From contig NZ_CP074570.1 of the NCBI RefSeq assembly GCF_019900845.1, positions 2,852,001 to 2,916,000 of the forward strand: a stretch of 64,000 nucleotides of DNA, written 5' to 3'. Below the pieces are notes generated by a model that searched no databases, was not told the DNA's origin, and saw only the letters and a program-made list of their open reading frames with translations. How positions within the stretch are numbered: position 1 is the stretch's first letter; every line of letters begins with the position of its first letter. The DNA is from Paraneptunicella aestuarii (GTDB taxonomy: Bacteria > Pseudomonadota > Gammaproteobacteria > Enterobacterales > Alteromonadaceae). Made by a program: the position numbers and the translations under genes. Shown one piece after another: positions 1 through 64,000 of this stretch.

Positions 1-265
1 ATTGATCACTATTCAAACAACTTTTATTGTTGGCTTTTTATTCGTTGATCAAAAGCTGATCAAGACGAATTTTTATTATTTTTCATTGAGTTACAAGACA
101 ATACCATGCTTACCCCCAAGGTTATCCACAACATTTGTGTATATCTATTCTGGCGTAGATATACATTCGCCAATATTCTACACTTGCAAAAGGTCGCTGA
201 CTTTCAGATGATTTAAGTCGTTATTGCGCCTCAACAAATAAAATAACTACAACGTTGGATTAATT
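1..265. other. Intergenic region with one DnaA-box-like site
   Basis: No convincing gene lies here. A perfect match to the DnaA box consensus (TTATCCACA) sits at 122-130 and three GATC sites occur in the first 60 bases. An 8-bp inverted repeat (GTATATCT/AGATATAC, 139-146 and 157-164) follows. A 69-codon open frame across the region starts at the window edge and has no family resemblance, so it is not called. One DnaA box without a cluster or AT-rich unwinding repeats is not enough to call an origin. Confidence 0.45.
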
Positions 266-649
266 ATGCCTAAACAGACATTAGCTGTATTGCCTCAACA
301 GTTTTCAATATACAGTCTTGATGTCAATGCTGACATTCCAAAGCAAGTATTCAATGCATCGGTTTATTTTATTGGTAAAACCAATGAAGAGCTTTCTCTG
401 GTGCTTCCCGAAACCATCACTATCGACGCAGAAGAATGCGACAGTGGCTGGTGTGCCATGGAAGTATTAGGCCCCCTGCAACTCTCTATGGTAGGGATCA
501 TGGCAGATATTGGCAACGTATTAGCTCAAGCGCAAATAAGTATTTTTGTTATATCAACATTTGAGACCGACTTTTTCCTGGTAAAAGCTCATAATCTGGG
601 AAGTGCCGCCAAAGCGCTGGAAAACGGTGGTTATAAAGTCATACTGTAA
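266..649 (+). CDS. ACT-domain-containing protein
   Basis: A 127-residue protein that reads as one or two ACT-like regulatory folds. The C-terminal half (about residues 60-127) has the typical pattern of alternating beta strands and helices, with a GxMADIGNVLAQAQISIFVIST-like segment in which ligand-binding ACT domains place a Gly/Asp-rich turn. ACT domains usually bind amino acids and modulate a partner. No catalytic domain is attached. The stop codon overlaps the start of the next gene (TAATG), so the two are translationally coupled. The partner is a degenerate EIIA-like protein, which suggests a regulatory pair. The ligand is unknown. Confidence 0.75.
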   Translation: MPKQTLAVLPQQFSIYSLDVNADIPKQVFNASVYFIGKTNEELSLVLPETITIDAEECDSGWCAMEVLGPLQLSMVGIMADIGNVLAQAQISIFVISTFETDFFLVKAHNLGSAAKALENGGYKVIL

Positions 650-1176
650 TGAGCCTATTTAGCAAGCAAATCCTTTCTGGCAGTGATCCTGTTCATTCAG
701 TAAAAAACCCGGAACAAAGCAGAAAAATAGCAATTCCCAGCCCTCTCAATGGTCGGGTTAAGCCTTTAGATAGCGTTCCTTTAAAAATATTCTCACAACG
801 GTTATTGGGCGAAGGCATTGCAATAGAGCCAAGCGGATATCAACTTTTCACTCCCTTTGACTGCAAAATCGATCTACTCCCAGCCACGGGCGAGCAAATA
901 CGACTGCGAGCATCCAACGGGCTACAGCTATTAATTCAATTGGGAATTGGCACTGAACGGCTGATGGGTGAAGGATTTAAATTTCATGTCAAAGAAGGTG
1001 ATCTGGTACGTAAAGGTGAGCATATTCTTGATTTTGACCTGCGAAAAATGAAAGCTCAGCTAGATTCAATCCTATGCCCTGTTACCGTGCTTAATAGCCA
1101 AAAAATAAAGGGCATTGAACCCAATTTTCGACAGGTGCTGGCTTTGGAAGATCACATCTTCTATTTACATTTGTAA
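649..1176 (+). CDS. EIIA-Glc (Crr)-like protein lacking the phosphorylation histidines
   Basis: A 175-residue protein homologous to the glucose-type EIIA domain of the phosphotransferase system. Family landmarks are present in order: SPLNGRVKPL (31-40), FSQRLLGEGIAIEPSGY (48-64), GLQLLIQLGIGTERLMGEGF (91-110), VKEGDLV and ILDFDL. In active EIIA-Glc one histidine precedes the SGVEL strand and the phosphorylated histidine lies in the FVHFGIDT segment. Here those positions read GEQI (about 81-84) and LLIQLGIGT, with Gln97 in place of the phospho-histidine. The protein therefore should not carry phosphate in the usual way. No HPr, EI or EIIBC gene is nearby. It is likely a structural or regulatory paralogue coupled to the ACT protein upstream. 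Confidence 0.8.
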   Translation: MSLFSKQILSGSDPVHSVKNPEQSRKIAIPSPLNGRVKPLDSVPLKIFSQRLLGEGIAIEPSGYQLFTPFDCKIDLLPATGEQIRLRASNGLQLLIQLGIGTERLMGEGFKFHVKEGDLVRKGEHILDFDLRKMKAQLDSILCPVTVLNSQKIKGIEPNFRQVLALEDHIFYLHL

Positions 1177-1318
1177 TGTCCGATAGAGAAAATTTCTCTT
1201 TCCCTTTTTCTTTATTCTTGTTCATGCAGACAAGTAAAAACTTGCCGTTGCATTCTATCCCTTCTGCTATAACCTATACACACCACAAACATCATCTCCG
1301 GAACCTCACTTAATATTT

Positions 1319-1663
1319 ATGATCACTGTATTTGGTATTAAAAACTGCGACACCATCAAAAAAGCCCGCAAATGGTTTGAATCTCAAAATATTGATTATC
1401 AATTTCATGATTATCGCGCTGATGGTCTGGATCAGGATTGGTTAAAATCCTTGCTTGCTGAACACGGCTGGGAAATCATTTTAAATAAAAAAGGCACTAC
1501 CTACCGCCAGCTTCCAGAAGATAAGAAGGCTAATATTGATAATGAATCAGCCCTTGCTTTGTTAATGGAACATCCGGCAATGATTAAACGCCCTATCGTA
1601 CAAAGTGAAAGCGACATTGCGATTGGTTTTAAAGAATCTGAATATGCGAGCAAATTTGCCTAA
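1319..1663 (+). CDS. yffB: ArsC/Spx-family protein YffB
   Basis: A 114-residue thioredoxin-fold protein of the arsenate reductase/Spx family. The N-terminal [15 protein letters not shown] segment holds the single conserved cysteine (Cys10) followed by the helix typical of YffB. The arginines of true arsenate reductases are not obvious, so arsenate reduction should not be assumed. Family members from gammaproteobacteria are thought to act as glutathione-linked thiol proteins. Its stop codon overlaps the dapE start (TAATG), the same yffB-dapE arrangement as in E. coli, which supports the assignment. Confidence 0.9.
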
Positions 1664-2790
1664 TGTCTGAAGTAGTTGAATTGACCAAAGCGCTCATTAA
1701 TCGTCGCTCTGTTACCCCGTTAGATGAAGGTTGTCAGGAAATGATGGCCGATTATCTTCGTCCTTTGGGTTTTGATATCGAATCTATGGTTTTTCACGAC
1801 ACAACCAATTTGTGGGCGCGAAAAGGCACTGAAGGCCCTGTATTTTGCTTTGCTGGGCATACCGACGTTGTACCATCGGGCCCAGAAGAAAAATGGCACA
1901 CGCCCCCCTTTGAAGCCACTGAAAAGGATGGTTTTCTCTATGGTCGTGGCGCTGCTGATATGAAAGGCAGTCTGGCAGCCATGTTGGTTGCAACCAAGCG
2001 CTTTGTCACTCAACACCCAGAACACAAAGGCAGCATCGCGTTTTTAATCACCAGTGATGAAGAAGGCCCTTTTATCAATGGAACGCCCAAGGTTATTGAA
2101 ACTTTAGAAGCGCGAAATGAGAAAATCACCTGGTGTATCGTCGGTGAACCTTCAAGCACCGAAAAAATGGGCGATGTGGTAAAAGTAGGAAGACGCGGCT
2201 CACTCACTGGCGACCTTGTCGTTTACGGTATCCAAGGCCATGTGGCCTACCCTCACTTGGCTAAAAATCCGGTTCATGAAGTCGCTGCGGCATTGGATCA
2301 ACTGGCAAAAATGCACTGGGACAACGGTAATGAGTTTTTCCCACCAACCAGCTTTCAAATTTCCAATGTCAGAGCGGGTACTGGCGCAGGCAATGTTATT
2401 CCTGGGCATATTGATGTTTGCTTTAACTTCCGCTTTTCAACCGAAGTGACCAATGAACATCTTATGACATTAGTGACCGACATTCTGGACAGCCATGAAT
2501 TGGATTATGAAATAAAATGGACGTTCAACGGTCAGCCATTCATTACCACTGCTGGAGATTTGGTTAACGCGACACAAAGTGCAATTAAAGAAGTGACAGG
2601 GATCGACACCGATTTATCCACTTCAGGCGGCACTTCCGATGGTCGTTTTATCGCTCCAACTGGCGCTCAGGTAGTAGAGTTAGGGCCAGTAAATGCTACC
2701 ATTCACAAGATCAACGAATGTGTAAAAATGGCAGATTTGGATTCTCTGGCAACAACCTATGAAGCCATTATGAAACGTCTGCTTGTTTAA
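1663..2790 (+). CDS. dapE: Succinyl-diaminopimelate desuccinylase
   Basis: Hydrolyses N-succinyl-LL-2,6-diaminopimelate to LL-diaminopimelate and succinate in the lysine and peptidoglycan precursor pathway. The 375-residue length is that of the E. coli enzyme. M20-family dinuclear zinc ligands and catalytic residues are visible: GHTDVVPSG (His66, Asp68), [10 protein letters not shown] (Asp99), TSDEEGP (the general-base Glu pair), GEPSS and, near the end, NATIHKINE. The SGGTSDGRF motif is also typical of DapE. The central dimerisation domain follows [14 protein letters not shown]. Its start overlaps the yffB stop by one base. Confidence 0.97.
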
Positions 2791-2820
2791 TGTCGGTATA
2801 AAATCGCTTGGGAATAAAAC

Positions 2821-3474
2821 ATGCTGACACCTGATAACTTAACGATCATTGACGAAAAACATCGCTTACATCCAGAAGCATACAAACGCTTTTTGACTAT
2901 GCGTGAAGTAGCGTTAAGTTCAGGCGTTCATATTGATATTGTCAGTAGCTATAGAAGCGTTGAGCAACAGCTCGCCATTTGGAATGCCAAATGGCGAGGT
3001 GAGCGTCCTCTATATAACCGCAAAACTGAATTAGTCGATGCTCATACCCTCTCAAATGAAGAAAAGCTACACACCATCCTCATTTTTTCCGCCTTGCCTG
3101 GAGCCAGCCGACATCATTGGGGCACAGATCTTGATGTGTATGACGCAACAGCCATGTCAAATGCTAACCAGACATTGCAATTAATTGAAGCTGAGTATGC
3201 TCCCGGCGCGCCCTGCTATCCCTTGTTTCAATGGATGCAACATCACTCTCACGAATTTGGTTTTTACTTCCCTTACATTGATGATGTTGGCGGTATCGCC
3301 AGAGAACCTTGGCATATTAGTTTTAAGCCGATAGCCGATAAAATTCTGGCAGAATTGACGCTTGAAAAATTACAGCAACAGATTGAAAAAATGGATATTT
3401 TAGGTAAATCAACCATTCTGGAAAACCTGCCAGACATCTACCATCGTTATATTTTGAACAAAGGAGTCATCTAA
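2821..3474 (+). CDS. M15-family D-alanyl-D-alanine carboxypeptidase-like protein
   Basis: A 217-residue zinc peptidase of the VanY/LdcB type that trims D-Ala from peptidoglycan stem peptides. Substrate and zinc motifs are clear: SSYRSVEQQLAIW, the zinc-ligand segment SRHHWGTDLDVYD, and EPWHISF with the last zinc-binding histidine. No signal peptide is evident at the annotated ATG, which is unusual for an enzyme acting on the wall, so a cytoplasmic recycling role is possible. The stop overlaps the start of the next small membrane gene (TAATG), indicating one operon downstream of dapE (30-base gap). Confidence 0.88.
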   Translation: MLTPDNLTIIDEKHRLHPEAYKRFLTMREVALSSGVHIDIVSSYRSVEQQLAIWNAKWRGERPLYNRKTELVDAHTLSNEEKLHTILIFSALPGASRHHWGTDLDVYDATAMSNANQTLQLIEAEYAPGAPCYPLFQWMQHHSHEFGFYFPYIDDVGGIAREPWHISFKPIADKILAELTLEKLQQQIEKMDILGKSTILENLPDIYHRYILNKGVI

Positions 3475-3656
3475 TGTCTACCGGGTGGATTATCGCCATT
3501 ATTGTGATTGCGTTAGGAATAATCGTAAGCAACATTATGCTTGTTAAAAAAACCGCAAAGATGAAAATGCCTTCTCTTAAAGATCTTGAGCAAGAAAAAC
3601 AGAAAAATGAAGGCTCTCAGAACAAAAATCAGGGCTCAAACGAAGACAAGGGGTAA
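3474..3656 (+). CDS. Small membrane protein (DUF2897-like)
   Basis: A 60-residue protein with one N-terminal transmembrane helix (about 5-24, GWIIAIIVIALGIIVSNIML) and a Lys/Glu/Asn-rich hydrophilic tail. Pattern and size match the DUF2897 family of gammaproteobacterial membrane proteins, for which I know no assigned function. It is translationally coupled to the M15 peptidase gene. Confidence 0.8.
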   Translation: MSTGWIIAIIVIALGIIVSNIMLVKKTAKMKMPSLKDLEQEKQKNEGSQNKNQGSNEDKG

Positions 3657-3682
3657 GATCAAATAATTGGAGCCCCTAAGAG

Positions 3683-5626
3683 CTATAAAAGGTATTTCGC
3701 TAGCTTAGAATGCAAATGATTCAACAGAATCGGTTTACCGATATGATCGGTAAAACCGGCCGCTTCATAAGTCTTGACATCATCAGACATAACATTAGCG
3801 GTAAGGGCAATGACAGGTATTCTTAAATTGCTCTGCTGTAATAAATACAATGATTCAAATCCATCCATCACGGGCATTTGAATATCCATCAGTATCAAAT
3901 CCGGTTGGAACGACTCAAACAACTCATAAGCCTCCTTACCGTTACTCGCAATTTTAATGGTCGCCTGAGTGGCTGATAGCATGGATTCAATGACCATTTG
4001 GTTAATTTCATTATCCTCGGCAACCAGTATTTTCTTCCCTGACAACTGTGGCACAGTATCCATTTCATCCTGAACGGTATTGTCATCCTCTTCAATCACA
4101 GCACAGGTTTGAAGTGGAAGAATCACCTCAAATACGGTTCCAACCCCCTGCTGACTGGAAACATCTAACTCCCCTTGCATCATTTCAATCAATTTTTGGG
4201 TAATCGACATGCCAAGGCCAGTACCGCCAAATTGCCTTGTTGTAGAACTATCAGCCTGTTCAAAACGGTTAAACACCCGAGAAATCACCTCCTCGGACAT
4301 ACCAATACCCGTGTCTTTTACGGAAAAGCGCAAACTTTGATATCCATTTTCATTCATGTTTGAAGGAGACTGAACAATAATGGATACCTTACCTTGCAAA
4401 GTGAATTTCACAGCATTAGACACCAGATTAAGCAAAATTTGCTTAATTCTGACCGGATCTCCCAGCCAACCATCCTTAAAGTCTGGGCTAACAATCAATT
4501 CCAATTTCACTGACTTTTTCACAGCTAGCGGAGTCATATCAGAAATGATTAATTCACACACATCAATGAACTTAAATGGCACTTCTTCCAATGACAACTT
4601 CCCCGCTTCCATTTTGGAGTAATCCAGAATGTCATTAATGATGGTAAGCAAGCTCTGGCAAGAAACGAGAGAGTTTTTAACCAATGTCCGATATTCTGAC
4701 TTCTCGGTTTTATGCAGGATAATTTGCAAGGCTCCCAAAATCGCATTCATCGGCGTTCGAATTTCATGGCTCATGTTAGCCAGAAAATCAGACTTCGCTT
4801 TATTCGCCGATTCAGCAGCTAATGTAGATAGTGCCAGCTGGCTTTCAATCCTTCTCATGCTGGTAAAGATCCTGAAACAGCAATAAATCAGCAAGACAAA
4901 GAAAACCAGACAAGCAATGGCTGAAAACCCCATATTTCTTAATTCTTTCTGAGACTCCAGCGCAATACGGTTATGAATAAGCTGTGTTGCTTCCGCAACA
5001 GGTTGCAGAATATTGGCCTTAGCCTGGCGATAGGCGATACCATTAAGTAGCCGAATAGCACGATTCTGGTTACTCTGCCCTGACAACATCAGAGCCTGCT
5101 GCTCTGTTGGATCGGTCTCCGCACGACTAACTATTTCAAAGGCTAAGCTCTCAAGTAGCGCTAAAGCATCAGAACGATGTTGTGCGGTACGAATAAGCTC
5201 ATATTCTTTTGGCGTTAAATTTTGTTCCAGCAACCTTTCGTGCAAACTTTTAGGGCTCACTGTGGTTGAAGGCACATAATCAACAACCCCAGACGATGCA
5301 ATTTCCCAAAATGAAGGATGATAATTCTCTGGCGGAGGCATCTGACCATTTCTAATGGCAAGAATAATATCGAAATAGTGTTTTAATCTTACTTCACCAT
5401 TAGAAATATAAGCTCTAGCCATATTGGTCAGATCATTGGTACTTTGGTGTAGTTCTTCGGTTAATTTAAGCGTGACATTTCTTTGCTCTTCCATATCTTT
5501 TAAATTTTGCTGAGCACCAAAGATACCGGCTGTTGATAAAGCGACAATCAGTGCACAGATAACCGCACCTACCAGATAGAATTTTTGTAATGATGTCATT
5601 GGATGAGAATAAGAGGCAGACATCAC
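3683..5626 (-). CDS. Hybrid sensor histidine kinase with receiver domain
   Basis: A 647-residue membrane kinase. Order of parts: transmembrane helix near 13-33, an alpha-helical periplasmic region of about 200 residues, a second helix near 235-255, a HisKA domain with the phospho-accepting His in MSHEIRTPMNAILG, a HATPase domain with N (NLVSNAVKF), G1 (DTGIGM) and G2 (GGTGLGM) boxes, and a C-terminal receiver whose Asp lies in LILMDIQMPVMDG. No Hpt domain is fused, so phosphate must pass to a separate phosphotransferase. Its start overlaps the stop of the upstream binding-protein gene by four bases (ATGA), so the periplasmic protein is the likely ligand carrier for this sensor, as LuxP is for LuxQ. 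Confidence 0.93.
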   Translation of the reverse strand: MMSASYSHPMTSLQKFYLVGAVICALIVALSTAGIFGAQQNLKDMEEQRNVTLKLTEELHQSTNDLTNMARAYISNGEVRLKHYFDIILAIRNGQMPPPENYHPSFWEIASSGVVDYVPSTTVSPKSLHERLLEQNLTPKEYELIRTAQHRSDALALLESLAFEIVSRAETDPTEQQALMLSGQSNQNRAIRLLNGIAYRQAKANILQPVAEATQLIHNRIALESQKELRNMGFSAIACLVFFVLLIYCCFRIFTSMRRIESQLALSTLAAESANKAKSDFLANMSHEIRTPMNAILGALQIILHKTEKSEYRTLVKNSLVSCQSLLTIINDILDYSKMEAGKLSLEEVPFKFIDVCELIISDMTPLAVKKSVKLELIVSPDFKDGWLGDPVRIKQILLNLVSNAVKFTLQGKVSIIVQSPSNMNENGYQSLRFSVKDTGIGMSEEVISRVFNRFEQADSSTTRQFGGTGLGMSITQKLIEMMQGELDVSSQQGVGTVFEVILPLQTCAVIEEDDNTVQDEMDTVPQLSGKKILVAEDNEINQMVIESMLSATQATIKIASNGKEAYELFESFQPDLILMDIQMPVMDGFESLYLLQQSNLRIPVIALTANVMSDDVKTYEAAGFTDHIGKPILLNHLHSKLAKYLL

Positions 5627-6879
5627 TTCAACACTCTTTTCTGGCTACGCAGCTGCTCGAACTTGCCGGCAAGCTCTTGAGTTTCGGCGTCGATATTGTA
5701 TGCCGCTTTTTCAATGCCGATCTGATCTTGTAACACGGCCAGGACATTGTTACTTAATGCACTCCACATAAAGCTAATTGAAGCATGTGACTGTATGGAG
5801 ATTGAGTCATTCAGCAAGGTAAAAAACTGACTTTCAAATTCGCTTGTTCGCTTGTTAAGTTTACTATTTGGATCAATAGACGCCGGATATAGGCCGTATT
5901 CGTGAAAAATATGAGTTTGTGTTTTATCCTTATTAAAGAACTCAATGAGCGATTTCATTTTTTGCTTTCTATTGGCTTCACTCTCTTTTTTGTTCTTCGG
6001 AAAGGCAATAACATAATTAGAAGAAAGCCCCCTTACAGCATGCCCCTTAATGGCAGGAATAGCCGCAACACCAAGATTATCACCTAGTGCGCGCTTAAAC
6101 TCTCGATAGTTCCAATCGCCATCAATGGTGTAAGCAACTTGCCCATTAAGAAAATCAAATGAGTCGCAGCTTCTGCCACAAAACCTGATTAAATCTGCTT
6201 GCTCAACAATTTCTTTGTAACTTTTCAGAGCAGAAAGCATTGCTTCGTTGTTTAGTTTCAACGCCTCATTTGTCTCAATATTGCCGCCAAATGCATAGTA
6301 GAATGGCAAAAAATAAAATGGGGCTCGATACTGCCACGTAATGGCCTGTATGCCCTTTTCACTGAGTTGTTGAGCTTGTTGAAACAGTTCATCCCAAGAA
6401 CTAGCAGGGTTACTAACCAATAATTTGTTGTAGTAGAGCAACAAAAAATTACCCGTGGTTATGGGGTAGCCAAAATAAGCATCTTTCGAATTGCCTCGTT
6501 CAGATTGAGGAAAATTCTCTTTATCAATAGCCTGGAAACGATAATCCTGATGAAGTCCAAGAAAATCGGAAGGAACAATAACGGCGTCGGGCAAAATTTC
6601 AGCATCAGCGGCAAATAATAAATCGCCCTTAAGATCTTCCACACCAAAAAAGACAATCGACAATTCTTGCCCAAATTGATGTCGATACTGTTCATTAAGC
6701 GAATCAAAAGAATTGTAACCACCAAACGCAGACCACAGCACCAAGTTGTCGGCATGCCGTAATTCCGGTACAAGTATATCACTACGATATTCAGAGTCTT
6801 GCCCCCACACATTCAGGGAGAAAACAAAAAAAACAATAATAAGGATTGGGTGGTGCACTCTATAGGTAACTCCGTACAA
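5623..6879 (-). CDS. Periplasmic sugar-type solute-binding protein
   Basis: A 418-residue exported protein of the extracellular solute-binding family 1 type. A signal peptide covers about the first 26 residues (hydrophobic ILIIVFFVFSLNVWG). Typical features include YPITTGNFLLLYYNKLL, the WDELFQQAQQL helix, GQVAYTIDGDWNYREF and a VAAIPAIKG segment followed by ASSNY-like hinge residues. No ABC permease or ATPase gene is adjacent on either side. Instead it overlaps the hybrid kinase gene by four bases, so it probably delivers a ligand signal rather than feeding a transporter. Confidence 0.88.
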   Translation of the reverse strand: MYGVTYRVHHPILIIVFFVFSLNVWGQDSEYRSDILVPELRHADNLVLWSAFGGYNSFDSLNEQYRHQFGQELSIVFFGVEDLKGDLLFAADAEILPDAVIVPSDFLGLHQDYRFQAIDKENFPQSERGNSKDAYFGYPITTGNFLLLYYNKLLVSNPASSWDELFQQAQQLSEKGIQAITWQYRAPFYFLPFYYAFGGNIETNEALKLNNEAMLSALKSYKEIVEQADLIRFCGRSCDSFDFLNGQVAYTIDGDWNYREFKRALGDNLGVAAIPAIKGHAVRGLSSNYVIAFPKNKKESEANRKQKMKSLIEFFNKDKTQTHIFHEYGLYPASIDPNSKLNKRTSEFESQFFTLLNDSISIQSHASISFMWSALSNNVLAVLQDQIGIEKAAYNIDAETQELAGKFEQLRSQKRVLK

Positions 6880-7181
6880 CAGTAATCTGATATTCTGATT
6901 CTACTTACAAAGCGCTCTTCTTTTCCCTAGAACCTATATCCATGCTGTACGCTACCATATCACTTGAGCTATTACAGACAGCTCCAAAGTACCGCAAAGT
7001 ACCGATAGCCCACCCCTACCATTAACCGAAAAAGCTTTGCTCTCTAATTTTGCTCTCTAGAAATTAACTACAATTTGATGTTGCAAAAACGCCTTTATTA
7101 GATCCTAGCGTATTCTATTCATTTCGCTAAAAAAATTACTTATAACCGGCCTCGGTTGATTGATAATTATTCTTTTATGTT
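6880..7181. other. Intergenic region upstream of the binding-protein/kinase operon
   Basis: No gene is seen. Short direct repeats occur (AAAGTACCG twice near 6988-7008; TTGCTCTCTA twice near 7037-7060). A small stem AACCG/CGGTT with a GCCT loop lies at 7144-7157; read on the minus strand it is followed after a few bases by seven T residues and may end astE transcription. Confidence 0.4.
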
Positions 7182-8246
7182 CTACAGCGTCGTTGGCACC
7201 ACGGTCAGTAATGCACGTTGACCAATCTCAACATTCGCATTTGGGAACACAATAGCTTCACCATCTTGTTCTGCAACATATTGACGCCCCGACTCTTCAG
7301 CAAAAACAAAACCTCGTTGAAAATCAGCAAAATTAGGCACATCTTCGTCGAAATTCAACCTAAAATCACCTTTCGATTTATTAATCACTTGATTCACATG
7401 GTATATTAAAAACTTATCTGAATCATAGTCAGGTAATTGAAAAACGGGATTTGTCGCAAAATCCGTTAGCGTTTTTCGGGCATCGGCAAATCGACTCATG
7501 TCATTCTCACCAAAGGGATGAACCTTGCCTAATTCAACCGTAAAGGCATCAGCGCCAAAATGTTTACTACTAAAGTAACTAAACGTCGTGGTGGGAGAGT
7601 TAGACAATAATATGGTGTAAACACCACAAGCGCCCATAAAAGCAACTTGCTCGGGTTTTCTTGCAATACCGGGCGTAAAGGGATACACCGCAAACTTTTC
7701 GTTTTTAGAGTCACGAATCGCGGTATGAAGATCATAATGAAACCGCTCTCGAGCGCCCTGCTCATCTTGTTTATTGAGCGACGGCGCCATGAAAAAAGCT
7801 CGAACCTCTTGTTCCAACTTTGCAGCACGAACACGTTCGGCATTTTGAGGCACATCAGGGTTACTATGCTCTCCATCGAATAAACGATTCATATTCTCTT
7901 CAACAAAACGCTTCGCAATATCCATCGCTGGCAGGTTGCCAAAAATGACCATCAAGCGATGTACAACCCTCAGTTTTTCCGTCAGAAGTTGCTGCACCAG
8001 CTCGTCACAAATCTCGATAGGCGCGGTTTCATTACCATGAATGCCGCAAGAATAAACAATATCTTTATTACTGATAGTGGCAGGCTCAAAGACAATAATT
8101 CCCTCGCAAGGAACAATAACTTTAGTGCCATTATCAAGGATAAAATCAAGAGGTTGAGCAAACAATGCCGCTTGCTGACGAGATAATGAAAGAAAAGTGC
8201 CATTGGCACGTAATTGAGCAACTGTGTTTAACTTCTGGTCTGTCAT
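7182..8246 (-). CDS. astE: Succinylglutamate desuccinylase
   Basis: Zinc hydrolase that releases succinate and glutamate from N-succinylglutamate, the last step of the arginine succinyltransferase (AST) pathway. The 354-residue protein has the M14-like zinc site CGIHGNETAPIEIC (His and Glu ligands), a downstream HYDLHTAIR segment with the third ligand, and the catalytic FTVELGKVHPFG near residue 245. The other ast genes are not in the window, so astE is unlinked here. A promoter-sized gap separates it from glgP upstream. Confidence 0.93.
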   Translation of the reverse strand: MTDQKLNTVAQLRANGTFLSLSRQQAALFAQPLDFILDNGTKVIVPCEGIIVFEPATISNKDIVYSCGIHGNETAPIEICDELVQQLLTEKLRVVHRLMVIFGNLPAMDIAKRFVEENMNRLFDGEHSNPDVPQNAERVRAAKLEQEVRAFFMAPSLNKQDEQGARERFHYDLHTAIRDSKNEKFAVYPFTPGIARKPEQVAFMGACGVYTILLSNSPTTTFSYFSSKHFGADAFTVELGKVHPFGENDMSRFADARKTLTDFATNPVFQLPDYDSDKFLIYHVNQVINKSKGDFRLNFDEDVPNFADFQRGFVFAEESGRQYVAEQDGEAIVFPNANVEIGQRALLTVVPTTL

Positions 8247-8560
8247 AGGGTTTTAATATTTATATTCATTCTGCGTAAGAGAAAATATGCGTGTTTCAGT
8301 AAGAAATACGTTAATTAGCAAATATTTTACGCAAGAAAGAATCTTATGTCGCCGAAGATAATATGAAAATCCGTTAATAGGAATAGCTAAAGAGTAAAGA
8401 AAGCTTGATAGTCGGGCTGTGTTTGTTAAGTCAGATGGCTTTAGATGACCATAGTAAAAGCAGAAAAGGCGTAGAGAATCTGGATTCCCCACGCCTTTTT
8501 AACTCGTCACATTAAGATACTAACTTAATTTTTGCCTGTAACGCAGTATAACCAGAAGCC
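8247..8560. other. Intergenic region between glgP and astE
   Basis: No supported gene. An open frame of 79 codons on the minus strand (8253-8492) runs through the glgP terminator hairpin and has no family resemblance. The interval should contain the astE promoter. Confidence 0.5.
8464..8499 (-). terminator. Rho-independent terminator of glgP
   Basis: A long hairpin downstream of glgP: AAAAGGCGT pairs with ACGCCTTTT and an inner GAATC/GATTC stem closes a two-base loop. On the minus strand it ends with a run of T residues. Confidence 0.8.
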
Positions 8561-11083
8561 TTAATCTACGTTACAAGGTTTCAGACGCCAGATCTTGTCA
8601 ACGTATTCTGCGATACAACGGTCTGAGGTGAATTTCCCCATATTCGCGGTATTAATGATTGCCGCTTTTGCCCAGGCTTTTTTATCTCTATACAACTTAT
8701 CCACGGCTTTATTCGCTTCCGAATAAGATTCAAAGTCAGCCAGGGCTAAATAGGCATCACCATGTTCCAACAAGCTATGTTTGATTGACGCTAACGCTCC
8801 CGGTTTACCCGGTGTGAAGTAATCGGATTCTAACCAATCCAGCACCGCTTTAATCTCTGGGTTCTTGTAGTAATAGTCATAAGGATTATAACCATTTGCC
8901 CACAGCTCATTGACCTGCTCGACGGTATTACCGAAGATGAAAATATTTTCATCACCTACTTCCTCAGCGATTTCAATATTCGCACCATCCAGCGTTCCCA
9001 AAGTAATCGCGCCATTTAGTGCCAGTTTCATATTTCCTGTACCAGAGGCTTCTTTACCTGCTGTGGAGATTTGTTGAGAAACATCAGCAGCCGGGATCAT
9101 TTTCTCTGCCAAACTCACTCTGTAGTTAGGCAAGAACACAACCTTCAATTTATGGTTAACGCGGGTGTCGTTGTTAACTTTCTCGGCAACCTTGTTGATG
9201 GCATAAATAATGTCTTTCGCCAACTTATATCCCGGTGCAGCTTTAGCTCCAAACAGGAATACACGAGGATGCATATCGTATCCCGGATTTTCCAGTAAGC
9301 GCTTATACAAAGCCATAATGTGCAACAGATTTAAGTGCTGGCGCTTATATTCGTGCAAGCGTTTAATCTGAATATCAAAGATGGCATCAGGACTGATTTC
9401 AATACCGGTCAGCTTCATCACTTCATCAGCCAATGCCACTTTGTTCTGACGCTTGATACCCATAAATTGCTCTTGGAAAGCCGGATCATCAGCATATTTG
9501 CCCAGCTCTCTAAGCTTGTCTAAATGTAGCGGCCAATCATCCCCTATTTTACTGTCGATAAGCTTCGATAATTCAGGGTTACATGCCTTCAACCAACGAC
9601 GTGGCGTAATACCGTTAGTAACATTAGTAAATTTAGTCGGCCAGATTTCGTTAAATTCAGGGAACAAGTCTTCTTTCACCAACTTGGAATGGATTTCCGC
9701 CACACCGTTTACCGCATAGGAACCAATAACGCTCAAATGCCCCATGCGAACCATTTTCTCGCCGCCTTCTTCAATAATAGACAGCTTGGATTTAATACCC
9801 GGGTTATTCGGCCAACGAGCGTCCACTTCATCCATAAAACGTTGGTTAATTTCGTAAATAATTTCCAGATGACGCGGTAATACATGTTCCATCAAACGCA
9901 CAGACCACTTCTCTAGCGCTTCTGGCAATAAAGTATGGTTTGTATAGGCAAACACTTTGGTTGTAATGTTCCAGGCTTTGTCCCAGTCCATTTCCGCACG
10001 ATCAACCAGAATACGCATTAGTTCAGGAATGGCGATTGCCGGGTGAGTATCGTTTAGCTGAATAACAACCTGATCAACGAAACGGCTCCAGTCATCACCA
10101 TGAGCGCGCTTATATCGACGGATAATGTCTTTTAAGGAACAAGCACAGAAGAAATACTGCTGGATCAAGCGCAGCTCTTTACCGGCATGTGTTTCATCAT
10201 TGGGGTATAACACTTTGGAGATGGTTTCTGCTTTTACGTTCTCGGCATGCGCATCCAGATAACCACCTGCGTTAAATACGTCCCAGTTAAAATAATCGGA
10301 AGCCTGACTTTCCCATAGGCGAAGTACGTTAACCGTATTACCACCATAACCAACAATAGGAATATCCCAAGGCAATCCTTTTACGATCAATCCAGGGTGC
10401 CACTCTTTCTGAATGCGTCCGTCATGGCCATATTTGGTTTCGACATAACCATACAAGGGAATTTCCTGAATCGACTCAGGGCGGCAAATCTCCCAAGGGT
10501 TGCCATAGTCACGCCAGCTATCAGGTCGTTCAATTTGAGCACCGTTTTGGATCTCCTGGCGGAATAATCCGTGTTCATAATGCAGCCCGTAACCTAATGC
10601 TGGCAACTCCATAGTCGCCAAAGAATCGATATAACAAGCAGCCAAACGCCCCAAACCGCCATTACCCAAGGCCATGTCTGGTTCGCCTTCCATCACATCG
10701 GTCAGGTTAATACCCAGCTCATGCAATGCTTGTTCAGTCGCATCAAACATACCCAGGTTATGCAGGTTGTTTGACATTAAACGCCCCATCAAATACTCGG
10801 CAGAGAAGTAATGAACAGCACGAGTGTCGTTAAAATAATGGGTCTTTTGAGTTTTTCTTAATTGCTCAAGCACTTGCTCATTAATTGCTGCGCAAGTCGC
10901 TTTCCACCATGCATGGTTGTTAGCCTTATTTTCATCTGTACCTAACGTACAATGCAGATGGTTTACGATGGATTCTTTTATTTTGTCTTTGGTCAACGAC
11001 GCAGCCACCATTGCGCTTTTTTTGGATGCTTTCTTGCTATCACCTTTTGATGAGCTTGCAGATTTATTCTTATTCGTTGGCAT
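8561..11083 (-). CDS. glgP: Glycogen phosphorylase
   Basis: Releases glucose 1-phosphate from alpha-1,4-glucan with pyridoxal phosphate as cofactor. The protein is about 840 residues, near the family norm. The PLP lysine sits in [20 protein letters not shown] near the C-terminus, and the N-terminal [18 protein letters not shown] and [14 protein letters not shown] segments are typical. An ATG at 11083 is preceded by GAGGG at a good distance; a GTG at 11101 in the same frame has no such site, so the later start is chosen. The first 25 residues are an unusual Lys/Ser/Ala-rich extension before the catalytic core. pgm lies upstream on the same strand. Confidence 0.96.
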
Positions 11084-11554
11084 GTCATCGCCCTCAATCA
11101 CTGTTAATCAAATGCTGGTTTCCAGTCCATAGTGCAATTATCACTCACCATGAAACAACAAAATCTGTAATAAAATTACAGCTTGATACTTTTTACCCCA
11201 TTTAAAAACAAATTATAAGGGGTTGAATGTTAATATTTTGTTAATTTTTTTACTTATTTTATTGCAAACTTTCAAAAAGGCTTATTTTTTACATTAAATT
11301 AATAATTATAGATCACTTGGTTTACATTTGGGGAAATGTCACATGCAGCCATATGCCTCAAAATTAAAAAAAGAGATTTGAAAAACGAAATTTACAAAGG
11401 AAGTAAAGAAGGAAATTTAAGGAGAGAGATTTAACAAATACTTTATTAAGACATGATTATTTCATTGAGCAGCTTTCATTGAGCAGTTTTTATGAAGAAA
11501 GAATTGGCTTTAATCACTGCTGTTGCTCATAAAAGAGCAACAGCAGCTCTTACA
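11084..11554. other. Intergenic region upstream of glgP
   Basis: A 470-base AT-rich interval without a credible gene. It holds the pgm terminator hairpin, a 12-base direct repeat (TTCATTGAGCAG at 11461-11472 and 11475-11486) and, presumably, the glgP promoter. Confidence 0.45.
11517..11546 (-). terminator. Hairpin downstream of pgm
   Basis: Perfect 12-bp stem (CTGCTGTTGCTC/GAGCAACAGCAG) with a six-base loop, a few bases after the pgm stop. The following tract on the minus strand is only partly T-rich, so termination efficiency is uncertain. Confidence 0.6.
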
Positions 11555-13207
11555 TTACACACCAGCGGTATCAAAAACACCTTGCACCAAGGTCTTGGCT
11601 TCATCTATCAAGGCTTCCAGATGTGCTTCACCTTTAAAGCTCTCGGCATAAATTTTATAGATGTTTTCCGTTCCCGATGGGCGAGCAGCAAACCAGCCAT
11701 TTTCGGTACTGACCTTAACACCACCAATCGCCGCATTGTTTCCAGGAGCATGAGTTTGAATAGATTTAATCTCTTCCCCTGCTAAAACACTGCTTGTGAT
11801 CACATCACGATTCATACTGCTTAAAGCTTGTTTTTGTTGTGGATTCGCCGCAACATCCAAACGTCGATAATGAGGTTCACCAAACTGTTGCGTTAGTTCG
11901 GAATAATGTTGACCAGGATCCTTACCCGTAACAGCGGTGATTTCCGCAGCAAGCAAGCAGAGAATGATACCGTCTTTATCCGTCGCCCAGGCTTTCCCAT
12001 TGCGACGCAAGAAAATCCCTCCAGCACTTTCTTCTCCGGAAAATCCCAGCTGACTATTTAACATGCCATCGACAAACCATTTAAATCCTACCGGCATTTC
12101 AGCGATATCTCGATGCAAGCTGGCCGCAACACGATCGATCATGGAGCTGGAAACCAGCGTTTTACCAATTTTTAAGGATTCAGACCACTCTGGACGATGC
12201 TGATAAAGATAGTTAATCGCCACCGCCAGATAATGATTAGGGTTCATCAAGCCACTGGATTTACACACGATACCGTGGCGATCAAAATCAGGATCATTGC
12301 CAAAGGCTAAATCAAACTTGCTTTTGAGCTTGATTAAACCCGCCATGGCGTAGGGCGAAGAGCAATCCATGCGTAATTTGCCATCCTTATCTCGATGCAT
12401 AAAAGAAAAGGTAGGATCGACTCTGCGATTCACGACTTCAATATTCAAGCCATATTTATCGGCAATCATGTCCCAATAGCTCAAACCTGCACCACCCAAT
12501 GGATCTGTGCCCAATGCAAGCCCGGCATCGCGAATAGCTTGCATGTCCAAAACCTGATCCAATTCAGCAACATAGTTGACTCGAAAGTCCTGCTCATGAA
12601 ACAAATCACTGGACTTCGCTTGCGTAAACGACATTCGCTTAACCTGACTTAATCCATTAGCAATGATCTCATTAGCACGATTTTGGATAACCTTGGTAAC
12701 GTCTGAGTCTGCCGGGCCGCCATTAGGTGGATTATATTTAAAGCCACCATCTTCGGGCGGATTATGCGATGGCGTGATCACAATACCATCTGCCAAATGA
12801 CTGTCTTTACCTTGATTGTGGTTCAATATGGCATGTGAAATCACTGGCGTTGGCGTATAACCGCCATCAGCTTGCACCATCACATTCACACCATTAGCTA
12901 CCAGCACTTCAACAGCAGTAATAAATGCCGCTTCAGATAACGCATGAGTATCGATACCGATAAACATGACGCCATCAATCCCCTGTTGCACACGATACTC
13001 AGCAATCGCCTGGCATATCGCAGCAATGTGAGTTTCATTAAAAGTACAATCAAAAGAACAACCTCGATGGCCTGATGTGCCAAAGCTAACGGCATGGTGA
13101 GGATTTTCAGGGTCTGGTGTTAAGGTGTAATAGGCACTAACCAATTTGGGAATATTAACGAGCTGATTTAAATCAGCGGGTTGGCCAGCTTGAGGATGCA
13201 ACGCCAT
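11555..13207 (-). CDS. pgm: Phosphoglucomutase (alpha-D-glucose phosphate-specific)
   Basis: Interconverts glucose 1-phosphate and glucose 6-phosphate, linking glycogen breakdown by GlgP to glycolysis. The 550-residue length matches E. coli Pgm. The catalytic phosphoserine lies in [17 protein letters not shown], the metal-binding loop in [10 protein letters not shown], the sugar-binding loop in FSGEESAGG and the phosphate-binding loop in [15 protein letters not shown]-rich site precedes the ATG. glgP follows on the same strand after 470 bases with a hairpin between, so they are neighbours rather than one tight operon. Confidence 0.96.
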
Positions 13208-13416
13208 TTCTGAAACTCCTTGGAATTCACGGGATTAGGAAAGCCCATACATTACACCGCAAATAAGTCACAATAAAGAAGGGAACCGCATTTGTCTTAG
13301 ACGATTTAGCCTTGAATATTGTATGAATGCAGTAAACACCCTTTGCAAAACAAGCTTGAGTTGAGCAAAATGCGCCCTGTTTTACAGAGGCAAAGTAAAC
13401 CTGAGCAGGAACGGAT

Positions 13417-14184
13417 ATGTCACTTAATTTTAAACGAGTTGGTGAAGGTAAACCCATTGTTATGCTTCATGGCTTATTTGGTAGCCTGGATAACCTAGGT
13501 TCAATCAGTCGAGAATTACAATCACAGTTCGATGTTATTTCTGTCGATCTTCCCGATCATGGACGTTCACCGCATAGCCCATCCTTTAGTTACGAACAAT
13601 ACGCCAAGCAAGTCCTGGACGTTATTGAGCTGAACGAATTAGAGCAAGTCTCTCTGTTAGGACATTCCATGGGCGGTAAGGTAGCCATGCATATGGCATT
13701 GAATCATCCTGAGAAGATAAGCAGCCTGATCGTGGCAGATATTGCACCAGTACAATATCAAGCACGCCACAATAAAGTCTTTGATGCTTTAAAAGCAGTA
13801 CAGCTGGATAAAATCAGCAGCCGTAAAGACGCCGAAAAAGCCATGTCTCAATATATTGAAGAGCAAGGTGTTATTCAGTTTCTACTGCGCAGTTTAACTC
13901 AAACACCCGATGGAAAGTTCGCTTGGCGCTTTAATCTGGACATGCTGATGCGTGATTATTCGCAATTATCTGAAGGCATTTCACACCCAATTCCCTATGA
14001 AGCACCTACACTATTCATCAAGGGGGGAAATTCTGATTATATTACGGCAGAGCATCGTCCTGTGATCACGCAATTATTCCCCAATGCCAGTGCTAAAGTG
14101 ATGCAAGGAACAGGACATTGGCTGCATGCAGAAAAACCGGGAGTATTTGCCAAACTGGTTAAGGATTTTGTTACAACAATTTGA
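13417..14184 (+). CDS. ybfF: Alpha/beta-hydrolase (esterase YbfF)
   Basis: A 255-residue alpha/beta-hydrolase. Visible are the oxyanion-hole segment MLHGLFGSLDNLG, the nucleophile elbow LLGHSMGGKVAMHMAL (Ser), and the C-terminal GTGHWLHAEKP with the catalytic histidine. YbfF of E. coli is an acyl esterase with activity on short-chain and CoA esters; the natural substrate is unclear. It lies upstream of fldA and, further on, fur, the same order as in enterobacteria, which supports the name. Confidence 0.88.
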   Translation: MSLNFKRVGEGKPIVMLHGLFGSLDNLGSISRELQSQFDVISVDLPDHGRSPHSPSFSYEQYAKQVLDVIELNELEQVSLLGHSMGGKVAMHMALNHPEKISSLIVADIAPVQYQARHNKVFDALKAVQLDKISSRKDAEKAMSQYIEEQGVIQFLLRSLTQTPDGKFAWRFNLDMLMRDYSQLSEGISHPIPYEAPTLFIKGGNSDYITAEHRPVITQLFPNASAKVMQGTGHWLHAEKPGVFAKLVKDFVTTI

Positions 14185-14204
14185 TCCAAATCGGGGTAAG
14201 CGCG

Positions 14205-14232
14205 TTACAGTGCAGACCGCTTATGCTATAGT
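14205..14232 (+). promoter_or_regulatory. Candidate sigma-70 promoter of the DUF2788 gene
   Basis: TTACAG (14205-14210) and TATAGT (14227-14232) are separated by 16 bases and lie about 34 bases before the start codon of the next gene. Assigned by eye only. Confidence 0.4.
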
Positions 14233-14265
14233 CCGCGATTATTTTTGAGGAGCAAACGCAATACC

Positions 14266-14484
14266 ATGCTCAGCGAACATTTTGAACAGATAGAATCTAT
14301 TGTTCTTGATTTAACACTTTTGGCGCTTTTTATTCTGATGGGCATGGCTGTTCACGATGTTCTAAAGAAAAATGATGTGCCACTTATAGGTCGACTGGCT
14401 GCTTATTTAGTGCTGTTTTTAGGTGCAGCGGGCTTTCTGGCAAAAGGACTTATCCAGTTGATATGGGAAGCCGTAGGACTTTAA
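14266..14484 (+). CDS. Small membrane protein (DUF2788-like)
   Basis: A 72-residue protein with two predicted membrane helices (about 12-30 and 46-66) separated by a short charged loop (HDVLKKNDVPLIGR). Size and pattern match DUF2788 proteins found beside fldA in other gammaproteobacteria; function unknown. An in-frame TTG at 14245 is possible, but it overlaps the AGGAG ribosome site, so the ATG at 14266 is preferred. Confidence 0.75.
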   Translation: MLSEHFEQIESIVLDLTLLALFILMGMAVHDVLKKNDVPLIGRLAAYLVLFLGAAGFLAKGLIQLIWEAVGL

Positions 14485-14550
14485 CAGTCAAGCTTGATAC
14501 TACAATTAACAACATATTTTGATTTTTATAGAGTATAAGGTAAGTAATTC

Positions 14551-15075
14551 ATGGCGAGCGTTGGTTTATTTTTTGGAAGTGATACAGGCAACACGGAGCA
14601 TGTGTCAAAGTTAATCCAAAAAGAACTGGGTAAAGATTTGGTTGATATTCAAGACATTGCCAAATCCTCTAAAGAAGATATCGAGAAGTATGACCTGCTA
14701 CTCTTCGGGATTCCAACCTGGTATTACGGTGAAGCTCAATGCGATTGGGATGACTTCTTCCCTGAACTGGAGCAAATCGACTTCACCGACAAGCTGGTGG
14801 CTATTTTCGGTTGTGGTGATCAGGAAGACTATGCAGAGTATTTCCTGGATGCCATGGGCATGATCCGCGATATCGTTGAAACCAGAGGCGCTATCGTTGT
14901 CGGACACTGGCCTACCGATAGTTACGATTTTGAAGCCTCAAAAGGCTTGGTAGACGAAAACCATTTCGTGGGTTTGGGCATTGATGAAGACCGCCAACCA
15001 GAACTGACAGAATCCAGAGTTGCGCAGTGGTGTAAACAGCTACAAGAAGAAATGTGTTTATCTGAATTGGGCTAA
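14551..15075 (+). CDS. fldA: Flavodoxin (long-chain)
   Basis: A 174-residue FMN electron carrier that replaces ferredoxin when iron is short and reduces enzymes of isoprenoid, methionine and biotin metabolism in relatives. The FMN phosphate loop is FFGSDTGNTEHVSK (about 7-20); isoalloxazine-flanking loops are GIPTWYYGEAQCDWDD (Trp) and GCGDQEDYAEYFLDA (Tyr). The insertion around 120-140 marks the long-chain class. fur lies 2.9 kb downstream instead of adjacent, separated by a mobile-like element and a chemoreceptor gene. Confidence 0.95.
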   Translation: MASVGLFFGSDTGNTEHVSKLIQKELGKDLVDIQDIAKSSKEDIEKYDLLLFGIPTWYYGEAQCDWDDFFPELEQIDFTDKLVAIFGCGDQEDYAEYFLDAMGMIRDIVETRGAIVVGHWPTDSYDFEASKGLVDENHFVGLGIDEDRQPELTESRVAQWCKQLQEEMCLSELG

Positions 15076-15092
15076 ATCCAACTGGATAATCC

Positions 15093-15373
15093 AGGGTCTG
15101 TTGACCTTTGTTCATAATTTATGCAGCTGACAATTTTTGAGTCAGACAATCGCAAATGAACGAGTCTAGTGGGTCTAAATGAGTGAAATTTGTGAGCAGT
15201 ATGGCTCAAAAAGGGGCGCAGCCCCCTATCTACTCAAAGAACGGCTTGAAGCTAAAATTGCCTGCCCCGGCGTTGTTAATGACTTATTTGGATTGCCAAA
15301 CAGCGTCATTAACGCCTTGGTTCAAACAATTTTATCGTTCAACATAAAAAATGAACAAAGGTCAACAGACCCT
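15093..15373. mobile_element. MITE-like element with 23-bp perfect inverted ends
   Basis: The 23 bases at 15093-15115 (AGGGTCTGTTGACCTTTGTT followed by CAT) are repeated as an exact inverted copy at 15351-15373. The element is 281 bases long and encodes no transposase. It sits between the fldA stop and the terminator shared with the chemoreceptor gene. No clear target-site duplication is seen. Similar end sequences occur near 50760 and 52331, so it is probably one of a dispersed family moved by an enzyme coded elsewhere. Confidence 0.7.
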
Positions 15374-15385
15374 AGCATCAGATAA
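15179..15385 (+). CDS. Hypothetical 68-residue frame inside the MITE-like element
   Basis: An open frame that covers most of the element and reads through its right end, so its last residues are coded by the terminal repeat. The product resembles no domain I recognise, though a similar C-terminus (FNIKNEQRSTDP) would be produced by any copy of the same repeat. Probably not a functional gene. Confidence 0.2.
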   Translation: MSEICEQYGSKRGAAPYLLKERLEAKIACPGVVNDLFGLPNSVINALVQTILSFNIKNEQRSTDPSIR

Positions 15386-15399
15386 AACTATCAGTTAAT

Positions 15400-15428
15400 A
15401 AAAAAGAGAAGCCAGGCTTCTCTTTTTT
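15400..15428. terminator. Bidirectional terminator between fldA region and the chemoreceptor gene
   Basis: A near-perfect hairpin of 13 pairs (AAAAAAGAGAAGC/GCTTCTCTTTTTT) with a three-base loop, with A and T runs built into its arms. It lies between convergent transcription units. Confidence 0.88.
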
Positions 15429-15453
15429 AGTGTCCATTATTTGTGTTTTTAGT

Positions 15454-17475
15454 CTAAATCTTAAACTTGGCAACCGCACCTTTTAACTGCGCCATTAACT
15501 CATCCAACTGCTGTACCGCACTATTGGATTGACGCGTTGTATCCGCACTGGTTTCTGCAAGTTCTACGATAGTACACAAGCGCTCAGCGACATTCTGCAA
15601 TAGTTCATCCTGCGTGCCAGTGTCTTTTACAATATGCTCGTTGATATCCGATAATTCCGTCACAATCTGGCTAATGGACGTGACATTGCCATCAACACTT
15701 TCAATCAAGCTGACACTTTGCTCCGACTGTTCTTTACCTCGTTGAATGGCGCTAACGGCCATACCTGCGTCACTCTGCAAGTTAGCAATCATCTTTTCAA
15801 TTTCTTCCGTGGAATTTTGCGTTCTGTTTGCCAAAGTGCGTACTTCGTCGGCAACAACAGCAAAACCTCGCCCTTGCTCCCCTGCTCTGGCGGCTTCGAT
15901 GGCAGCATTCAAAGCCAACAAATTAGTTTGCTCGGCGATGGTTTTAATCACATCGAGAATACTGCCAATGTTTTTACTGTTTTCATTTAAACGCGCAATA
16001 ACCTCGGAACTCTCTTGTGCCTGTTTGGCTTGATTCACAATCTGCTGGCGAGTTTTTACAACCAGCTGCCTTGCATCGTCAGTTTTATGAATGACTTCTT
16101 CCAACTTCTCCATGCCGTAATTGATTTGGGTAAGGTTGTTCTGACTCGTAGTACGCACTTGCTGAGTGTTATCTGCTGTGAACTTCACTTCTTCCAACTG
16201 TTTATCAACACGTTGCAGCGTTTCATTACCCAATGACACGGTAGAAGCAGTTGCACTTTGCAAATGTTCCTGCTGCTCCAAAATCTGCAGAATCAAACCA
16301 TGCAGGTTATGAGAAAGCTGATTAATTTTTCCTGCTAACTGCCCAAATTCACAAGCACTGCTAGCATCAGCCTGATGGGTTAAATCACCGCTACTGATAA
16401 TTTGCAGGCTATTGCTGATCCGCTGCAATGGGCGATGTATTCCACGAACGGTAATAAATCCAATTAACGAAGCGGCAACTACACCAAATGCCATGATTGC
16501 CATTCCTGTAACCACGTTGGATTGCACATCACCTAATATGGCGGATTGTCCGTCTAGCGTACTTTGGTTGATACGTGCCGACATCTCGGTAAATTCAGAT
16601 TCAGCCTTCATTAGATTCGCTTCCGCATCTCTCATCAAGGCTTTGCTATTCTCTAACAAAGCTAATAGCCGATCGTAATTTTTTAATATACCTTGAGAGC
16701 CACTTATGAGTTGATCGATTTTGGCATAAGCTTCATTGTAGGATTCAACCAAACCATCGGTATTAACCCCTGCGGCTGTTCTATTTAAAAATTCATTAGC
16801 TTGCTGCACATTACTCACAGCAAATTGCAGATTGTTTTGAATTGTAGTGGCAGTTTCTCTGTCTCGGGCTGCAATCAATTCTTTAATATTATCCAGCATG
16901 GTTATCATGTGAATATCAATATTGTTTCCCTGCCCTGCGAGGTTCTGCAATACCGGATCAGTATCGGCATTATCAATAAATGCGATATCTAACAAGAATG
17001 AGGTGGTATCAGTTGCTGAGGATCTGATTGTTTCAAACTGAGCTTCCAGCTCACTAATCAATACAAGTGATTCTTCTCTGCTTTTATACATATTGGAAAC
17101 AGAACTGAGATACGCCTCGGCATCACTTGAACCTCTTTGCAGACGTTCACGTTCACCGTTTTTGACCAGCCCGGATAATTTATCAATTTGATTAAGGTAG
17201 TCGCTTTTCAAAGCATCAAAGCCGTTCTTGTTATTAATCAGCTCTTGAAGACTATCGACATAGTAGTCACGCAATGAAAGTTTCCCCAAATTTAACAATT
17301 GGGTTTGCACCAAACTCATTTGAGACTGTAGCGGCATTTTTTCCTGAATAACGGATTCGGCTGAAGAACGAATGTTCGCCAAGCCTACATAGGAAGCAAT
17401 GTTGGTAACAATTAACATCACGATTAGCAAAGCAAAGCCAATAATGATTTTGGTAACGACTGTCAAACCATTCAT
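15454..17475 (-). CDS. Methyl-accepting chemotaxis protein
   Basis: A 673-residue receptor. One N-terminal membrane helix (about 8-30), a long helical periplasmic sensor of about 290 residues, a second helix near 325-345 ([20 protein letters not shown]), a HAMP domain and a cytoplasmic signalling hairpin. The tip that contacts CheA and CheW is recognisable in [20 protein letters not shown] followed by [23 protein letters not shown] precedes the start ATG by seven bases. The ligand cannot be read from the sensor. It separates fldA from fur and is transcribed against fldA. Confidence 0.95.
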
Positions 17476-18003
17476 GACATGCCTCCATCAACAAAGTAAA
17501 TGATATGTGATGAACGTGTGCAAATATCGATATTTTTATTTAACGAGACGTATTTCAAGAGTTGCTCACTCCCGAATGGAGCGGCAATTGGGTAAACCTT
17601 TCGCCAAGGTTCATTGTTATTCGTGGTTCAAGTGCAAACACCATACTACCTATACACTACTATCTGCAAAAACCATTCAATGCCAGTTAAATTTAGTTTC
17701 GTTTTCACCAATACAACAGGTAAGAAAAACGGCTAAATTTGTCTAGTATATGAACTGGTCATACCGCTTAACAAAGAGTTTACATACTACCTAAAATTCC
17801 CCGAGACACAAGATTTAGTATCATTTTCGCTAACAATCGGAGTAACAAAATTCTCTCAAAACAAAACAATGTCACAAAGGGCAATTTGGTGTTTCTGAAA
17901 ATCATTAAAAAATTGCAGATTAATGGCTAATCTTGGGGTTTTAGCTTTCAATTAGAACTGAGTTACCTATAATAACGTCATTCTAATCGCGCAGTTCAGA
18001 CAC
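17476..18003. other. Divergent intergenic region between the chemoreceptor gene and fur
   Basis: A 528-base AT-rich gap. No protein-like frame is convincing, although an unrelated 79-codon frame exists at 17507-17746. A plausible fur promoter lies at its right edge. I see no confident Fur box. Confidence 0.45.
17946..17973 (+). promoter_or_regulatory. Candidate fur promoter
   Basis: A perfect TATAAT at 17968-17973 lies 30 bases before the fur ATG. TTTCAA at 17946-17951, 16 bases upstream, is a weak -35 element. Confidence 0.45.
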
Positions 18004-18432
18004 ATGGATCAAAACCAAGAATTAAAAAAGGCCGGTCTAAAGGTAACCTTACCCCGACTTAAAATTTTAGAAATCCTGCAATTACCAGAAAACCAACATA
18101 TTAGCGCTGAAGAAGTCTATAAGATCCTTCTGGATCAAGGCGAAGATATCGGCTTGGCAACCGTTTATCGAGTATTAAACCAATTTGATGATGCTGGAAT
18201 ATTGAATCGCCATCACTTTGAAGGCGGTAAATCGGTATTTGAAATCAGCAACAAGAATCATCACGATCATTTAGTTTGCCTGGATTGCGGTCGAGTTATG
18301 GAATTCGAAGATGAAGTGATCGAGCAACGACAAAATGAAATTGCCCGAACTCATGATATTAAACTAACTAACCATAGTTTGTATCTGTATGGCAATTGCC
18401 AAAAGAAAGACTGCGAGTTTAAAAACGATTAA
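18004..18432 (+). CDS. fur: Ferric uptake regulator
   Basis: A 142-residue iron-responsive repressor. The N-terminal winged helix contains GLKVTLPRLKILEIL and the recognition helix GLATVYRVLNQFDDAGI. The C-terminal dimerisation and metal domain carries HHDHLVCLDCGRVMEFED with histidine and CxxC ligands, and a second cysteine pair near the end (NCQKKDC). Length is standard. Fur with iron would be expected to repress fldA-type and iron-uptake genes. Confidence 0.96.
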   Translation: MDQNQELKKAGLKVTLPRLKILEILQLPENQHISAEEVYKILLDQGEDIGLATVYRVLNQFDDAGILNRHHFEGGKSVFEISNKNHHDHLVCLDCGRVMEFEDEVIEQRQNEIARTHDIKLTNHSLYLYGNCQKKDCEFKND

Positions 18433-18492
18433 ACCAGCTTCTTACATCAAAGGAGCAAGCCCCCCTTTCTTAAATTGATTTAAAAAGTCTCT

Positions 18493-18532
18493 GCTAATCA
18501 AAAGTGCATTTCCAAGTACCCTTTTGATTAGC
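18493..18532. terminator. Hairpin between convergent fur and alr
   Basis: A perfect 12-bp stem (GCTAATCAAAAG/CTTTTGATTAGC) around a 16-base loop, placed between the stop codons of two convergent genes. Confidence 0.6.
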
Positions 18533-18553
18533 AACTTCGGTTCTTTTATATTG

Positions 18554-19651
18554 TCAGCAATAACTCTTGGGAACCCGCATAGGCATTCGGGTCATTAGCT
18601 CATGTCCAATAGTATTTGCCCACTGAGCAATTTCATTAATATCCAGTCCTTTCCCCCAAAGAATCACTTCATCGCCCACTTTAACGCCGCTAATGTGTGT
18701 GACATCAATGCTTAGCATATCCATAGACACTCTTCCGGCAACATAAGCTCTTTGCCCATTGACTAAAACCGGAGTACCGCTTCTTGCGTTGCGCGGGTAG
18801 CCATCACCATATCCAATAGCAACCGTTGCAATAACGGAAGGCTTTTCAGCTTCCCAGGTACTGCCATAGCCAACCTTATCTCCTTTGGGCACATCTCTAA
18901 GAGCAATGATTTCCGACTTCAATGTCATCACGGGCTCCAGCTTCTCAGCTAAAGGAAGTGATTCAGCTAGTGGAGATACGCCATACAGCATAATGCCTGG
19001 ACGGATCCAGTCACTGCTCCCCGTTTCCCACCCCATAATGGTGGCGGAATTGCCAATGCTGGTTTCTATTTTATCACCAAACTCTTTTTCCAGTGTTTGA
19101 TGTAATTGATGAAAATCAGCTAATTGCCTTTGCGTATGAGCATTTCCCAAATCATCGGCGCTGGCAATTTGGGTCATCAAGATAATGCTATCCTTCACAT
19201 TCTTACTGTTTTTCAACTGACGATAACAATCCTGAGCCTCATCCAGTTTAAGTCCCAAACGATGCATTCCTGAATCGACTTTTAGCCAGGCTCGGATAGG
19301 TTTAGGCAATTGTTTTGAAAGTAAATCATCGATTTGCTGCTGATTATGAAACACCACTTCCATATTATTTTGCGAAGCACACAATAGCTCAGACGCTTCA
19401 AAGCATCCTTCCAACAGCAAAATCGGGGTTTTTATATCTTCATGGCGGAGTAACATGGCTTCTTCAACGCAAGAAACAGCAAGCAGGCTAATGTATCCCT
19501 GCAAGGCTTCCGCTATTTTGATGGAGCCATGTCCATAAGCGTTTGCCTTGATAACAGCAACGATTTGGCTTTGAGGTGCTACTTGAGAAATTAATGCACA
19601 ATTATGTCTTAGTGCAGTTAAATCTATTTTCATTTTTGCCGGACGTGGCAT
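18554..19651 (-). CDS. alr: Alanine racemase
   Basis: PLP enzyme that interconverts L- and D-alanine for peptidoglycan. The 365-residue protein has the PLP lysine in AVIKANAYGHG near residue 34, the catalytic tyrosine segment DKVGYGSTW and the RVSMDMLSIDV segment typical of the C-terminal beta domain. A D-amino-acid transaminase gene lies just upstream (31-base gap), which makes a small D-amino-acid operon. Confidence 0.95.
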   Translation of the reverse strand: MPRPAKMKIDLTALRHNCALISQVAPQSQIVAVIKANAYGHGSIKIAEALQGYISLLAVSCVEEAMLLRHEDIKTPILLLEGCFEASELLCASQNNMEVVFHNQQQIDDLLSKQLPKPIRAWLKVDSGMHRLGLKLDEAQDCYRQLKNSKNVKDSIILMTQIASADDLGNAHTQRQLADFHQLHQTLEKEFGDKIETSIGNSATIMGWETGSSDWIRPGIMLYGVSPLAESLPLAEKLEPVMTLKSEIIALRDVPKGDKVGYGSTWEAEKPSVIATVAIGYGDGYPRNARSGTPVLVNGQRAYVAGRVSMDMLSIDVTHISGVKVGDEVILWGKGLDINEIAQWANTIGHELMTRMPMRVPKSYC

Positions 19652-19682
19652 GAACCTTCCTAACTTCTATTACTTCACAATA

Positions 19683-20540
19683 TTAAATATCGAATTTATG
19701 AGTGGCATATAATGGCTGAACCTTTCGCCATACATTTCCAATAGCGCCATTACCCACAGGATGATCATCCAGTTCGATTACTGGCATGATTTCTCTGGTT
19801 GAACTGGTCAGCCAGATTTCATCAGCATTTTTGACTTCATCCATCGAAATAGCTCGTTCTTCAACGGTAATACCTGCAAATCGTTGTAGTACCTGTATGA
19901 GAATGTCTCGAGTAATGCCGGGTAAGATTTGCTTATCCAACACTGGCGTACTAATAACTTCGCCTTTAACAACAAACACATTCGCTGAGCTGGCTTCGGT
20001 TAATTCATTGTGTTCATTGAACAACAGTGTTTCGTCATAGCCTTGCTGATGTGAATGCTGAAAATGCAGTACATTGCCCAAAAGCGATGTAGATTTGATA
20101 TTGCAATGATCCCAGCGTCTATCTTCCTGACTAAGCACCTTAGCCACTTGCAAAGGTTCAGCCCCAGCCTCTAAAGGCGCATTAATGGAGAATGTACGAA
20201 TAAATACCGTGGGAGCAGTATCGCTCATGTAACCATGGAAACGCTTTTGCGACACACCTCGTGTCACATGAACATAAATGCCAAGGTTATCGCCTTCATT
20301 GCGTTGCAATATTTCATTGAATAGCTCTACCCACTCAGCGTGAGACATTGGGTGAGGAATTTGCAACGCATCAAGGCCAAAATTCAATCTATCCAGATGC
20401 AATTTGGCACCAATAATTTTGCCGCTATAGGTAGGAATACTTTCGTAGAGACCTTCACCAAACAAAAAGCCTCGATCCATAGGTGAAATACGTGCTTCAT
20501 TCTCTGGGATAAATTGTCCGTTTAAAAACACAATACTCAT
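19683..20540 (-). CDS. dat: Class IV aminotransferase, probable D-amino-acid transaminase
   Basis: A PLP fold-type IV enzyme of 285 residues from the ATG at 20540; an in-frame start 24 codons upstream would add a non-conserved tail. Typical features are FLNGQFIPENEARISPMDRGFLFGEG, the catalytic lysine in CNIKSTSLLGNVLH, and NELTEASSANVFVVK with the Glu that binds the pyridine ring. D-alanine transaminase makes D-glutamate from D-alanine. Being beside alr supports that, but branched-chain transaminases and aminodeoxychorismate lyase share the fold. Confidence 0.82.
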   Translation of the reverse strand: MSIVFLNGQFIPENEARISPMDRGFLFGEGLYESIPTYSGKIIGAKLHLDRLNFGLDALQIPHPMSHAEWVELFNEILQRNEGDNLGIYVHVTRGVSQKRFHGYMSDTAPTVFIRTFSINAPLEAGAEPLQVAKVLSQEDRRWDHCNIKSTSLLGNVLHFQHSHQQGYDETLLFNEHNELTEASSANVFVVKGEVISTPVLDKQILPGITRDILIQVLQRFAGITVEERAISMDEVKNADEIWLTSSTREIMPVIELDDHPVGNGAIGNVWRKVQPLYATHKFDI

Positions 20541-20648
20541 GAAAAGATAAATTCCTGTTAGCTGGATATTCGACGCCGGATTATGCCACGCAGCTTGCCA
20601 TGCTGCATTCAACTTATCTTTATTTTTGGCAATTAAGACTCATTATTT

Positions 20649-21623
20649 TCAATAATTACTGGAAATAGGTGAAATTGAACGCATGTAAATATGCAATTGC
20701 CTAAACAAGGACTGAGCGCGATGTAAGGAAACCAGTTTAAACTTAACCGTCTCACCCGGAGCAAGCTGCGCCAACCGCCAGCAATCCACTGCGCACACAG
20801 ATCCAATTTTAGGATAACCACCTAATGTTTGTCGATCTTGCAACAACACTATTGGCTGCCCATCGCCCGGAACTTGTATAGCACCAAGCCCCGTTGCTTC
20901 GGAAAGCATTCCGGGCATATCGTGTACTACTGCTTTCCCTTGCAAGCGATACCCCATCCGGTTGCTGTCCTGAGATATTCGATATGAGTTACTCAGCAAA
21001 GTTTTTCTTGCTGACTTTGAAAACTGGCTATATTGCCCACCAGGTATCATTCTGATGGTGCCTGGATCACAGCCCACATCATCAAACCAGCCCCAATCAA
21101 TAAAGCGCTTAGGCAATATCAATGAAGTCGTTGCTGCTGTTTGTCGATATTGCAACAGATCACCCGCTCGAATAAGTTGCCCATCACCAGTAATGCCACC
21201 AATACCTTCACGCATATTGGTGGCAACACTATTTAAAATGGGTTGCACGACAAAACCACCTCGAACCGCCAGATAATTACGCATTCCAATATCGGGTCTT
21301 TCTATTTTCAAGATATCGCCAGCACGAATAGCATGGCTCTGCCAACACGCACGTTTTTGTCCATTGATAGTAACTTTAACATCAGCACCGGTCACACACA
21401 TAACGGTAGAGGCCAAGGCTTTGAGTTCAAGCGCACCCATGACAATTTCCAGCACAGGCATATAAGACGCATTACCACACAAACGATTGGCCCAATGCGC
21501 AGACCAATAATCCATCACGCCAGAAGTGCTTACCCCCAAATGCGCAACACCTTTGCGTCCCAAATCCTGCAGTAAAGTAAGGAAACCAGGCTTAATAACG
21601 CTAAATCCAGTGGGTTGAGTCAT
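20649..21623 (-). CDS. pxpC: 5-oxoprolinase subunit C
   Basis: A 324-residue protein of the KipA/biotin-dependent carboxylase-like family. With PxpA and PxpB it hydrolyses 5-oxoproline to glutamate using ATP. Family motifs include LTLLQDLGRKGVAHLGVSTSG near the N-terminus and the C-terminal VLLQDRQTLGGYPKIGSV. It follows pxpB after 16 bases on the same strand. Confidence 0.92.
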   Translation of the reverse strand: MTQPTGFSVIKPGFLTLLQDLGRKGVAHLGVSTSGVMDYWSAHWANRLCGNASYMPVLEIVMGALELKALASTVMCVTGADVKVTINGQKRACWQSHAIRAGDILKIERPDIGMRNYLAVRGGFVVQPILNSVATNMREGIGGITGDGQLIRAGDLLQYRQTAATTSLILPKRFIDWGWFDDVGCDPGTIRMIPGGQYSQFSKSARKTLLSNSYRISQDSNRMGYRLQGKAVVHDMPGMLSEATGLGAIQVPGDGQPIVLLQDRQTLGGYPKIGSVCAVDCWRLAQLAPGETVKFKLVSLHRAQSLFRQLHIYMRSISPISSNY

Positions 21624-21639
21624 GTAGCTTACTTCTCTT

Positions 21640-22359
21640 TTATCCTTGTTTTAACAAAGATTGATATTCCTGTTGCGAAACCGATTGAAACTTAACTCTG
21701 TCACCCACTGATAACCTTGATATATCTGGGCTAGACAGATCAAACATTGGAATGGGACAGTGACCGATAATATGCCAGCCCCCGGGTGAATCAGTGGGGT
21801 ATATCGCCGTTTGTCCTTCGGCGATCGCCAGCGCACCTTTGGGAACAAAGGTTCTCGGAGTGGTTTTACGAGGCAGTCTAATCCTCTCAGAAACACCATC
21901 CATATAAGCAAAACCAGGAGCAAAGCCAACAGCAGTAACCTGATAAATAACGCGACTATGAATCTCGATAATCTCATCCAGCTCAAGCTTTAACTCTTTA
22001 CTTAATGACACTAAATCCAGCGCCAACTCGCCACCATAGAACACTGGAACGCTCACGATATTTCTATCGTTGATACATTCTTGAAGCCACGCCTCATTTG
22101 TTAGCAATGATTCCAAGCGAGATTTTGCCTGTTTGTAACCAATGAATATCGGGTCATAAAAGACAGTGATGTTATTATTGGCAGGAACAACATCATAAAA
22201 ATCCTCGCATCCTCTGAGCAGCGCAGCTAATGACATCACCTGAAAAAGCGTTTGTTCACTGTTACTGTCACCAATATAAATGGTAAAGGCGTTGTCAGCA
22301 TTAGCCCTCACCTTAAGCAAAGATGCCAATCCACTGATTTCAAAAGTTGATGTAATCAA
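21640..22359 (-). CDS. pxpB: 5-oxoprolinase subunit B
   Basis: A 239-residue KipI/AHS1-family subunit of 5-oxoprolinase. The VGFAPGFAYMDG and RKTTPRTFVPKGALAIAEGQ segments and GGWHIIGHCPIPMFD are characteristic. It sits between pxpA and pxpC in one operon, 30 bases after pxpA. Confidence 0.92.
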   Translation of the reverse strand: MITSTFEISGLASLLKVRANADNAFTIYIGDSNSEQTLFQVMSLAALLRGCEDFYDVVPANNNITVFYDPIFIGYKQAKSRLESLLTNEAWLQECINDRNIVSVPVFYGGELALDLVSLSKELKLELDEIIEIHSRVIYQVTAVGFAPGFAYMDGVSERIRLPRKTTPRTFVPKGALAIAEGQTAIYPTDSPGGWHIIGHCPIPMFDLSSPDISRLSVGDRVKFQSVSQQEYQSLLKQG

Positions 22360-22389
22360 ATGACGAACCGATAATTGTAATTAATGAGA

Positions 22390-23121
22390 TTAAGAGCCTT
22401 TCATGGTTTGGTGGACTATCCGAGCCTTCGCTAAAGCCCCTTCCCCATCACTATGAATACAAATTGAGTCCACTTCCAACGGGATCAGCTTGCCGCTTTG
22501 AGTCTTCACTTCACGATCATTTTTCAATCGTTTCACCTGCTCTTCCACTTCATCAATATGTAACACAGCACCAGCGATTTGACGCGACGCGAGCAAGCCA
22601 GCATCGGTATAAAGACGGTCTGCGAAGGCTTCAAACATAAGCTCAACACCGTGCCGTGATGCGATTTCTCTCGCTTGGTTGTTTTCAGGCAAGGACTGAA
22701 CCATAAGCTTGATAGGACGATGATATTCATTGATAGCTTTAGCTACAGCATCCAGCACTTCCGGCTTCACCATCATATCGTTATATAAAGCTCCATGAGG
22801 TTTTACATAGCTGACCTTTGTGCCCAGAGAATGTGCCATGCCATCTAGTGCAGCAATTTGATAAAGCAGCATATCCGTAATGAGCTCAGGCGCCATATTC
22901 ATGCTGCGTCGACCAAAGCCTTGTAAATCAGGGTAAGCAGGATGAGCACCAACAGAAACATTATGCAGCATGGCTAAAGATAAGGTCTTTCGCATACCGG
23001 ATGGATCACCGGCATGATACCCGCATGCAATGTTGGCTAAATCAATAAGCTCCATAAAGGCTTCGTCATGCCCCATTGACCAAGCGCCAAAGCTTTCACC
23101 CAAATCACAATTAATCTGCAC
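22390..23121 (-). CDS. pxpA: 5-oxoprolinase subunit A
   Basis: LamB/YcsF-family subunit of 5-oxoprolinase, about 243 residues. Landmarks are INCDLGESFG at the N-terminus, ANIACGYHAGDP and VKPHGALYN, with His and Asp residues expected in the active site. The start is set at GTG 23121 because GGAG lies exactly seven bases upstream and this yields the usual V-QINCDLGESF beginning; ATG codons at 23142 and 23139 would add seven non-conserved residues. The gene overlaps the upstream hydrolase stop by 11 bases. Confidence 0.92.
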   Translation of the reverse strand: MQINCDLGESFGAWSMGHDEAFMELIDLANIACGYHAGDPSGMRKTLSLAMLHNVSVGAHPAYPDLQGFGRRSMNMAPELITDMLLYQIAALDGMAHSLGTKVSYVKPHGALYNDMMVKPEVLDAVAKAINEYHRPIKLMVQSLPENNQAREIASRHGVELMFEAFADRLYTDAGLLASRQIAGAVLHIDEVEEQVKRLKNDREVKTQSGKLIPLEVDSICIHSDGEGALAKARIVHQTMKGS

Positions 23122-23917
23122 GGTTAGACTCCATTTCATCAATCAGCTCAACTAATAGTTTAGCTGCATGAACAGGTTGCTCTAGTGGAAACAAGTGCCC
23201 ACCTCGATGAAATTGACGATGCTGCATGGGAAATAAGCGTAGCAAACTACTGACCATGGCAGGAGGCAACACTCCTCCGTCTGCCGCAGTGACCAAGGTT
23301 GCGGGAACCTTAAGCTTGCCTTTCAAATGGTGCAAGTTATGAGGAACCGAATGAAAAATATCAGCTTCTACTGATGCCTTAAAAGCAAGACGTTTTTCAT
23401 TATCTTCAGACAAAATACCCGCCTGAACATAGTCATCCAATGATTCATCTGAAAATTGATTGAATAATGGTTTGCCTCTGAAATAAGCATGAACATCTTC
23501 ATCTTTTCGCCACACTTGCTTTCGGGTTTCCGCTTTACCTGCCGGAGTATAACGAGAGGTCAACCCAGTCAGCTTCATTAAGCGTATAGCGTAACTTTTC
23601 CAGCCGGTGAATGCTGGCGGCTCCATCATAATAAGCCCTTTGAATAGATCAGGGCGGGTACAGCATGCCTGTAGTGATAATGCAGCACCAAAAGAATGCC
23701 CTACGGCATAAACGGGTGTGTCGCTATTGTTTTCAACAAACTCGATCATTTCATTGATTTGGTTTTGCCAGTTGTTGGACACCGGGAACTTAGGCTCATG
23801 CCCGTACATATCCTTTGCAATAATTGAATAGTTATCTGGCAAGGCAGCAAAAAACTGGCGATAGGTTTTACTCGGAAACCCATTTGCGTGAGCAAAATTT
23901 AATACTATTGAGGACAT
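23111..23917 (-). CDS. Alpha/beta-hydrolase in the pxp operon
   Basis: A 268-residue alpha/beta-hydrolase with the oxyanion segment FAHANGFPSKTY, the nucleophile elbow VGHSFGAALSLQAC (Ser) and a C-terminal HRGGHLFPLEQP holding the catalytic histidine. It overlaps pxpA by 11 bases, so it is cotranscribed with the 5-oxoprolinase genes. Whether it feeds that pathway, for example by releasing 5-oxoproline from a conjugate, is unknown. Confidence 0.87.
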   Translation of the reverse strand: MSSIVLNFAHANGFPSKTYRQFFAALPDNYSIIAKDMYGHEPKFPVSNNWQNQINEMIEFVENNSDTPVYAVGHSFGAALSLQACCTRPDLFKGLIMMEPPAFTGWKSYAIRLMKLTGLTSRYTPAGKAETRKQVWRKDEDVHAYFRGKPLFNQFSDESLDDYVQAGILSEDNEKRLAFKASVEADIFHSVPHNLHHLKGKLKVPATLVTAADGGVLPPAMVSSLLRLFPMQHRQFHRGGHLFPLEQPVHAAKLLVELIDEMESNRAD

Positions 23918-24110
23918 CGACTATTTGACCTGCTATTTAACTAAAAATGAAAAGTTCATTGCTTACGCATAAAACGGACTCAGACCCTAACAAAATAATA
24001 TGGCTTTGCAAACTCAGTTCCAAGCCTTCTCGCGCACTTCCCCAAAATAGAAACGTAGTCTTTTCATATTCCCCCTTTATTTTTACCCAAGGCTTCCCCA
24101 TATCGGATTT

Positions 24111-24824
24111 ATGAACACGACACCAACATTCAAATCGGCAATAACTAAAACCTGTCTTTTCGTTTTAGTGCTTTGGCTCATCAAAACCAGTGAGCAATTA
24201 TTCCATTTAAAACTACAGCTCCTTGGTGTGTATCCCGGTGAACTATCAGGGCTTATCGGTATTTTAACCGCACCTCTAATCCATGGCTCTTATGAGCATT
24301 TGTTTAGCAATACACTCCCTACTCTAATTCTGGGAACGGTACTTTTTTATGGTTACCCGAAATCCAGCAAATGGGTTATTCCGTTGGTCTGGATTGGTTC
24401 AGGAATCGGTGTTTGGCTGTTTGCTCGAGATTCTTACCATGTTGGCGCCAGTGGCCTGACTCACGGTATTTTCTTTTATTTACTGATCACCAGTATTTTA
24501 CGTAGAGACAAACGCTCAATTGCCTTGATGATGATCGCCTTCTTTATGTATGGCAGCATGGTGCTGACCATACTCCCCAGAGAACAACAAATTTCCTTTG
24601 AATATCATTTGTTTGGAGCCATATTTGGTGTCTTGAGTGCGGCTATATTTTACAAATGGGATCCGAAGCTGGAACGTAAAAAATATGATTGGGAAAATGA
24701 GCATGAACCTGATGATCCGTTACCCACAATAGAAAATGATGAGATTGATCTGATTGGCGATGCCTGGAAATTAGACAATCAAGCCTATGATGATATCAAG
24801 TCATACGATAAATACAGGCATTGA
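24111..24824 (+). CDS. Rhomboid-family intramembrane protease-like protein
   Basis: A 237-residue polytopic membrane protein with about six helices. The rhomboid fold is supported by HGSYEHLFSNTLPTLILG in the second helix, the catalytic serine in VGASGLTHGIFFYLL and the histidine in EYHLFGAIFGVLSA. The last 45 residues are acidic and cytoplasmic. Substrates are unknown. Confidence 0.85.
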   Translation: MNTTPTFKSAITKTCLFVLVLWLIKTSEQLFHLKLQLLGVYPGELSGLIGILTAPLIHGSYEHLFSNTLPTLILGTVLFYGYPKSSKWVIPLVWIGSGIGVWLFARDSYHVGASGLTHGIFFYLLITSILRRDKRSIALMMIAFFMYGSMVLTILPREQQISFEYHLFGAIFGVLSAAIFYKWDPKLERKKYDWENEHEPDDPLPTIENDEIDLIGDAWKLDNQAYDDIKSYDKYRH

Positions 24825-25018
24825 ATATCCTCGTTCTACTATGAAATATTCATTAACAATTAAGAACAACACTCAATAAACAAGATTTCGCCGAGTTCTG
24901 TTTCCTATGCTATCGTTAAGATAAGCACAAAGGGAATTAAAGAATAAGGATGTTGTCGCTGTATAAATCAGAGAAGACTAATAAGTCGACTAATAAGGCT
25001 AAATAAACGAGAACCGAA

Positions 25019-25303
25019 ATGAAACGCTTACTACTCTATTTTAGTTTGCTTCTCATTAACAGCGTAAACGCTGATGTCGGCTTACTCATGTTCGACAACC
25101 CAGCGGGTTCTGTCATTGCCTTATCAGATACTCCAGACAATGAAAGCAATAATGTCGAATTTGATAGTGACGATGCTATTGTTTCAACGCTTCATGAACT
25201 GACTTCCTCCCCTCAATATCATTATTATTCTGTTCTCGCAGTTCATTTGTCTGAACAGACATCAACGGCATACTCAATAAGAGCACCACCTTCATTGGCC
25301 TGA
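25019..25303 (+). CDS. Small secreted hypothetical protein
   Basis: A 94-residue protein with a clear signal peptide (residues 1-18, cleavage likely after NA). The mature part is acidic, rich in Asp, Asn and Ser, and has no cysteines. I do not recognise a family. It stands alone between the rhomboid and CBS genes. Confidence 0.55.
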   Translation: MKRLLLYFSLLLINSVNADVGLLMFDNPAGSVIALSDTPDNESNNVEFDSDDAIVSTLHELTSSPQYHYYSVLAVHLSEQTSTAYSIRAPPSLA

Positions 25304-25438
25304 GCTAAACACGCTTTATAAACCTGCATTCGCAGGAAAGATAACAAAAAGCCGTGTAGCTCAATCATCATTCGTTATCAATGTGTATCGCCATTAATGA
25401 TGGCAATTCGAGTGAGTCCTTTTTTGGAGTATAGTCCA

Positions 25439-26029
25439 ATGAAAAAATTACATTTTTACCATGTATCCAGCGTTGATGAATTAGCCCAACCTCAAGAAAC
25501 TAATCAGATTACCCTGGATTCACCAGCTCTTACTTTTTTAACTGACTTCAGCGTAACTGAGCCATTAATGATCGACTCAAGCGCATCGGCCATTGAAGCT
25601 AAAGAGCTAATGCAAAAAACCCATGTTCGCTTGCAAATGGTCGTTGATGAAAACAATCATTTTGTTGGCATTATCAGCGCTGATGACCTGATCGATCGCA
25701 AGCTGGTTATGAAAGTCTCGGAAGGAAACCTGCGTAACGAAATTCCAATCACTGAAATGATGAGAAAGAAAGAATCGTTAATGGCACTGGATATTGAAGA
25801 GCTGTCACGTGCCAATATCCGTGACGTGATTAACGCTCTTAGAGATAGCGGTCAGCAACATGCCTTAGTCATCTCAAGAGATAACCACAAAATCAGGGGG
25901 ATTTTCTCAGCCAGTGATATTTCAAGAAAACTGCACCTACCTATTGATATTCAAAGAAGATCAACCTTCTTCGATGTCTTCATGGCAATCAATAGCAAGC
26001 ATGTTTCAAACCTGGCAGTAGCTTCTTAA
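25439..26029 (+). CDS. CBS-domain protein
   Basis: A 196-residue cytoplasmic protein with two CBS motifs (about 45-100 and 115-180), a module that binds adenosyl ligands and regulates partners. Signs are SASAIEAKELMQKTHVRLQMVVDENNHFVGIISADDL and a second HALVISRDNHKIRGIFSASDI unit. The ATG at 25439 has GGAG nine bases upstream; an in-frame ATG 14 codons earlier lacks one. Partner unknown. Confidence 0.82.
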   Translation: MKKLHFYHVSSVDELAQPQETNQITLDSPALTFLTDFSVTEPLMIDSSASAIEAKELMQKTHVRLQMVVDENNHFVGIISADDLIDRKLVMKVSEGNLRNEIPITEMMRKKESLMALDIEELSRANIRDVINALRDSGQQHALVISRDNHKIRGIFSASDISRKLHLPIDIQRRSTFFDVFMAINSKHVSNLAVAS

Positions 26030-26061
26030 GATCAATAACCCGTAGAGATAACACACAAACA

Positions 26062-26097
26062 AAAAAGGTGCTCTGGTAAAAATCTGAGCACCTTTTT
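26062..26097. terminator. Terminator between the CBS gene and the amylase gene
   Basis: Perfect 12-bp stem (AAAAAGGTGCTC/GAGCACCTTTTT) with T and A runs in the arms, between convergent genes; works on both strands. Confidence 0.88.
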
Positions 26098-26120
26098 ATT
26101 TTTGAAGTTTTATAGAACTA

Positions 26121-27509
26121 CTACTTCACAAAAACCTTAAATTCCCATGCAGGCAGAATCACGCTAGAGTCGGCGGACATAAAAACCTCATCGCCAGAAA
26201 AAGCATCCTGATAACGTCCATGATACAGCTTTTCTTCAAATTTCACTTCACGTGCGGTATCGGAAAAGTTAAATACTGCAAATACCTTGTCTTGTTCATT
26301 TTCCCGCACAAAGCTGAGCACGCGTTTGGGATTATCATTCGGCACGTGAATCATTCGAGCGCCATATTGTCCATTCCATAACGCAGTATTTTTATGTTTA
26401 AGCGCAAACAATGCTTTGTATAAATCCCCAATTGGATGTGCTTTCCACTGAATAGGATCCTTTTCAAAGAACTTGAGACGACGGTCATTACCTGCTTCCT
26501 GACCGTTATACATCATGGGTACTCCTTCACCGATAACACTTAACGCGATTACCGTTTCCAGTGCATCACCATAATTCTCAAACATGGTACCTTCCCAAGC
26601 ATTGGAATCATGATTGGCAACATGAGTCATACGATAAGCTTCTCTGGGAAAAGCACTTTCATTCCATGAATAGTATTTAAATAAAAGAGGCATATCCGCC
26701 TCGCCACGCACAATCTTGTGCATATATTCACTCCAGCTCCAGGCATAAGTCATATCGAAGGCGTAGGCGTGCAAGTCACGAGACTCCCACTCAGCCAGCA
26801 TAAACACAGGTTTCACGCTGTCTAACTCTCGTCTAACCGTATTCCAAAAATCAACAGGAACAAATCCGGCGACATCACAACGGAAACCATCCATCCCCAC
26901 TTCCTGAACCCAATATTTCATAGCAGCAGTCATATATTCACGAATACCGGGTTGAGAATAATCAAGATTAATGATGTCAGACCAATCCCACCACGGCGTT
27001 GGGCGAAAATCACCTTTATAGTCACGCTGATACCACTCCGGGTTTGTCGTGCGTAACTCATTGTCCCATGAAGTATGATTCGCCACCCAATCCAGGATGA
27101 CTTTCATACCCAATTCATGAGCCTGATTGACAAAGAATTTCAAGTCATCCAGAGAACCAAATTCAGGGTTAACACCATAGTAATCTTTAACAGAGTAAGG
27201 ACTGCCCAAAGTACCTTTACGGTTCAACTCACCAATAGGATTAACGGGCATCAGCCAAATGATATCAATACCTAATTCTTTCAACCGAGGAAGCTGTGCG
27301 GCAGCAGCTACAAATGTGCCTTCCTCAGTAAACTGACGGGTATTCAATTGATAAAGAATGGCATTCTTACTCCACTCAGGATGTTTAACTTTGACGTAAG
27401 GCTCAGGTGAGTATTGGTCATTTTTCGAATTTGAATAGGATTCAGTAGATTGACATCCTAATAGTGAAAACATGAAAAGAAATACCAGAACAGTGCAACG
27501 TGACAACAT
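26121..27509 (-). CDS. GH13 alpha-amylase-family lipoprotein
   Basis: A 462-residue glycoside hydrolase. The ATG at 27509 gives a lipoprotein signal with lipobox LLGC (Cys about residue 18), so the enzyme should be anchored in a membrane facing the periplasm or surface. The GH13 regions are visible: DWVANHTSWD, the nucleophile in DGFRCDVAGFVP, the acid/base Glu in MLAEWESRD and the third carboxylate in HVANHDSNAWEG. Probably acts on maltodextrins; precise linkage cannot be read. A TTG six codons upstream is also in frame. Confidence 0.9.
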   Translation of the reverse strand: MLSRCTVLVFLFMFSLLGCQSTESYSNSKNDQYSPEPYVKVKHPEWSKNAILYQLNTRQFTEEGTFVAAAAQLPRLKELGIDIIWLMPVNPIGELNRKGTLGSPYSVKDYYGVNPEFGSLDDLKFFVNQAHELGMKVILDWVANHTSWDNELRTTNPEWYQRDYKGDFRPTPWWDWSDIINLDYSQPGIREYMTAAMKYWVQEVGMDGFRCDVAGFVPVDFWNTVRRELDSVKPVFMLAEWESRDLHAYAFDMTYAWSWSEYMHKIVRGEADMPLLFKYYSWNESAFPREAYRMTHVANHDSNAWEGTMFENYGDALETVIALSVIGEGVPMMYNGQEAGNDRRLKFFEKDPIQWKAHPIGDLYKALFALKHKNTALWNGQYGARMIHVPNDNPKRVLSFVRENEQDKVFAVFNFSDTAREVKFEEKLYHGRYQDAFSGDEVFMSADSSVILPAWEFKVFVK

Positions 27510-27675
27510 AGATTCTCCAAAGCACAAGCGAAATTAATCGTTTAAGATAGCAGGCAAGATAACGTCTCAAAAGCAGTGCATTAAATCAAGTAAAAGCGTA
27601 GAAGATAAACCTGGCGCAGCAAACAAGACGTATTCGAGCCAAATTCTGGATACCCTGTTTGAATGGAAGGCGGTT

Positions 27676-28227
27676 TTAACTATGAGCCTCCATAATAATA
27701 GTTTTTGGCTCTCCCTCAACATCACAGTCGAGTTTGTCATATTCGAGATCAACATACTCAATTTGAGATTCAGTCAAATGTTTAATAAGTGGCTTAGTCG
27801 CTCCTCTAAAACAAAACCACACCACCCTGTCTACAGAATCTTCGTTGTTTAAAATACTAATATCTTTCCTGACCTGAGCTCTCGTAGCGCTGTTCAGCCT
27901 CGCAAACCCAGATTTAATTTCTATTGCTACAGCTTGATTCTTTGAAAATAAATCAATTCTTCTAACCCCATAAGGAGTCACAAATGACACTTGCTTATCA
28001 AAATCAGTAATACCAAAGGTATTGCCGATAATCACTTCTGCCATGACTTCAAAGATGGAGCCTCTTGTTCTATTTTGTAACGGAATTATGTTTTTAATAA
28101 TATCGTCTAAAAATGGTTTCCCGTGTGCATTTATATCCAAATTAGAAGACTCAAAAACATTTACTAACATTGCCTTTGCTTTTCTTTCCCTGTGCTCTTT
28201 AAGCCCCTTTATATATTTTTTCATCAC
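27676..28227 (-). CDS. Orphan PD-(D/E)XK nuclease-like protein
   Basis: A 183-residue protein. The centre reads GVRRIDLFSKNQAVAIEIKS, a good match to the D-x(n)-ExK core of the PD-(D/E)XK nuclease fold (Asp then Glu-Ile-Lys). No methylase, helicase or immunity-like gene is visible next to it. The gene ends in an AT-rich stretch and starts 85 bases from an ISL3 element. It could be a solitary restriction-type enzyme, a repair nuclease or a detached toxin domain. Confidence 0.6.
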   Translation of the reverse strand: MMKKYIKGLKEHRERKAKAMLVNVFESSNLDINAHGKPFLDDIIKNIIPLQNRTRGSIFEVMAEVIIGNTFGITDFDKQVSFVTPYGVRRIDLFSKNQAVAIEIKSGFARLNSATRAQVRKDISILNNEDSVDRVVWFCFRGATKPLIKHLTESQIEYVDLEYDKLDCDVEGEPKTIIMEAHS

Positions 28228-28815
28228 TTATATCTCATCAAGCCAGCTTTTCCAAAGCGTTAGATATGGCAGCAACCTATAGTGACTATGCAGCGTTTTA
28301 GGAAGAACAATGGGCTCTTCATCATTAACGGGGGACACAGGCATTAATTAAACTGATTTTGCGAAGATCATTTAATGGAGCAATACCCATGTCCCACGCA
28401 GGTGCCATTTTAGGCATAAAAGAATTAATAATTGAAGAGGTCTTTAGACATGACAGCATTGATGTTTGGGCGAGGCCGTTCAACAGAACGAACTGTAAGC
28501 ATTGTGATAGCAACAGGTTAAGGATAAAAGCCACACACAAGAGAACCATCAAGCATACCCGCCAGGGTAATCAGCTGATGACCTTGCACCTGAAAGTGCC
28601 AAAGTATCACTGCTTGGACTGTGGGCGTTATTTCAGGCATCAATTTAAAGGCATTCTACCGCGGTTTCGGTCTTCTGAAGCTTTTCGACTAGAAGTCTTT
28701 GAAGCGCATCACGAAGGCGTAACGCAACGTAAAATTTCACGGATTCACGGCATTAGTCCTGCGACCGTTGAACGCTGGTATCAGTCTTTGATTAATCAGA
28801 AATACAAGGAAGTCA

Positions 28816-28836
28816 GGCTCTTCATCATTAACGGGG
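28816..28836 (+). repeat. Internal 21-base copy of the ISL3 left end
   Basis: The first 21 bases of the left terminal repeat (28313-28333) recur exactly at 28816-28836, inside the transposase gene, precisely where its reading frame changes. Confidence 0.8.
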
Positions 28837-29432
28837 CGCACTTGTCCTCGAATATTAGGCATTGATGAACACTTTTTCACCAAGAAGAAAGGGTACGCCA
28901 CAACCTTTGTTGATTTGAAAAACCATCGAGTCTTCGATGTTAAACTGGGACGTTCAGAGCCAAGCTTGAGCCGCTATCTAAAAAGGATGCAGGGACGTGA
29001 GCAGGTTCAGATAGTCGTCATGGATTTATCCGAAACCTATCGTCGAATTGCCCAACACTACTTCCCTAACGCCATTATCGTGGCTGACCGTTTTCACGTT
29101 GTTCGACTGATTAATCATCATTTCCTCAAAGCTTGGAAGCAACAAGACGAACAAGGCCGAAAGAACCGGGGATTACTCAGCTTGATGCGTCGTCACGAAT
29201 GGAATCTGAGTGATAAGAGCCGAGTGAGATTACACGCATATCTGGATAATTATCCTGTATTAAAAGCGCTCTATGATGTGAAACAAAAGCTGAATCGGTA
29301 TGTTTTACTTAAAACGGTGAATAAGCGCCGTATGCAATCCAAACTACCGGGCTTTCTGGCATTGTTGGAGCAGATGAAAGCCAGCCCTCTCAAAGCGTTG
29401 GCGAACACCTTAATACCAATCCCATTAAAAAC

Positions 29433-30122
29433 CTAGCCATTTAACTGTGCCCATTTTCTGGTGCATAAAGAGATAACACGATGGGTATCTTTGACAAATG
29501 TATTCCAGGCGTCACTACATGCATCCACGATATCTTCATACCCTTCAAATATGCGATTGGATAGTGCGTTCTGACGAAGCCAACTCCATACCTGTTCAAC
29601 CGGATTCAGTTCCGGCGAGTAGGGAGGAAGCTTTAGCATACGAATATTATCAAACTGTTGGATCGTGTCCTCTGTATGCCATCCTGCGCCATCCATGATG
29701 ACGACAGCCATTCGCCCCGGTTTAGTACGTTCAGAAATCTGTTTCAAGTGCAATGTCATTGCATCCTTGTTGACCCACGGCGTTATGAGCGCTTCTGTTT
29801 CACCGGTTGCGGGACAGACAGCACCGAAAAGATAGGCATATTCAAATTGTTGCTGTTTGACTGCGCGTGGGCGACTGCCAGTTCTTGCCCATAAACGAGA
29901 GGTGGTATTTTGCTGACCAAAGCGAGCTTCATCCTGAAACCAGATATCAACATTGTTCAGAGGCAGATGTCCTGGACAAAGTTTGATCACATTAATCTCC
30001 AGTTTTTTTAAACTCTTCCTGAGCATTTTGCGATTGCTTTGGATGTTTTGAACGGCTGGAAATCCATGAAAAACCCCATTGATGCAAGAGACGGTAAATG
30101 TTGGACATTTTATAATCCACAT
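29433..30122 (-). CDS. IS630 transposase, catalytic part (OrfB)
   Basis: The DDE domain of an IS630/Tc1-type transposase. Three acidic residues are visible: DIWFQDEARFG, VVIMDGAGWHT and LPPYSPELNPVEQVW. The homologous part begins about 30009, where the first frame ends in a run of seven A residues; the preceding portion of this frame is probably not translated by itself. Likely made as a fusion with OrfA by frameshifting or slippage. Confidence 0.85.
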   Translation of the reverse strand: MWIIKCPTFTVSCINGVFHGFPAVQNIQSNRKMLRKSLKKLEINVIKLCPGHLPLNNVDIWFQDEARFGQQNTTSRLWARTGSRPRAVKQQQFEYAYLFGAVCPATGETEALITPWVNKDAMTLHLKQISERTKPGRMAVVIMDGAGWHTEDTIQQFDNIRMLKLPPYSPELNPVEQVWSWLRQNALSNRIFEGYEDIVDACSDAWNTFVKDTHRVISLCTRKWAQLNG

Positions 30123-30462
30123 TCAGATGGCTCGATATCCAGGCTTGGATATCGGCTCCCGTCAGTCTTCCCCCGACATCAGAACGACTATGATATTCAA
30201 TATAGCGAGATAGCTTTTTTATCTGTTCTGATGACAGCGATGCAGGACGACCGGGAGGAGATTTGGCATCCAGGCCATCAATTCCTTTATCCAGAAAAGC
30301 CGCTACCCATTTATTTACACTTGCCCTGCTGACCTTAAGTGTTCTAGCTATTTGTGCTTTGTTCATTCCTTCACTGTAATGAGCCAATGCAAGTAACCTG
30401 ATCCTTTTAGCTGCGTTAGTTTCCTTTTTGGAAAGCGCTGTGAAATCTATCTTTTTTAGCAT
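29992..30462 (-). CDS. IS630 transposase, DNA-binding part (OrfA)
   Basis: A 156-residue frame with paired helix-turn-helix domains: MNKAQIARTLKVSRASVNKW and a winged second unit around SNIYRLLHQWGFSW, separated by the GRPASL linker. It terminates just after the A7 tract at 30003-30009 and overlaps OrfB, whose frame is offset by one base. Confidence 0.85.
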   Translation of the reverse strand: MLKKIDFTALSKKETNAAKRIRLLALAHYSEGMNKAQIARTLKVSRASVNKWVAAFLDKGIDGLDAKSPPGRPASLSSEQIKKLSRYIEYHSRSDVGGRLTGADIQAWISSHLNVDYKMSNIYRLLHQWGFSWISSRSKHPKQSQNAQEEFKKTGD

Positions 30463-30631
30463 CTAATTATCTGTTTTGTCTTCACTGACTTAATTAGATC
30501 ATACTTTTAATGGGATTGGTATAACATCCTGGCTACAACCTATTGTAGCTATGTGGAGGTTCAGAAAAAGCAATGGCATAACTGAAGGTTTCCACAACAA
30601 AATGGAAATGCTATCGAGAAGAGCGTATGGT

Positions 30632-30851
30632 TTCAGGAATTTTGAGAATTATCGGTTAAGAGTAATGACCCATTGTGGATGGGATGGAATAATTAATCGA
30701 ACGAGGAATGAATGCTGATCCCCCGTTTATTGGGTAGAGCCTTCAGGAATTTTGAGAATTATCGGTTAAGAGTGATGACCCATTGTGGATGGGATGGAAT
30801 AATTAATCGAACGAGGAATGAATGCTGATCCCCCGTTTATTGGGTAGAGCC
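30632..30851 (+). repeat. 110-bp tandem duplication at the ISL3 right end
   Basis: The unit at 30632-30741 is repeated at 30742-30851 with one visible difference (AGTAATG versus AGTGATG). Each copy includes the transposase C-terminus, its stop codon and a right terminal repeat ending GGGTAGAGCC. Confidence 0.9.
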
Positions 30852-30919
30852 AATTCAAACGGTTTCGGAATTTATTAAAAAAAACCGCTTAACCTATTGA
30901 TTTTAAAGACTTTGGAAAT

Positions 30920-31006
30920 TGGTGCCCGGGGCCGGACTTGAACCGGCACGAAGTTGCCTTCGAGGGATTTTAAATCCCTTGTGTCTACCAATTTCACCAC
31001 CCGGGC
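30920..31006 (-). tRNA. tRNA-Leu (TAA)
   Basis: The 87-base sequence including an encoded CCA folds as a class II tRNA. Anticodon stem GGGAT/ATCCC encloses loop TTTAAAA, giving anticodon TAA. Long variable arm present. Last of three tRNA genes after pgsA, in the order glyW-cysT-leuZ of E. coli. Confidence 0.96.
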
Positions 31007-31040
31007 ACTGGAATTTAGATAACCTAAATGATGTAAAACT

Positions 31041-31114
31041 TGGAGGCGGGTCCCGGAGTCGAACCGGGGTGCACGGATTTGCAATCCGCTGCATAGCCAC
31101 TCTGCCAACCCGCC
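31041..31114 (-). tRNA. tRNA-Cys (GCA)
   Basis: A 74-base tRNA with encoded CCA. Anticodon loop TTGCAAA gives GCA; acceptor stem GGCGGGT pairs with ACCCGCC. Middle gene of the Gly-Cys-Leu operon. Confidence 0.96.
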
Positions 31115-31122
31115 AAAGGTTG

Positions 31123-31198
31123 TGGAGCGGGAAACGAGGTTCGAACTCGCGACCTCAACCTTGGCAAGGTTGCGCTCTACCAACTGAGCTATTCCCGC
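31123..31198 (-). tRNA. tRNA-Gly (GCC)
   Basis: A 76-base tRNA with encoded CCA. Acceptor GCGGGAA pairs with TTCCCGC; loop TTGCCAA gives anticodon GCC. First gene of the tRNA operon, downstream of pgsA. Confidence 0.96.
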
Positions 31199-31379
31199 AG
31201 TTTGCGCCGGTATTTTTCATTGCCGCCGCAAAATGTGATGTGCATTCTACAGTTAAGATGTTGACTGTCAATAACAAATTTAAGGACAAATGTTTAACTG
31301 CTGAATTTTTAACTTGCGCCAAATTATTTGACCAGCGCATTGTATGGAGTTTGGGTAGTTTCGTACAACTACCAGTGTG

Positions 31380-31970
31380 TTATAAGTTAGTTTTTTGGGC
31401 TATTAGTAGATATTTTTTCGCAGCAATAAAGTATTGCATCATCGAAAAGACTGACAGCACTGTCGCTATATATAGCAGAATATATCCTAGGGATACCCAA
31501 TATATTGGGATCTCCAAATCCCCTATCGCCAAAATTTCAAGTTCTGATAACAAACCGATCAACGCTAACATTTGCGCCATCGTTTTTGCTTTTCCCCAAA
31601 AAGACACTTTTACTGTGTCTGATTGACCATTTGTTGCCATCCATTCTCTCAAAGCCGAAACAAAAATTTCTCTCGCCATTAACAAGACAGCAGGAATAGT
31701 AATCCATGGAGTAGCGTATGTGTGGGTGATCATTAACAGCGCCGCAGCAACAATTAATTTATCCGCCACAGGATCCAAAAACGCACCAAAAGGCGTGGAC
31801 TGACCTAACTTTCTTGCAAGATATCCATCAAACCAGTCTGTTACAGCCGCAAACCAAAAGATAAACGCAGCTAACTGATGAGCCCATTTCCAATCGATGT
31901 AATACACAACGACAAATACCGGGATCAGCATCACTCGCATAATGGTTAACATATTTGGGATGTTCAGCAT
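31380..31970 (-). CDS. pgsA: Phosphatidylglycerophosphate synthase
   Basis: Transfers phosphatidyl from CDP-diacylglycerol to glycerol 3-phosphate, the committed step to phosphatidylglycerol. The 196-residue membrane protein has the CDP-alcohol phosphotransferase signature DGYLARKLGQSTPFGAFLDP followed by VADK (D-G-x2-A-R-x8-G-x3-D-x3-D) and about four to five helices. It lies in the conserved uvrY-uvrC-pgsA-tRNA order. Confidence 0.96.
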   Translation of the reverse strand: MLNIPNMLTIMRVMLIPVFVVVYYIDWKWAHQLAAFIFWFAAVTDWFDGYLARKLGQSTPFGAFLDPVADKLIVAAALLMITHTYATPWITIPAVLLMAREIFVSALREWMATNGQSDTVKVSFWGKAKTMAQMLALIGLLSELEILAIGDLEIPIYWVSLGYILLYIATVLSVFSMMQYFIAAKKYLLIAQKTNL

Positions 31971-32206
31971 ATAAATTCTTCTTATTAGAGGTGTTTTGTT
32001 GAACAGGTTTCCTATTCATCTCCGGTATCAATCAATAAACACGCTACCAAAGAGAATTCACAGGATTAAATCAACTCTGTTTGGCTACAATTTCATCAAA
32101 CCAAACATAACAACACAATTACAACTAAAAAAACAAACATAATCAGAAATGAAGATATATCCATTTTTGATATTAATATTCGACTCGGATGTACAATTCT
32201 TATCAC

Positions 32207-34033
32207 CTAGTTATGTAGATGATCATAGATCAAAGATGCTAACTCCGGGCTAATCCCGGGAACATTCGCCAGCTGTTCTGAACTGGCATTTAAGACTTCT
32301 TGCATTCCACCAAGGTATTTTAACAGGCTTTGTCTGCGTTTCGCACCCACACCAGGAATAGATTCCAATTTAGACTGGGTCTTCACTTTCTGGCGTTTAT
32401 GGCGATGCCCTGCAATCGCGAAGCGATGTGACTCGTCGCGGATATGTTGAACTAAATGAAGAGCCGCAGAATTAGCAGGCATAGGAATGGTATCGTGACT
32501 TCCTGCCATAATCAGAGTTTCTAACCCTGGTTTTCTTGAAGTGCCTTTCGCGATACCTATAAGTAGTGGCGTTCTAGCCCCCTGCCACTGATCAAAAAAA
32601 GCCTCAGCTTGAGCTAATTGCCCTTTACCACCATCAATAAACACGATATCGGGAATTTTCTCTTCTGCCGCTGTGATTTTATATCGGCGTTTTAGCACTT
32701 GAGCCATAGCAGCGTAATCATCACCCGGCGTAATGCCTTCAATGTTATAACGTCGATAATCTGTTTTTAAGGGCCCTTCCCGGTTAAAAACAACACATGA
32801 CGCCACAGTTTGCTGGCCTGAAGTATGAGAAATATCAAAGCATTCCATACGCTGCAATGGTTGCTGCAACTCTAAAATAGATTCCAGCTCTAAAAACCGT
32901 GCTCGAACAGATTTTTGGTGAGCCTGTTTTGCTTCCAGAGCATTTTCGGCATTCGTATTAGCCAATTGCAAATACCGCTTCTTTTCATCACGAGCACCAT
33001 AAAAAAACTGAATTTTGTGGTCAGCCTCTTTGCCAAGCAAATTACTAATCTCTTCTGCATCATCAAGCTTCATTGGCAATACAATTTGCTTTGGAATCGA
33101 TTTATTGCCCGCTAAATAAAACTGCAATAAGAACGAATGAAATACGTCTTTTTCATCTTCATCAGAAGAAGGGACTTTCGGAAAATAACTTTTGCTCCCC
33201 AAGAGCTTATTATCTCGAATAAAGAAAGCCTGAATGCAGGCAATACCATTACGATAAGCAAATCCAAACACATCCAGCTCATCCTGATCGCCACTCACCC
33301 ACTGCTGTTCCTGAACTTTTCGAAGTGCGGCAATTTGGTCGCGATATCTGGCCGCCTTTTCAAACTCTAGGTCACGACTACTCTCTTCCATTAGTCCCAC
33401 CATGGTATCAATCACTTGATGGCTTTTTCCTTTCAAAAACATACGAGCCAAATTCACTTGCTGTTGGTATTCATCATCGGAGACAAAACCTTCAACACAA
33501 GGAGCGGAACAACGTTTTAGCTGATGCTGTAAACAAGGGCGCGTTCGAGCTTTGTAGTAAGCGTCTTCACATTGCCGAACAGGAAAGATCTTCTGCATTA
33601 ACCGCAAACTCTCTCGCACAGCCCAAGCGCTCGGATATGGGCCGAAATACTCACCAGATTCACGCCGAGAACCTCGATGAATAGCTAACCGTGGATGTTG
33701 ATGACCAGAAAGAAAAATAAATGGATAAGATTTATCATCGCGAAGTAAAACGTTATAACGCGGCTTATATTTCTTTATATAATTGTTTTCAAGAATATAA
33801 GCCTCTGTTTCACTGTGAGTAACAGTGACATCCATATCCGCTATTTGCCGAACTAGCGAAATAGTCTTTGGGCTATCCAGATTAGACTTAAAATAGCTAC
33901 TAACTCTCTTCTTAAGATTTTTAGCCTTACCCACATAAATAACTTCCTGCTTCTGGTTATACATTCTGTATACACCAGGCTGTTGGGTAAGGCTTTTTAG
34001 AAAGGCTTTATGATCAAATGCTGATTGCACCAT
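32207..34033 (-). CDS. uvrC: Excinuclease ABC subunit C
   Basis: Makes both incisions in nucleotide excision repair with UvrAB. The 608-residue protein contains a GIY-YIG domain (QPGVYRMYNQKQEVIYVGKA), a cysteine cluster (CLQHQLKRCSAPC), a UVR domain for UvrB binding near 200-235, an RNase H-like C-terminal nuclease (CFDISHTSGQQTVASCVVF, FIDGGKGQL) and a terminal helix-hairpin-helix pair (SIPGVGAKRRQSLLKYLGG). Its start overlaps the uvrY stop by one base. Confidence 0.97.
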   Translation of the reverse strand: MVQSAFDHKAFLKSLTQQPGVYRMYNQKQEVIYVGKAKNLKKRVSSYFKSNLDSPKTISLVRQIADMDVTVTHSETEAYILENNYIKKYKPRYNVLLRDDKSYPFIFLSGHQHPRLAIHRGSRRESGEYFGPYPSAWAVRESLRLMQKIFPVRQCEDAYYKARTRPCLQHQLKRCSAPCVEGFVSDDEYQQQVNLARMFLKGKSHQVIDTMVGLMEESSRDLEFEKAARYRDQIAALRKVQEQQWVSGDQDELDVFGFAYRNGIACIQAFFIRDNKLLGSKSYFPKVPSSDEDEKDVFHSFLLQFYLAGNKSIPKQIVLPMKLDDAEEISNLLGKEADHKIQFFYGARDEKKRYLQLANTNAENALEAKQAHQKSVRARFLELESILELQQPLQRMECFDISHTSGQQTVASCVVFNREGPLKTDYRRYNIEGITPGDDYAAMAQVLKRRYKITAAEEKIPDIVFIDGGKGQLAQAEAFFDQWQGARTPLLIGIAKGTSRKPGLETLIMAGSHDTIPMPANSAALHLVQHIRDESHRFAIAGHRHKRQKVKTQSKLESIPGVGAKRRQSLLKYLGGMQEVLNASSEQLANVPGISPELASLIYDHLHN

Positions 34034-34677
34034 TACAACTGCTGAGGATTAATCAAATTATGGCGCAATGCCAAATGAGTTAATTCAACATCCGAATCAA
34101 CATTGAGTTTTTCAAACATGCGATAACGATGTGTGTTAACCGTTTTAGTGCTGATATTTAACTGGCTTGCTATATCAGGCACCTTAACGCCTTTAGTCAA
34201 CATCAGCATAATCTGAAGCTCACGCTCAGATAATTGCTTCAAAGGGTCTTCGTCGTTAGAATCGAACTTGGCAAGCGCCATTTGTTGCGCAATTTCAGGC
34301 GTAATGTACTTCTGCCCTTTGGCCACTTTTTCAATTGCACGAATCATCTCTTGAGGATCCGCTTCTTTGGTCAGATATCCAAAGGCCCCCATTTGCATAA
34401 CCATCGACGGAAACGGGTTTTCCTTATGAACAGACAAAGCAATAACACGCACATCAGGACAAATCCGTAATACCTGTTTTGTTGCTTCCAAACCACCAAT
34501 CCCAGGCATACTCATATCCATCAACACAACATCAGGAGGCGATTTACGACACATTTTAACCGCTTCCTCACCCGTTTGTGCTTCACCTATTACATTGAAT
34601 CCTTCCACATCATCCAAAATACGACGGATGCCAGTTCTCACTAAATCGTGGTCATCAACTAATAGAAGTTTAACCAA
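34033..34677 (-). CDS. uvrY: Response regulator UvrY/GacA
   Basis: A 214-residue two-component regulator with an N-terminal receiver (acidic pair LLVDDHDLV, phospho-Asp in DVVLMDMSMPG, Lys in YLTKEADP) and a C-terminal LuxR-type helix-turn-helix (LSERELQIMLMLTKGVKVPDI). The partner in relatives is the BarA/GacS hybrid kinase, and the output is the Csr small RNAs. The gene order uvrY-uvrC supports orthology. The kinase at 3683-5626 is a different architecture and not necessarily its partner. Confidence 0.95.
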   Translation of the reverse strand: MVKLLLVDDHDLVRTGIRRILDDVEGFNVIGEAQTGEEAVKMCRKSPPDVVLMDMSMPGIGGLEATKQVLRICPDVRVIALSVHKENPFPSMVMQMGAFGYLTKEADPQEMIRAIEKVAKGQKYITPEIAQQMALAKFDSNDEDPLKQLSERELQIMLMLTKGVKVPDIASQLNISTKTVNTHRYRMFEKLNVDSDVELTHLALRHNLINPQQL

Positions 34678-34812
34678 GCAATAGCTCCAAAATGAATGAG
34701 CCTAAAGCAATGTCTAACCAAAATACCATTCCTGATATTGAAGGCATTACCATAGGCGAATAAAATTATCAGAACAGCTCTATGAAATTTTAAAGTCCAA
34801 CATAATTATCGA

Positions 34813-35010
34813 TCATCGGTAGAGATGTTCACTTAATCGATTCCATCCATCGACAGTTTCCTTTCTGCCTTGACCAATATTTTTTGCAAAACATCGTTCA
34901 ACAGTACATTTAATAATCCAACGATCCTTACACTCTTTGACTCTTTGAGGCTCAGATGGAACACCACCGCATCGGCAGCCTAACACTATCTCTTTGTCTT
35001 GTGAGTCCAC
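34813..35010 (-). CDS. Small Lar-like zinc-ribbon protein
   Basis: A 65-residue protein starting at GTG 35010, which is preceded by GGAAGGGGC. A GTG eight codons upstream lacks a site. Two cysteine pairs (LGCRCGG and WIIKCTVERC) and a final ETVDGWNRL segment resemble Lar-type restriction-alleviation and phage zinc-ribbon proteins, which end in a similar W-N-R motif. Phage-like origin is possible. It stands alone downstream of the uvrY promoter region. Confidence 0.55.
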   Translation of the reverse strand: MDSQDKEIVLGCRCGGVPSEPQRVKECKDRWIIKCTVERCFAKNIGQGRKETVDGWNRLSEHLYR

Positions 35011-35040
35011 GCCCCTTCCTTTCAGAATATTCACTGTGTA

Positions 35041-35691
35041 AAAAGCACAGCTTAAAGAGCCCGTAGTCTACATCATTTTTTACTCACAATAACATCAATT
35101 ATCGGTTTAACTGAGCAATTAACCAACAATCAAGCAAAGACCAACACATCAGCGGTTTACGTTTTACCTCAGCCAGTTACATAGGGTTATCGTAAATTAA
35201 GCGTCTCACTCAATAATGCGCCATCATTTTGTACATTAAGAGCAAGGAATAACGATCATCAACTAATTGCATTTCTGTATCGGCAGCGCATTCGCAAACA
35301 TGAATAATTTTAAAATTCAGTTAGTTATTACGCAACATAACTTCACATTGACAAATAAAACCAACCTTAAAAATGAAAAACACACCTTTCAAATATGCAC
35401 ACCTGAACATCCAGTTTTATTGAACCATTAAGAATTCATTAATTAATTTTACCCTGTCGGTCATTTAAGTAAAAAGCAAACAAATTTTAAGCGTATAGAA
35501 AACTGAAATTAAATCTTTACCAAATAAAAAAATTTCAAATATAAGAAAAAACAACTTATATTATATTTTAAATACAACTAGCTACTTCTAAACCACTTCC
35601 CTGTGAGCTATAAACTAAGCTAGCCCCCATTTAACTCTATTTACCTTCCAACCAAAATTATTTTTATTATTATAAATCAACAGGTTGTCAG
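35041..35691. other. AT-rich intergenic region
   Basis: About 650 strongly AT-rich bases with no supported gene, RNA or repeat. It lies between the Lar-like gene and the terminal gene of cassette A. Confidence 0.5.
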
Positions 35692-35898
35692 TTATCCATT
35701 AGTATCATCTGAATTGGGATCAGGTTGTTTTGAACCAGACTGCGGTACAATAACCCCTCCCTCTTTATATATTGAAATAACTTTAAATTTAAATGAATCC
35801 AGCCAATTATCTTCTGCTGCGGCTTCGGGAAGCGCAAACAAACTTGAAGCAAAAACAGTAACAAATAGTGGAGACTTAATTTTATTTAGTAATTTCAT
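35692..35898 (-). CDS. Secreted peptide of cassette A
   Basis: A 68-residue precursor from the ATG at 35898, which has AGGA five to six bases upstream; an ATG four codons earlier supplies that AGGA. A signal peptide spans about 1-28 (LFVTVFASSLFALPEAAA), leaving a mature peptide of about 40 residues with a hydrophobic KFKVISIY patch and a polar Pro/Ser/Asp/Asn-rich end. No cysteines. It follows the membrane-protein gene after 79 bases on the same strand. The equivalent gene ends cassette B. Family not recognised. Confidence 0.6.
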   Translation of the reverse strand: MKLLNKIKSPLFVTVFASSLFALPEAAAEDNWLDSFKFKVISIYKEGGVIVPQSGSKQPDPNSDDTNG

Positions 35899-35977
35899 AG
35901 ATTTCCTCATAATTTAATTTCAGGGTAAATACACCCGAAATAATTATGGAAGAAGTATGAAAACTTATCTAATTAAA

Positions 35978-36652
35978 TCACACTTTAACAATGTGATTTG
36001 ACTGCATAAACTTGTAGCTTGTAGCCAATATGGATGCATGCTCAAGGATATTAAAATATGCTTTAAATGTAGGAGCAGCATCATAAACATGACGAGCTTG
36101 TAAAAAGAAATACTCGGTTAATGAATGAACATCGTAGATACCATATTGGGCATAATGCCCTTTTATTGACTCGAACTGGAACAAATATTCAAACAAATCA
36201 ACTAAAACAGGAAGGTCTTCTATATGACGATACCAATGCTCAATAAAAGACATCATTGTGACAAACAGGTACACCGCATAGATGCCAACCAATAAAAAAT
36301 CAGCCCGGGTTATACAATATTGCTTGGCATCAAAACTTCCGCGTTGGAAGTTCTCCCAATAACTGAGGAGAGGAATTTTAAAAATAATGAGTAAAACAGT
36401 GGTTACATCAATGAATATATAAGTAGGATAAAAAACCATTGGCCGATTGCCTCCAAGCCAATGCATTAGCACAACCTCTAACAGCCTCATCGCTATTATG
36501 ATGATGATAAGACTATATATGTTGATGTGCTGACGATTCTCATAGACAGCCCACAACCCGACGGCAATAAATAATGAGTCGAGTAGTGGATCGTTACCTA
36601 TGTTTGTATATGTAAGAAAAGATGCGAGAAGAATTACCGCAAATCTTATCAT
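35978..36652 (-). CDS. Polytopic membrane protein of cassette A
   Basis: A 224-residue protein with about five to six membrane helices. Notable segments: LDSLFIAVGLWAVYENR, RLLEVVLMHWLGG and SFIEHWYRHIEDLP followed by VDLFEYLF. The last matches by eye the FEYLVRHLFDF ... NSFEYM stretch of the membrane protein at 60067-60777 (RH, D and FEY spaced similarly). Its start overlaps the regulator stop by four bases (ATGA). No catalytic motif or known family recognised. A sensor, processing enzyme, exporter or immunity protein for the adjacent peptide are all possible. Confidence 0.7.
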   Translation of the reverse strand: MIRFAVILLASFLTYTNIGNDPLLDSLFIAVGLWAVYENRQHINIYSLIIIIIAMRLLEVVLMHWLGGNRPMVFYPTYIFIDVTTVLLIIFKIPLLSYWENFQRGSFDAKQYCITRADFLLVGIYAVYLFVTMMSFIEHWYRHIEDLPVLVDLFEYLFQFESIKGHYAQYGIYDVHSLTEYFFLQARHVYDAAPTFKAYFNILEHASILATSYKFMQSNHIVKV

Positions 36653-36942
36653 TTGATGCCAAGTTGCTTTAAGATCGCCGTTCCATAACGGGATCGCCTT
36701 ATCAGATCCTTAATATCATTCCTTAGTTCTTTAGCAACTTCAAGTCCACAATAGGTCCAAATAGCCATGACAAGCTCCATCGGTGCCTGCGATTCCCCTA
36801 ATCGGTAACGATATAAGGACTTCTCGTCCAAATCAAAATAGTCACAAATTTCTTTGTATGATTTACCCGATCGTGCAATCGCAGCTTCGATGGCTTGACC
36901 GTAGGCAACCGCAAGGATGTTATCTTTACCTTTTCTAGCCAT
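36649..36942 (-). CDS. Helix-turn-helix protein of cassette A
   Basis: A 97-residue protein with a Cro/CI-like helix-turn-helix (SYKEICDYFDLDEKSLYRYR, about 27-46) and a helical tail. GGAAG lies nine bases before the ATG. The tail MAIWTYCGLEVAKELRN then DLIRR shares the spacing A-x-W...C...A-x-E...L-I-x-R with the regulator of cassette B. It is divergent from another helix-turn-helix gene at 37086; a palindrome lies between them. Confidence 0.72.
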   Translation of the reverse strand: MARKGKDNILAVAYGQAIEAAIARSGKSYKEICDYFDLDEKSLYRYRLGESQAPMELVMAIWTYCGLEVAKELRNDIKDLIRRSRYGTAILKQLGIK

Positions 36943-36997
36943 TTTAGCTTACTTCCAATTATTTAATTATAAATTTTTTGCGATCTTATAACAATCA

Positions 36998-37011
36998 GGG
37001 CAACTTTGCCC
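36998..37011. promoter_or_regulatory. Candidate operator palindrome
   Basis: GGGCAA-CT-TTGCCC, a six-base dyad in the divergent region between two helix-turn-helix genes. Placement suits a regulator site; no direct proof. Confidence 0.4.
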
Positions 37012-37085
37012 GATTTTCTTTGATACTTTGCCAATGTTGTTCAATTACGTTTTCAATACGTGCAATTAGAAGGTTCAAAACAGTA

Positions 37086-37355
37086 GTGTACATTAAAGGT
37101 TCAGATTTGCGTAAGATGAGATTGCAGGCCGCCATGACCACTGTGAAAATGGCTCAGTTTGCCGATGTAAGAACTCGCAAAACGTACGAAAACTGGGAAA
37201 AAGGTGTAGGTTCTCCTACAGTTAACCAGTTCATAGCAATGGCAACGGCTTGCGGTTATAGCCCGCACAGTTTGATTAGGCAGTATATAGAACGCGCCAA
37301 TCATAAAACTGAAGTTGACTATAATGTTGCGGCATTAAAAGCAGAAGAAGCCTAA
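37086..37355 (+). CDS. XRE-like helix-turn-helix protein
   Basis: An 89-residue DNA-binding protein from GTG 37086 (AGAAGG upstream). The domain reads LRKMRLQAAMTTVKMAQFAD then RKTYENWEKGVGSPTVNQF, a standard XRE fold with a WEKG end. Longer in-frame starts upstream would add residues out of character with the family. It is divergent from cassette A and may regulate it. A hairpin follows the stop. Confidence 0.65.
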   Translation: MYIKGSDLRKMRLQAAMTTVKMAQFADVRTRKTYENWEKGVGSPTVNQFIAMATACGYSPHSLIRQYIERANHKTEVDYNVAALKAEEA

Positions 37356-37372
37356 GCCGGTATTCCCCGGCT
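37355..37372 (+). terminator. Short terminator after the XRE-like gene
   Basis: Stem AGCCGG/CCGGCT with a six-base loop immediately after the stop, followed by CTTCTTTT. Confidence 0.5.
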
Positions 37373-37800
37373 AACTTCTTTTAAATCTAAATATAAATTC
37401 TGTTTTTCATAGACTAACTTAAACGTGTTAGCCCTTTCTTTATTGCTTCCTTCATATCAAGGAAAAATTAATACTCGCAAAGTAAATACTTTATAGCATT
37501 TCGTTCACTGAAATGCCTTTGGGTAATAATAGCCCCCTACCAGACAAGAATTTCGAATGAAGATGTCAGAGAATATTTGCATCTTAATGTCAAACTGAAC
37601 GATATCGTATATGAACTCGGAATATCCGAGTATTTAATTTCAATATTGATCAATAAATAAAGCGACGATGAATATTTACTACCACACTATTTCAATTGAG
37701 CGTATGAAACCTGTAAATATAAAGACGTGATCTCATCGGGAAAATAACGATAACAAAAATATCAAACTCTGAAACGGATATTTTCATGTGCTAGAACGAA
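37373..37800. other. Intergenic region before tRNA-Ser
   Basis: About 430 AT-rich bases. No gene or repeat seen. Confidence 0.5.
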
Positions 37801-37829
37801 AAAACCCCGACTTTAAAAGTCGGGGTTTT
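37801..37829 (-). terminator. Terminator of tRNA-Ser (TGA)
   Basis: Strong hairpin AAAACCCCGACTT/AAGTCGGGGTTTT directly downstream of the tRNA on the minus strand. Confidence 0.88.
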
Positions 37830-37837
37830 TGAATGCT

Positions 37838-37929
37838 TGGCGGAGAGGGAGGGATTCGAACCCCCGGTAGGGATAAACCTACGGCTGATTTCAAGTCAGC
37901 TGCATTAAACCGAGCTCTGCCACCTCTCC
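37838..37929 (-). tRNA. tRNA-Ser (TGA)
   Basis: A 92-base class II tRNA with encoded CCA. Loop CTTGAAA gives anticodon TGA. Acceptor GGAGAGG pairs with CCTCTCC; long variable arm. As in E. coli (serT), it lies beside yccA. Confidence 0.96.
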
Positions 37930-38151
37930 GTGACGTGAGCGGCATATTAAAGTCGTTTATTCAGCTTGTAAAGAGTAAATTTAACATTAACTTACTGACT
38001 GCTTTATCTTTGCGCAATTTGTTCAATTAACATCTATTTACTAAATTTTTCAGTCGTTCCGTACGATTCAACTTGAAAATTTGCCCTAAAGCCCCTAAAT
38101 ATAGCGTCAGTAACATTATTGCTTAATACTATTTAAACGACGGAGTTTGTA

Positions 38152-38814
38152 ATGCAATACAATTCGGTATCTTCCGCCTCACAATCATCAGTGTTAGAGA
38201 CGAATAAAGTCTTACGTAACACTTATATGTTATTAGCTATGACATTGGGATTCAGTGCGGCAGTGGCTGGCGTATCAATGGCGTTAGGATTACCACATCC
38301 TGGCCTAATTATTACCTTAGTAGGATTCTATGGCCTATTATTTTTAGTCCATAAAACAGCTAACTCATCAGCGGGTTTGCTTAGTGTATTCGCATTCACT
38401 GGCTTTTTAGGTTATACACTTGGTCCGATTCTGAATATGGTTATTGGTGCCGGCGGCGGTGACTTGATTGTCACAGCGTTAGGTGGCACAGCTATCATAT
38501 TCTTCGCATTGTCAGGTTATGTTTTGACAACCAAGAAAGATATGTCATTCCTTAATGGTATGCTGTTCGCTGGCTTTTGGGTTATCTTGATCGCGGTTAT
38601 TGCGAACATTTTCCTTCAACTGCCAGCTCTTAGCTTAGGTCTTAGCGCATTATTCATCCTGTTTTCATCAGGTGTTATTTTAATGCAAACCAGTGATATT
38701 ATTCGTGGTGGTGAGAAAAACTATATATTGGCAACAGTGACGCTTTATGTGTCTCTGTACAATATTTTCATTAGCTTGCTAAACCTACTAACCGCTTTTA
38801 GCAACGATGACTAA
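38152..38814 (+). CDS. yccA: Bax inhibitor-1/YccA family membrane protein
   Basis: A 220-residue seven-helix inner-membrane protein. After a 25-residue cytoplasmic start (SVLETNKVLRNTYMLLAMTL), hydrophobic helices run to near the C-terminus, with the conserved SLYNIFISLLNLLT at the end. E. coli YccA binds and modulates FtsH. The tRNA-Ser neighbour and the following tus genes match gammaproteobacterial order. Confidence 0.92.
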   Translation: MQYNSVSSASQSSVLETNKVLRNTYMLLAMTLGFSAAVAGVSMALGLPHPGLIITLVGFYGLLFLVHKTANSSAGLLSVFAFTGFLGYTLGPILNMVIGAGGGDLIVTALGGTAIIFFALSGYVLTTKKDMSFLNGMLFAGFWVILIAVIANIFLQLPALSLGLSALFILFSSGVILMQTSDIIRGGEKNYILATVTLYVSLYNIFISLLNLLTAFSNDD

Positions 38815-38841
38815 GAAATTGTTTTCTCAATAGAATCAATC

Positions 38842-38869
38842 AACACCCCACTTGCTGGGGTGTTTTTTT
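38842..38869 (+). terminator. Terminator after yccA
   Basis: Stem AACACCCCA/TGGGGTGTT with a five-base loop and a T-run. Confidence 0.88.
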
Positions 38870-38894
38870 ATAGATACAGGAATAAAAGAAATTC

Positions 38895-39284
38895 ATGGCG
38901 AAATTCCTCATATTAGTGACCAGCCCCCACTACGATTCTGACTCAGCAAAATCATCCTATGAGTTTGCCAAAGCCGCTATTGAACAAAACCATGAGGTAT
39001 TGGGCATTTTCTTTTATCAGTCAGGAGTGAGCCATGCTAATCAATTTAACGCTCCTCTTTCTGATGAACCATCAGCATCAAGCCTTTGGCAAGAGCTCGC
39101 AACCAGGTATAAAGTTAACTTGCTAGTATGTGCAACAGCAGCCAGCAGAAGAGGCATTGCGGATAAGGAAGAAGCCAAACGCATGACATTTAATGGAGAT
39201 AATCTCTCTGAACATTTCACCATGTCTGGATTGACAGAATTTTCAGCCTTATCCACTCAGGCGACAAGGGTAGTACAGTTCTGA
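38895..39284 (+). CDS. tusD: Sulfurtransferase TusD
   Basis: A 129-residue DsrE-like subunit of the TusBCD complex, which passes sulfur from TusA to TusE during 2-thiouridine formation on tRNA wobble positions. The catalytic cysteine is in NLLVCATAASRRG near residue 78, and the N-terminal TSPHYDSDSAKSSYEFAKAA is typical. Start of a four-gene operon with one-base overlaps. Confidence 0.93.
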   Translation: MAKFLILVTSPHYDSDSAKSSYEFAKAAIEQNHEVLGIFFYQSGVSHANQFNAPLSDEPSASSLWQELATRYKVNLLVCATAASRRGIADKEEAKRMTFNGDNLSEHFTMSGLTEFSALSTQATRVVQF

Positions 39285-39637
39285 TGTCTATTGCCATATT
39301 GCATACTACAGCCCCAAGCTCAAACCCAAATGGTTTGGAAGCTCTCGATACTGCATTCGCTTTTGCCAACATTGAACAACAAGTGGGTATGTTTTTCATT
39401 CAAGATGGAGTTTATCAATTATTAAAAGGTCAACAACCTGAAATATCGGGGTTTAAAAACCATACAAAGAGTTATCCCGCATTAGAGTTTTACGACATCG
39501 AAGATATATTTGTATGCACAGAAAGTCTGAAAGAGCGAAATCTTACGTCCGAAAACCTTTTGCTTGAAGCTACATTAATGAGTCCAGAACAGCTTGCTTC
39601 TTATTTGAAACCTTTTGATCAGGTGCTCAGGTTCTAA
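39284..39637 (+). CDS. tusC: Sulfur relay subunit TusC
   Basis: A 117-residue DsrF-like subunit of TusBCD with LHTTAPSSNPNGLEALDTAF at the N-terminus and IFVCTESLKERNL. It overlaps tusD and tusB by one base each (GATG/AATG junctions). Confidence 0.9.
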   Translation: MSIAILHTTAPSSNPNGLEALDTAFAFANIEQQVGMFFIQDGVYQLLKGQQPEISGFKNHTKSYPALEFYDIEDIFVCTESLKERNLTSENLLLEATLMSPEQLASYLKPFDQVLRF

Positions 39638-39930
39638 TGATTTTACATATCATCCGACAAAGTTCCGCTTCCCATCAATCACTACACCAATGTTTGAAAT
39701 ACAAACAAACTGATGATGGCATTCTGTTTATCTCCGATGGCGTACTGAATTTATGTTTACAGCACAATATTCCTCTATTAAAAACCCCTGAGCTTTCAAA
39801 TAAGCTCTTCGTATTAGAGAGTGATCTGACCGCACGCAACCTGCCTATTCATAGTCTGGATGTAAAGCAGCTCTCATACCAAGAGTTTGTTGAGCTTACC
39901 TTGCAATACGAAAAAACACTGACATGGTAG
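39637..39930 (+). CDS. tusB: Sulfur relay subunit TusB
   Basis: A 97-residue DsrH-like subunit of TusBCD (ILHIIRQSSASHQSL, DGILFISDGVLNL). Assigned by position as well as sequence. tusE follows after three bases. Confidence 0.87.
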   Translation: MILHIIRQSSASHQSLHQCLKYKQTDDGILFISDGVLNLCLQHNIPLLKTPELSNKLFVLESDLTARNLPIHSLDVKQLSYQEFVELTLQYEKTLTW

Positions 39931-39933
39931 TTT

Positions 39934-40272
39934 ATGAGTCAATTTATAGAATTTAACGGTAAACAGATCCCAACCGATGCTAACGGCTATCTATTAGAAG
40001 TTTCAGATTGGCAACCAGAATTAGCTCCGATTATTGCAGCCACAGAAAATATCGAATTAACAGATTCACACTGGGAAGTAGTCAATTTTGTGCGGGACTT
40101 TTATCTGGAATTTAACACCAGCCCAGCAATCAGAGCATTAGTAAAAGCTATGGCAGCCAAATTGGGACAAGAGAAAGGTAACAGCCGCTATTTACACCGC
40201 CTCTTCCCTAAAGGTGCAGCAAAACAAGCAACAAAGATCGCAGGTTTACCTAAACCAGCAAAATGCTTGTAA
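39934..40272 (+). CDS. tusE: Sulfur relay protein TusE
   Basis: A 112-residue DsrC-family protein that accepts sulfur from TusBCD and gives it to MnmA. It ends in PKPAKCL, with the reactive cysteine in the penultimate position as the family requires, and includes [20 protein letters not shown] and [18 protein letters not shown] segments. Confidence 0.93.
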
Positions 40273-40382
40273 AGCATTATCAAAAGATGGAAGGCTCTGA
40301 ATTAGGAGCGAATTAATCAGAAGTGTTAGAAAAAGCGCATATTGCAAACAATATGCGCTCAATAGCTATGATCTTAGAGGCG

Positions 40383-40520
40383 TTATTGCCCGTTTGCCAT
40401 ACCAGCAGAAACAGTGGTAAAAATCATCCAGCCTATATAGCCAACCAACCCGACAATTCCGATAATTGCAGCCCAGTAGACAAATTTCATCACTAGTTTA
40501 AGGTCTTGATTTTTTTGCAT
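40383..40520 (-). CDS. Short single-helix membrane protein
   Basis: A 45-residue gene too short for most gene finders. GAGAGG lies five bases before the ATG. The product has a charged start (MQKNQDLKLVMKF) and a long hydrophobic helix (about 13-38, VYWAAIIGIVGLVGYIGWMI), then a polar end. It lies between tusE and serS on the serS strand, 207 bases... from neither with overlap. Function unknown. Confidence 0.65.
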   Translation of the reverse strand: MQKNQDLKLVMKFVYWAAIIGIVGLVGYIGWMIFTTVSAGMANGQ

Positions 40521-40590
40521 ATTGCCTCTCAACGATGACTACATGGTACAGACTTACATTGCTCTTAATGAACAAAGGTAAGAGGCTGTA

Positions 40591-42267
<1,677 letters not shown>

Positions 42268-42275
<8 letters not shown>

Positions 42276-43587
42276 ATCGCTTTTTGTCACTCTGTTGGTT
42301 TAAACCTTCAAGATATGCCAGTTTTTCCTTTATTTGCTTTTCCAAGCCTCGTTCAGATGGAGAATAAAACTTTGTTGCTCGTAAATGCTCAGGGAAATAG
42401 TTCTCGCCAGCAGCAAAAGCCCCCGCTTCATCATGAGCATAACGATAGCCCTCTCCGGCACCCAAGCTCTTCATCAACTCTGTAGGCGCATTACGCAAAT
42501 GCATAGGAACATCAGCATCAGAAGTGTCTTTCGCTAAACTCATCGCTTGTTTAAACGCGGTATATACTGCATTACTTTTTGGCGCACAGGCACAATACAA
42601 AACGGCTTGGGCAATCGCTCTTTCACCTTCTGCAGCGCCCACTCTGTGGTACACATCCCACGCATTGAGGGTCAATTGTAATGCTCTGGGATCGGCATTG
42701 CCAATATCTTCCGAGGCAATCGCTAAAAGCCGTCGGGCAATCGCGGTAGGTTCTGCGCCTGTTACCAATAAGCGGCAAAACCAGTATAACGCGCCGTCGG
42801 GAGATGAGCCTCTAACGGATTTATGAAAAGCGGATAGAAGATCATAATAATAATCTCCGCCCTTATCAAAATGCGCCATTTTATCGCCCGAGGCATGAGC
42901 AATATGTTGCTTATCAAGGCTTTTACCGCTCTCTCTAAGCTGCAATGCTATCTCCAGAGTGTTGAGAAGCTTACGCCCGTCACCACATGCCACTTCAACT
43001 AATAGTGCTTCGGCGTCAGATTCAATAGTGACAAGCTCTGAATTGTCTTCACTATATTTCTTCAATGCACGATGAATTAGCTGCTTAAGCCCATCAGCAT
43101 CAAGCTTTTTCAACACATAAACACGAGTACGGGACAAAAGAGCATTGTTTAATTCAAAGGAAGGATTCTCAGTAGTTGCACCGATGAAAATCACCGTGCC
43201 ATCTTCAATAAAGGGTAAAAATGCGTCTTGCTGAGATTTATTAAAACGGTGGACTTCATCCACAAACAATATGGTTTGTCTGCCAAAATCTCTGGCATTG
43301 CTCTTGGCGTTATCAATAGCCGCTCGAATTTCCTTAACCCCACCGGTAACTGCAGAGATTTTTTCAACCTGAGCATCAATGCTATGAGCGACAATCTCAG
43401 CCAAGGTCGTCTTGCCAGTTCCCGGAGGCCCCCACAAAATCATGGAATGAGCATTGCCAGAACGAATGGCTTCATAAAGTGGTTTACCGGGCGCGAGAAT
43501 GTGCTCCTGACCTACATAGCCATCAATAGAAGTGGGTCGTAATAGAGCTGCAAGGGGTTTTGCCACATCGCCAAACTGGAGTTCCAT
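42268..43587 (-). CDS. rarA: Replication-associated recombination protein A
   Basis: A 439-residue AAA+ ATPase (also called MgsA) acting at stalled forks, related to eukaryotic WRNIP1. Walker A GPPGTGKTTLAE, Walker B ILFVDEVHRFN, sensor 1 GATTENPSFELN and the C-terminal tetramerisation domain (LSAFHKSVRGSSPDGALYW) are clear. It lies between lolA and crcB in the order known from Pseudomonas. Confidence 0.96.
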
Positions 43588-43620
43588 TAGCTATGAACCA
43601 CGTTTAGTGTTATCTGAAAA

Positions 43621-44277
43621 TCAACGCTGATCATCAAGTTCAAAGCCTGATGGCATACTAAAAGTAAAACGCTGAGAAGAAATCTCTTGATTCTGTTTAA
43701 TATCAGAAAAAATCAGCTGATTGCGCTGCTCTTGCTGATCAAGAATGATCAATTGTGACAACACACCATCATCAAAAAACAAAACAAGCTGCTTGATTGA
43801 CTGATTCTCCGATTTGGGGGTAATCATAAACTCACCTTCGTTCACTTTAGCAACCTGATAGCCATCCCAAATATCGGAATTGGGCTGAGCCAACAACATA
43901 ATAGGGTGATCTTTCACCGAATGTTGCTGATCCAGAGCAATCACCTGCTCAACAAAAGGATCGATGTGCCAAAGGGTTTTGCCATCGGCAATCAAGGTCG
44001 CTTCATTGGGCGGTAACACTTCCCAGTACAGCTTTTGAGGCTGCTGTAAATTGATAATTCCTTTTGCTTCTTGCAACAACTCGTTGTTTGCATCCATCAC
44101 CTTTTGCTCAAAATGAGCAGAATAAGTGTGTAACTGCGATAACAAGTGCTTTAGTTCTTGAGCAGATGAATCTAGCTTCTCTTCCCCATTAAGAGCAAAC
44201 ACGCTGGTTGAGATAGCGATAAACAAGAATCCACTAATGATGTTTTTAAATTGTAGTCTTCTTACTATTTTTACCAT
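43621..44277 (-). CDS. lolA: Outer-membrane lipoprotein carrier LolA
   Basis: Periplasmic chaperone that moves lipoproteins from LolCDE to LolB. The 218-residue precursor starts with a positively charged signal peptide (about 1-29, cleavage after FA). The mature part shows LLSQLHTYSAHFEQKV, QPQKLYWEVLPPNEATLIADG and KTLWHIDPFVEQV. ftsK ends two bases upstream, so the two are coexpressed. Confidence 0.94.
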   Translation of the reverse strand: MVKIVRRLQFKNIISGFLFIAISTSVFALNGEEKLDSSAQELKHLLSQLHTYSAHFEQKVMDANNELLQEAKGIINLQQPQKLYWEVLPPNEATLIADGKTLWHIDPFVEQVIALDQQHSVKDHPIMLLAQPNSDIWDGYQVAKVNEGEFMITPKSENQSIKQLVLFFDDGVLSQLIILDQQEQRNQLIFSDIKQNQEISSQRFTFSMPSGFELDDQR

Positions 44278-44279
44278 TT

Positions 44280-46736
44280 TTAACCTCTGGGTGGTGGTGG
44301 CGCCAACACATCTCTATTGCCGTTATGCCCCGGAGCACTCACAACACCGCTTTGTTCCATTTGCTCAACTAACCGGGCAGCCCGGTTATAGCCAATTCTA
44401 AATTTACGTTGCACGCCCGACACTGATGCTCTGCGCGTTTCTGTCACAAAAGCCACGGCTTCATCATAAAACGGATCTAATTCCTGATCTCCGCCATCAG
44501 GTTGCTCACCGGGTAGTAATATCTCGTCATTAGATTCACCCGACAATATTTCATCAATATATTGCGGCGTACCTCGCGATTGCCAATCAGCAACCACTGC
44601 ATGAACTTCATGATCATCAACAAAAGCACCATGAACACGAGTAGGTACACCCGATCCCGGTGGTAAATACAACATATCCCCCATGCCCAACAAAGCTTCG
44701 GCACCTTGCTGATCCAGAATGGTTCTGGAATCAATCTTGGAAGAAACCTGAAAGGCAATACGGGTAGGAATATTAGCTTTAATCAAGCCAGTGATAACAT
44801 CAACAGAAGGTCGCTGAGTAGCCAGAATCAGGTGGATTCCCGCCGCCCTGGCTTTTTGAGCAATACGGGCAATGAGTTCTTCAACTTTCTTACCCACAAT
44901 CATCATCATGTCAGCAAATTCATCCACGACAACGACGATACTGGGAAGTTTTTCCAACTCTGGTGCTTCTTCTGCCATAGATTCGTTTGGATTCCAGAGA
45001 GGATCCTTAATAGGCTGCCCATTCTCTTTCGCTTCCAGCACTTTGGCGTTATAGCCTTTCAGATTACGCACCCCCAAAGCTGACATTAAACGATAGCGGC
45101 GCTCCATTTCCCCTACACACCAGCGCAAGGCATTAGAAGCCTCTTTCATGTCGGTGACAACTTCTGCCAACAAATGTGGAATGCCTTCATACACCGACAA
45201 TTCCAACATTTTAGGGTCAATCATGATAAAACGAACATCTTCTGGCGTAGACTTGTATAGCAAGCTCAAAATCATAACGTTCACGCCAACGGATTTACCT
45301 GAACCTGTTGTACCAGCCACCAGCAAATGCGGCATTTTTGCCAAATCCACAACCACAGGGTCACCAGAAATGTCTTTACCAAGCACCATGGTTAAGCTGG
45401 ACTTCGCATTTTCAAAATATTCGCTGCTAATCACCTCTCGCAAAAATACGGTTTCGCGATGCTTATTGGGCAATTCCAAACCTATGTAGGATTTACCCGG
45501 AATAACCTCAACAACACGCACAGAAAGCGCAGACATGGCTCTGGCCAAATCCTTGGATAAGCCGGAGATCTTGCTGACCTTAACTCCCGGAGCCAGATCC
45601 AGTTCAAATCGAGTAACAACAGGCCCGGGATACACGCCAACCACTTGAGCCTGAACACTAAAATCAGCCAAAGTTGCCTCTAATAATCGAGCGACCGAAT
45701 CCAGCTCTTCCTGAGAAATAGGCTCTTTGGTTCGATTAGGCTTGTCTAATAATTCAAAAGAAGGCACATCACCTTCTGGCATGGGCCGGTTACCAGCTAC
45801 CTTTTCACTTTCCTGTGGGCTAATTACTTTTGGCGTCTTGGGAGCAGTGGATACTTCTCGATTTACCGAAGCACGTTCTTCATTGGCACTATTAACCACT
45901 TGGACAGTGACGGGCGGTTCCCTTTCAGGAATAGCATCATACTCGTCCATTTCCTCAATCATGGTGTCCGACAGTTCTTCAGCGTTATTAGAAAAGAACC
46001 CTGATTTTTTAGGTATTTCAGGGTCGACTCTCATGGTCGTAATTTCAATAGATGAGGGTTTGTTTTTGTCAGTTAAAGCCTGACCAGAACGAGATAAGGG
46101 ATTGGGTAACGACTTAATTTCTTCAATCGTACTGGGCAACCGATAAACTTTTTTAGCAGTAAAAATACTAAAAGCCCCCAGCCCATCAATAATGGATAAC
46201 CAGGAAATTCCAGTTAAAAGCGTAAATCCCGTAGCTAAAAAGCATAACAGCAATAAGTTCGTACCAACGATGCTAAAAAACGGAATCAGTGCATGGCTAA
46301 TAGCTTCGCCAACCATGCCTCCGGAAGATACGGTAGCCAGGTCATCAAAATTAATACTGGATAAGCCAGCCGCCCCCAAAATACAGAGGATTGTACCAAT
46401 CATCCGCAGCGCTATGGTCAAATAATCCAGTTCTAAAATATCTTTTGCGCGTTGAAATATAAACCAGCCCAACAGAGCAATAGCAAAAGGAAAGGTGTAA
46501 GCAATAACGCCAAAGATCCATAGGCTAATATCAGCAAGCCAGGCTCCAACAGGGCCACCGGCATTATGAACATGCTCATTAAAACCCGTTTGACTCCAAC
46601 CGGGGTCAGCCGAATCGAAGGTGGCGAGTGCAATAAAAAGAAACAAGGCAAAGGCTGTGGTGATTATCATCCCCACTTCTAATACCCTTTGAATGCCTGT
46701 TAAGCGCGACTTAGGACGTTCTATGAGTTCCATCAT
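44280..46736 (-). CDS. ftsK: DNA translocase FtsK
   Basis: Couples chromosome segregation to division. The 818-residue protein has four N-terminal membrane helices (within 20-190), a short Pro/Glu-rich linker, and a motor with Walker [19 protein letters not shown] and Walker [14 protein letters not shown]. The C-terminal gamma domain ([20 protein letters not shown]) should recognise the polar KOPS sequences and activate XerCD. The linker is much shorter than in E. coli. Confidence 0.97.
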
Positions 46737-46912
46737 TTAGTATTATCGTTATTCTCGCCCATAAGATACCAAGCCATTGAAGAAAAGCCCAGTCAGGACA
46801 AGGTATTTGTGCCATATGGAAGTTATTTATTTGCCTCTTGCACAGTTAATAACCGTTATTCGTGAAAATCCAGGTGGAATAGACGATTTTATCCACTGTT
46901 GGTAAACACGCA

Positions 46913-47395
46913 CTAATAATTAATTTTAATGCGCGTTGTCTGTTTAACCTCTTCCATTACCACATAAGTTCGAGATTCGCTTACTCCAGGCAGTCGTAAT
47001 AAAACGTCTCCCAACAATCGACGATAAGAAGACATATCGGCAACACGAGCTTTAAGCAAATAGTCAAAATTCCCAGAAACCAGATGACACTCCTGAATAT
47101 CATCCAGCTTTTTTACCGCAGTAGAAAATTCTTCAAAGATATCTACCGATGTTTTAGTCAAGGTTATCTCTACAAACACCAGCATTGCTGCCCCAACCTT
47201 GTCTGGCGCAACGGTTGCATGATACCCCGAGATATAACCCTGACTCTCCAACCTTCTAGTCCTTTCCAGGCAAGGGGTTGGGCTTAATCCTATCTTCTTG
47301 GCCAGTTCCACATTGGAAATTCGGCCATTCTTCTGTAACTCGTCTAGAATGCGTCGATCAAGGCGATCGAGGCTTTTTGGCGTTTTAACCAGCAT
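46913..47395 (-). CDS. lrp: Leucine-responsive regulatory protein
   Basis: A 160-residue Lrp/AsnC regulator. N-terminal helix-turn-helix LDRRILDELQKNGRISNVEL with recognition helix LSPTPCLERTRRLESQGYI, then a RAM ligand domain (FEEFSTAVKKLDDIQECHLV, GNFDYLLKARVADMSSYRRL). It is divergent from ald with a 120-base gap, an arrangement in which Lrp often controls alanine dehydrogenase. Confidence 0.94.
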   Translation of the reverse strand: MLVKTPKSLDRLDRRILDELQKNGRISNVELAKKIGLSPTPCLERTRRLESQGYISGYHATVAPDKVGAAMLVFVEITLTKTSVDIFEEFSTAVKKLDDIQECHLVSGNFDYLLKARVADMSSYRRLLGDVLLRLPGVSESRTYVVMEEVKQTTRIKINY

Positions 47396-47455
47396 ATTTT
47401 ATTCTAAATATATTTCAATTTTCAGTGTTTAATGCTGCTTTGTATCAAAATAGAG

Positions 47456-47466
47456 AGCAAAATGCT
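47456..47466. promoter_or_regulatory. Possible Lrp-type operator half
   Basis: AGCAAAATGCT, a near-perfect dyad in the divergent lrp-ald gap, resembles the AGNNNNNNNCT-type core of Lrp sites. Assigned by eye. Confidence 0.25.
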
Positions 47467-47523
47467 AATTAAACTTCACTACAATCTGCGCTTTATTCAA
47501 TAATGAATTCATAGGTGAAAATC

Positions 47524-48654
47524 ATGTTGGTTGGTGTACCAAAAGAAATTAAAAATCACGAATATCGTGTCGGCCTTACTCCATCAGCAGTCAAAGAATT
47601 TGTGACCCACGGGCATCAGGTGCTTGTGCAAAATGATGCGGGTCTTGCAATAGGCTTTGATAATGAGCAGTACGTAGCCGCAGGCGCACAGATCATTCAA
47701 ACAGCAGAGGAAATCTTTGCAAAGGCTGAAATGATTGTAAAAGTAAAAGAACCACAGCCTAACGAGTGCGAAATGCTGTCTGAAGGCCAAACGCTTTACA
47801 CCTACCTGCACTTAGCGCCGGATCCAAGACAAACAGAGTTATTGGTTAAAAGTGGCGCAACCTGTATTGCCTATGAAACAGTAACCGATCGTCACGGCGG
47901 TTTACCTTTGTTAGCTCCTATGAGCGAAGTCGCGGGACGTATGTCTATTCAGGCTGGCGCACACTTTCTGGAAAAAGCCCATGGTGGCAGCGGCACGTTG
48001 TTAGGTGGTGTTCCGGGCGTTGCACCAGGTAAAGTATTGATCATCGGTGGCGGTGTTGTTGGCACAAACGCGGCCAAAATGGCCTTAGGCGTAGGTGCTG
48101 ATGTCACTATTATGGATCGTTCACTACCTCGCTTGCGTGAACTGGATGATATTTTTGATGGTCGCGTGAAAACTGTGTACTCAACGGTTGATGCCATTGA
48201 ACAATACTCTTCAAAAGCAGATGTGGTTGTTGGCGCAGTATTAATTCCTGGCGCGGCAGCTCCAAAACTGTTAACCAAAGAACATATCATCAACATGAAA
48301 GAAGGCTCTGTTCTGGTTGATGTTGCCATCGACCAAGGCGGTTGCTTTGAAACATCAAGAGCCACCACTCATCAAGATCCGGTTTATATTGTAAATGGTG
48401 TCGTTCATTACTGTGTAGCCAACATGCCAGGCGGCGTAGCGCGCACTTCAACAATGGCGCTAAACAATGCAACATTGCCATTTGGTATTGCATTAGCGAA
48501 CAAAGGGCCAAAACAAGCCATGCTGGACGACCCACATTTGCTAAATGGTCTAAACGTTCATAAAGGAAAAGTAACCTACAAAGCGGTTGTGGATGCTTTG
48601 GGTAAACAGCTGAATCTGGAATATATGGATGCCAGGGAAGCCTTGTCTCTGTAA
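47524..48654 (+). CDS. ald: Alanine dehydrogenase
   Basis: NAD-dependent oxidative deamination of L-alanine to pyruvate. From the ATG at 47524 (AGGTG six bases upstream) the protein is 376 residues and begins [20 protein letters not shown]; a GTG three codons earlier overlaps the ribosome site. Active-site Lys and His lie in MIVKVKEPQ and [10 protein letters not shown], and the NAD loop is [17 protein letters not shown]. Divergent lrp suggests control by Lrp. Confidence 0.96.
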
Positions 48655-48699
48655 CAAGAGCTTTTTCAGCGTTTTATAAAACACGATGTTCGATAGAAG

Positions 48700-48723
48700 A
48701 AGCGCCTGAAAAATCAGGCGCTT
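48700..48723. terminator. Terminator between ald and the antiporter gene
   Basis: Perfect 10-bp stem AAGCGCCTGA/TCAGGCGCTT with a four-base loop, followed by TTCTTTTT. Confidence 0.85.
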
Positions 48724-48764
48724 TTCTTTTTAAATAAAGGATGTTGCTGCAAAGCAGATATTCA

Positions 48765-50327
48765 TCAGTCAATAATTTGCAAACTTTCTTCGGCAAAGCC
48801 CGCCCCTACCTCAGTATAAAAGTTGAAGACTTTATGAATGCCCGATGCCAACAGATGTTCACGCTCATCTTCAAAACGTGCCATAGCCGCGATTTTGCCT
48901 TTATATCCAGCAGAAACTAATTGCTGACAAATATTGTCAATATCTTCAATTGAAGGCAGCGCCAACAGAATAAGCTTGATATGGGTCACATCAATACGTT
49001 CCCATAAGTCAGCGTCTTCTGCATCACCACAGATAACCTGCTTTCCATCCGACTGTAATTGCGACACCCGTTCACTATCAGCATCCAGCCCCCATACGGA
49101 TTCCCCAGCAGCATGAGACAAGGCTTCAAAACTGCCTTTTCCTACCCGCCCCATACCAATCACCAGAATAGATGCATTGCCCGGCTTAACATAAGCATCT
49201 TCTGGTAAACGTTGCTCACGTTCGAACTTGACCAGATAAGGTTTAAACAGGTTGTATCCTCTATGGGCGAAACGATAGGCAATACTGGTAAAGACAAAAG
49301 ACAAGGAAACCGATATCGCGAGGATCACCAACCAGTCCTTCTCTAACCAGCCCTGTTTCACACTCAATGCCACAACAATTAAGCCAAATTCACTAAAATT
49401 GCTTAACACTAATCCAGCAAGATAAGAGGTTCTCCCCCTGAGTTTTAACGCATTGAATAATGAGAAAAACAGCAAATACTTAATCGGTAAAAGCAGGCAA
49501 ATGAATGCCGCCATCGCCAGCATAGGTAATGTTGGAATGGTAATAAAACCAATAGACAGGAAGAAACCGATAAGGAAGAGGTCTTTAAAGCCCAGCAATG
49601 ACTTGGCCAACTCGGTACTTTTTACATGGGAACTGAGTAAAATCCCCATAATTAATGCACCTAAATCCCCTTTCACATCAACCAAATTAAATAATTCATA
49701 TCCTCCCAAGGCCAGGAAGAATCCGGTCAGTGGTAGAAGTTCACCGTGTCCTGCGGCATTAAGAAGACGATCAATCAGCGGACGCACAAAAATCAATAGT
49801 GGCAACCCTAATGCCAGCATAGATGGGATTTTACCCGTTGCCAACGCAAGAAAGACAACCGCGATGATATCTTGCATAACCAATATCGCTATCGCCAGTT
49901 TGCCATGCCGGGTTTTCATTTCCCCACTGTCTTCCAAAACCTTAACAATACAAACGGTACTGCTAAAGCTAAGAGCAAAACCTAATAACGTTGCAGTTTT
50001 CCAATCCAGCACTTCAAAATAAGCCAATCCCCATGTCATGTATAACATGGAAAAACTGGCAAAAAGCACTATCCAGAAGAAAGCAGATAATCCTGTACCT
50101 ACCCATACTTCCGTTCTAAACAAGTCTTTTATGTTTAGTTTCAAGCCAATAGTGAACAACATGAGCGTGATCCCCAAATCTGCAAGCAGCTGCAAATTAG
50201 GATCAGGAGTTATACCAAAGAAATTGAGAATGAAGCCTGCGCACAAAAAACCGATCAACGGTGGCAAGGAAAGAAATCGAAATACAAATCCACAAACAAA
50301 AGCGACAAAAATCCAAATAAATTCCAT
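48765..50327 (-). CDS. CPA2-family cation:proton antiporter with TrkA-N domain
   Basis: A 520-residue KefB/YbaL-type protein. About twelve membrane helices (1-370) include the antiporter core LLGFALSFSSTVCIVKVLED and GDLGALIMGILLSSH; the C-terminal cytoplasmic TrkA-N/RCK domain begins SILVIGMGRVGKGSFEAL and carries a dinucleotide-binding GxGxxG and Asp (WGLDADSERV). Probably exports potassium or sodium in exchange for protons under NAD(H) or redox control; no quinone reductase (KefF/G) is adjacent. Confidence 0.9.
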   Translation of the reverse strand: MEFIWIFVAFVCGFVFRFLSLPPLIGFLCAGFILNFFGITPDPNLQLLADLGITLMLFTIGLKLNIKDLFRTEVWVGTGLSAFFWIVLFASFSMLYMTWGLAYFEVLDWKTATLLGFALSFSSTVCIVKVLEDSGEMKTRHGKLAIAILVMQDIIAVVFLALATGKIPSMLALGLPLLIFVRPLIDRLLNAAGHGELLPLTGFFLALGGYELFNLVDVKGDLGALIMGILLSSHVKSTELAKSLLGFKDLFLIGFFLSIGFITIPTLPMLAMAAFICLLLPIKYLLFFSLFNALKLRGRTSYLAGLVLSNFSEFGLIVVALSVKQGWLEKDWLVILAISVSLSFVFTSIAYRFAHRGYNLFKPYLVKFEREQRLPEDAYVKPGNASILVIGMGRVGKGSFEALSHAAGESVWGLDADSERVSQLQSDGKQVICGDAEDADLWERIDVTHIKLILLALPSIEDIDNICQQLVSAGYKGKIAAMARFEDEREHLLASGIHKVFNFYTEVGAGFAEESLQIID

Positions 50328-50388
50328 GAGGGCTTAAACACCTTAATGGTTATGGTCAAGAGTACCTATTTGCTTGACGGTCAGAACA

Positions 50389-50408
50389 GCCAGCCGTCGA
50401 CGGCTGGC
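50389..50408. repeat. Perfect 20-bp palindrome
   Basis: GCCAGCCGTCGACGGCTGGC reads identically on both strands and lies between the EF-hand gene and the antiporter gene. There is no T-run on either side, so it is not a standard terminator. It is also far richer in G and C than its surroundings. Confidence 0.7.
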
Positions 50409-50428
50409 GTAACAAAAACGAGATAAGT

Positions 50429-50677
50429 TTAGTATTCCCACCAGGAATTCTGCCACCAGGACAAAAACTCGTCGAAATCAACTGCCCCATCATTATTCTC
50501 ATCAATAATGGAAAAACCTTCTCTCGCCTGGTGTTCTTTAACTTTTGGTGACAGCACTTTTAAGAGCTCAAAAAACTCTTGCTCATCAATGCAACCATTA
50601 TTGTCTTTATCAAAGAACAGAAAGTCTTCTCTGATTTTTTCAATTTGTTGTTCTGTAAGTGCTTTTGCTTCCGACAT
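50429..50677 (-). CDS. EF-hand calcium-binding protein
   Basis: An 82-residue protein made of two EF-hands: FFDKDNNGCIDEQEF (about 22-36) and IIDENNDGAVDFDEF (about 58-72), each with the full D-x-D/N-x-D/N-G-x-I/V-D-x-x-E calcium loop. No signal peptide. It ends in an aromatic tail WWQNSWWEY. A calmodulin-like buffer or sensor; partner unknown. Confidence 0.88.
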   Translation of the reverse strand: MSEAKALTEQQIEKIREDFLFFDKDNNGCIDEQEFFELLKVLSPKVKEHQAREGFSIIDENNDGAVDFDEFLSWWQNSWWEY

Positions 50678-50759
50678 GATTATTTATCCAATTCTAATTT
50701 TGCAGGTAATAATAAAGTGTTCCTTTGTTCATTGTCCATTTGATGTCGTTAAAATGCTA

Positions 50760-50820
50760 GAGGCTGTTGATCTTAATTCGTTACAATACGTTGAGTTAAC
50801 GCAATTTTTGTTCAACAACC
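50760..50820. repeat. Diverged short inverted-repeat unit related to the MITE ends
   Basis: GAGGCTGTTGATCTT at 50760-50774 matches the end-type sequence at 52332 in 14 of 15 bases and that at 15094 in 13 of 15. An inverted partner TTGTTCAACAACC lies at 50808-50820. Possibly a small or decayed relative of the 15093-15373 element. Confidence 0.4.
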
Positions 50821-50910
50821 ATGCGAATTAGGGAAAGAATAAAGAAAGGATTTCAAGGCAGAAAAAGTAGCTACCAGAAAACTGGATAGCTACTTAAATC
50901 AAAGAGAATA

Positions 50911-51903
50911 TCAGGAACCCGCTTTAGCGGCTGCTCTTTGAGCCTTACGAATTTCAGACTTGCGACGACGTTTTTCAAACGTTGCCATACGAGCTTCATT
51001 GCCAAGATGCTCTTCTTGCCTCTCTCTGGCAAGCTGTACCTGTTTTTCTCTTTCACGGAAGCGCTTTAGCTGTTCTTCAGAATGAGTACCATGACAACGA
51101 GGGCATGAAACACCAGCTTCAAACAATTCACTTTGCTTGTCTTCCTCAGTTATCGGTAAGCGACACGCATAGCACTGATCATATTTAGACTTTTGCAAAT
51201 CGTGGTCAACAGCAACGCGATTATCGAAAACAAAGCAATCGCCTTCCCATAGAGACTCTTCTTTTGGCACTTCTTCCAAATATTTTAAAATCCCACCTTC
51301 CAGGTGATACACCTCTTCAAAACCCAGCTCTTTTAAATAGGCAGTGGACTTTTCACAACGGATCCCACCGGTACAAAACATGGCAACTTTCTTGTTTTTC
51401 GCAGGATCAAGGTTGTCTTTCACATATTGAGGAAATTCACGAAATGTTTGGGTTTTGGGATCAATCGCGTGCTTGAAAGTGCCTATTTCTATCTCGTAAT
51501 CATTACGAGTATCAATCACTGTCACGTCGGGATCAGAAATTAAAGCATTCCAATCTGCTGGCTTAACATAGGTGCCAACGGTTTTACGAGGGTCAATGCC
51601 CTCAACACCCATAGTGACAATTTCATTTTTAAGCTTAACCTTTGTGCGATAGAAAGGCTGCTCTTCGTCGAAGGATTCTTTGTAGGAAACCGGTTGAATG
51701 CGTTCATCACTATTTAACCACGCCAGTACAGCATCAATTCCTTCTCGAGTACCAGAAATCGTGCCGTTAATTCCTTCCAACGCTAACAAAAGCGTTCCTT
51801 TAACACCACTTTTCTCCATAACATCCTGTAAAGGCGCTCGCATTTCCTTATAGTTTTCTAATGTGACGAACTTATATAACGCACATACAACGTATTGAGA
51901 CAT
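50911..51903 (-). CDS. trhO: tRNA uridine(34) hydroxylase (rhodanese family)
   Basis: YceA-type enzyme that forms 5-hydroxyuridine at tRNA wobble position 34 with oxygen. From the ATG at 51903 (AGAGG upstream) it is 330 residues; the 22-codon extension upstream is not conserved-looking. Parts: N-terminal acylphosphatase-like domain ([18 protein letters not shown]), a rhodanese domain ([15 protein letters not shown]) with the active cysteine in [13 protein letters not shown], then a zinc-like Cys pair region (CYACRLP, CPRCHG) and a basic tail. Confidence 0.94.
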
Positions 51904-51969
51904 TGTCTTACCTCTTAGCAATCTGGAACGTAAAACCAGGGCTCTAGGCCAATTTTTAAAGCGCGGCAT

Positions 51970-52518
51970 ACTACCGGATTTAACCCGAATATGCCATTAA
52001 AGCTTGTTTGACTACCATTTATAGTAGCTTGACATTGTACGTGAAAGCTCATGTTCCACAGAGCTGTTAGTATGATTGCTTACACATTAGTATAACTATG
52101 GGTATATAAAAGTAAGTTAAACCAAGTACCGCAAGTTAAGCATTTTGTTTAATTATCAACGCATTAAACCATACCCAGCACTAAGAAAAAGTTTCACAAA
52201 CATGACAACGATCAATTTGCACATGATCTTTTGCACCTTTTTAAGCTGGATAACTCATCAATTTTATTGGTAATATAATTTCTCGTAGACTATATAGTTA
52301 TGTACAAGGTGAACATCATATATAGTCCTTGGAGTCTGTTGATCTTTAGTAATCATTTTTGCAGCAGCCCGTACCGTTTGCATAAGGCAGTATGAGTATC
52401 TCGATTAACAAGCTCTAAAAGCAGGGAATAAAATCATAGCTGCACTTGTTGAGAGCAGATTTAAGCAGTTGCCACTCTCACAGTATGGTTAAACTGGGGC
52501 ATAAGCCAAAGCAAGATT
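51970..52518. other. Intergenic region between trhO and the diguanylate cyclase gene
   Basis: About 550 AT-rich bases. It holds a 9-bp inverted repeat (GACTATATA 52288-52296 / TATATAGTC 52319-52327) and a MITE-end-like sequence at 52331. No gene is seen. Confidence 0.45.
52331..52366 (+). repeat. Single end similar to the MITE-like element
   Basis: GGAGTCTGTTGATCTTTAGT and the following bases to GCAGCAG align well with 15093-15130 (shared GTCTGTTGA, CTTT and TTTNTGCAGC). No matching opposite end was found, so it may be a solo or decayed copy. Confidence 0.4.
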
Positions 52519-53667
52519 ATGACTTTTATCATGAGCCTGTTGCGTCGCTATTTAAACGCAGGTCTAAACCAACATAATAATCCGGAAATCAACCGTAAAA
52601 CCTTCATGGTGAACCTGTTCGGATTAGTTGGATTGATACTCACCACAATAATGGGCACAGCTGCTATGCTCAATGGCAACTATATGCTGTGTATAGCACT
52701 GTATTTAACGGGTATGAGCTACCTGCTCAGCTATCAATTACAGAAGTTCACCGGCAACAAACAAATTTACTCATCCATTATTCTTTATTCCATGTTTGGC
52801 TTTTTGATTTATCTTGTCTACTCAGGCGGGGTTGCCAATACCGGGCCACTGTGGATATTTATGGCGGCTCCTGTCGCATTATTCTTCGACGGACTAAAGA
52901 AGGGATTAATCGATATCGCTATTTTTATTGGCGTGATTAGTTTGATGATGTTTTATCCTGACGACGCACTTATTAATACTCATTACACAAGCGAGTTTAA
53001 ACAGCGCCTGCTTTACTCTTTCTTATCCGTTACTTTTTTATCTGCCTATTACGAATATTCCAGACAACGTTCATTTGATTTTATGTTAAGAATAAGCCGC
53101 AAGTTTGAGCAAATGGCTAAATATGATCCGCTCACCCACTTGCCAAACCGTCGTGACGCAATGGACAAGCTGGAATATGAGTATCGCCGCATTGAACGAA
53201 ACCTGACGCCAGTAGCATTGATTTTAGTAGACGTCGATTTTTTCAAACGGATCAACGATGCACATGGCCATGCTGCGGGAGATAAGGTACTGGTAGATTT
53301 GGCCGATTTGTTCAAGCATATTATCCGCAAACAGGATACTGTCGCTCGTTGGGGCGGTGAAGAATTCCTCTTTATTTTGCCGCAAACAAACTCAACTCAA
53401 GCATTGGTTGTAGCTAATAAAATCCGCAACAATCTTGCCAAAACAAGCTTTGACTACGAAGCGAATGCATTCAATATCACGGTGAGTATGGGTATCAGCG
53501 AAGTAAACGCGAAGGTTTCCATTGAAGCGGCAATCAAACAGGCCGATGATTTTTTATATCTTGCCAAGAAAAACGGCAGAGATCAGTTTCAGCCTCAACC
53601 GGTTGTGTATCAGACAGAAAGCTCTTCCAACAACTCCTCAGACAGAAACCGTTCCTTTTCTGTATAA
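52519..53667 (+). CDS. Membrane diguanylate cyclase (GGDEF)
   Basis: A 382-residue protein with about five to six membrane helices (30-180) followed by a GGDEF domain that makes cyclic di-GMP. The active site reads WGGEEFLFI, the substrate motif is KYDPLTHLPNRR, and an RKQD I-site sits five residues before GGEEF, so product inhibition is likely. No EAL domain. A second ATG four codons on is an alternative start. Confidence 0.94.
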   Translation: MTFIMSLLRRYLNAGLNQHNNPEINRKTFMVNLFGLVGLILTTIMGTAAMLNGNYMLCIALYLTGMSYLLSYQLQKFTGNKQIYSSIILYSMFGFLIYLVYSGGVANTGPLWIFMAAPVALFFDGLKKGLIDIAIFIGVISLMMFYPDDALINTHYTSEFKQRLLYSFLSVTFLSAYYEYSRQRSFDFMLRISRKFEQMAKYDPLTHLPNRRDAMDKLEYEYRRIERNLTPVALILVDVDFFKRINDAHGHAAGDKVLVDLADLFKHIIRKQDTVARWGGEEFLFILPQTNSTQALVVANKIRNNLAKTSFDYEANAFNITVSMGISEVNAKVSIEAAIKQADDFLYLAKKNGRDQFQPQPVVYQTESSSNNSSDRNRSFSV

Positions 53668-53781
53668 CCCACTTACAATTGGGGAGAAATCATATTCGCT
53701 CTCCCCTTGAACCGCTTTTTAAACACCAAAATCAGGTAAAAATCTAATAAGACGGTTGTTAATTTTAATAAGGTCGTTACT

Positions 53782-53835
53782 ATGTCGCATATTTTGCAAA
53801 TTAACCATACATCATTTACATCATTGGAAAAGTAA
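53782..53835 (+). CDS. Candidate 17-residue leader peptide of the SapC gene
   Basis: A short frame from ATG 53782 with AAGG about eight bases upstream ends in TAA that overlaps the next start (TAATG at 53833-53837). Its coding is unremarkable (MSHILQINHTSFTSLEK). The arrangement would couple translation of the SapC gene to it. Confidence 0.35.
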   Translation: MSHILQINHTSFTSLEK

Positions 53836-54554
53836 TGGCTAAGGTCGAACAACTAAATAGTAACTCACATCGTAAAATTAAAATTAAAACCAACCGCGAC
53901 GTAAGCGATTTGCAAGATCAAAGCATTTTGCCTTTGGTACTTGCAGAATTCCCACAAGCCGCTATTGAATTCCCTATCTGCTTTATCAAAAATGCTCAAA
54001 ACGAAGACATCCAGGTGGTTGCTTTGATGGGTATCGAAAGCAAGGAAAACCTGTTTGTTGTTGACGGCGACAAATGGAATGGCGCGTATATGCCGGCTCG
54101 CTATACTCACCGTCCTTTTGGTTTGGTACAAAACCCGGATGATAAATCAAACTTCGGCATTGCTATCAATGTTGAAAGCAACCTGGTTAATGAAGAAGAA
54201 GGCATTGCGTTATTCGACGAAGAAGGCAAAGAAACCGAGTTCCTGGTTAAGCAAAAAGAAGCAATGGCTGCTTACTTGCAACAAGAGCAAATGACGAAAG
54301 CATTTGCCAAGGAATTAATGGATAAAGGCTTCCTTGTTCAGAAGCAAATCAATGTAAAAGTACAAGATCAACAATATGATATTGATGGCGTTTACATTGT
54401 TGATGAGAAGAAAATCGACGAATTGTCCGACGAAGAGTTTCTGAATTTACGTAAGCGTGGCTTGCTAAACCCAATCTTCACTCACCTGATTTCAATGCGT
54501 CAGATGAACAACCTGATTAAGCGTAAGTCTGAAAAAGTGGGTTCACCTGCTTAA
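53835..54554 (+). CDS. SapC-family protein
   Basis: A 239-residue cytoplasmic protein of the SapC family, named from S-layer gene clusters but widespread in proteobacteria without S-layers. Typical are LPLVLAEFPQAAIEFPICF, a GAYMPARYTHRPFGLV segment and the C-terminal LPIFTHLISMRQMNNLI-like end. Role unclear. Confidence 0.85.
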   Translation: MAKVEQLNSNSHRKIKIKTNRDVSDLQDQSILPLVLAEFPQAAIEFPICFIKNAQNEDIQVVALMGIESKENLFVVDGDKWNGAYMPARYTHRPFGLVQNPDDKSNFGIAINVESNLVNEEEGIALFDEEGKETEFLVKQKEAMAAYLQQEQMTKAFAKELMDKGFLVQKQINVKVQDQQYDIDGVYIVDEKKIDELSDEEFLNLRKRGLLNPIFTHLISMRQMNNLIKRKSEKVGSPA

Positions 54555-54577
54555 GACTTTCCACTCATATCAGGCCA

Positions 54578-54608
54578 ATAAGAGTAGCAGGGTTTCTGCT
54601 ACTCTTAT
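54578..54608. terminator. Terminator between SapC gene and amylase gene
   Basis: Perfect 13-bp stem ATAAGAGTAGCAG/CTGCTACTCTTAT with a five-base loop between convergent genes. T-run is weak. Confidence 0.7.
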
Positions 54609-54655
54609 CAAACACCAGGTTCCAGCTTTTTACACTTCCCTTTATTCTTTCACTA

Positions 54656-56302
54656 TTACTTTACCCGCTTGTACGGTGTATACCCTGAAATTTGCGCAGT
54701 TTGAACTTTTAGCATTACCGTTTTACCCGCAGGCACATTAGCCCGAATTAATCCACTCCATATCTGAACAGGTTCTTTTATCACACCTAGCAAATCCGTC
54801 ATCATGGTGGCATTCATTAATTTTGAATTAGCAATCATGACACTTTCAGAGACATCTTCGGTTCCCGGATTAGCCAAAACCACAATGGTTTCATCTGCAG
54901 TATCGGTATAGCGCTCAAATGCGACTAGTTTCTCTGAGTTCACCACTCGAAACTCACCAATGCGCAACGCACGATTAGTTTTACGAATATCAATAAGATT
55001 CTGTAACCAGACTAACGAGGGGTTATCATCTTTAACCCAGTCCCAACGCATGGGAGCTCGCATTTCAGGGTCAATACCACCAGTCATACCCACTTCAACG
55101 CCATAATAAACATTGGGGGAACCAGGAAAGCTGAATTGCAGCACTTGAGCCATTTGTTGTTGCCATAGCTCAGGAAACAAATTCTTAAGCCTCGGAGTAT
55201 CATGATTATCCAAAACCAGCCAGGACTTAAGCATCGGCTCAATCCCTGCATCTGATACCATTCGGTCTAACATGGTCACAGCCATTGCCGGTGATATATC
55301 CCCAAAGATAGTTCTGATTAACACTTCTCTGGCTGAGAAATTCATGATGCCATCAATTGCCGGAAACCATTCTTTGGGGTAATTCCATATTTCCCCTACC
55401 ACTAATGCCCCTGGTTTAGCTTGATGAGCCGCTTGAGTTAACTCGGTTAAATAACGAAAACCGATATCAAATGCGACATCCAGACGCCAACCATCAATGC
55501 CTTCGTCCAGCAGATAACCTTGCACCACAGAATTGGGCGCATTATATACATGCTCGCGTACAGCAGGATTCTCCAAATTTAGTTCTGGCAAGTTAATAGC
55601 CGATGCCCATGCTCTATGCCCAGAAGGATATTGCTCACCAAAATAAAACCAATCTCGATATGGGCTATTCTGGTCTTTACTCGCTTGCTTAAAAATTTCT
55701 GCGTTGCGTCCCATATGGTTGAATACACCATCAAGCACCAGTTTCATGCCTCGACGGTGAAGCTCGTCAGCAAGCGCTTTAACATCTTCACGATCGCCAA
55801 ATTCAGGAGAGACTTTTTTATAATCCAAGGCGTCATATTTATGGTTGGTAAAACCATAATGAATAGGATTGAGATATAGAACATCCATCCCAAGACGTTG
55901 AATGTGATCCAGTTTGCTTTTAAGGCTATCGAGATCACCACCCCAAAATTCTATTTCATGGCTCCAAACTTGAGCGTCTTCCAGATAATGACCGCCTTTA
56001 GGCACTTCGTCCCAACTTTTCAGCACCTTTGGAGAAGCATATAAATCACGCTTTTTGTCCAGGTTCTTAGATGGTGCGTATCGATCGACCAACACCTGAT
56101 AAACCAAGGCACCATTTCGCCAATCCTGTCCACGTTTAACTAAACTGGCGGTCAATTGCTTGTCTTGCTCATTTGCAAAATAATTTGATGTATCTGCCAC
56201 TGATTGCCCTTGCACTAAAAATAAACTCAACATCATCCCTGTTACGATTTTATTCCTGAATGAATGTCGTACTATGTTCAATATGATGTTTCCTGTAATC
56301 AT
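54656..56302 (-). CDS. Secreted GH13 alpha-amylase-family enzyme
   Basis: A 548-residue glycoside hydrolase with an N-terminal signal (hydrophobic about 20-35, cleavage after VA). Conserved regions: DGVFNHMGR, nucleophile in DGWRLDVAFD, acid/base Glu in VVGEIWNYP and third carboxylate in VLDNHDTPRL. The pattern suits periplasmic neopullulanase or maltogenic-type enzymes. With the lipoprotein at 26121-27509 it gives the cell two distinct GH13 enzymes outside the cytoplasm. Confidence 0.9.
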   Translation of the reverse strand: MITGNIILNIVRHSFRNKIVTGMMLSLFLVQGQSVADTSNYFANEQDKQLTASLVKRGQDWRNGALVYQVLVDRYAPSKNLDKKRDLYASPKVLKSWDEVPKGGHYLEDAQVWSHEIEFWGGDLDSLKSKLDHIQRLGMDVLYLNPIHYGFTNHKYDALDYKKVSPEFGDREDVKALADELHRRGMKLVLDGVFNHMGRNAEIFKQASKDQNSPYRDWFYFGEQYPSGHRAWASAINLPELNLENPAVREHVYNAPNSVVQGYLLDEGIDGWRLDVAFDIGFRYLTELTQAAHQAKPGALVVGEIWNYPKEWFPAIDGIMNFSAREVLIRTIFGDISPAMAVTMLDRMVSDAGIEPMLKSWLVLDNHDTPRLKNLFPELWQQQMAQVLQFSFPGSPNVYYGVEVGMTGGIDPEMRAPMRWDWVKDDNPSLVWLQNLIDIRKTNRALRIGEFRVVNSEKLVAFERYTDTADETIVVLANPGTEDVSESVMIANSKLMNATMMTDLLGVIKEPVQIWSGLIRANVPAGKTVMLKVQTAQISGYTPYKRVK

Positions 56303-56459
56303 TTTTAAATAACTCTCATTGATGCTAGCACGGCCTGATGATGTTGCGCAGATGAATACGTAAGCATTACATTTTTATGGAAATTTCACTTCCCTGAAAA
56401 GCACTGGATACGGTAGCCTTAATAGCATCAAAGCGCCCTGAAAAAACATTCAAATTTGT

Positions 56460-58067
56460 ATGACCACGTTAAGAGATAGCAACATCAATAAACTCTCCCA
56501 ACAATCATTCGATGTTTTGATTATCGGGGGTGGTATCAATGGCGCCGTATCGGCAGCATCCCTTGCAGCCAAGGGCGCTAAGGTAGCTCTGATCGACAAA
56601 GGCGATTTTGCAGGCAATACCAGTTCCAATTCGTCCAATCTGGCATGGGGTGGTATCAAATACCTGGAATCATGGGAATTTAGCCTGGTTAATAAGCTAT
56701 GTAAAAGCCGCAACCACTTAATGAGCCAGTATCCATCCAGTGTTAAGGAAATTCGGTTTCTAACCAGTATTCAAAAAGGCTTTCGCTACCCAGCATTACT
56801 CGTTTATCTGGGCACGCTGCTGTATTGGGTAATCGGGCGATTTAAAACCGCTTCACCCAACTATCTAACACCCAAAGACATCAAGCAGCAGGAACAAGCC
56901 ATTAATACCGATAATGTATCAGGCGGGTTTGAATATTCAGATTGCTATTTACACGACAACGACGCCCGTTTCGTGTTCAATTTCATTCGTTCGAGCATGA
57001 GTTACGGCTGCATAGCAGCCAACTATGTAGAACTTAAACAGGCCAGCAAAAACGCTCAAGGATGGACTGTTCAAGCCTATGACAACATTTCAGGAAAAGC
57101 ACTGAACATTCAGGCAAAAGTCTTGATCAATGCCGCCGGACCCGAAGTAGACAAAGTCAATCAACTCTATCACCAAATGACAGAGCACCATCACTTGTAT
57201 TCCAAAGGCGTACATTTGATCGTTGATAGAATTGCACACAATCACAAAGTGCTGACCTTTTTCGCAAGCGATGGTCGATTGTTTTTTGTTATACCGTTAG
57301 GGCCTCGCACCTGTATTGGTACAACAGACACTCAAGTCGAAACACCGAATGCGCACGTGACCAATGAAGACCGAACCTTCATACTCAATAATGCCAATAA
57401 TCTTTTGGATTTAGATGTACCTCTTACTGAGCAAGACATTATCGCAGAACGCTGCGGTGTTCGACCATTAGCAATAAAAGGAACACAAGGTAAAGCCGAT
57501 TGGGTTCAACTTTCCAGAAAACATGCCATAGATGTCGATCAGGATAATGCTCACTTATCTATTTTCGGTGGAAAATTAACTGATTGTATCAATGTCGGTG
57601 ATGAAGTCTCTGAACTGGTGGAAGAACTCGGGATTACACTCCCCTATCCTAAACAAAAATGGTATGGCGAACCCGATGACGCGATGAAGAACGAGTTTAT
57701 GCATAGAGCCAGATTATTAGGACTGGATGATCTAACTCCCGAATCATCATCTGAACCGCTAACACAACGTTTTTGGAGACGGTACGGAAGAAATGCCTTT
57801 GCCATGCTTGAATCCATTCGTGAAGATCCATCACAAGCAGATCTTCTTATCGAAAACTCAGAGTACCTAAGAGTGGAAATTGAACATGCAGCTCGCAGGG
57901 AAATGATTACCAAACTGGATGACTTTTTACGGCGTCGTTCCAAAATTGCCTTAGTGGTAAAACACCATGACATCCTGCAAGCGCCGGGGCTAAAAGAAGC
58001 TTGTAGAATTCTATTCGGCAATCAGGCTGAAGCTAAGTTACAGGAATACATTGAACAGCATCGCTGA
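56460..58067 (+). CDS. glpD: FAD-dependent glycerol-3-phosphate dehydrogenase
   Basis: A 535-residue membrane-associated flavoenzyme that oxidises glycerol 3-phosphate to dihydroxyacetone phosphate and passes electrons to quinone. FAD-binding fold DVLIIGGGINGAVSAASLAA, then SNSSNLAWGGIKYLE, the conserved FVIPLGPRTCIGTTDT-type segment and the C-terminal helical domain with AARREMITKLDDFLRRRSK. No glpF, glpK or glpR neighbours. Confidence 0.94.
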   Translation: MTTLRDSNINKLSQQSFDVLIIGGGINGAVSAASLAAKGAKVALIDKGDFAGNTSSNSSNLAWGGIKYLESWEFSLVNKLCKSRNHLMSQYPSSVKEIRFLTSIQKGFRYPALLVYLGTLLYWVIGRFKTASPNYLTPKDIKQQEQAINTDNVSGGFEYSDCYLHDNDARFVFNFIRSSMSYGCIAANYVELKQASKNAQGWTVQAYDNISGKALNIQAKVLINAAGPEVDKVNQLYHQMTEHHHLYSKGVHLIVDRIAHNHKVLTFFASDGRLFFVIPLGPRTCIGTTDTQVETPNAHVTNEDRTFILNNANNLLDLDVPLTEQDIIAERCGVRPLAIKGTQGKADWVQLSRKHAIDVDQDNAHLSIFGGKLTDCINVGDEVSELVEELGITLPYPKQKWYGEPDDAMKNEFMHRARLLGLDDLTPESSSEPLTQRFWRRYGRNAFAMLESIREDPSQADLLIENSEYLRVEIEHAARREMITKLDDFLRRRSKIALVVKHHDILQAPGLKEACRILFGNQAEAKLQEYIEQHR

Positions 58068-58188
58068 TAGCCTCCAGCCAATAGCGATTCACCGACTAAA
58101 GCATATAGCAGTAGATTGTCACCGTGGTGTCATTGAATATTGATGAATCGGCGGTATACTCATTTCTACTTGTTTTCACTTACTAAAG

Positions 58189-58467
58189 TTGTTTGTCAAT
58201 CTCGTGCCAAAGAAAAACTCACCGAAGAAAAAAGACAAGTCTGAAAAAGAATTAGATAAGGTCGCAGCTGTAGAAATTAAGCGCCACGTAAAGTCCCTTA
58301 TGGCACTTAAAGGTATTAACTACAAAACATTAGCCAAGCTTCTATCTGCATATGGACGCCCTATTACAGAACAAAGTTTGCGCAACAAAATAAGTAAAGG
58401 CTCCCACCGAACAACTTGGTACTGGGATCTACTTAAAGCCATTGAATCGAAAGAAGAAGATGAGTAA
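58189..58467 (+). CDS. DUF6471-like small DNA-binding-type protein
   Basis: About 87-92 residues, depending on whether TTG 58189 or GTG 58204 is used. After a Lys-rich start, VKSLMALKGINYKTLAKLLS then ITEQSLRNKISKG gives a helix-turn-helix-like unit that resembles DUF6471. Possibly a small regulator. It converges on a small membrane protein gene. Confidence 0.6.
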   Translation: MFVNLVPKKNSPKKKDKSEKELDKVAAVEIKRHVKSLMALKGINYKTLAKLLSAYGRPITEQSLRNKISKGSHRTTWYWDLLKAIESKEEDE

Positions 58468-58508
58468 TAGGCATCTGAGGCAACAGCGCCCTCAGAGTGC
58501 CAGATGAG

Positions 58509-58709
58509 TTACTTATATTTATACAGCTTATAAATAGCAACGGCGAACAGGGCAACGAAAATAACCAGAGGCAGAGGGTTTAACCCCATCTCACTCTCGT
58601 ACTGATAATACTCGACCTTTTTCTCGTGACTGACTTGCCCTGTCGATACAACGACAGTTTGTTCCGAACTACTGTCGGTAGATAATGCGACTTTTGATGC
58701 TTCGCTCAT
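58509..58709 (-). CDS. Small tail-anchored membrane protein
   Basis: A 66-residue protein from ATG 58709, which has an outstanding GGGAGGT ribosome site; an ATG five codons upstream overlaps that site. A Ser/Thr-rich polar N-terminal half is followed by one C-terminal membrane helix (LPLVIFVALFAVAIYKLYK), a tail-anchor layout. No family recognised. Close to cassette B. Confidence 0.6.
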   Translation of the reverse strand: MSEASKVALSTDSSSEQTVVVSTGQVSHEKKVEYYQYESEMGLNPLPLVIFVALFAVAIYKLYKYK

Positions 58710-58724
58710 GTTACCTCCCTTCAT

Positions 58725-59721
58725 GTCGGCTTGAATGAGGTAAATATTTTATTCTTTATTTTACAAAAAACAAGTCGTTATAAACAAACAACCAAGTATC
58801 CTCCCCTTCAACTGCAGAAAGCCTCTCATTAAGCTTACGTTGAAAATGACATTTTTACCCTTAAATATCAAAAGGTTAAAGATAATTAAAGTCAGCAAAA
58901 TTAGTAGTTCGATTAATTGCCTCAACAAAATAGTCCATAAAATTACTTGAAAACCTCATATAGAAAACTGAAAACACTATTGATTAAGAATCTTGCTAAA
59001 AGAACACAGATGAAATTCAAGTTGAGTTATTTTCGTATCGTATTAAATCTCTTTTAGTCTAACTACGTATAGCAAAGATCAAATAATAATGAGAAGAATT
59101 AAAAATGTATTAAATTTATTAATGAGATGGTCAAATTTTAAACTTACGTTTAGAAAAAAGTTAAACGATTAATCTTAATCCTTGCTATGTTGAAGTTTAA
59201 ATTTACTCGCACAATAATATTGGAATTTGCTCAAACTTTAGCAACTTAAACGTTTTACATTAAATATACACTCTAATTCAACCAATCTTAAAATCTTAAC
59301 AGCCCAAGTTATATTGCGCTTAGCTTATTACGATTTGTTATGTTTTCCATCAGCCATTCCTATTAATCAAATTCAGTAAAACTGATAAAATACTTTCTTA
59401 TATAAATCAACGCGCTTCCCTTTCTTTATGTGGGTTTGACTTAACATTTAACTTACTATAAGGTGAAAGTGCTTAGTATTTAACCACACTCAAATTAATA
59501 TCAATTGAATTCAACATAAAGAAAGAAAATTCTCATCGAATTGAGGTTGTGGGAGAATTGCTTTCAAAAAATAAAAATTAGATTTAGCAAATAAATACTC
59601 TTTATTGAAAACAATTTAAAAATTTGCATTTTCAATAAAACGTTTATATGCAGGCCACATAGTTTTAAATAAAACCAATAACACAACGGGATACTACGCG
59701 GTCAAAAAATCTCATAACTTT
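58725..59721. other. Long AT-rich intergenic region upstream of cassette B
   Basis: Nearly 1 kb with no supported gene or RNA, strongly AT-rich, comparable with 35041-35691 next to cassette A. A perfect 11-bp inverted repeat lies at 59601-59639. Confidence 0.5.
59601..59639. promoter_or_regulatory. Inverted repeat upstream of cassette B
   Basis: TTTATTGAAAA (59601-59611) and TTTTCAATAAA (59629-59639) form a perfect dyad with a 17-base spacer about 80 bases before the regulator start. Candidate operator. Confidence 0.35.
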
Positions 59722-60066
59722 ATGCTGAATCCGGTAGCAAAAAAGTTCACTAGTACAAATGAGTTACTTAAATTATTAAGTGTAGAGAATATGACTGTTA
59801 AAAAGAGCAATAATAAAACACATGTCGCTCAATCGGGCGTTTTGAAAAAATTAAGATTAAACTCCGGGATGACACAATTAGATCTGGCTACAAAACTTGA
59901 AATCAGTCGGGAAAAGATTGTTGCTATTGAAAATTGTTATCTTGCCACAATGCAAGAACTGGAAAATGAAATCATTGCCTCTTGGTGGCGTATCTGTAAG
60001 CCACAAGCCGAAGAAGATACCAAGAGTGAGTTCAGGAAACTTATTGATAGGATATTTCCATATTAA
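59722..60066 (+). CDS. Helix-turn-helix protein of cassette B
   Basis: A 114-residue protein. An XRE-like helix-turn-helix (LKKLRLNSGMTQLDLATKLE then ISREKIVAIENCYL, about 43-78) is followed by a helical tail with ASWWRICKPQAEED then KLIDR, which shares residue spacing with the tail of the cassette A regulator. The first 40 residues are less ordered and a later start is possible. The next gene begins directly after its stop codon. Confidence 0.7.
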   Translation: MLNPVAKKFTSTNELLKLLSVENMTVKKSNNKTHVAQSGVLKKLRLNSGMTQLDLATKLEISREKIVAIENCYLATMQELENEIIASWWRICKPQAEEDTKSEFRKLIDRIFPY

Positions 60067-60777
60067 ATGTTTATAACCCCGTTTGCGCAGAAAGCTATTA
60101 GCGCAGCCTTAGCAGGGTTTTTCATCGCTGCAGGTATTCTTACCTTTGGTGATGCATCCAAATTTGATCGTCTTTACGTAGCAATTCTACTGGCTATTGC
60201 TGTTTATGTACGAAAAGATGTCAATCTGCTAGGTATTGTTTCGATTCTTACTTTAGAACGAGTTATTGACGAACTGGTGTGGTTCTCAACGCTTGAAGAT
60301 AATGGATTGAAATGGCTTATCTACTTTATCTGCGCGGCAGGATTAATACGTGAACGTAAAGCCCCGTGTTTTTGTTATTTATTCATCACTTACTTATTTT
60401 CCTTAGGAGCTGAAATCTACTGGATAGTAATTGGTTATCCATCACCTGAGATCAATTGGCACGTATTTTTAGTCGCCAATACAGTCTTAATTAGAAATTT
60501 ATTCATACATAGACCTTTTTGGACAGCAGAAAGATTTCCAGCTCATGCAGAACCTCTTAGACTCGATCATTATATCCATAATATTTTCACCTTCTTTATA
60601 TGGATAAACATTGCCATGATCTTTGAGTATCTCGTACGTCACCTATTCGACTTCAAAGATGTTCTTTATATTTATAATAGCTTCGAATATATGGTTCACA
60701 TTGTATCCACCATCCTTCTTTTTACACTCACAGATCAAAGTATAAAAACCTACAACAAAAACCTGATTAAAGTTTAA
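60067..60777 (+). CDS. Polytopic membrane protein of cassette B
   Basis: A 236-residue protein with about six to seven membrane helices. Segments KFDRLYVAILLAIAVYVRK, ERVIDELVWFSTLE and FEYLVRHLFDF with NSFEYMVHIVST resemble the cassette A membrane protein in order and spacing. Its ATG follows the regulator's TAA without a gap. No known family recognised. Confidence 0.7.
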   Translation: MFITPFAQKAISAALAGFFIAAGILTFGDASKFDRLYVAILLAIAVYVRKDVNLLGIVSILTLERVIDELVWFSTLEDNGLKWLIYFICAAGLIRERKAPCFCYLFITYLFSLGAEIYWIVIGYPSPEINWHVFLVANTVLIRNLFIHRPFWTAERFPAHAEPLRLDHYIHNIFTFFIWINIAMIFEYLVRHLFDFKDVLYIYNSFEYMVHIVSTILLFTLTDQSIKTYNKNLIKV

Positions 60778-60859
60778 TCTATTCAATACACTCATTACAT
60801 CGCATAATTATTTACGAGTGACATACGTCACATTTTTAAGTAGTTATGGAGTAATTAGT

Positions 60860-61027
60860 ATGAATAAAAAGAATATCATTAACGCTGTTTTTGTCGTTTC
60901 GTTAATCCTTTCTCACTCTGCTGTGGCAAGTAGTGGTAAAAAGAAAGACCCCGAGAATGCACCTTCATCTCCGATGATCGTACTTATGATGTCTTGGTTT
61001 AACTTAAATGAACAAAACAACGATTAG
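60860..61027 (+). CDS. Secreted peptide of cassette B
   Basis: A 55-residue precursor from ATG 60860 with GGAG nine bases upstream. A signal peptide covers about 1-23 (NAVFVVSLILSHSAVA), leaving about 32 residues that start SSGKKKDPENAPSS and hold a hydrophobic MIVLMMSWF patch and an Asn/Asp-rich end. No cysteines. Same place and layout as the peptide of cassette A. A hairpin follows. Confidence 0.6.
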   Translation: MNKKNIINAVFVVSLILSHSAVASSGKKKDPENAPSSPMIVLMMSWFNLNEQNND

Positions 61028-61047
61028 TTAAGATTTGAAACCATCAA

Positions 61048-61073
61048 GTGCAGTAAAAACATTTTTACTGCAC
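61048..61073 (+). terminator. Hairpin ending cassette B
   Basis: Perfect 12-bp stem GTGCAGTAAAAA/TTTTTACTGCAC with a two-base centre, 20 bases after the peptide gene stop. Confidence 0.55.
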
Positions 61074-61220
61074 ATACAATAACGATACCCCTGTGCTTCC
61101 AATACAAAAAACCTAATCAAAGTTCAAAATGTGAACACTATAGAACCAACGATAATCGACATGTAACCTGTATTTACACAATTACACCCTATCTTTAATT
61201 TTCAGCTCCTTTAAAAGCAA

Positions 61221-61247
61221 AAACCCCGACTCAAAGAATCAGGGTTT
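61221..61247 (-). terminator. Distal terminator of the tRNA-Ser (GGA) region
   Basis: On the minus strand an 11-pair hairpin (AAACCCTGATT with AGTCGGGGTTT, two G-U pairs) is followed by a T-run. It lies just after a copy of the tRNA 3' end. Confidence 0.7.
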
Positions 61248-61256
61248 CAAAATACG

Positions 61257-61274
61257 TGGCGGTGAGGGAGGGAT
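61257..61274 (-). repeat. Duplicate of the tRNA-Ser 3' end
   Basis: The 18 bases TGGCGGTGAGGGAGGGAT are identical to 61445-61462, the 3' end of the intact tRNA-Ser gene on the minus strand including its CCA. The 170-base interval between them holds two short inverted repeats (61279-61299; 61331-61353). It may be a remnant of a tRNA duplicate or an attachment-site type repeat. Confidence 0.65.
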
Positions 61275-61416
61275 ATACACAAGTACATCCTGTACTTGTC
61301 CTTTCAGGTGCTTTCGCAAGCTCAAGCAGTACAAAACGCTCCCGGCGTTTTGTCGAACCAACGAGGGTTCTCCCCCCTCCCATTCAACAAAAAACACCAC
61401 TCTAAAAACAACAAAA

Positions 61417-61432
61417 CCCCGCAGAAGCGAGG
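61417..61432 (-). terminator. Proximal terminator of tRNA-Ser (GGA)
   Basis: On the minus strand CCTCGC-TTCT-GCGGGG followed by TTTTGTTGTTTTT, beginning 13 bases after the tRNA. Confidence 0.75.
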
Positions 61433-61444
61433 TCTTAGAAACAA

Positions 61445-61532
61445 TGGCGGTGAGGGAGGGATTCGAACCCTCGATACGTTGCCGTATACACACTTTCCAG
61501 GCGTGCTCCTTCAGCCACTCGGACACCTCACC
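61445..61532 (-). tRNA. tRNA-Ser (GGA)
   Basis: An 88-base class II tRNA with encoded CCA. Loop CTGGAAA gives anticodon GGA; acceptor GGTGAGG pairs with CCTCACC; long variable arm. Its 3' end is duplicated 188 bases away. Confidence 0.96.
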
Positions 61533-61659
61533 TAAATTTTCACTGTAATCAGGGGCTAGCCCTTAACAGCCGCAGTATGTTAGGCAATAAGGAGGGGCGA
61601 ATCAAGCGTTAATTACAAAAACGCGTCCTTTAGCCTAAAAATTAACTGAAATGGCTGTT

Positions 61660-62715
61660 TTATATATTTCCTTTCACTTTCAGCTTATTTTTTGCTGAAA
61701 AATCCAGCATACGATTCAACGGTATCAAAGCTTTTTCTCTTAATTCAGCATCAACAAATATTTCATGTCCCGCGGGCTCAACTAACGCCTTTTCGATCGC
61801 ATTAAGTCCGTTCATGGCCATCCAGGGGCAATGAGCACAACTACGGCATGTAGCCCCATTTCCAGCAGTCGGCGCTTCAATCAGTTCCTTATTCGGAGCT
61901 AACTGCTGCATCTTATAGAAAATGCCTTTATCGGTAGCAACAATGAATTGCTTATTAGGAAGCTCTTGAGCCGCTTTAATCAACTGAGTAGTGGAACCCA
62001 CTGCATCAGCTATATCAACAACGCTAGCAGGCGATTCAGGATGCACCAGCACCGCTGCATCGGGGTACACCTTCTTCATATCCAATAGAGCTTTTGCTGA
62101 GAACTCATCGTGGACGATACATTCACCATTCCACAACAGCATATCAGCCCCCGTCTTTTTAGCGATATAGCTACCAAGATGGCGGTCTGGAGCCCATAAA
62201 ATCTTCTCGCCCTGCTCTTCCAGGTATTCAACAACATCAACAGCAATGCTGGATGTAACAACCCAATCAGCTCGAGCTTTAACCGCTGCCGATGTATTGG
62301 CATAAACAACCACGGTGTGGTCAGGATGAGCATCACAAAAAGCGCTAAACTCTTCAATCGGACAACCTAGATCCAAAGAACAGGTCGCATCCAACGTTGG
62401 CATTAAGATCTTTTTATTCGGGCTCAGAATCTTTGCCGTTTCGCCCATGAAGCGAACGCCAGCAACGATAAGTGTATCTGCGTCACAGTCACGACCAAAA
62501 CGAGCCATTTCAAGAGAGTCAGAAATAAAGCCATTAGTCTCTTCAGCTAAAGCCTGAATTTCTGGATCGGTATAATAGTGAGCAACCAACTTTGCGTTGT
62601 GCTCTTCAAGCAGCGATTTAATACGCTCTTTATATTGGGCTTTTTCAATCTCTGTTAAAACAGGGGGTTTTACAGGAAACGGATAATTAATCTCAATTCG
62701 ATCTGCCTGAATCAT
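61660..62715 (-). CDS. nadA: Quinolinate synthase
   Basis: Condenses iminoaspartate and dihydroxyacetone phosphate to quinolinate in NAD synthesis, using a 4Fe-4S cluster. The 351-residue protein has [17 protein letters not shown], the cluster cysteines in [10 protein letters not shown], one further cysteine in [10 protein letters not shown], and [18 protein letters not shown] near the end. E. coli also has nadA beside cpoB and the tRNA-Lys genes. Confidence 0.97.
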
Positions 62716-62962
62716 GCTGCTCTCTTGATATTCACCTTAGTATTTGGCGCAACGATCGGAGTTCATTTTAAATTCGTCCTGATCATGCCCATTCAATGTG
62801 CTGCGCATTATCTGAAATTATGGAAGCGATTACCATCATCAACAGCATATTTGTCTACTGAAGCAATACAGCTAATGTGCCAGAACACGGGATCTGATAT
62901 TTGGACGTTAGTAAAATATTCAATGGGGATGAAAATGTATATTTGAGAAATGAGGGATAAGA

Positions 62963-63038
62963 TGGTGGGTCGTGCTGGATTCGAACCAGCGACCAATTGA
63001 TTAAAAGTCAACTGCTCTACCAACTGAGCTAACGACCC
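62963..63038 (-). tRNA. tRNA-Lys (TTT), copy 2
   Basis: A 76-base tRNA with encoded CCA. Loop CTTTTAA gives anticodon TTT; acceptor GGGTCGT pairs with ACGACCC. Appears identical to the copy at 63134. Downstream copy in the transcript. Confidence 0.96.
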
Positions 63039-63133
63039 ATCTATTTGTCTTTTTATGTTGTTTTTGCGCCTGCACTCCTGTGCGACTTACGTTTATCTTC
63101 CTTGAAATCACTATCAATTTTGATGGTGAAAAA

Positions 63134-63209
63134 TGGTGGGTCGTGCTGGATTCGAACCAGCGACCAATTGATTAAAAGTCAACTGCTCTACCAACTGAGC
63201 TAACGACCC
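63134..63209 (-). tRNA. tRNA-Lys (TTT), copy 1
   Basis: Same sequence as 62963-63038, 95 bases upstream on the minus strand, after cpoB. Tandem lysine tRNAs follow cpoB in E. coli as well. Confidence 0.96.
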
Positions 63210-63354
63210 ACTATGTCGCGATGCCTTAGGCAACGGCGGCATATAATACTCAAATCCTTTTCAGGTGCAAGAAATAAATAGGTATTTATTTGCTTATTTC
63301 AATCAAACGCGCATTTTGCGGACAATTTGATGAAGTATCCAACAAATTACTAAA

Positions 63355-64000
63355 TTATCCGCCCTGTTTTAGGCTTCTAATTCTGGCATCTGCCAATTTA
63401 CGAACGCTGGAATCCGGGTACTCAGAAATCACCTGTTCATAAAGTTGCATTGCTTTCGCCTGATTATTTTGATGCTGAGCGATAATGCCAAGCTTCAACA
63501 TGGAATCGGCTCTCTTAGGTGAATCAGGATAAAAACTAACCACCTGATTAAAATGCTGTTCAGCATTTTTCCACTCTTGCTTATTAAACAAGAGCAGCCC
63601 AAGCCAATAATGCGCATTAGGCACATACCCTGAATTGGGAAAGCGTTTTAAAAATGATTGAAACTCAGGAATCGCCTTATCATAAAGCTTGTCTTTGAGG
63701 ATCAAGTTAACCGCTCGGTCATAGAGCTCATTTTCATCAGCTGACAATTCAGGTTCAGTGCTTACTACAGATTCTTGAACAGAAGCAACCGGAGTTTTCA
63801 TTGCGGCCTGGATACGTTTATCTATTTCCAGATAAAGTTCTCTTTGGCGCTGTAGAATTTGCTCGAGCTTGTAGCTATGTAGTTCTAACTCGCCTCGAAT
63901 CTCATTCACTTCTTGCTGCATTTCATCAAGTTGACCTTGAATACGATGCTGAGCAACGCTACGAGCTTCAACCATGCGCTCCAATACAGCAACACGATCA
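63355..64000 (-). CDS. cpoB: Cell division coordinator CpoB (5' end outside window)
   Basis: Periplasmic Tol-associated protein that coordinates PBP1B with outer-membrane constriction. The visible 215 residues contain an N-terminal trimerising coiled coil (RIQGQLDEMQQEVNEIRGEL) and three tetratricopeptide repeats (LYDRAVNLILKDKLYDKAIP, AHYWLGLLLFNKQEWKNAEQ, LGIIAQHQNNQAKAMQLYEQ). The frame stays open to the window edge, so the signal peptide and true start lie beyond position 64000. pal is expected upstream. Confidence 0.92.
   Translation of the reverse strand, partial: DRVAVLERMVEARSVAQHRIQGQLDEMQQEVNEIRGELELHSYKLEQILQRQRELYLEIDKRIQAAMKTPVASVQESVVSTEPELSADENELYDRAVNLILKDKLYDKAIPEFQSFLKRFPNSGYVPNAHYWLGLLLFNKQEWKNAEQHFNQVVSFYPDSPKRADSMLKLGIIAQHQNNQAKAMQLYEQVISEYPDSSVRKLADARIRSLKQGG

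Follow-up and report, generated by a model that had tools for sequence, protein, structure and literature searches.

The two three-gene cassettes identified in the analyzed window, the whole stretch of 64,000 nucleotides taken from the single 4.91-Mb contig of the Paraneptunicella aestuarii genome, are probably self-contained peptide-signalling units, in which an autoinducer peptide would be sensed by an XRE regulator coupled to a membrane protein in Gram-negative bacteria. The gene order, the homology of the membrane proteins, fusions of regulator and membrane protein, the core motif of the precursor peptides, the tandem peptide units and a palindrome were observed in the cassettes or their relatives.

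Cassette B is located on the forward strand (59722–61027) and has the composition assigned to it in the initial annotation. The XRE-family helix-turn-helix regulator (59722..60066, 114 aa) shows similarity with the Pfam models HTH_19 and HTH_3 below their cut-offs (HTH_19: E-value 2.8e-5, 24.4 bits, model cut-off 30.2); since relatives align only from approximately residue 25, its start may be the ATG at 59791. The gene of the B-type polytopic membrane protein, the proposed receptor (60067..60777, 236 aa), begins with the base directly 3' of the regulator stop, and the AlphaFold2 model of the protein (pLDDT 84.7) contains eight long helices. The putative secreted precursor (60860..61027, 55 aa) has a signal-peptide-like, apparently Sec-type N-terminus, directly followed by the core SSGKKKDPEN, which is common to relatives (cleavage site placed by eye). 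A -10-like box of the peptide gene, CATAAT (60803..60808), was noted by eye and is absent from the output of the consensus promoter scan; it is followed by the palindrome GTGACATACGTCAC (60818..60831), a candidate operator or, alternatively, a terminator-like hairpin. This palindrome has the same location behind the CATAAT box as the GTGGA-N6-TCCAC palindrome of relatives, in several of which CATAAT also stands 5' of the palindrome. As for the hairpin terminator claimed for the end of the cassette, the repeat search confirmed a perfect 12-bp inverted repeat with a 2-nt loop (61048-61059/61062-61073, forward strand), but there is no T-run 3' of it and it is not among the sites found by the terminator scan. 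A DUF6471 gene is located upstream of cassette B (58189-58467).

Cassette A occupies positions 35692-36942 of the reverse strand in the same gene order. It comprises a regulator-like protein (36649..36942, 97 aa) with a weak helix-turn-helix match (best Pfam E-value 0.024, below cut-off), an A-type polytopic membrane protein (35978..36652, 224 aa, AlphaFold2 pLDDT 87.4) and a secreted precursor (35692..35898) with the C-terminal core SGSKQPDPNS and the C-terminus SGSKQPDPNSDDTNG. A near-identical regulator gene was found at the same place in a genome of the same genus (L118). The precursor is 68 aa long here instead of 55. The -10-like box CATAAT (35943..35948, reverse strand) and the candidate operator GGGTGTATTTACCC (35923..35936, reverse strand) were located by eye; the arms of the latter are 4 bases long, below the 5-base cut-off of the palindrome listing. 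No inverted repeat with arms of at least 8 bases was detected at 35580-35720. Divergent from cassette A lies a second XRE gene, of the "KTYENWEK" type (37086..37355, forward strand, start inferred from relatives; ORF 36978-37355; Pfam HTH_31 5.2e-4, below cut-off). This XRE family has 20 genes in the host genome, the query included, some of them in clusters of two to four. Both cassettes do lie in AT-rich pockets, as was suggested earlier: GC content is 0.31-0.38 in the 1500-base windows holding them and 0.39-0.45 in nearly all others. Genes of tRNA-Ser (37838-37929 and 61445-61532) are found approximately 0.5 kb from cassettes A and B, the divergent XRE gene being counted with A. Transposase-like ORFs (by eye) occur at 28359-30462.

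The cassettes had been interpreted as the two copies, in one genome, of a unit with homologous regulators and homologous membrane proteins. The genome in fact contains eight membrane-gene copies, four B-type and four A-type, which rules out a simple duplication of two cassettes. Besides the two copies of the window, these are three relatives of its B protein (identities of 40, 30, and 27%) and three A-type paralogues of its A protein. At two places in the genome (L009 and L011), A-type and B-type units are approximately 3 kb or less apart; next to the B-type copy L012, neither regulator nor peptide was found.

BLASTP analysis found no significant match between the A and B membrane proteins of the window, nor between their regulators. 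By profile comparison, the check proposed in the initial annotation, the A-type and B-type membrane proteins are homologous. The hhalign score was 82% (E-value 1e-5) with four sequences in each family and 94–97% with larger alignments, namely 96% (7e-9) with 12 and 20 sequences, 94.5% (8e-8) with 28 and 22 sequences, and 96.8% (2e-10) for profiles A6 against A4, versus 0.2-0.4% in controls with two other membrane families of the host genome. In addition, the B membrane profile matches an A-type paralogue of the host genome (E-value 8e-8), and the A profile matches 14 of the 22 B-type proteins of a regulator-first sample (E-value ≤ 1e-3, referring to a small ORF set). A landmark common to both types, E-x-x-x-R, often followed by H or N, was recognized by eye in the C-terminal third. 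The same check separated the regulators. The B regulator belongs to the B-type regulator family (leave-out HMM E-value 7.5e-33 in a 3-sequence search; hhalign 99.7% over residues 25-114), whereas the A regulator gave an HMM E-value of 0.003 and an hhalign score of 3.5% (E-value 0.012) against this family. The weak alignment does span the regulator tail formerly described as shared, but the homology of the pair is not supported by these scores, and the BLASTP result together with the profile scores rules out that both regulators are members of one close family. The family profile was built from 60 distinct regulators, 66 of 72 loci having yielded one; the count of 67 of 72 obtained elsewhere in the analysis includes the window.

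Among the genomes sampled from the host's family, B-type membrane proteins were detected in 48 of 395 genomes and A-type proteins in 27 of 395, each in 12 of 52 genera, with some weak matches of one profile being members of the other type. The order-wide sample contained five B-type and four A-type genomes out of 394, all from the host's family, and the class-wide sample two of 185 for each type, namely the host genome itself and one genome of the same family. The cassettes are thus scattered through a single GTDB-style family, and the class sample yielded no carrier outside it. Carriers recovered by the regulator scan belong to Paraglaciecola, Aliiglaciecola, Aestuariibacter, a Pseudoalteromonas and unplaced Alteromonadaceae.

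The regulator and the membrane protein appear as a unit. In 61 of the 72 B-type loci, the two genes overlap by at most 10 bases or are separated by no more than 25. When only the regulator was used as the query, 33 loci were returned, 23 from Alteromonads and ten from elsewhere (hmmsearch E-values refer to a small ORF set, and the sample partly repeats the genomes of the membrane-first one); a membrane gene adjoined the regulator in 22 of the 23 Alteromonad loci versus none of the ten others. A core-bearing ORF was present downstream in 17 of these 22, and three of the five misses had less than 260 nt of contig left. The exception, L159, keeps the regulator and KTYENWEK genes, with no membrane gene found between them.

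Moreover, ten relatives in two arrays are fusions of both proteins in one chain. In the six fusions of L117, an N-terminal B-type-like regulator precedes a B-type membrane domain (the helix-turn-helix match is weak, E-value 0.002, in the fusion at 8937-9890). The other four, in L120, combine a different helix-turn-helix domain with an A-type membrane domain, and a split pair stands amid the fused genes, the identities being 66-73% for the regulator portion and 46-62% for the membrane portion. Of all observations, the fusions speak most clearly for signalling from the membrane protein to the regulator, and they make the membrane protein the likely sensor. A transposase-like ORF (by eye) is located within the L117 array (6530-7348).

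The neighbouring precursor gene is the likely source of the ligand of the membrane protein. The precursor core has the form G-x-K-x-x-(P/D)-P, and many precursors carry species-specific tandem units. An ORF with a signal peptide (home-made test) and this core starts no more than 420 nt after the membrane gene in 57 of the 67 B-type loci whose downstream sequence reaches at least 300 nt, compared with 1 of 67, 0 of 67 and 0 of 65 in controls; since the loci are related, such counts are not independent, and the core pattern, as well as the palindrome, was derived from the same loci in which it was counted. Five B-type and two A-type rows with less than 300 nt downstream were excluded from the precursor count, and the duplicate loci L075-L079 and the arrays L117 and L120 from both the precursor and palindrome counts. 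Six of the ten B-type misses have a secreted peptide by eye (L011, L056, L110, L113, L114, and L116); no precursor was seen even by eye in the other four of the 67 (L012, L014, L073, and L103). As for the A type, the strict test found a downstream precursor in 7 of 47 rows (6 of 45 distinct), with 2 of 47, 0 of 47 and 0 of 46 in controls. Three A-type rows are repeats (L119 of L059 and two of L121 of L070), the total of 49 rows thus representing 46 distinct ones. Several loci of the genus g122, which has large genomes, have instead an upstream ORF that combines KG-x-(D/H)P cores, five units of them in L136, with double-glycine-like stretches.

The repetition of peptide units takes two forms. 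Tandem related peptide genes were found in L015 and L043, four in each, and repeats within a single gene in several other loci: 19 units of (G/A)SKQVPP in L033, at least 29 units of TSRRTPP in L041, 15 units of SGK(M/L)KPP in L054, and the repeated unit KGTQKPP in L040. The 13 loci of the genus g15 share a mean regulator identity of 86% (minimum 74%) and a mean membrane protein identity of 46% (minimum 37%), and their repeat unit mostly differs from species to species. According to a wider locus set, the variation of the membrane protein is lowest in approximately the first 60 and the last 20 residues. The peptide differences proposed earlier between the cassettes are thus present in sequence, more strongly in the relatives than in the window pair, while a difference in specificity is a prediction. 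Five Paraglaciecola contigs (L143-L146 and L157) end approximately 170-280 bases after the membrane gene, and that of a sixth genome (L142) has a run of N within the repeats; assembly was probably disrupted by the array of peptide repeats.

Similar peptides were also observed beside other membrane proteins of the host genome. The genes of the membrane family designated type C (256-267 aa; L190:856-1944 and L194:211-1256) come directly after one for a secreted peptide with the C-terminus GGAGDPPGPIPN or GGGGGDPKGPVDPN, and hhalign gave only 0.3-0.4% between this family and types A and B. The locus L195 contains an ORF (1004-1645; genome positions 4612503-4613144, reverse strand) with eight NGPGVRP units approximately 17 residues apart and no obvious signal peptide; a small membrane protein, different from the A and B types, follows directly, and a KTYENWEK-type XRE gene is near. 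A repeated stretch in L191 (90-700) looks by eye like a CRISPR-type array.

The palindrome is likely the target of the regulator. Of 72 B-type loci, 33 contain the sequence GTGG-N8-CCAC in the 200 nt that follow the membrane gene, 27 of them in the strict form GTGGA-N6-TCCAC; single-base shuffles give an expectation of 0.04, and three control windows contained none. It precedes the detected peptide start in 28 of the 33 loci; a peptide was recognized by eye in four of the other five, and the palindrome of L014 precedes a second XRE gene. Many loci have a further copy downstream, in several cases before a KTYENWEK XRE gene (for example L036, L038, and L050). The host genome contains the strict palindrome twice, at two sites of the L009 cassette, one preceding the KTYENWEK gene and the other the peptide gene; the reversed pattern used as a control occurs at four sites, so the two sites are no excess and only their place is telling. 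The pattern was found in none of the 49 A-type rows (46 distinct; 200 nt examined), the GTGGA palindrome is absent from cassettes A and B of the window, and other loci have yet other palindromes in that place.

Evidence for the mobility suggested in the initial annotation was found on both sides. On one IMG/VR contig, the complete trio, GTGGA palindrome included, is flanked by ORFs that match phage families without assigned function and by an integrase (phrog_1, E-value 7e-33), and a second, closely similar contig was also returned. In addition, the A-type membrane gene of L011 in the host genome and a tail-protein gene (phrog_52, E-value 1e-114) are arranged tail to tail, with their ends 23 bases apart. 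On the other hand, genes that we take to be PrfC-like and RimI-like adjoin 25 and 19 of 94 loci, respectively (short flanks, overlapping samples); their recurrence indicates that one clade keeps a fixed place, which counts against frequent movement. The single B-type protein compared with plasmids and named phages gave no match.

The favoured signalling unit would operate as follows. The product of the third gene would be exported by the Sec pathway, and its conserved core (small-small-x-K/R-x-x-P/D-P) would be freed as a short peptide outside the inner membrane. The polytopic membrane protein may sense this peptide and, forming one unit with the XRE regulator encoded upstream (two chains here, a fused chain in some relatives), may pass the signal to it, the direction of signalling being presumed. 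By binding the palindrome located shortly after the -10 box of the peptide gene, the regulator would repress or otherwise control that gene, so that the peptide would act on its own synthesis as an autoinducer. Because the core, and often the palindrome, differ among copies and species, several circuits could run in parallel in a cell. Candidates for such private circuits are the eight A- and B-type membrane genes of the host genome and the unrelated membrane families with similar peptides. On a more tentative level, and with a likelihood somewhat short of even, Alteromonads may possess a new class of cell-cell communication, with Sec-exported, often poly-core pheromones whose precursors resemble that of the yeast alpha-factor, new polytopic receptors complexed with or fused to XRE regulators, private circuits, and rapidly diversifying ligand-receptor pairs.

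The main rival explanation, a bacteriocin-immunity cassette in which an antibacterial peptide would be accompanied by a membrane protein shielding its producer, with expression under XRE control, is considered rather unlikely. A regulator, a membrane protein and a small secreted peptide form a common bacteriocin layout, several single-core mature peptides have an aromatic, amphipathic-looking tail (by eye; for example L043 and L036), and the tandem peptide genes of L015 and L043 and the double-glycine-like stretches of some A-type precursors (L136) would also suit bacteriocins. However, the fusion of regulator and membrane protein fits a sensor and not an immunity protein, no exporter or C39 peptidase gene was noticed by the window cassettes in the listed ORFs, and poly-core precursors, with their short K/R- and PP-containing units, resemble released signals; the last argument rests on the relatives, since the A and B precursors of the window are single-core. 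The tandem repeats also admit a very improbable reading of the secreted proteins as structural or binding proteins with multivalent K-x-P-P repeats, such repeats being typical of adhesive or wall-binding secreted proteins. Against it, loci of this kind in other species encode a precursor of approximately 40-60 residues with only one core, which indicates that the repeat number is not essential.

Two further alternatives concern single components of the cassette. The invariant acidic and basic residues of the membrane protein (D34, E69, R149, D167, E187, and R191) could mean that it acts on the precursor as a maturation peptidase or as an exporter, the XRE protein then being a plain operon repressor; this is distinctly unlikely, since the membrane domain is fused to a DNA-binding domain in some relatives, no Pfam or NCBIfam peptidase or transporter family was matched, and Foldseek found no PDB match at E-value ≤ 0.001. 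The palindrome, for its part, may be a terminator or attenuator instead of an operator, with the genes co-expressed without autoregulation, which would be compatible with peptide sensing. GTGACATACGTCAC scores as a terminator-like site with a T-rich tail, and the sequence after the palindrome is T-rich in several relatives, but the arms keep GTGGA/TCCAC across genera rather than covarying, and copies also precede the second XRE gene in several loci, so that this alternative is judged unlikely.

Should the signalling interpretation hold, it would add a new branch to bacterial communication, a compact Gram-negative system of peptide, integral-membrane sensor, XRE regulator and palindrome. Dedicated receptors for peptide signals are characteristic of Gram-positive bacteria, and the quorum sensing known from Gram-negative bacteria mostly uses small molecules. 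The question is thereby raised whether species-specific short peptides serve as private signals among marine Alteromonads. The poly-core arrays would offer a natural series in which the joint change of ligand and receptor can be followed, and the units, being small and seemingly self-contained, could serve as orthogonal switches.

The membrane proteins fitted no known family in Pfam, NCBIfam or PADLOC: protein P0001 matched no Pfam family at E-value ≤ 1, and P0002 matched only DUF6755 (0.11, below cut-off). The helical AlphaFold2 models of the A and B proteins had a best Foldseek E-value of 0.54 in PDB, and the scores of a second structural aligner were within its stated background for helical bundles. 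Literature searches found nothing on the membrane protein or the system. A type II toxin-antitoxin system was rejected as the main reading, the regulator P0003 reaching 25.1 bits with the Y4mF-type model versus a curated cut-off of 71.65, and so was known anti-phage defence, no PADLOC family having been assigned to P0001, P0002 or P0016.

Among known systems, the Gram-positive RRNPPA family (Rap, NprR, PlcR, PrgX, AimR, ComR, and Rgg) uses cytoplasmic TPR receptors of peptides, and propeptides of AimR, NprR, Rap and PlcR commonly contain multiple copies of the mature peptide (PMC9765709). They resemble the cassettes in that the gene of an exported propeptide adjoins that of the receptor, an arrangement with its counterpart in 57 of the 67 B-type loci here, whereas the cassettes have an integral membrane partner and Gram-negative hosts, and Pfam found no TPR in P0001-P0004 and only helix-turn-helix models in the regulator P0003. 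Fungal alpha-type pheromone precursors and KEX2-processed repeat proteins contain many near-identical short units (PMC6339444). In this they are similar to the secreted precursors with many short units in cassette relatives; they belong to another domain of life, and the membrane protein showed no significant match with G-protein-coupled receptors in the Foldseek comparison. ToxR and CadC are membrane-bound one-component regulators with a DNA-binding domain tied to a membrane sensor. The ten fused relatives likewise have DNA-binding and transmembrane domains in one chain, but the cassettes use an XRE-type helix-turn-helix and a polytopic domain, and in the window the two parts are separate genes. 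In peptide quorum sensing of the Agr and ComQX types, a membrane protein gene adjoins a small peptide gene, a pairing also seen in the cassettes, which differ in having no AgrB or other Pfam membrane family, histidine kinase or response regulator. Finally, class II bacteriocin-immunity operons consist of a small secreted peptide, a membrane protein and a regulator, whereas the cassette family is distinguished by regulator-membrane fusions, poly-core precursors and Sec-like signal peptides.
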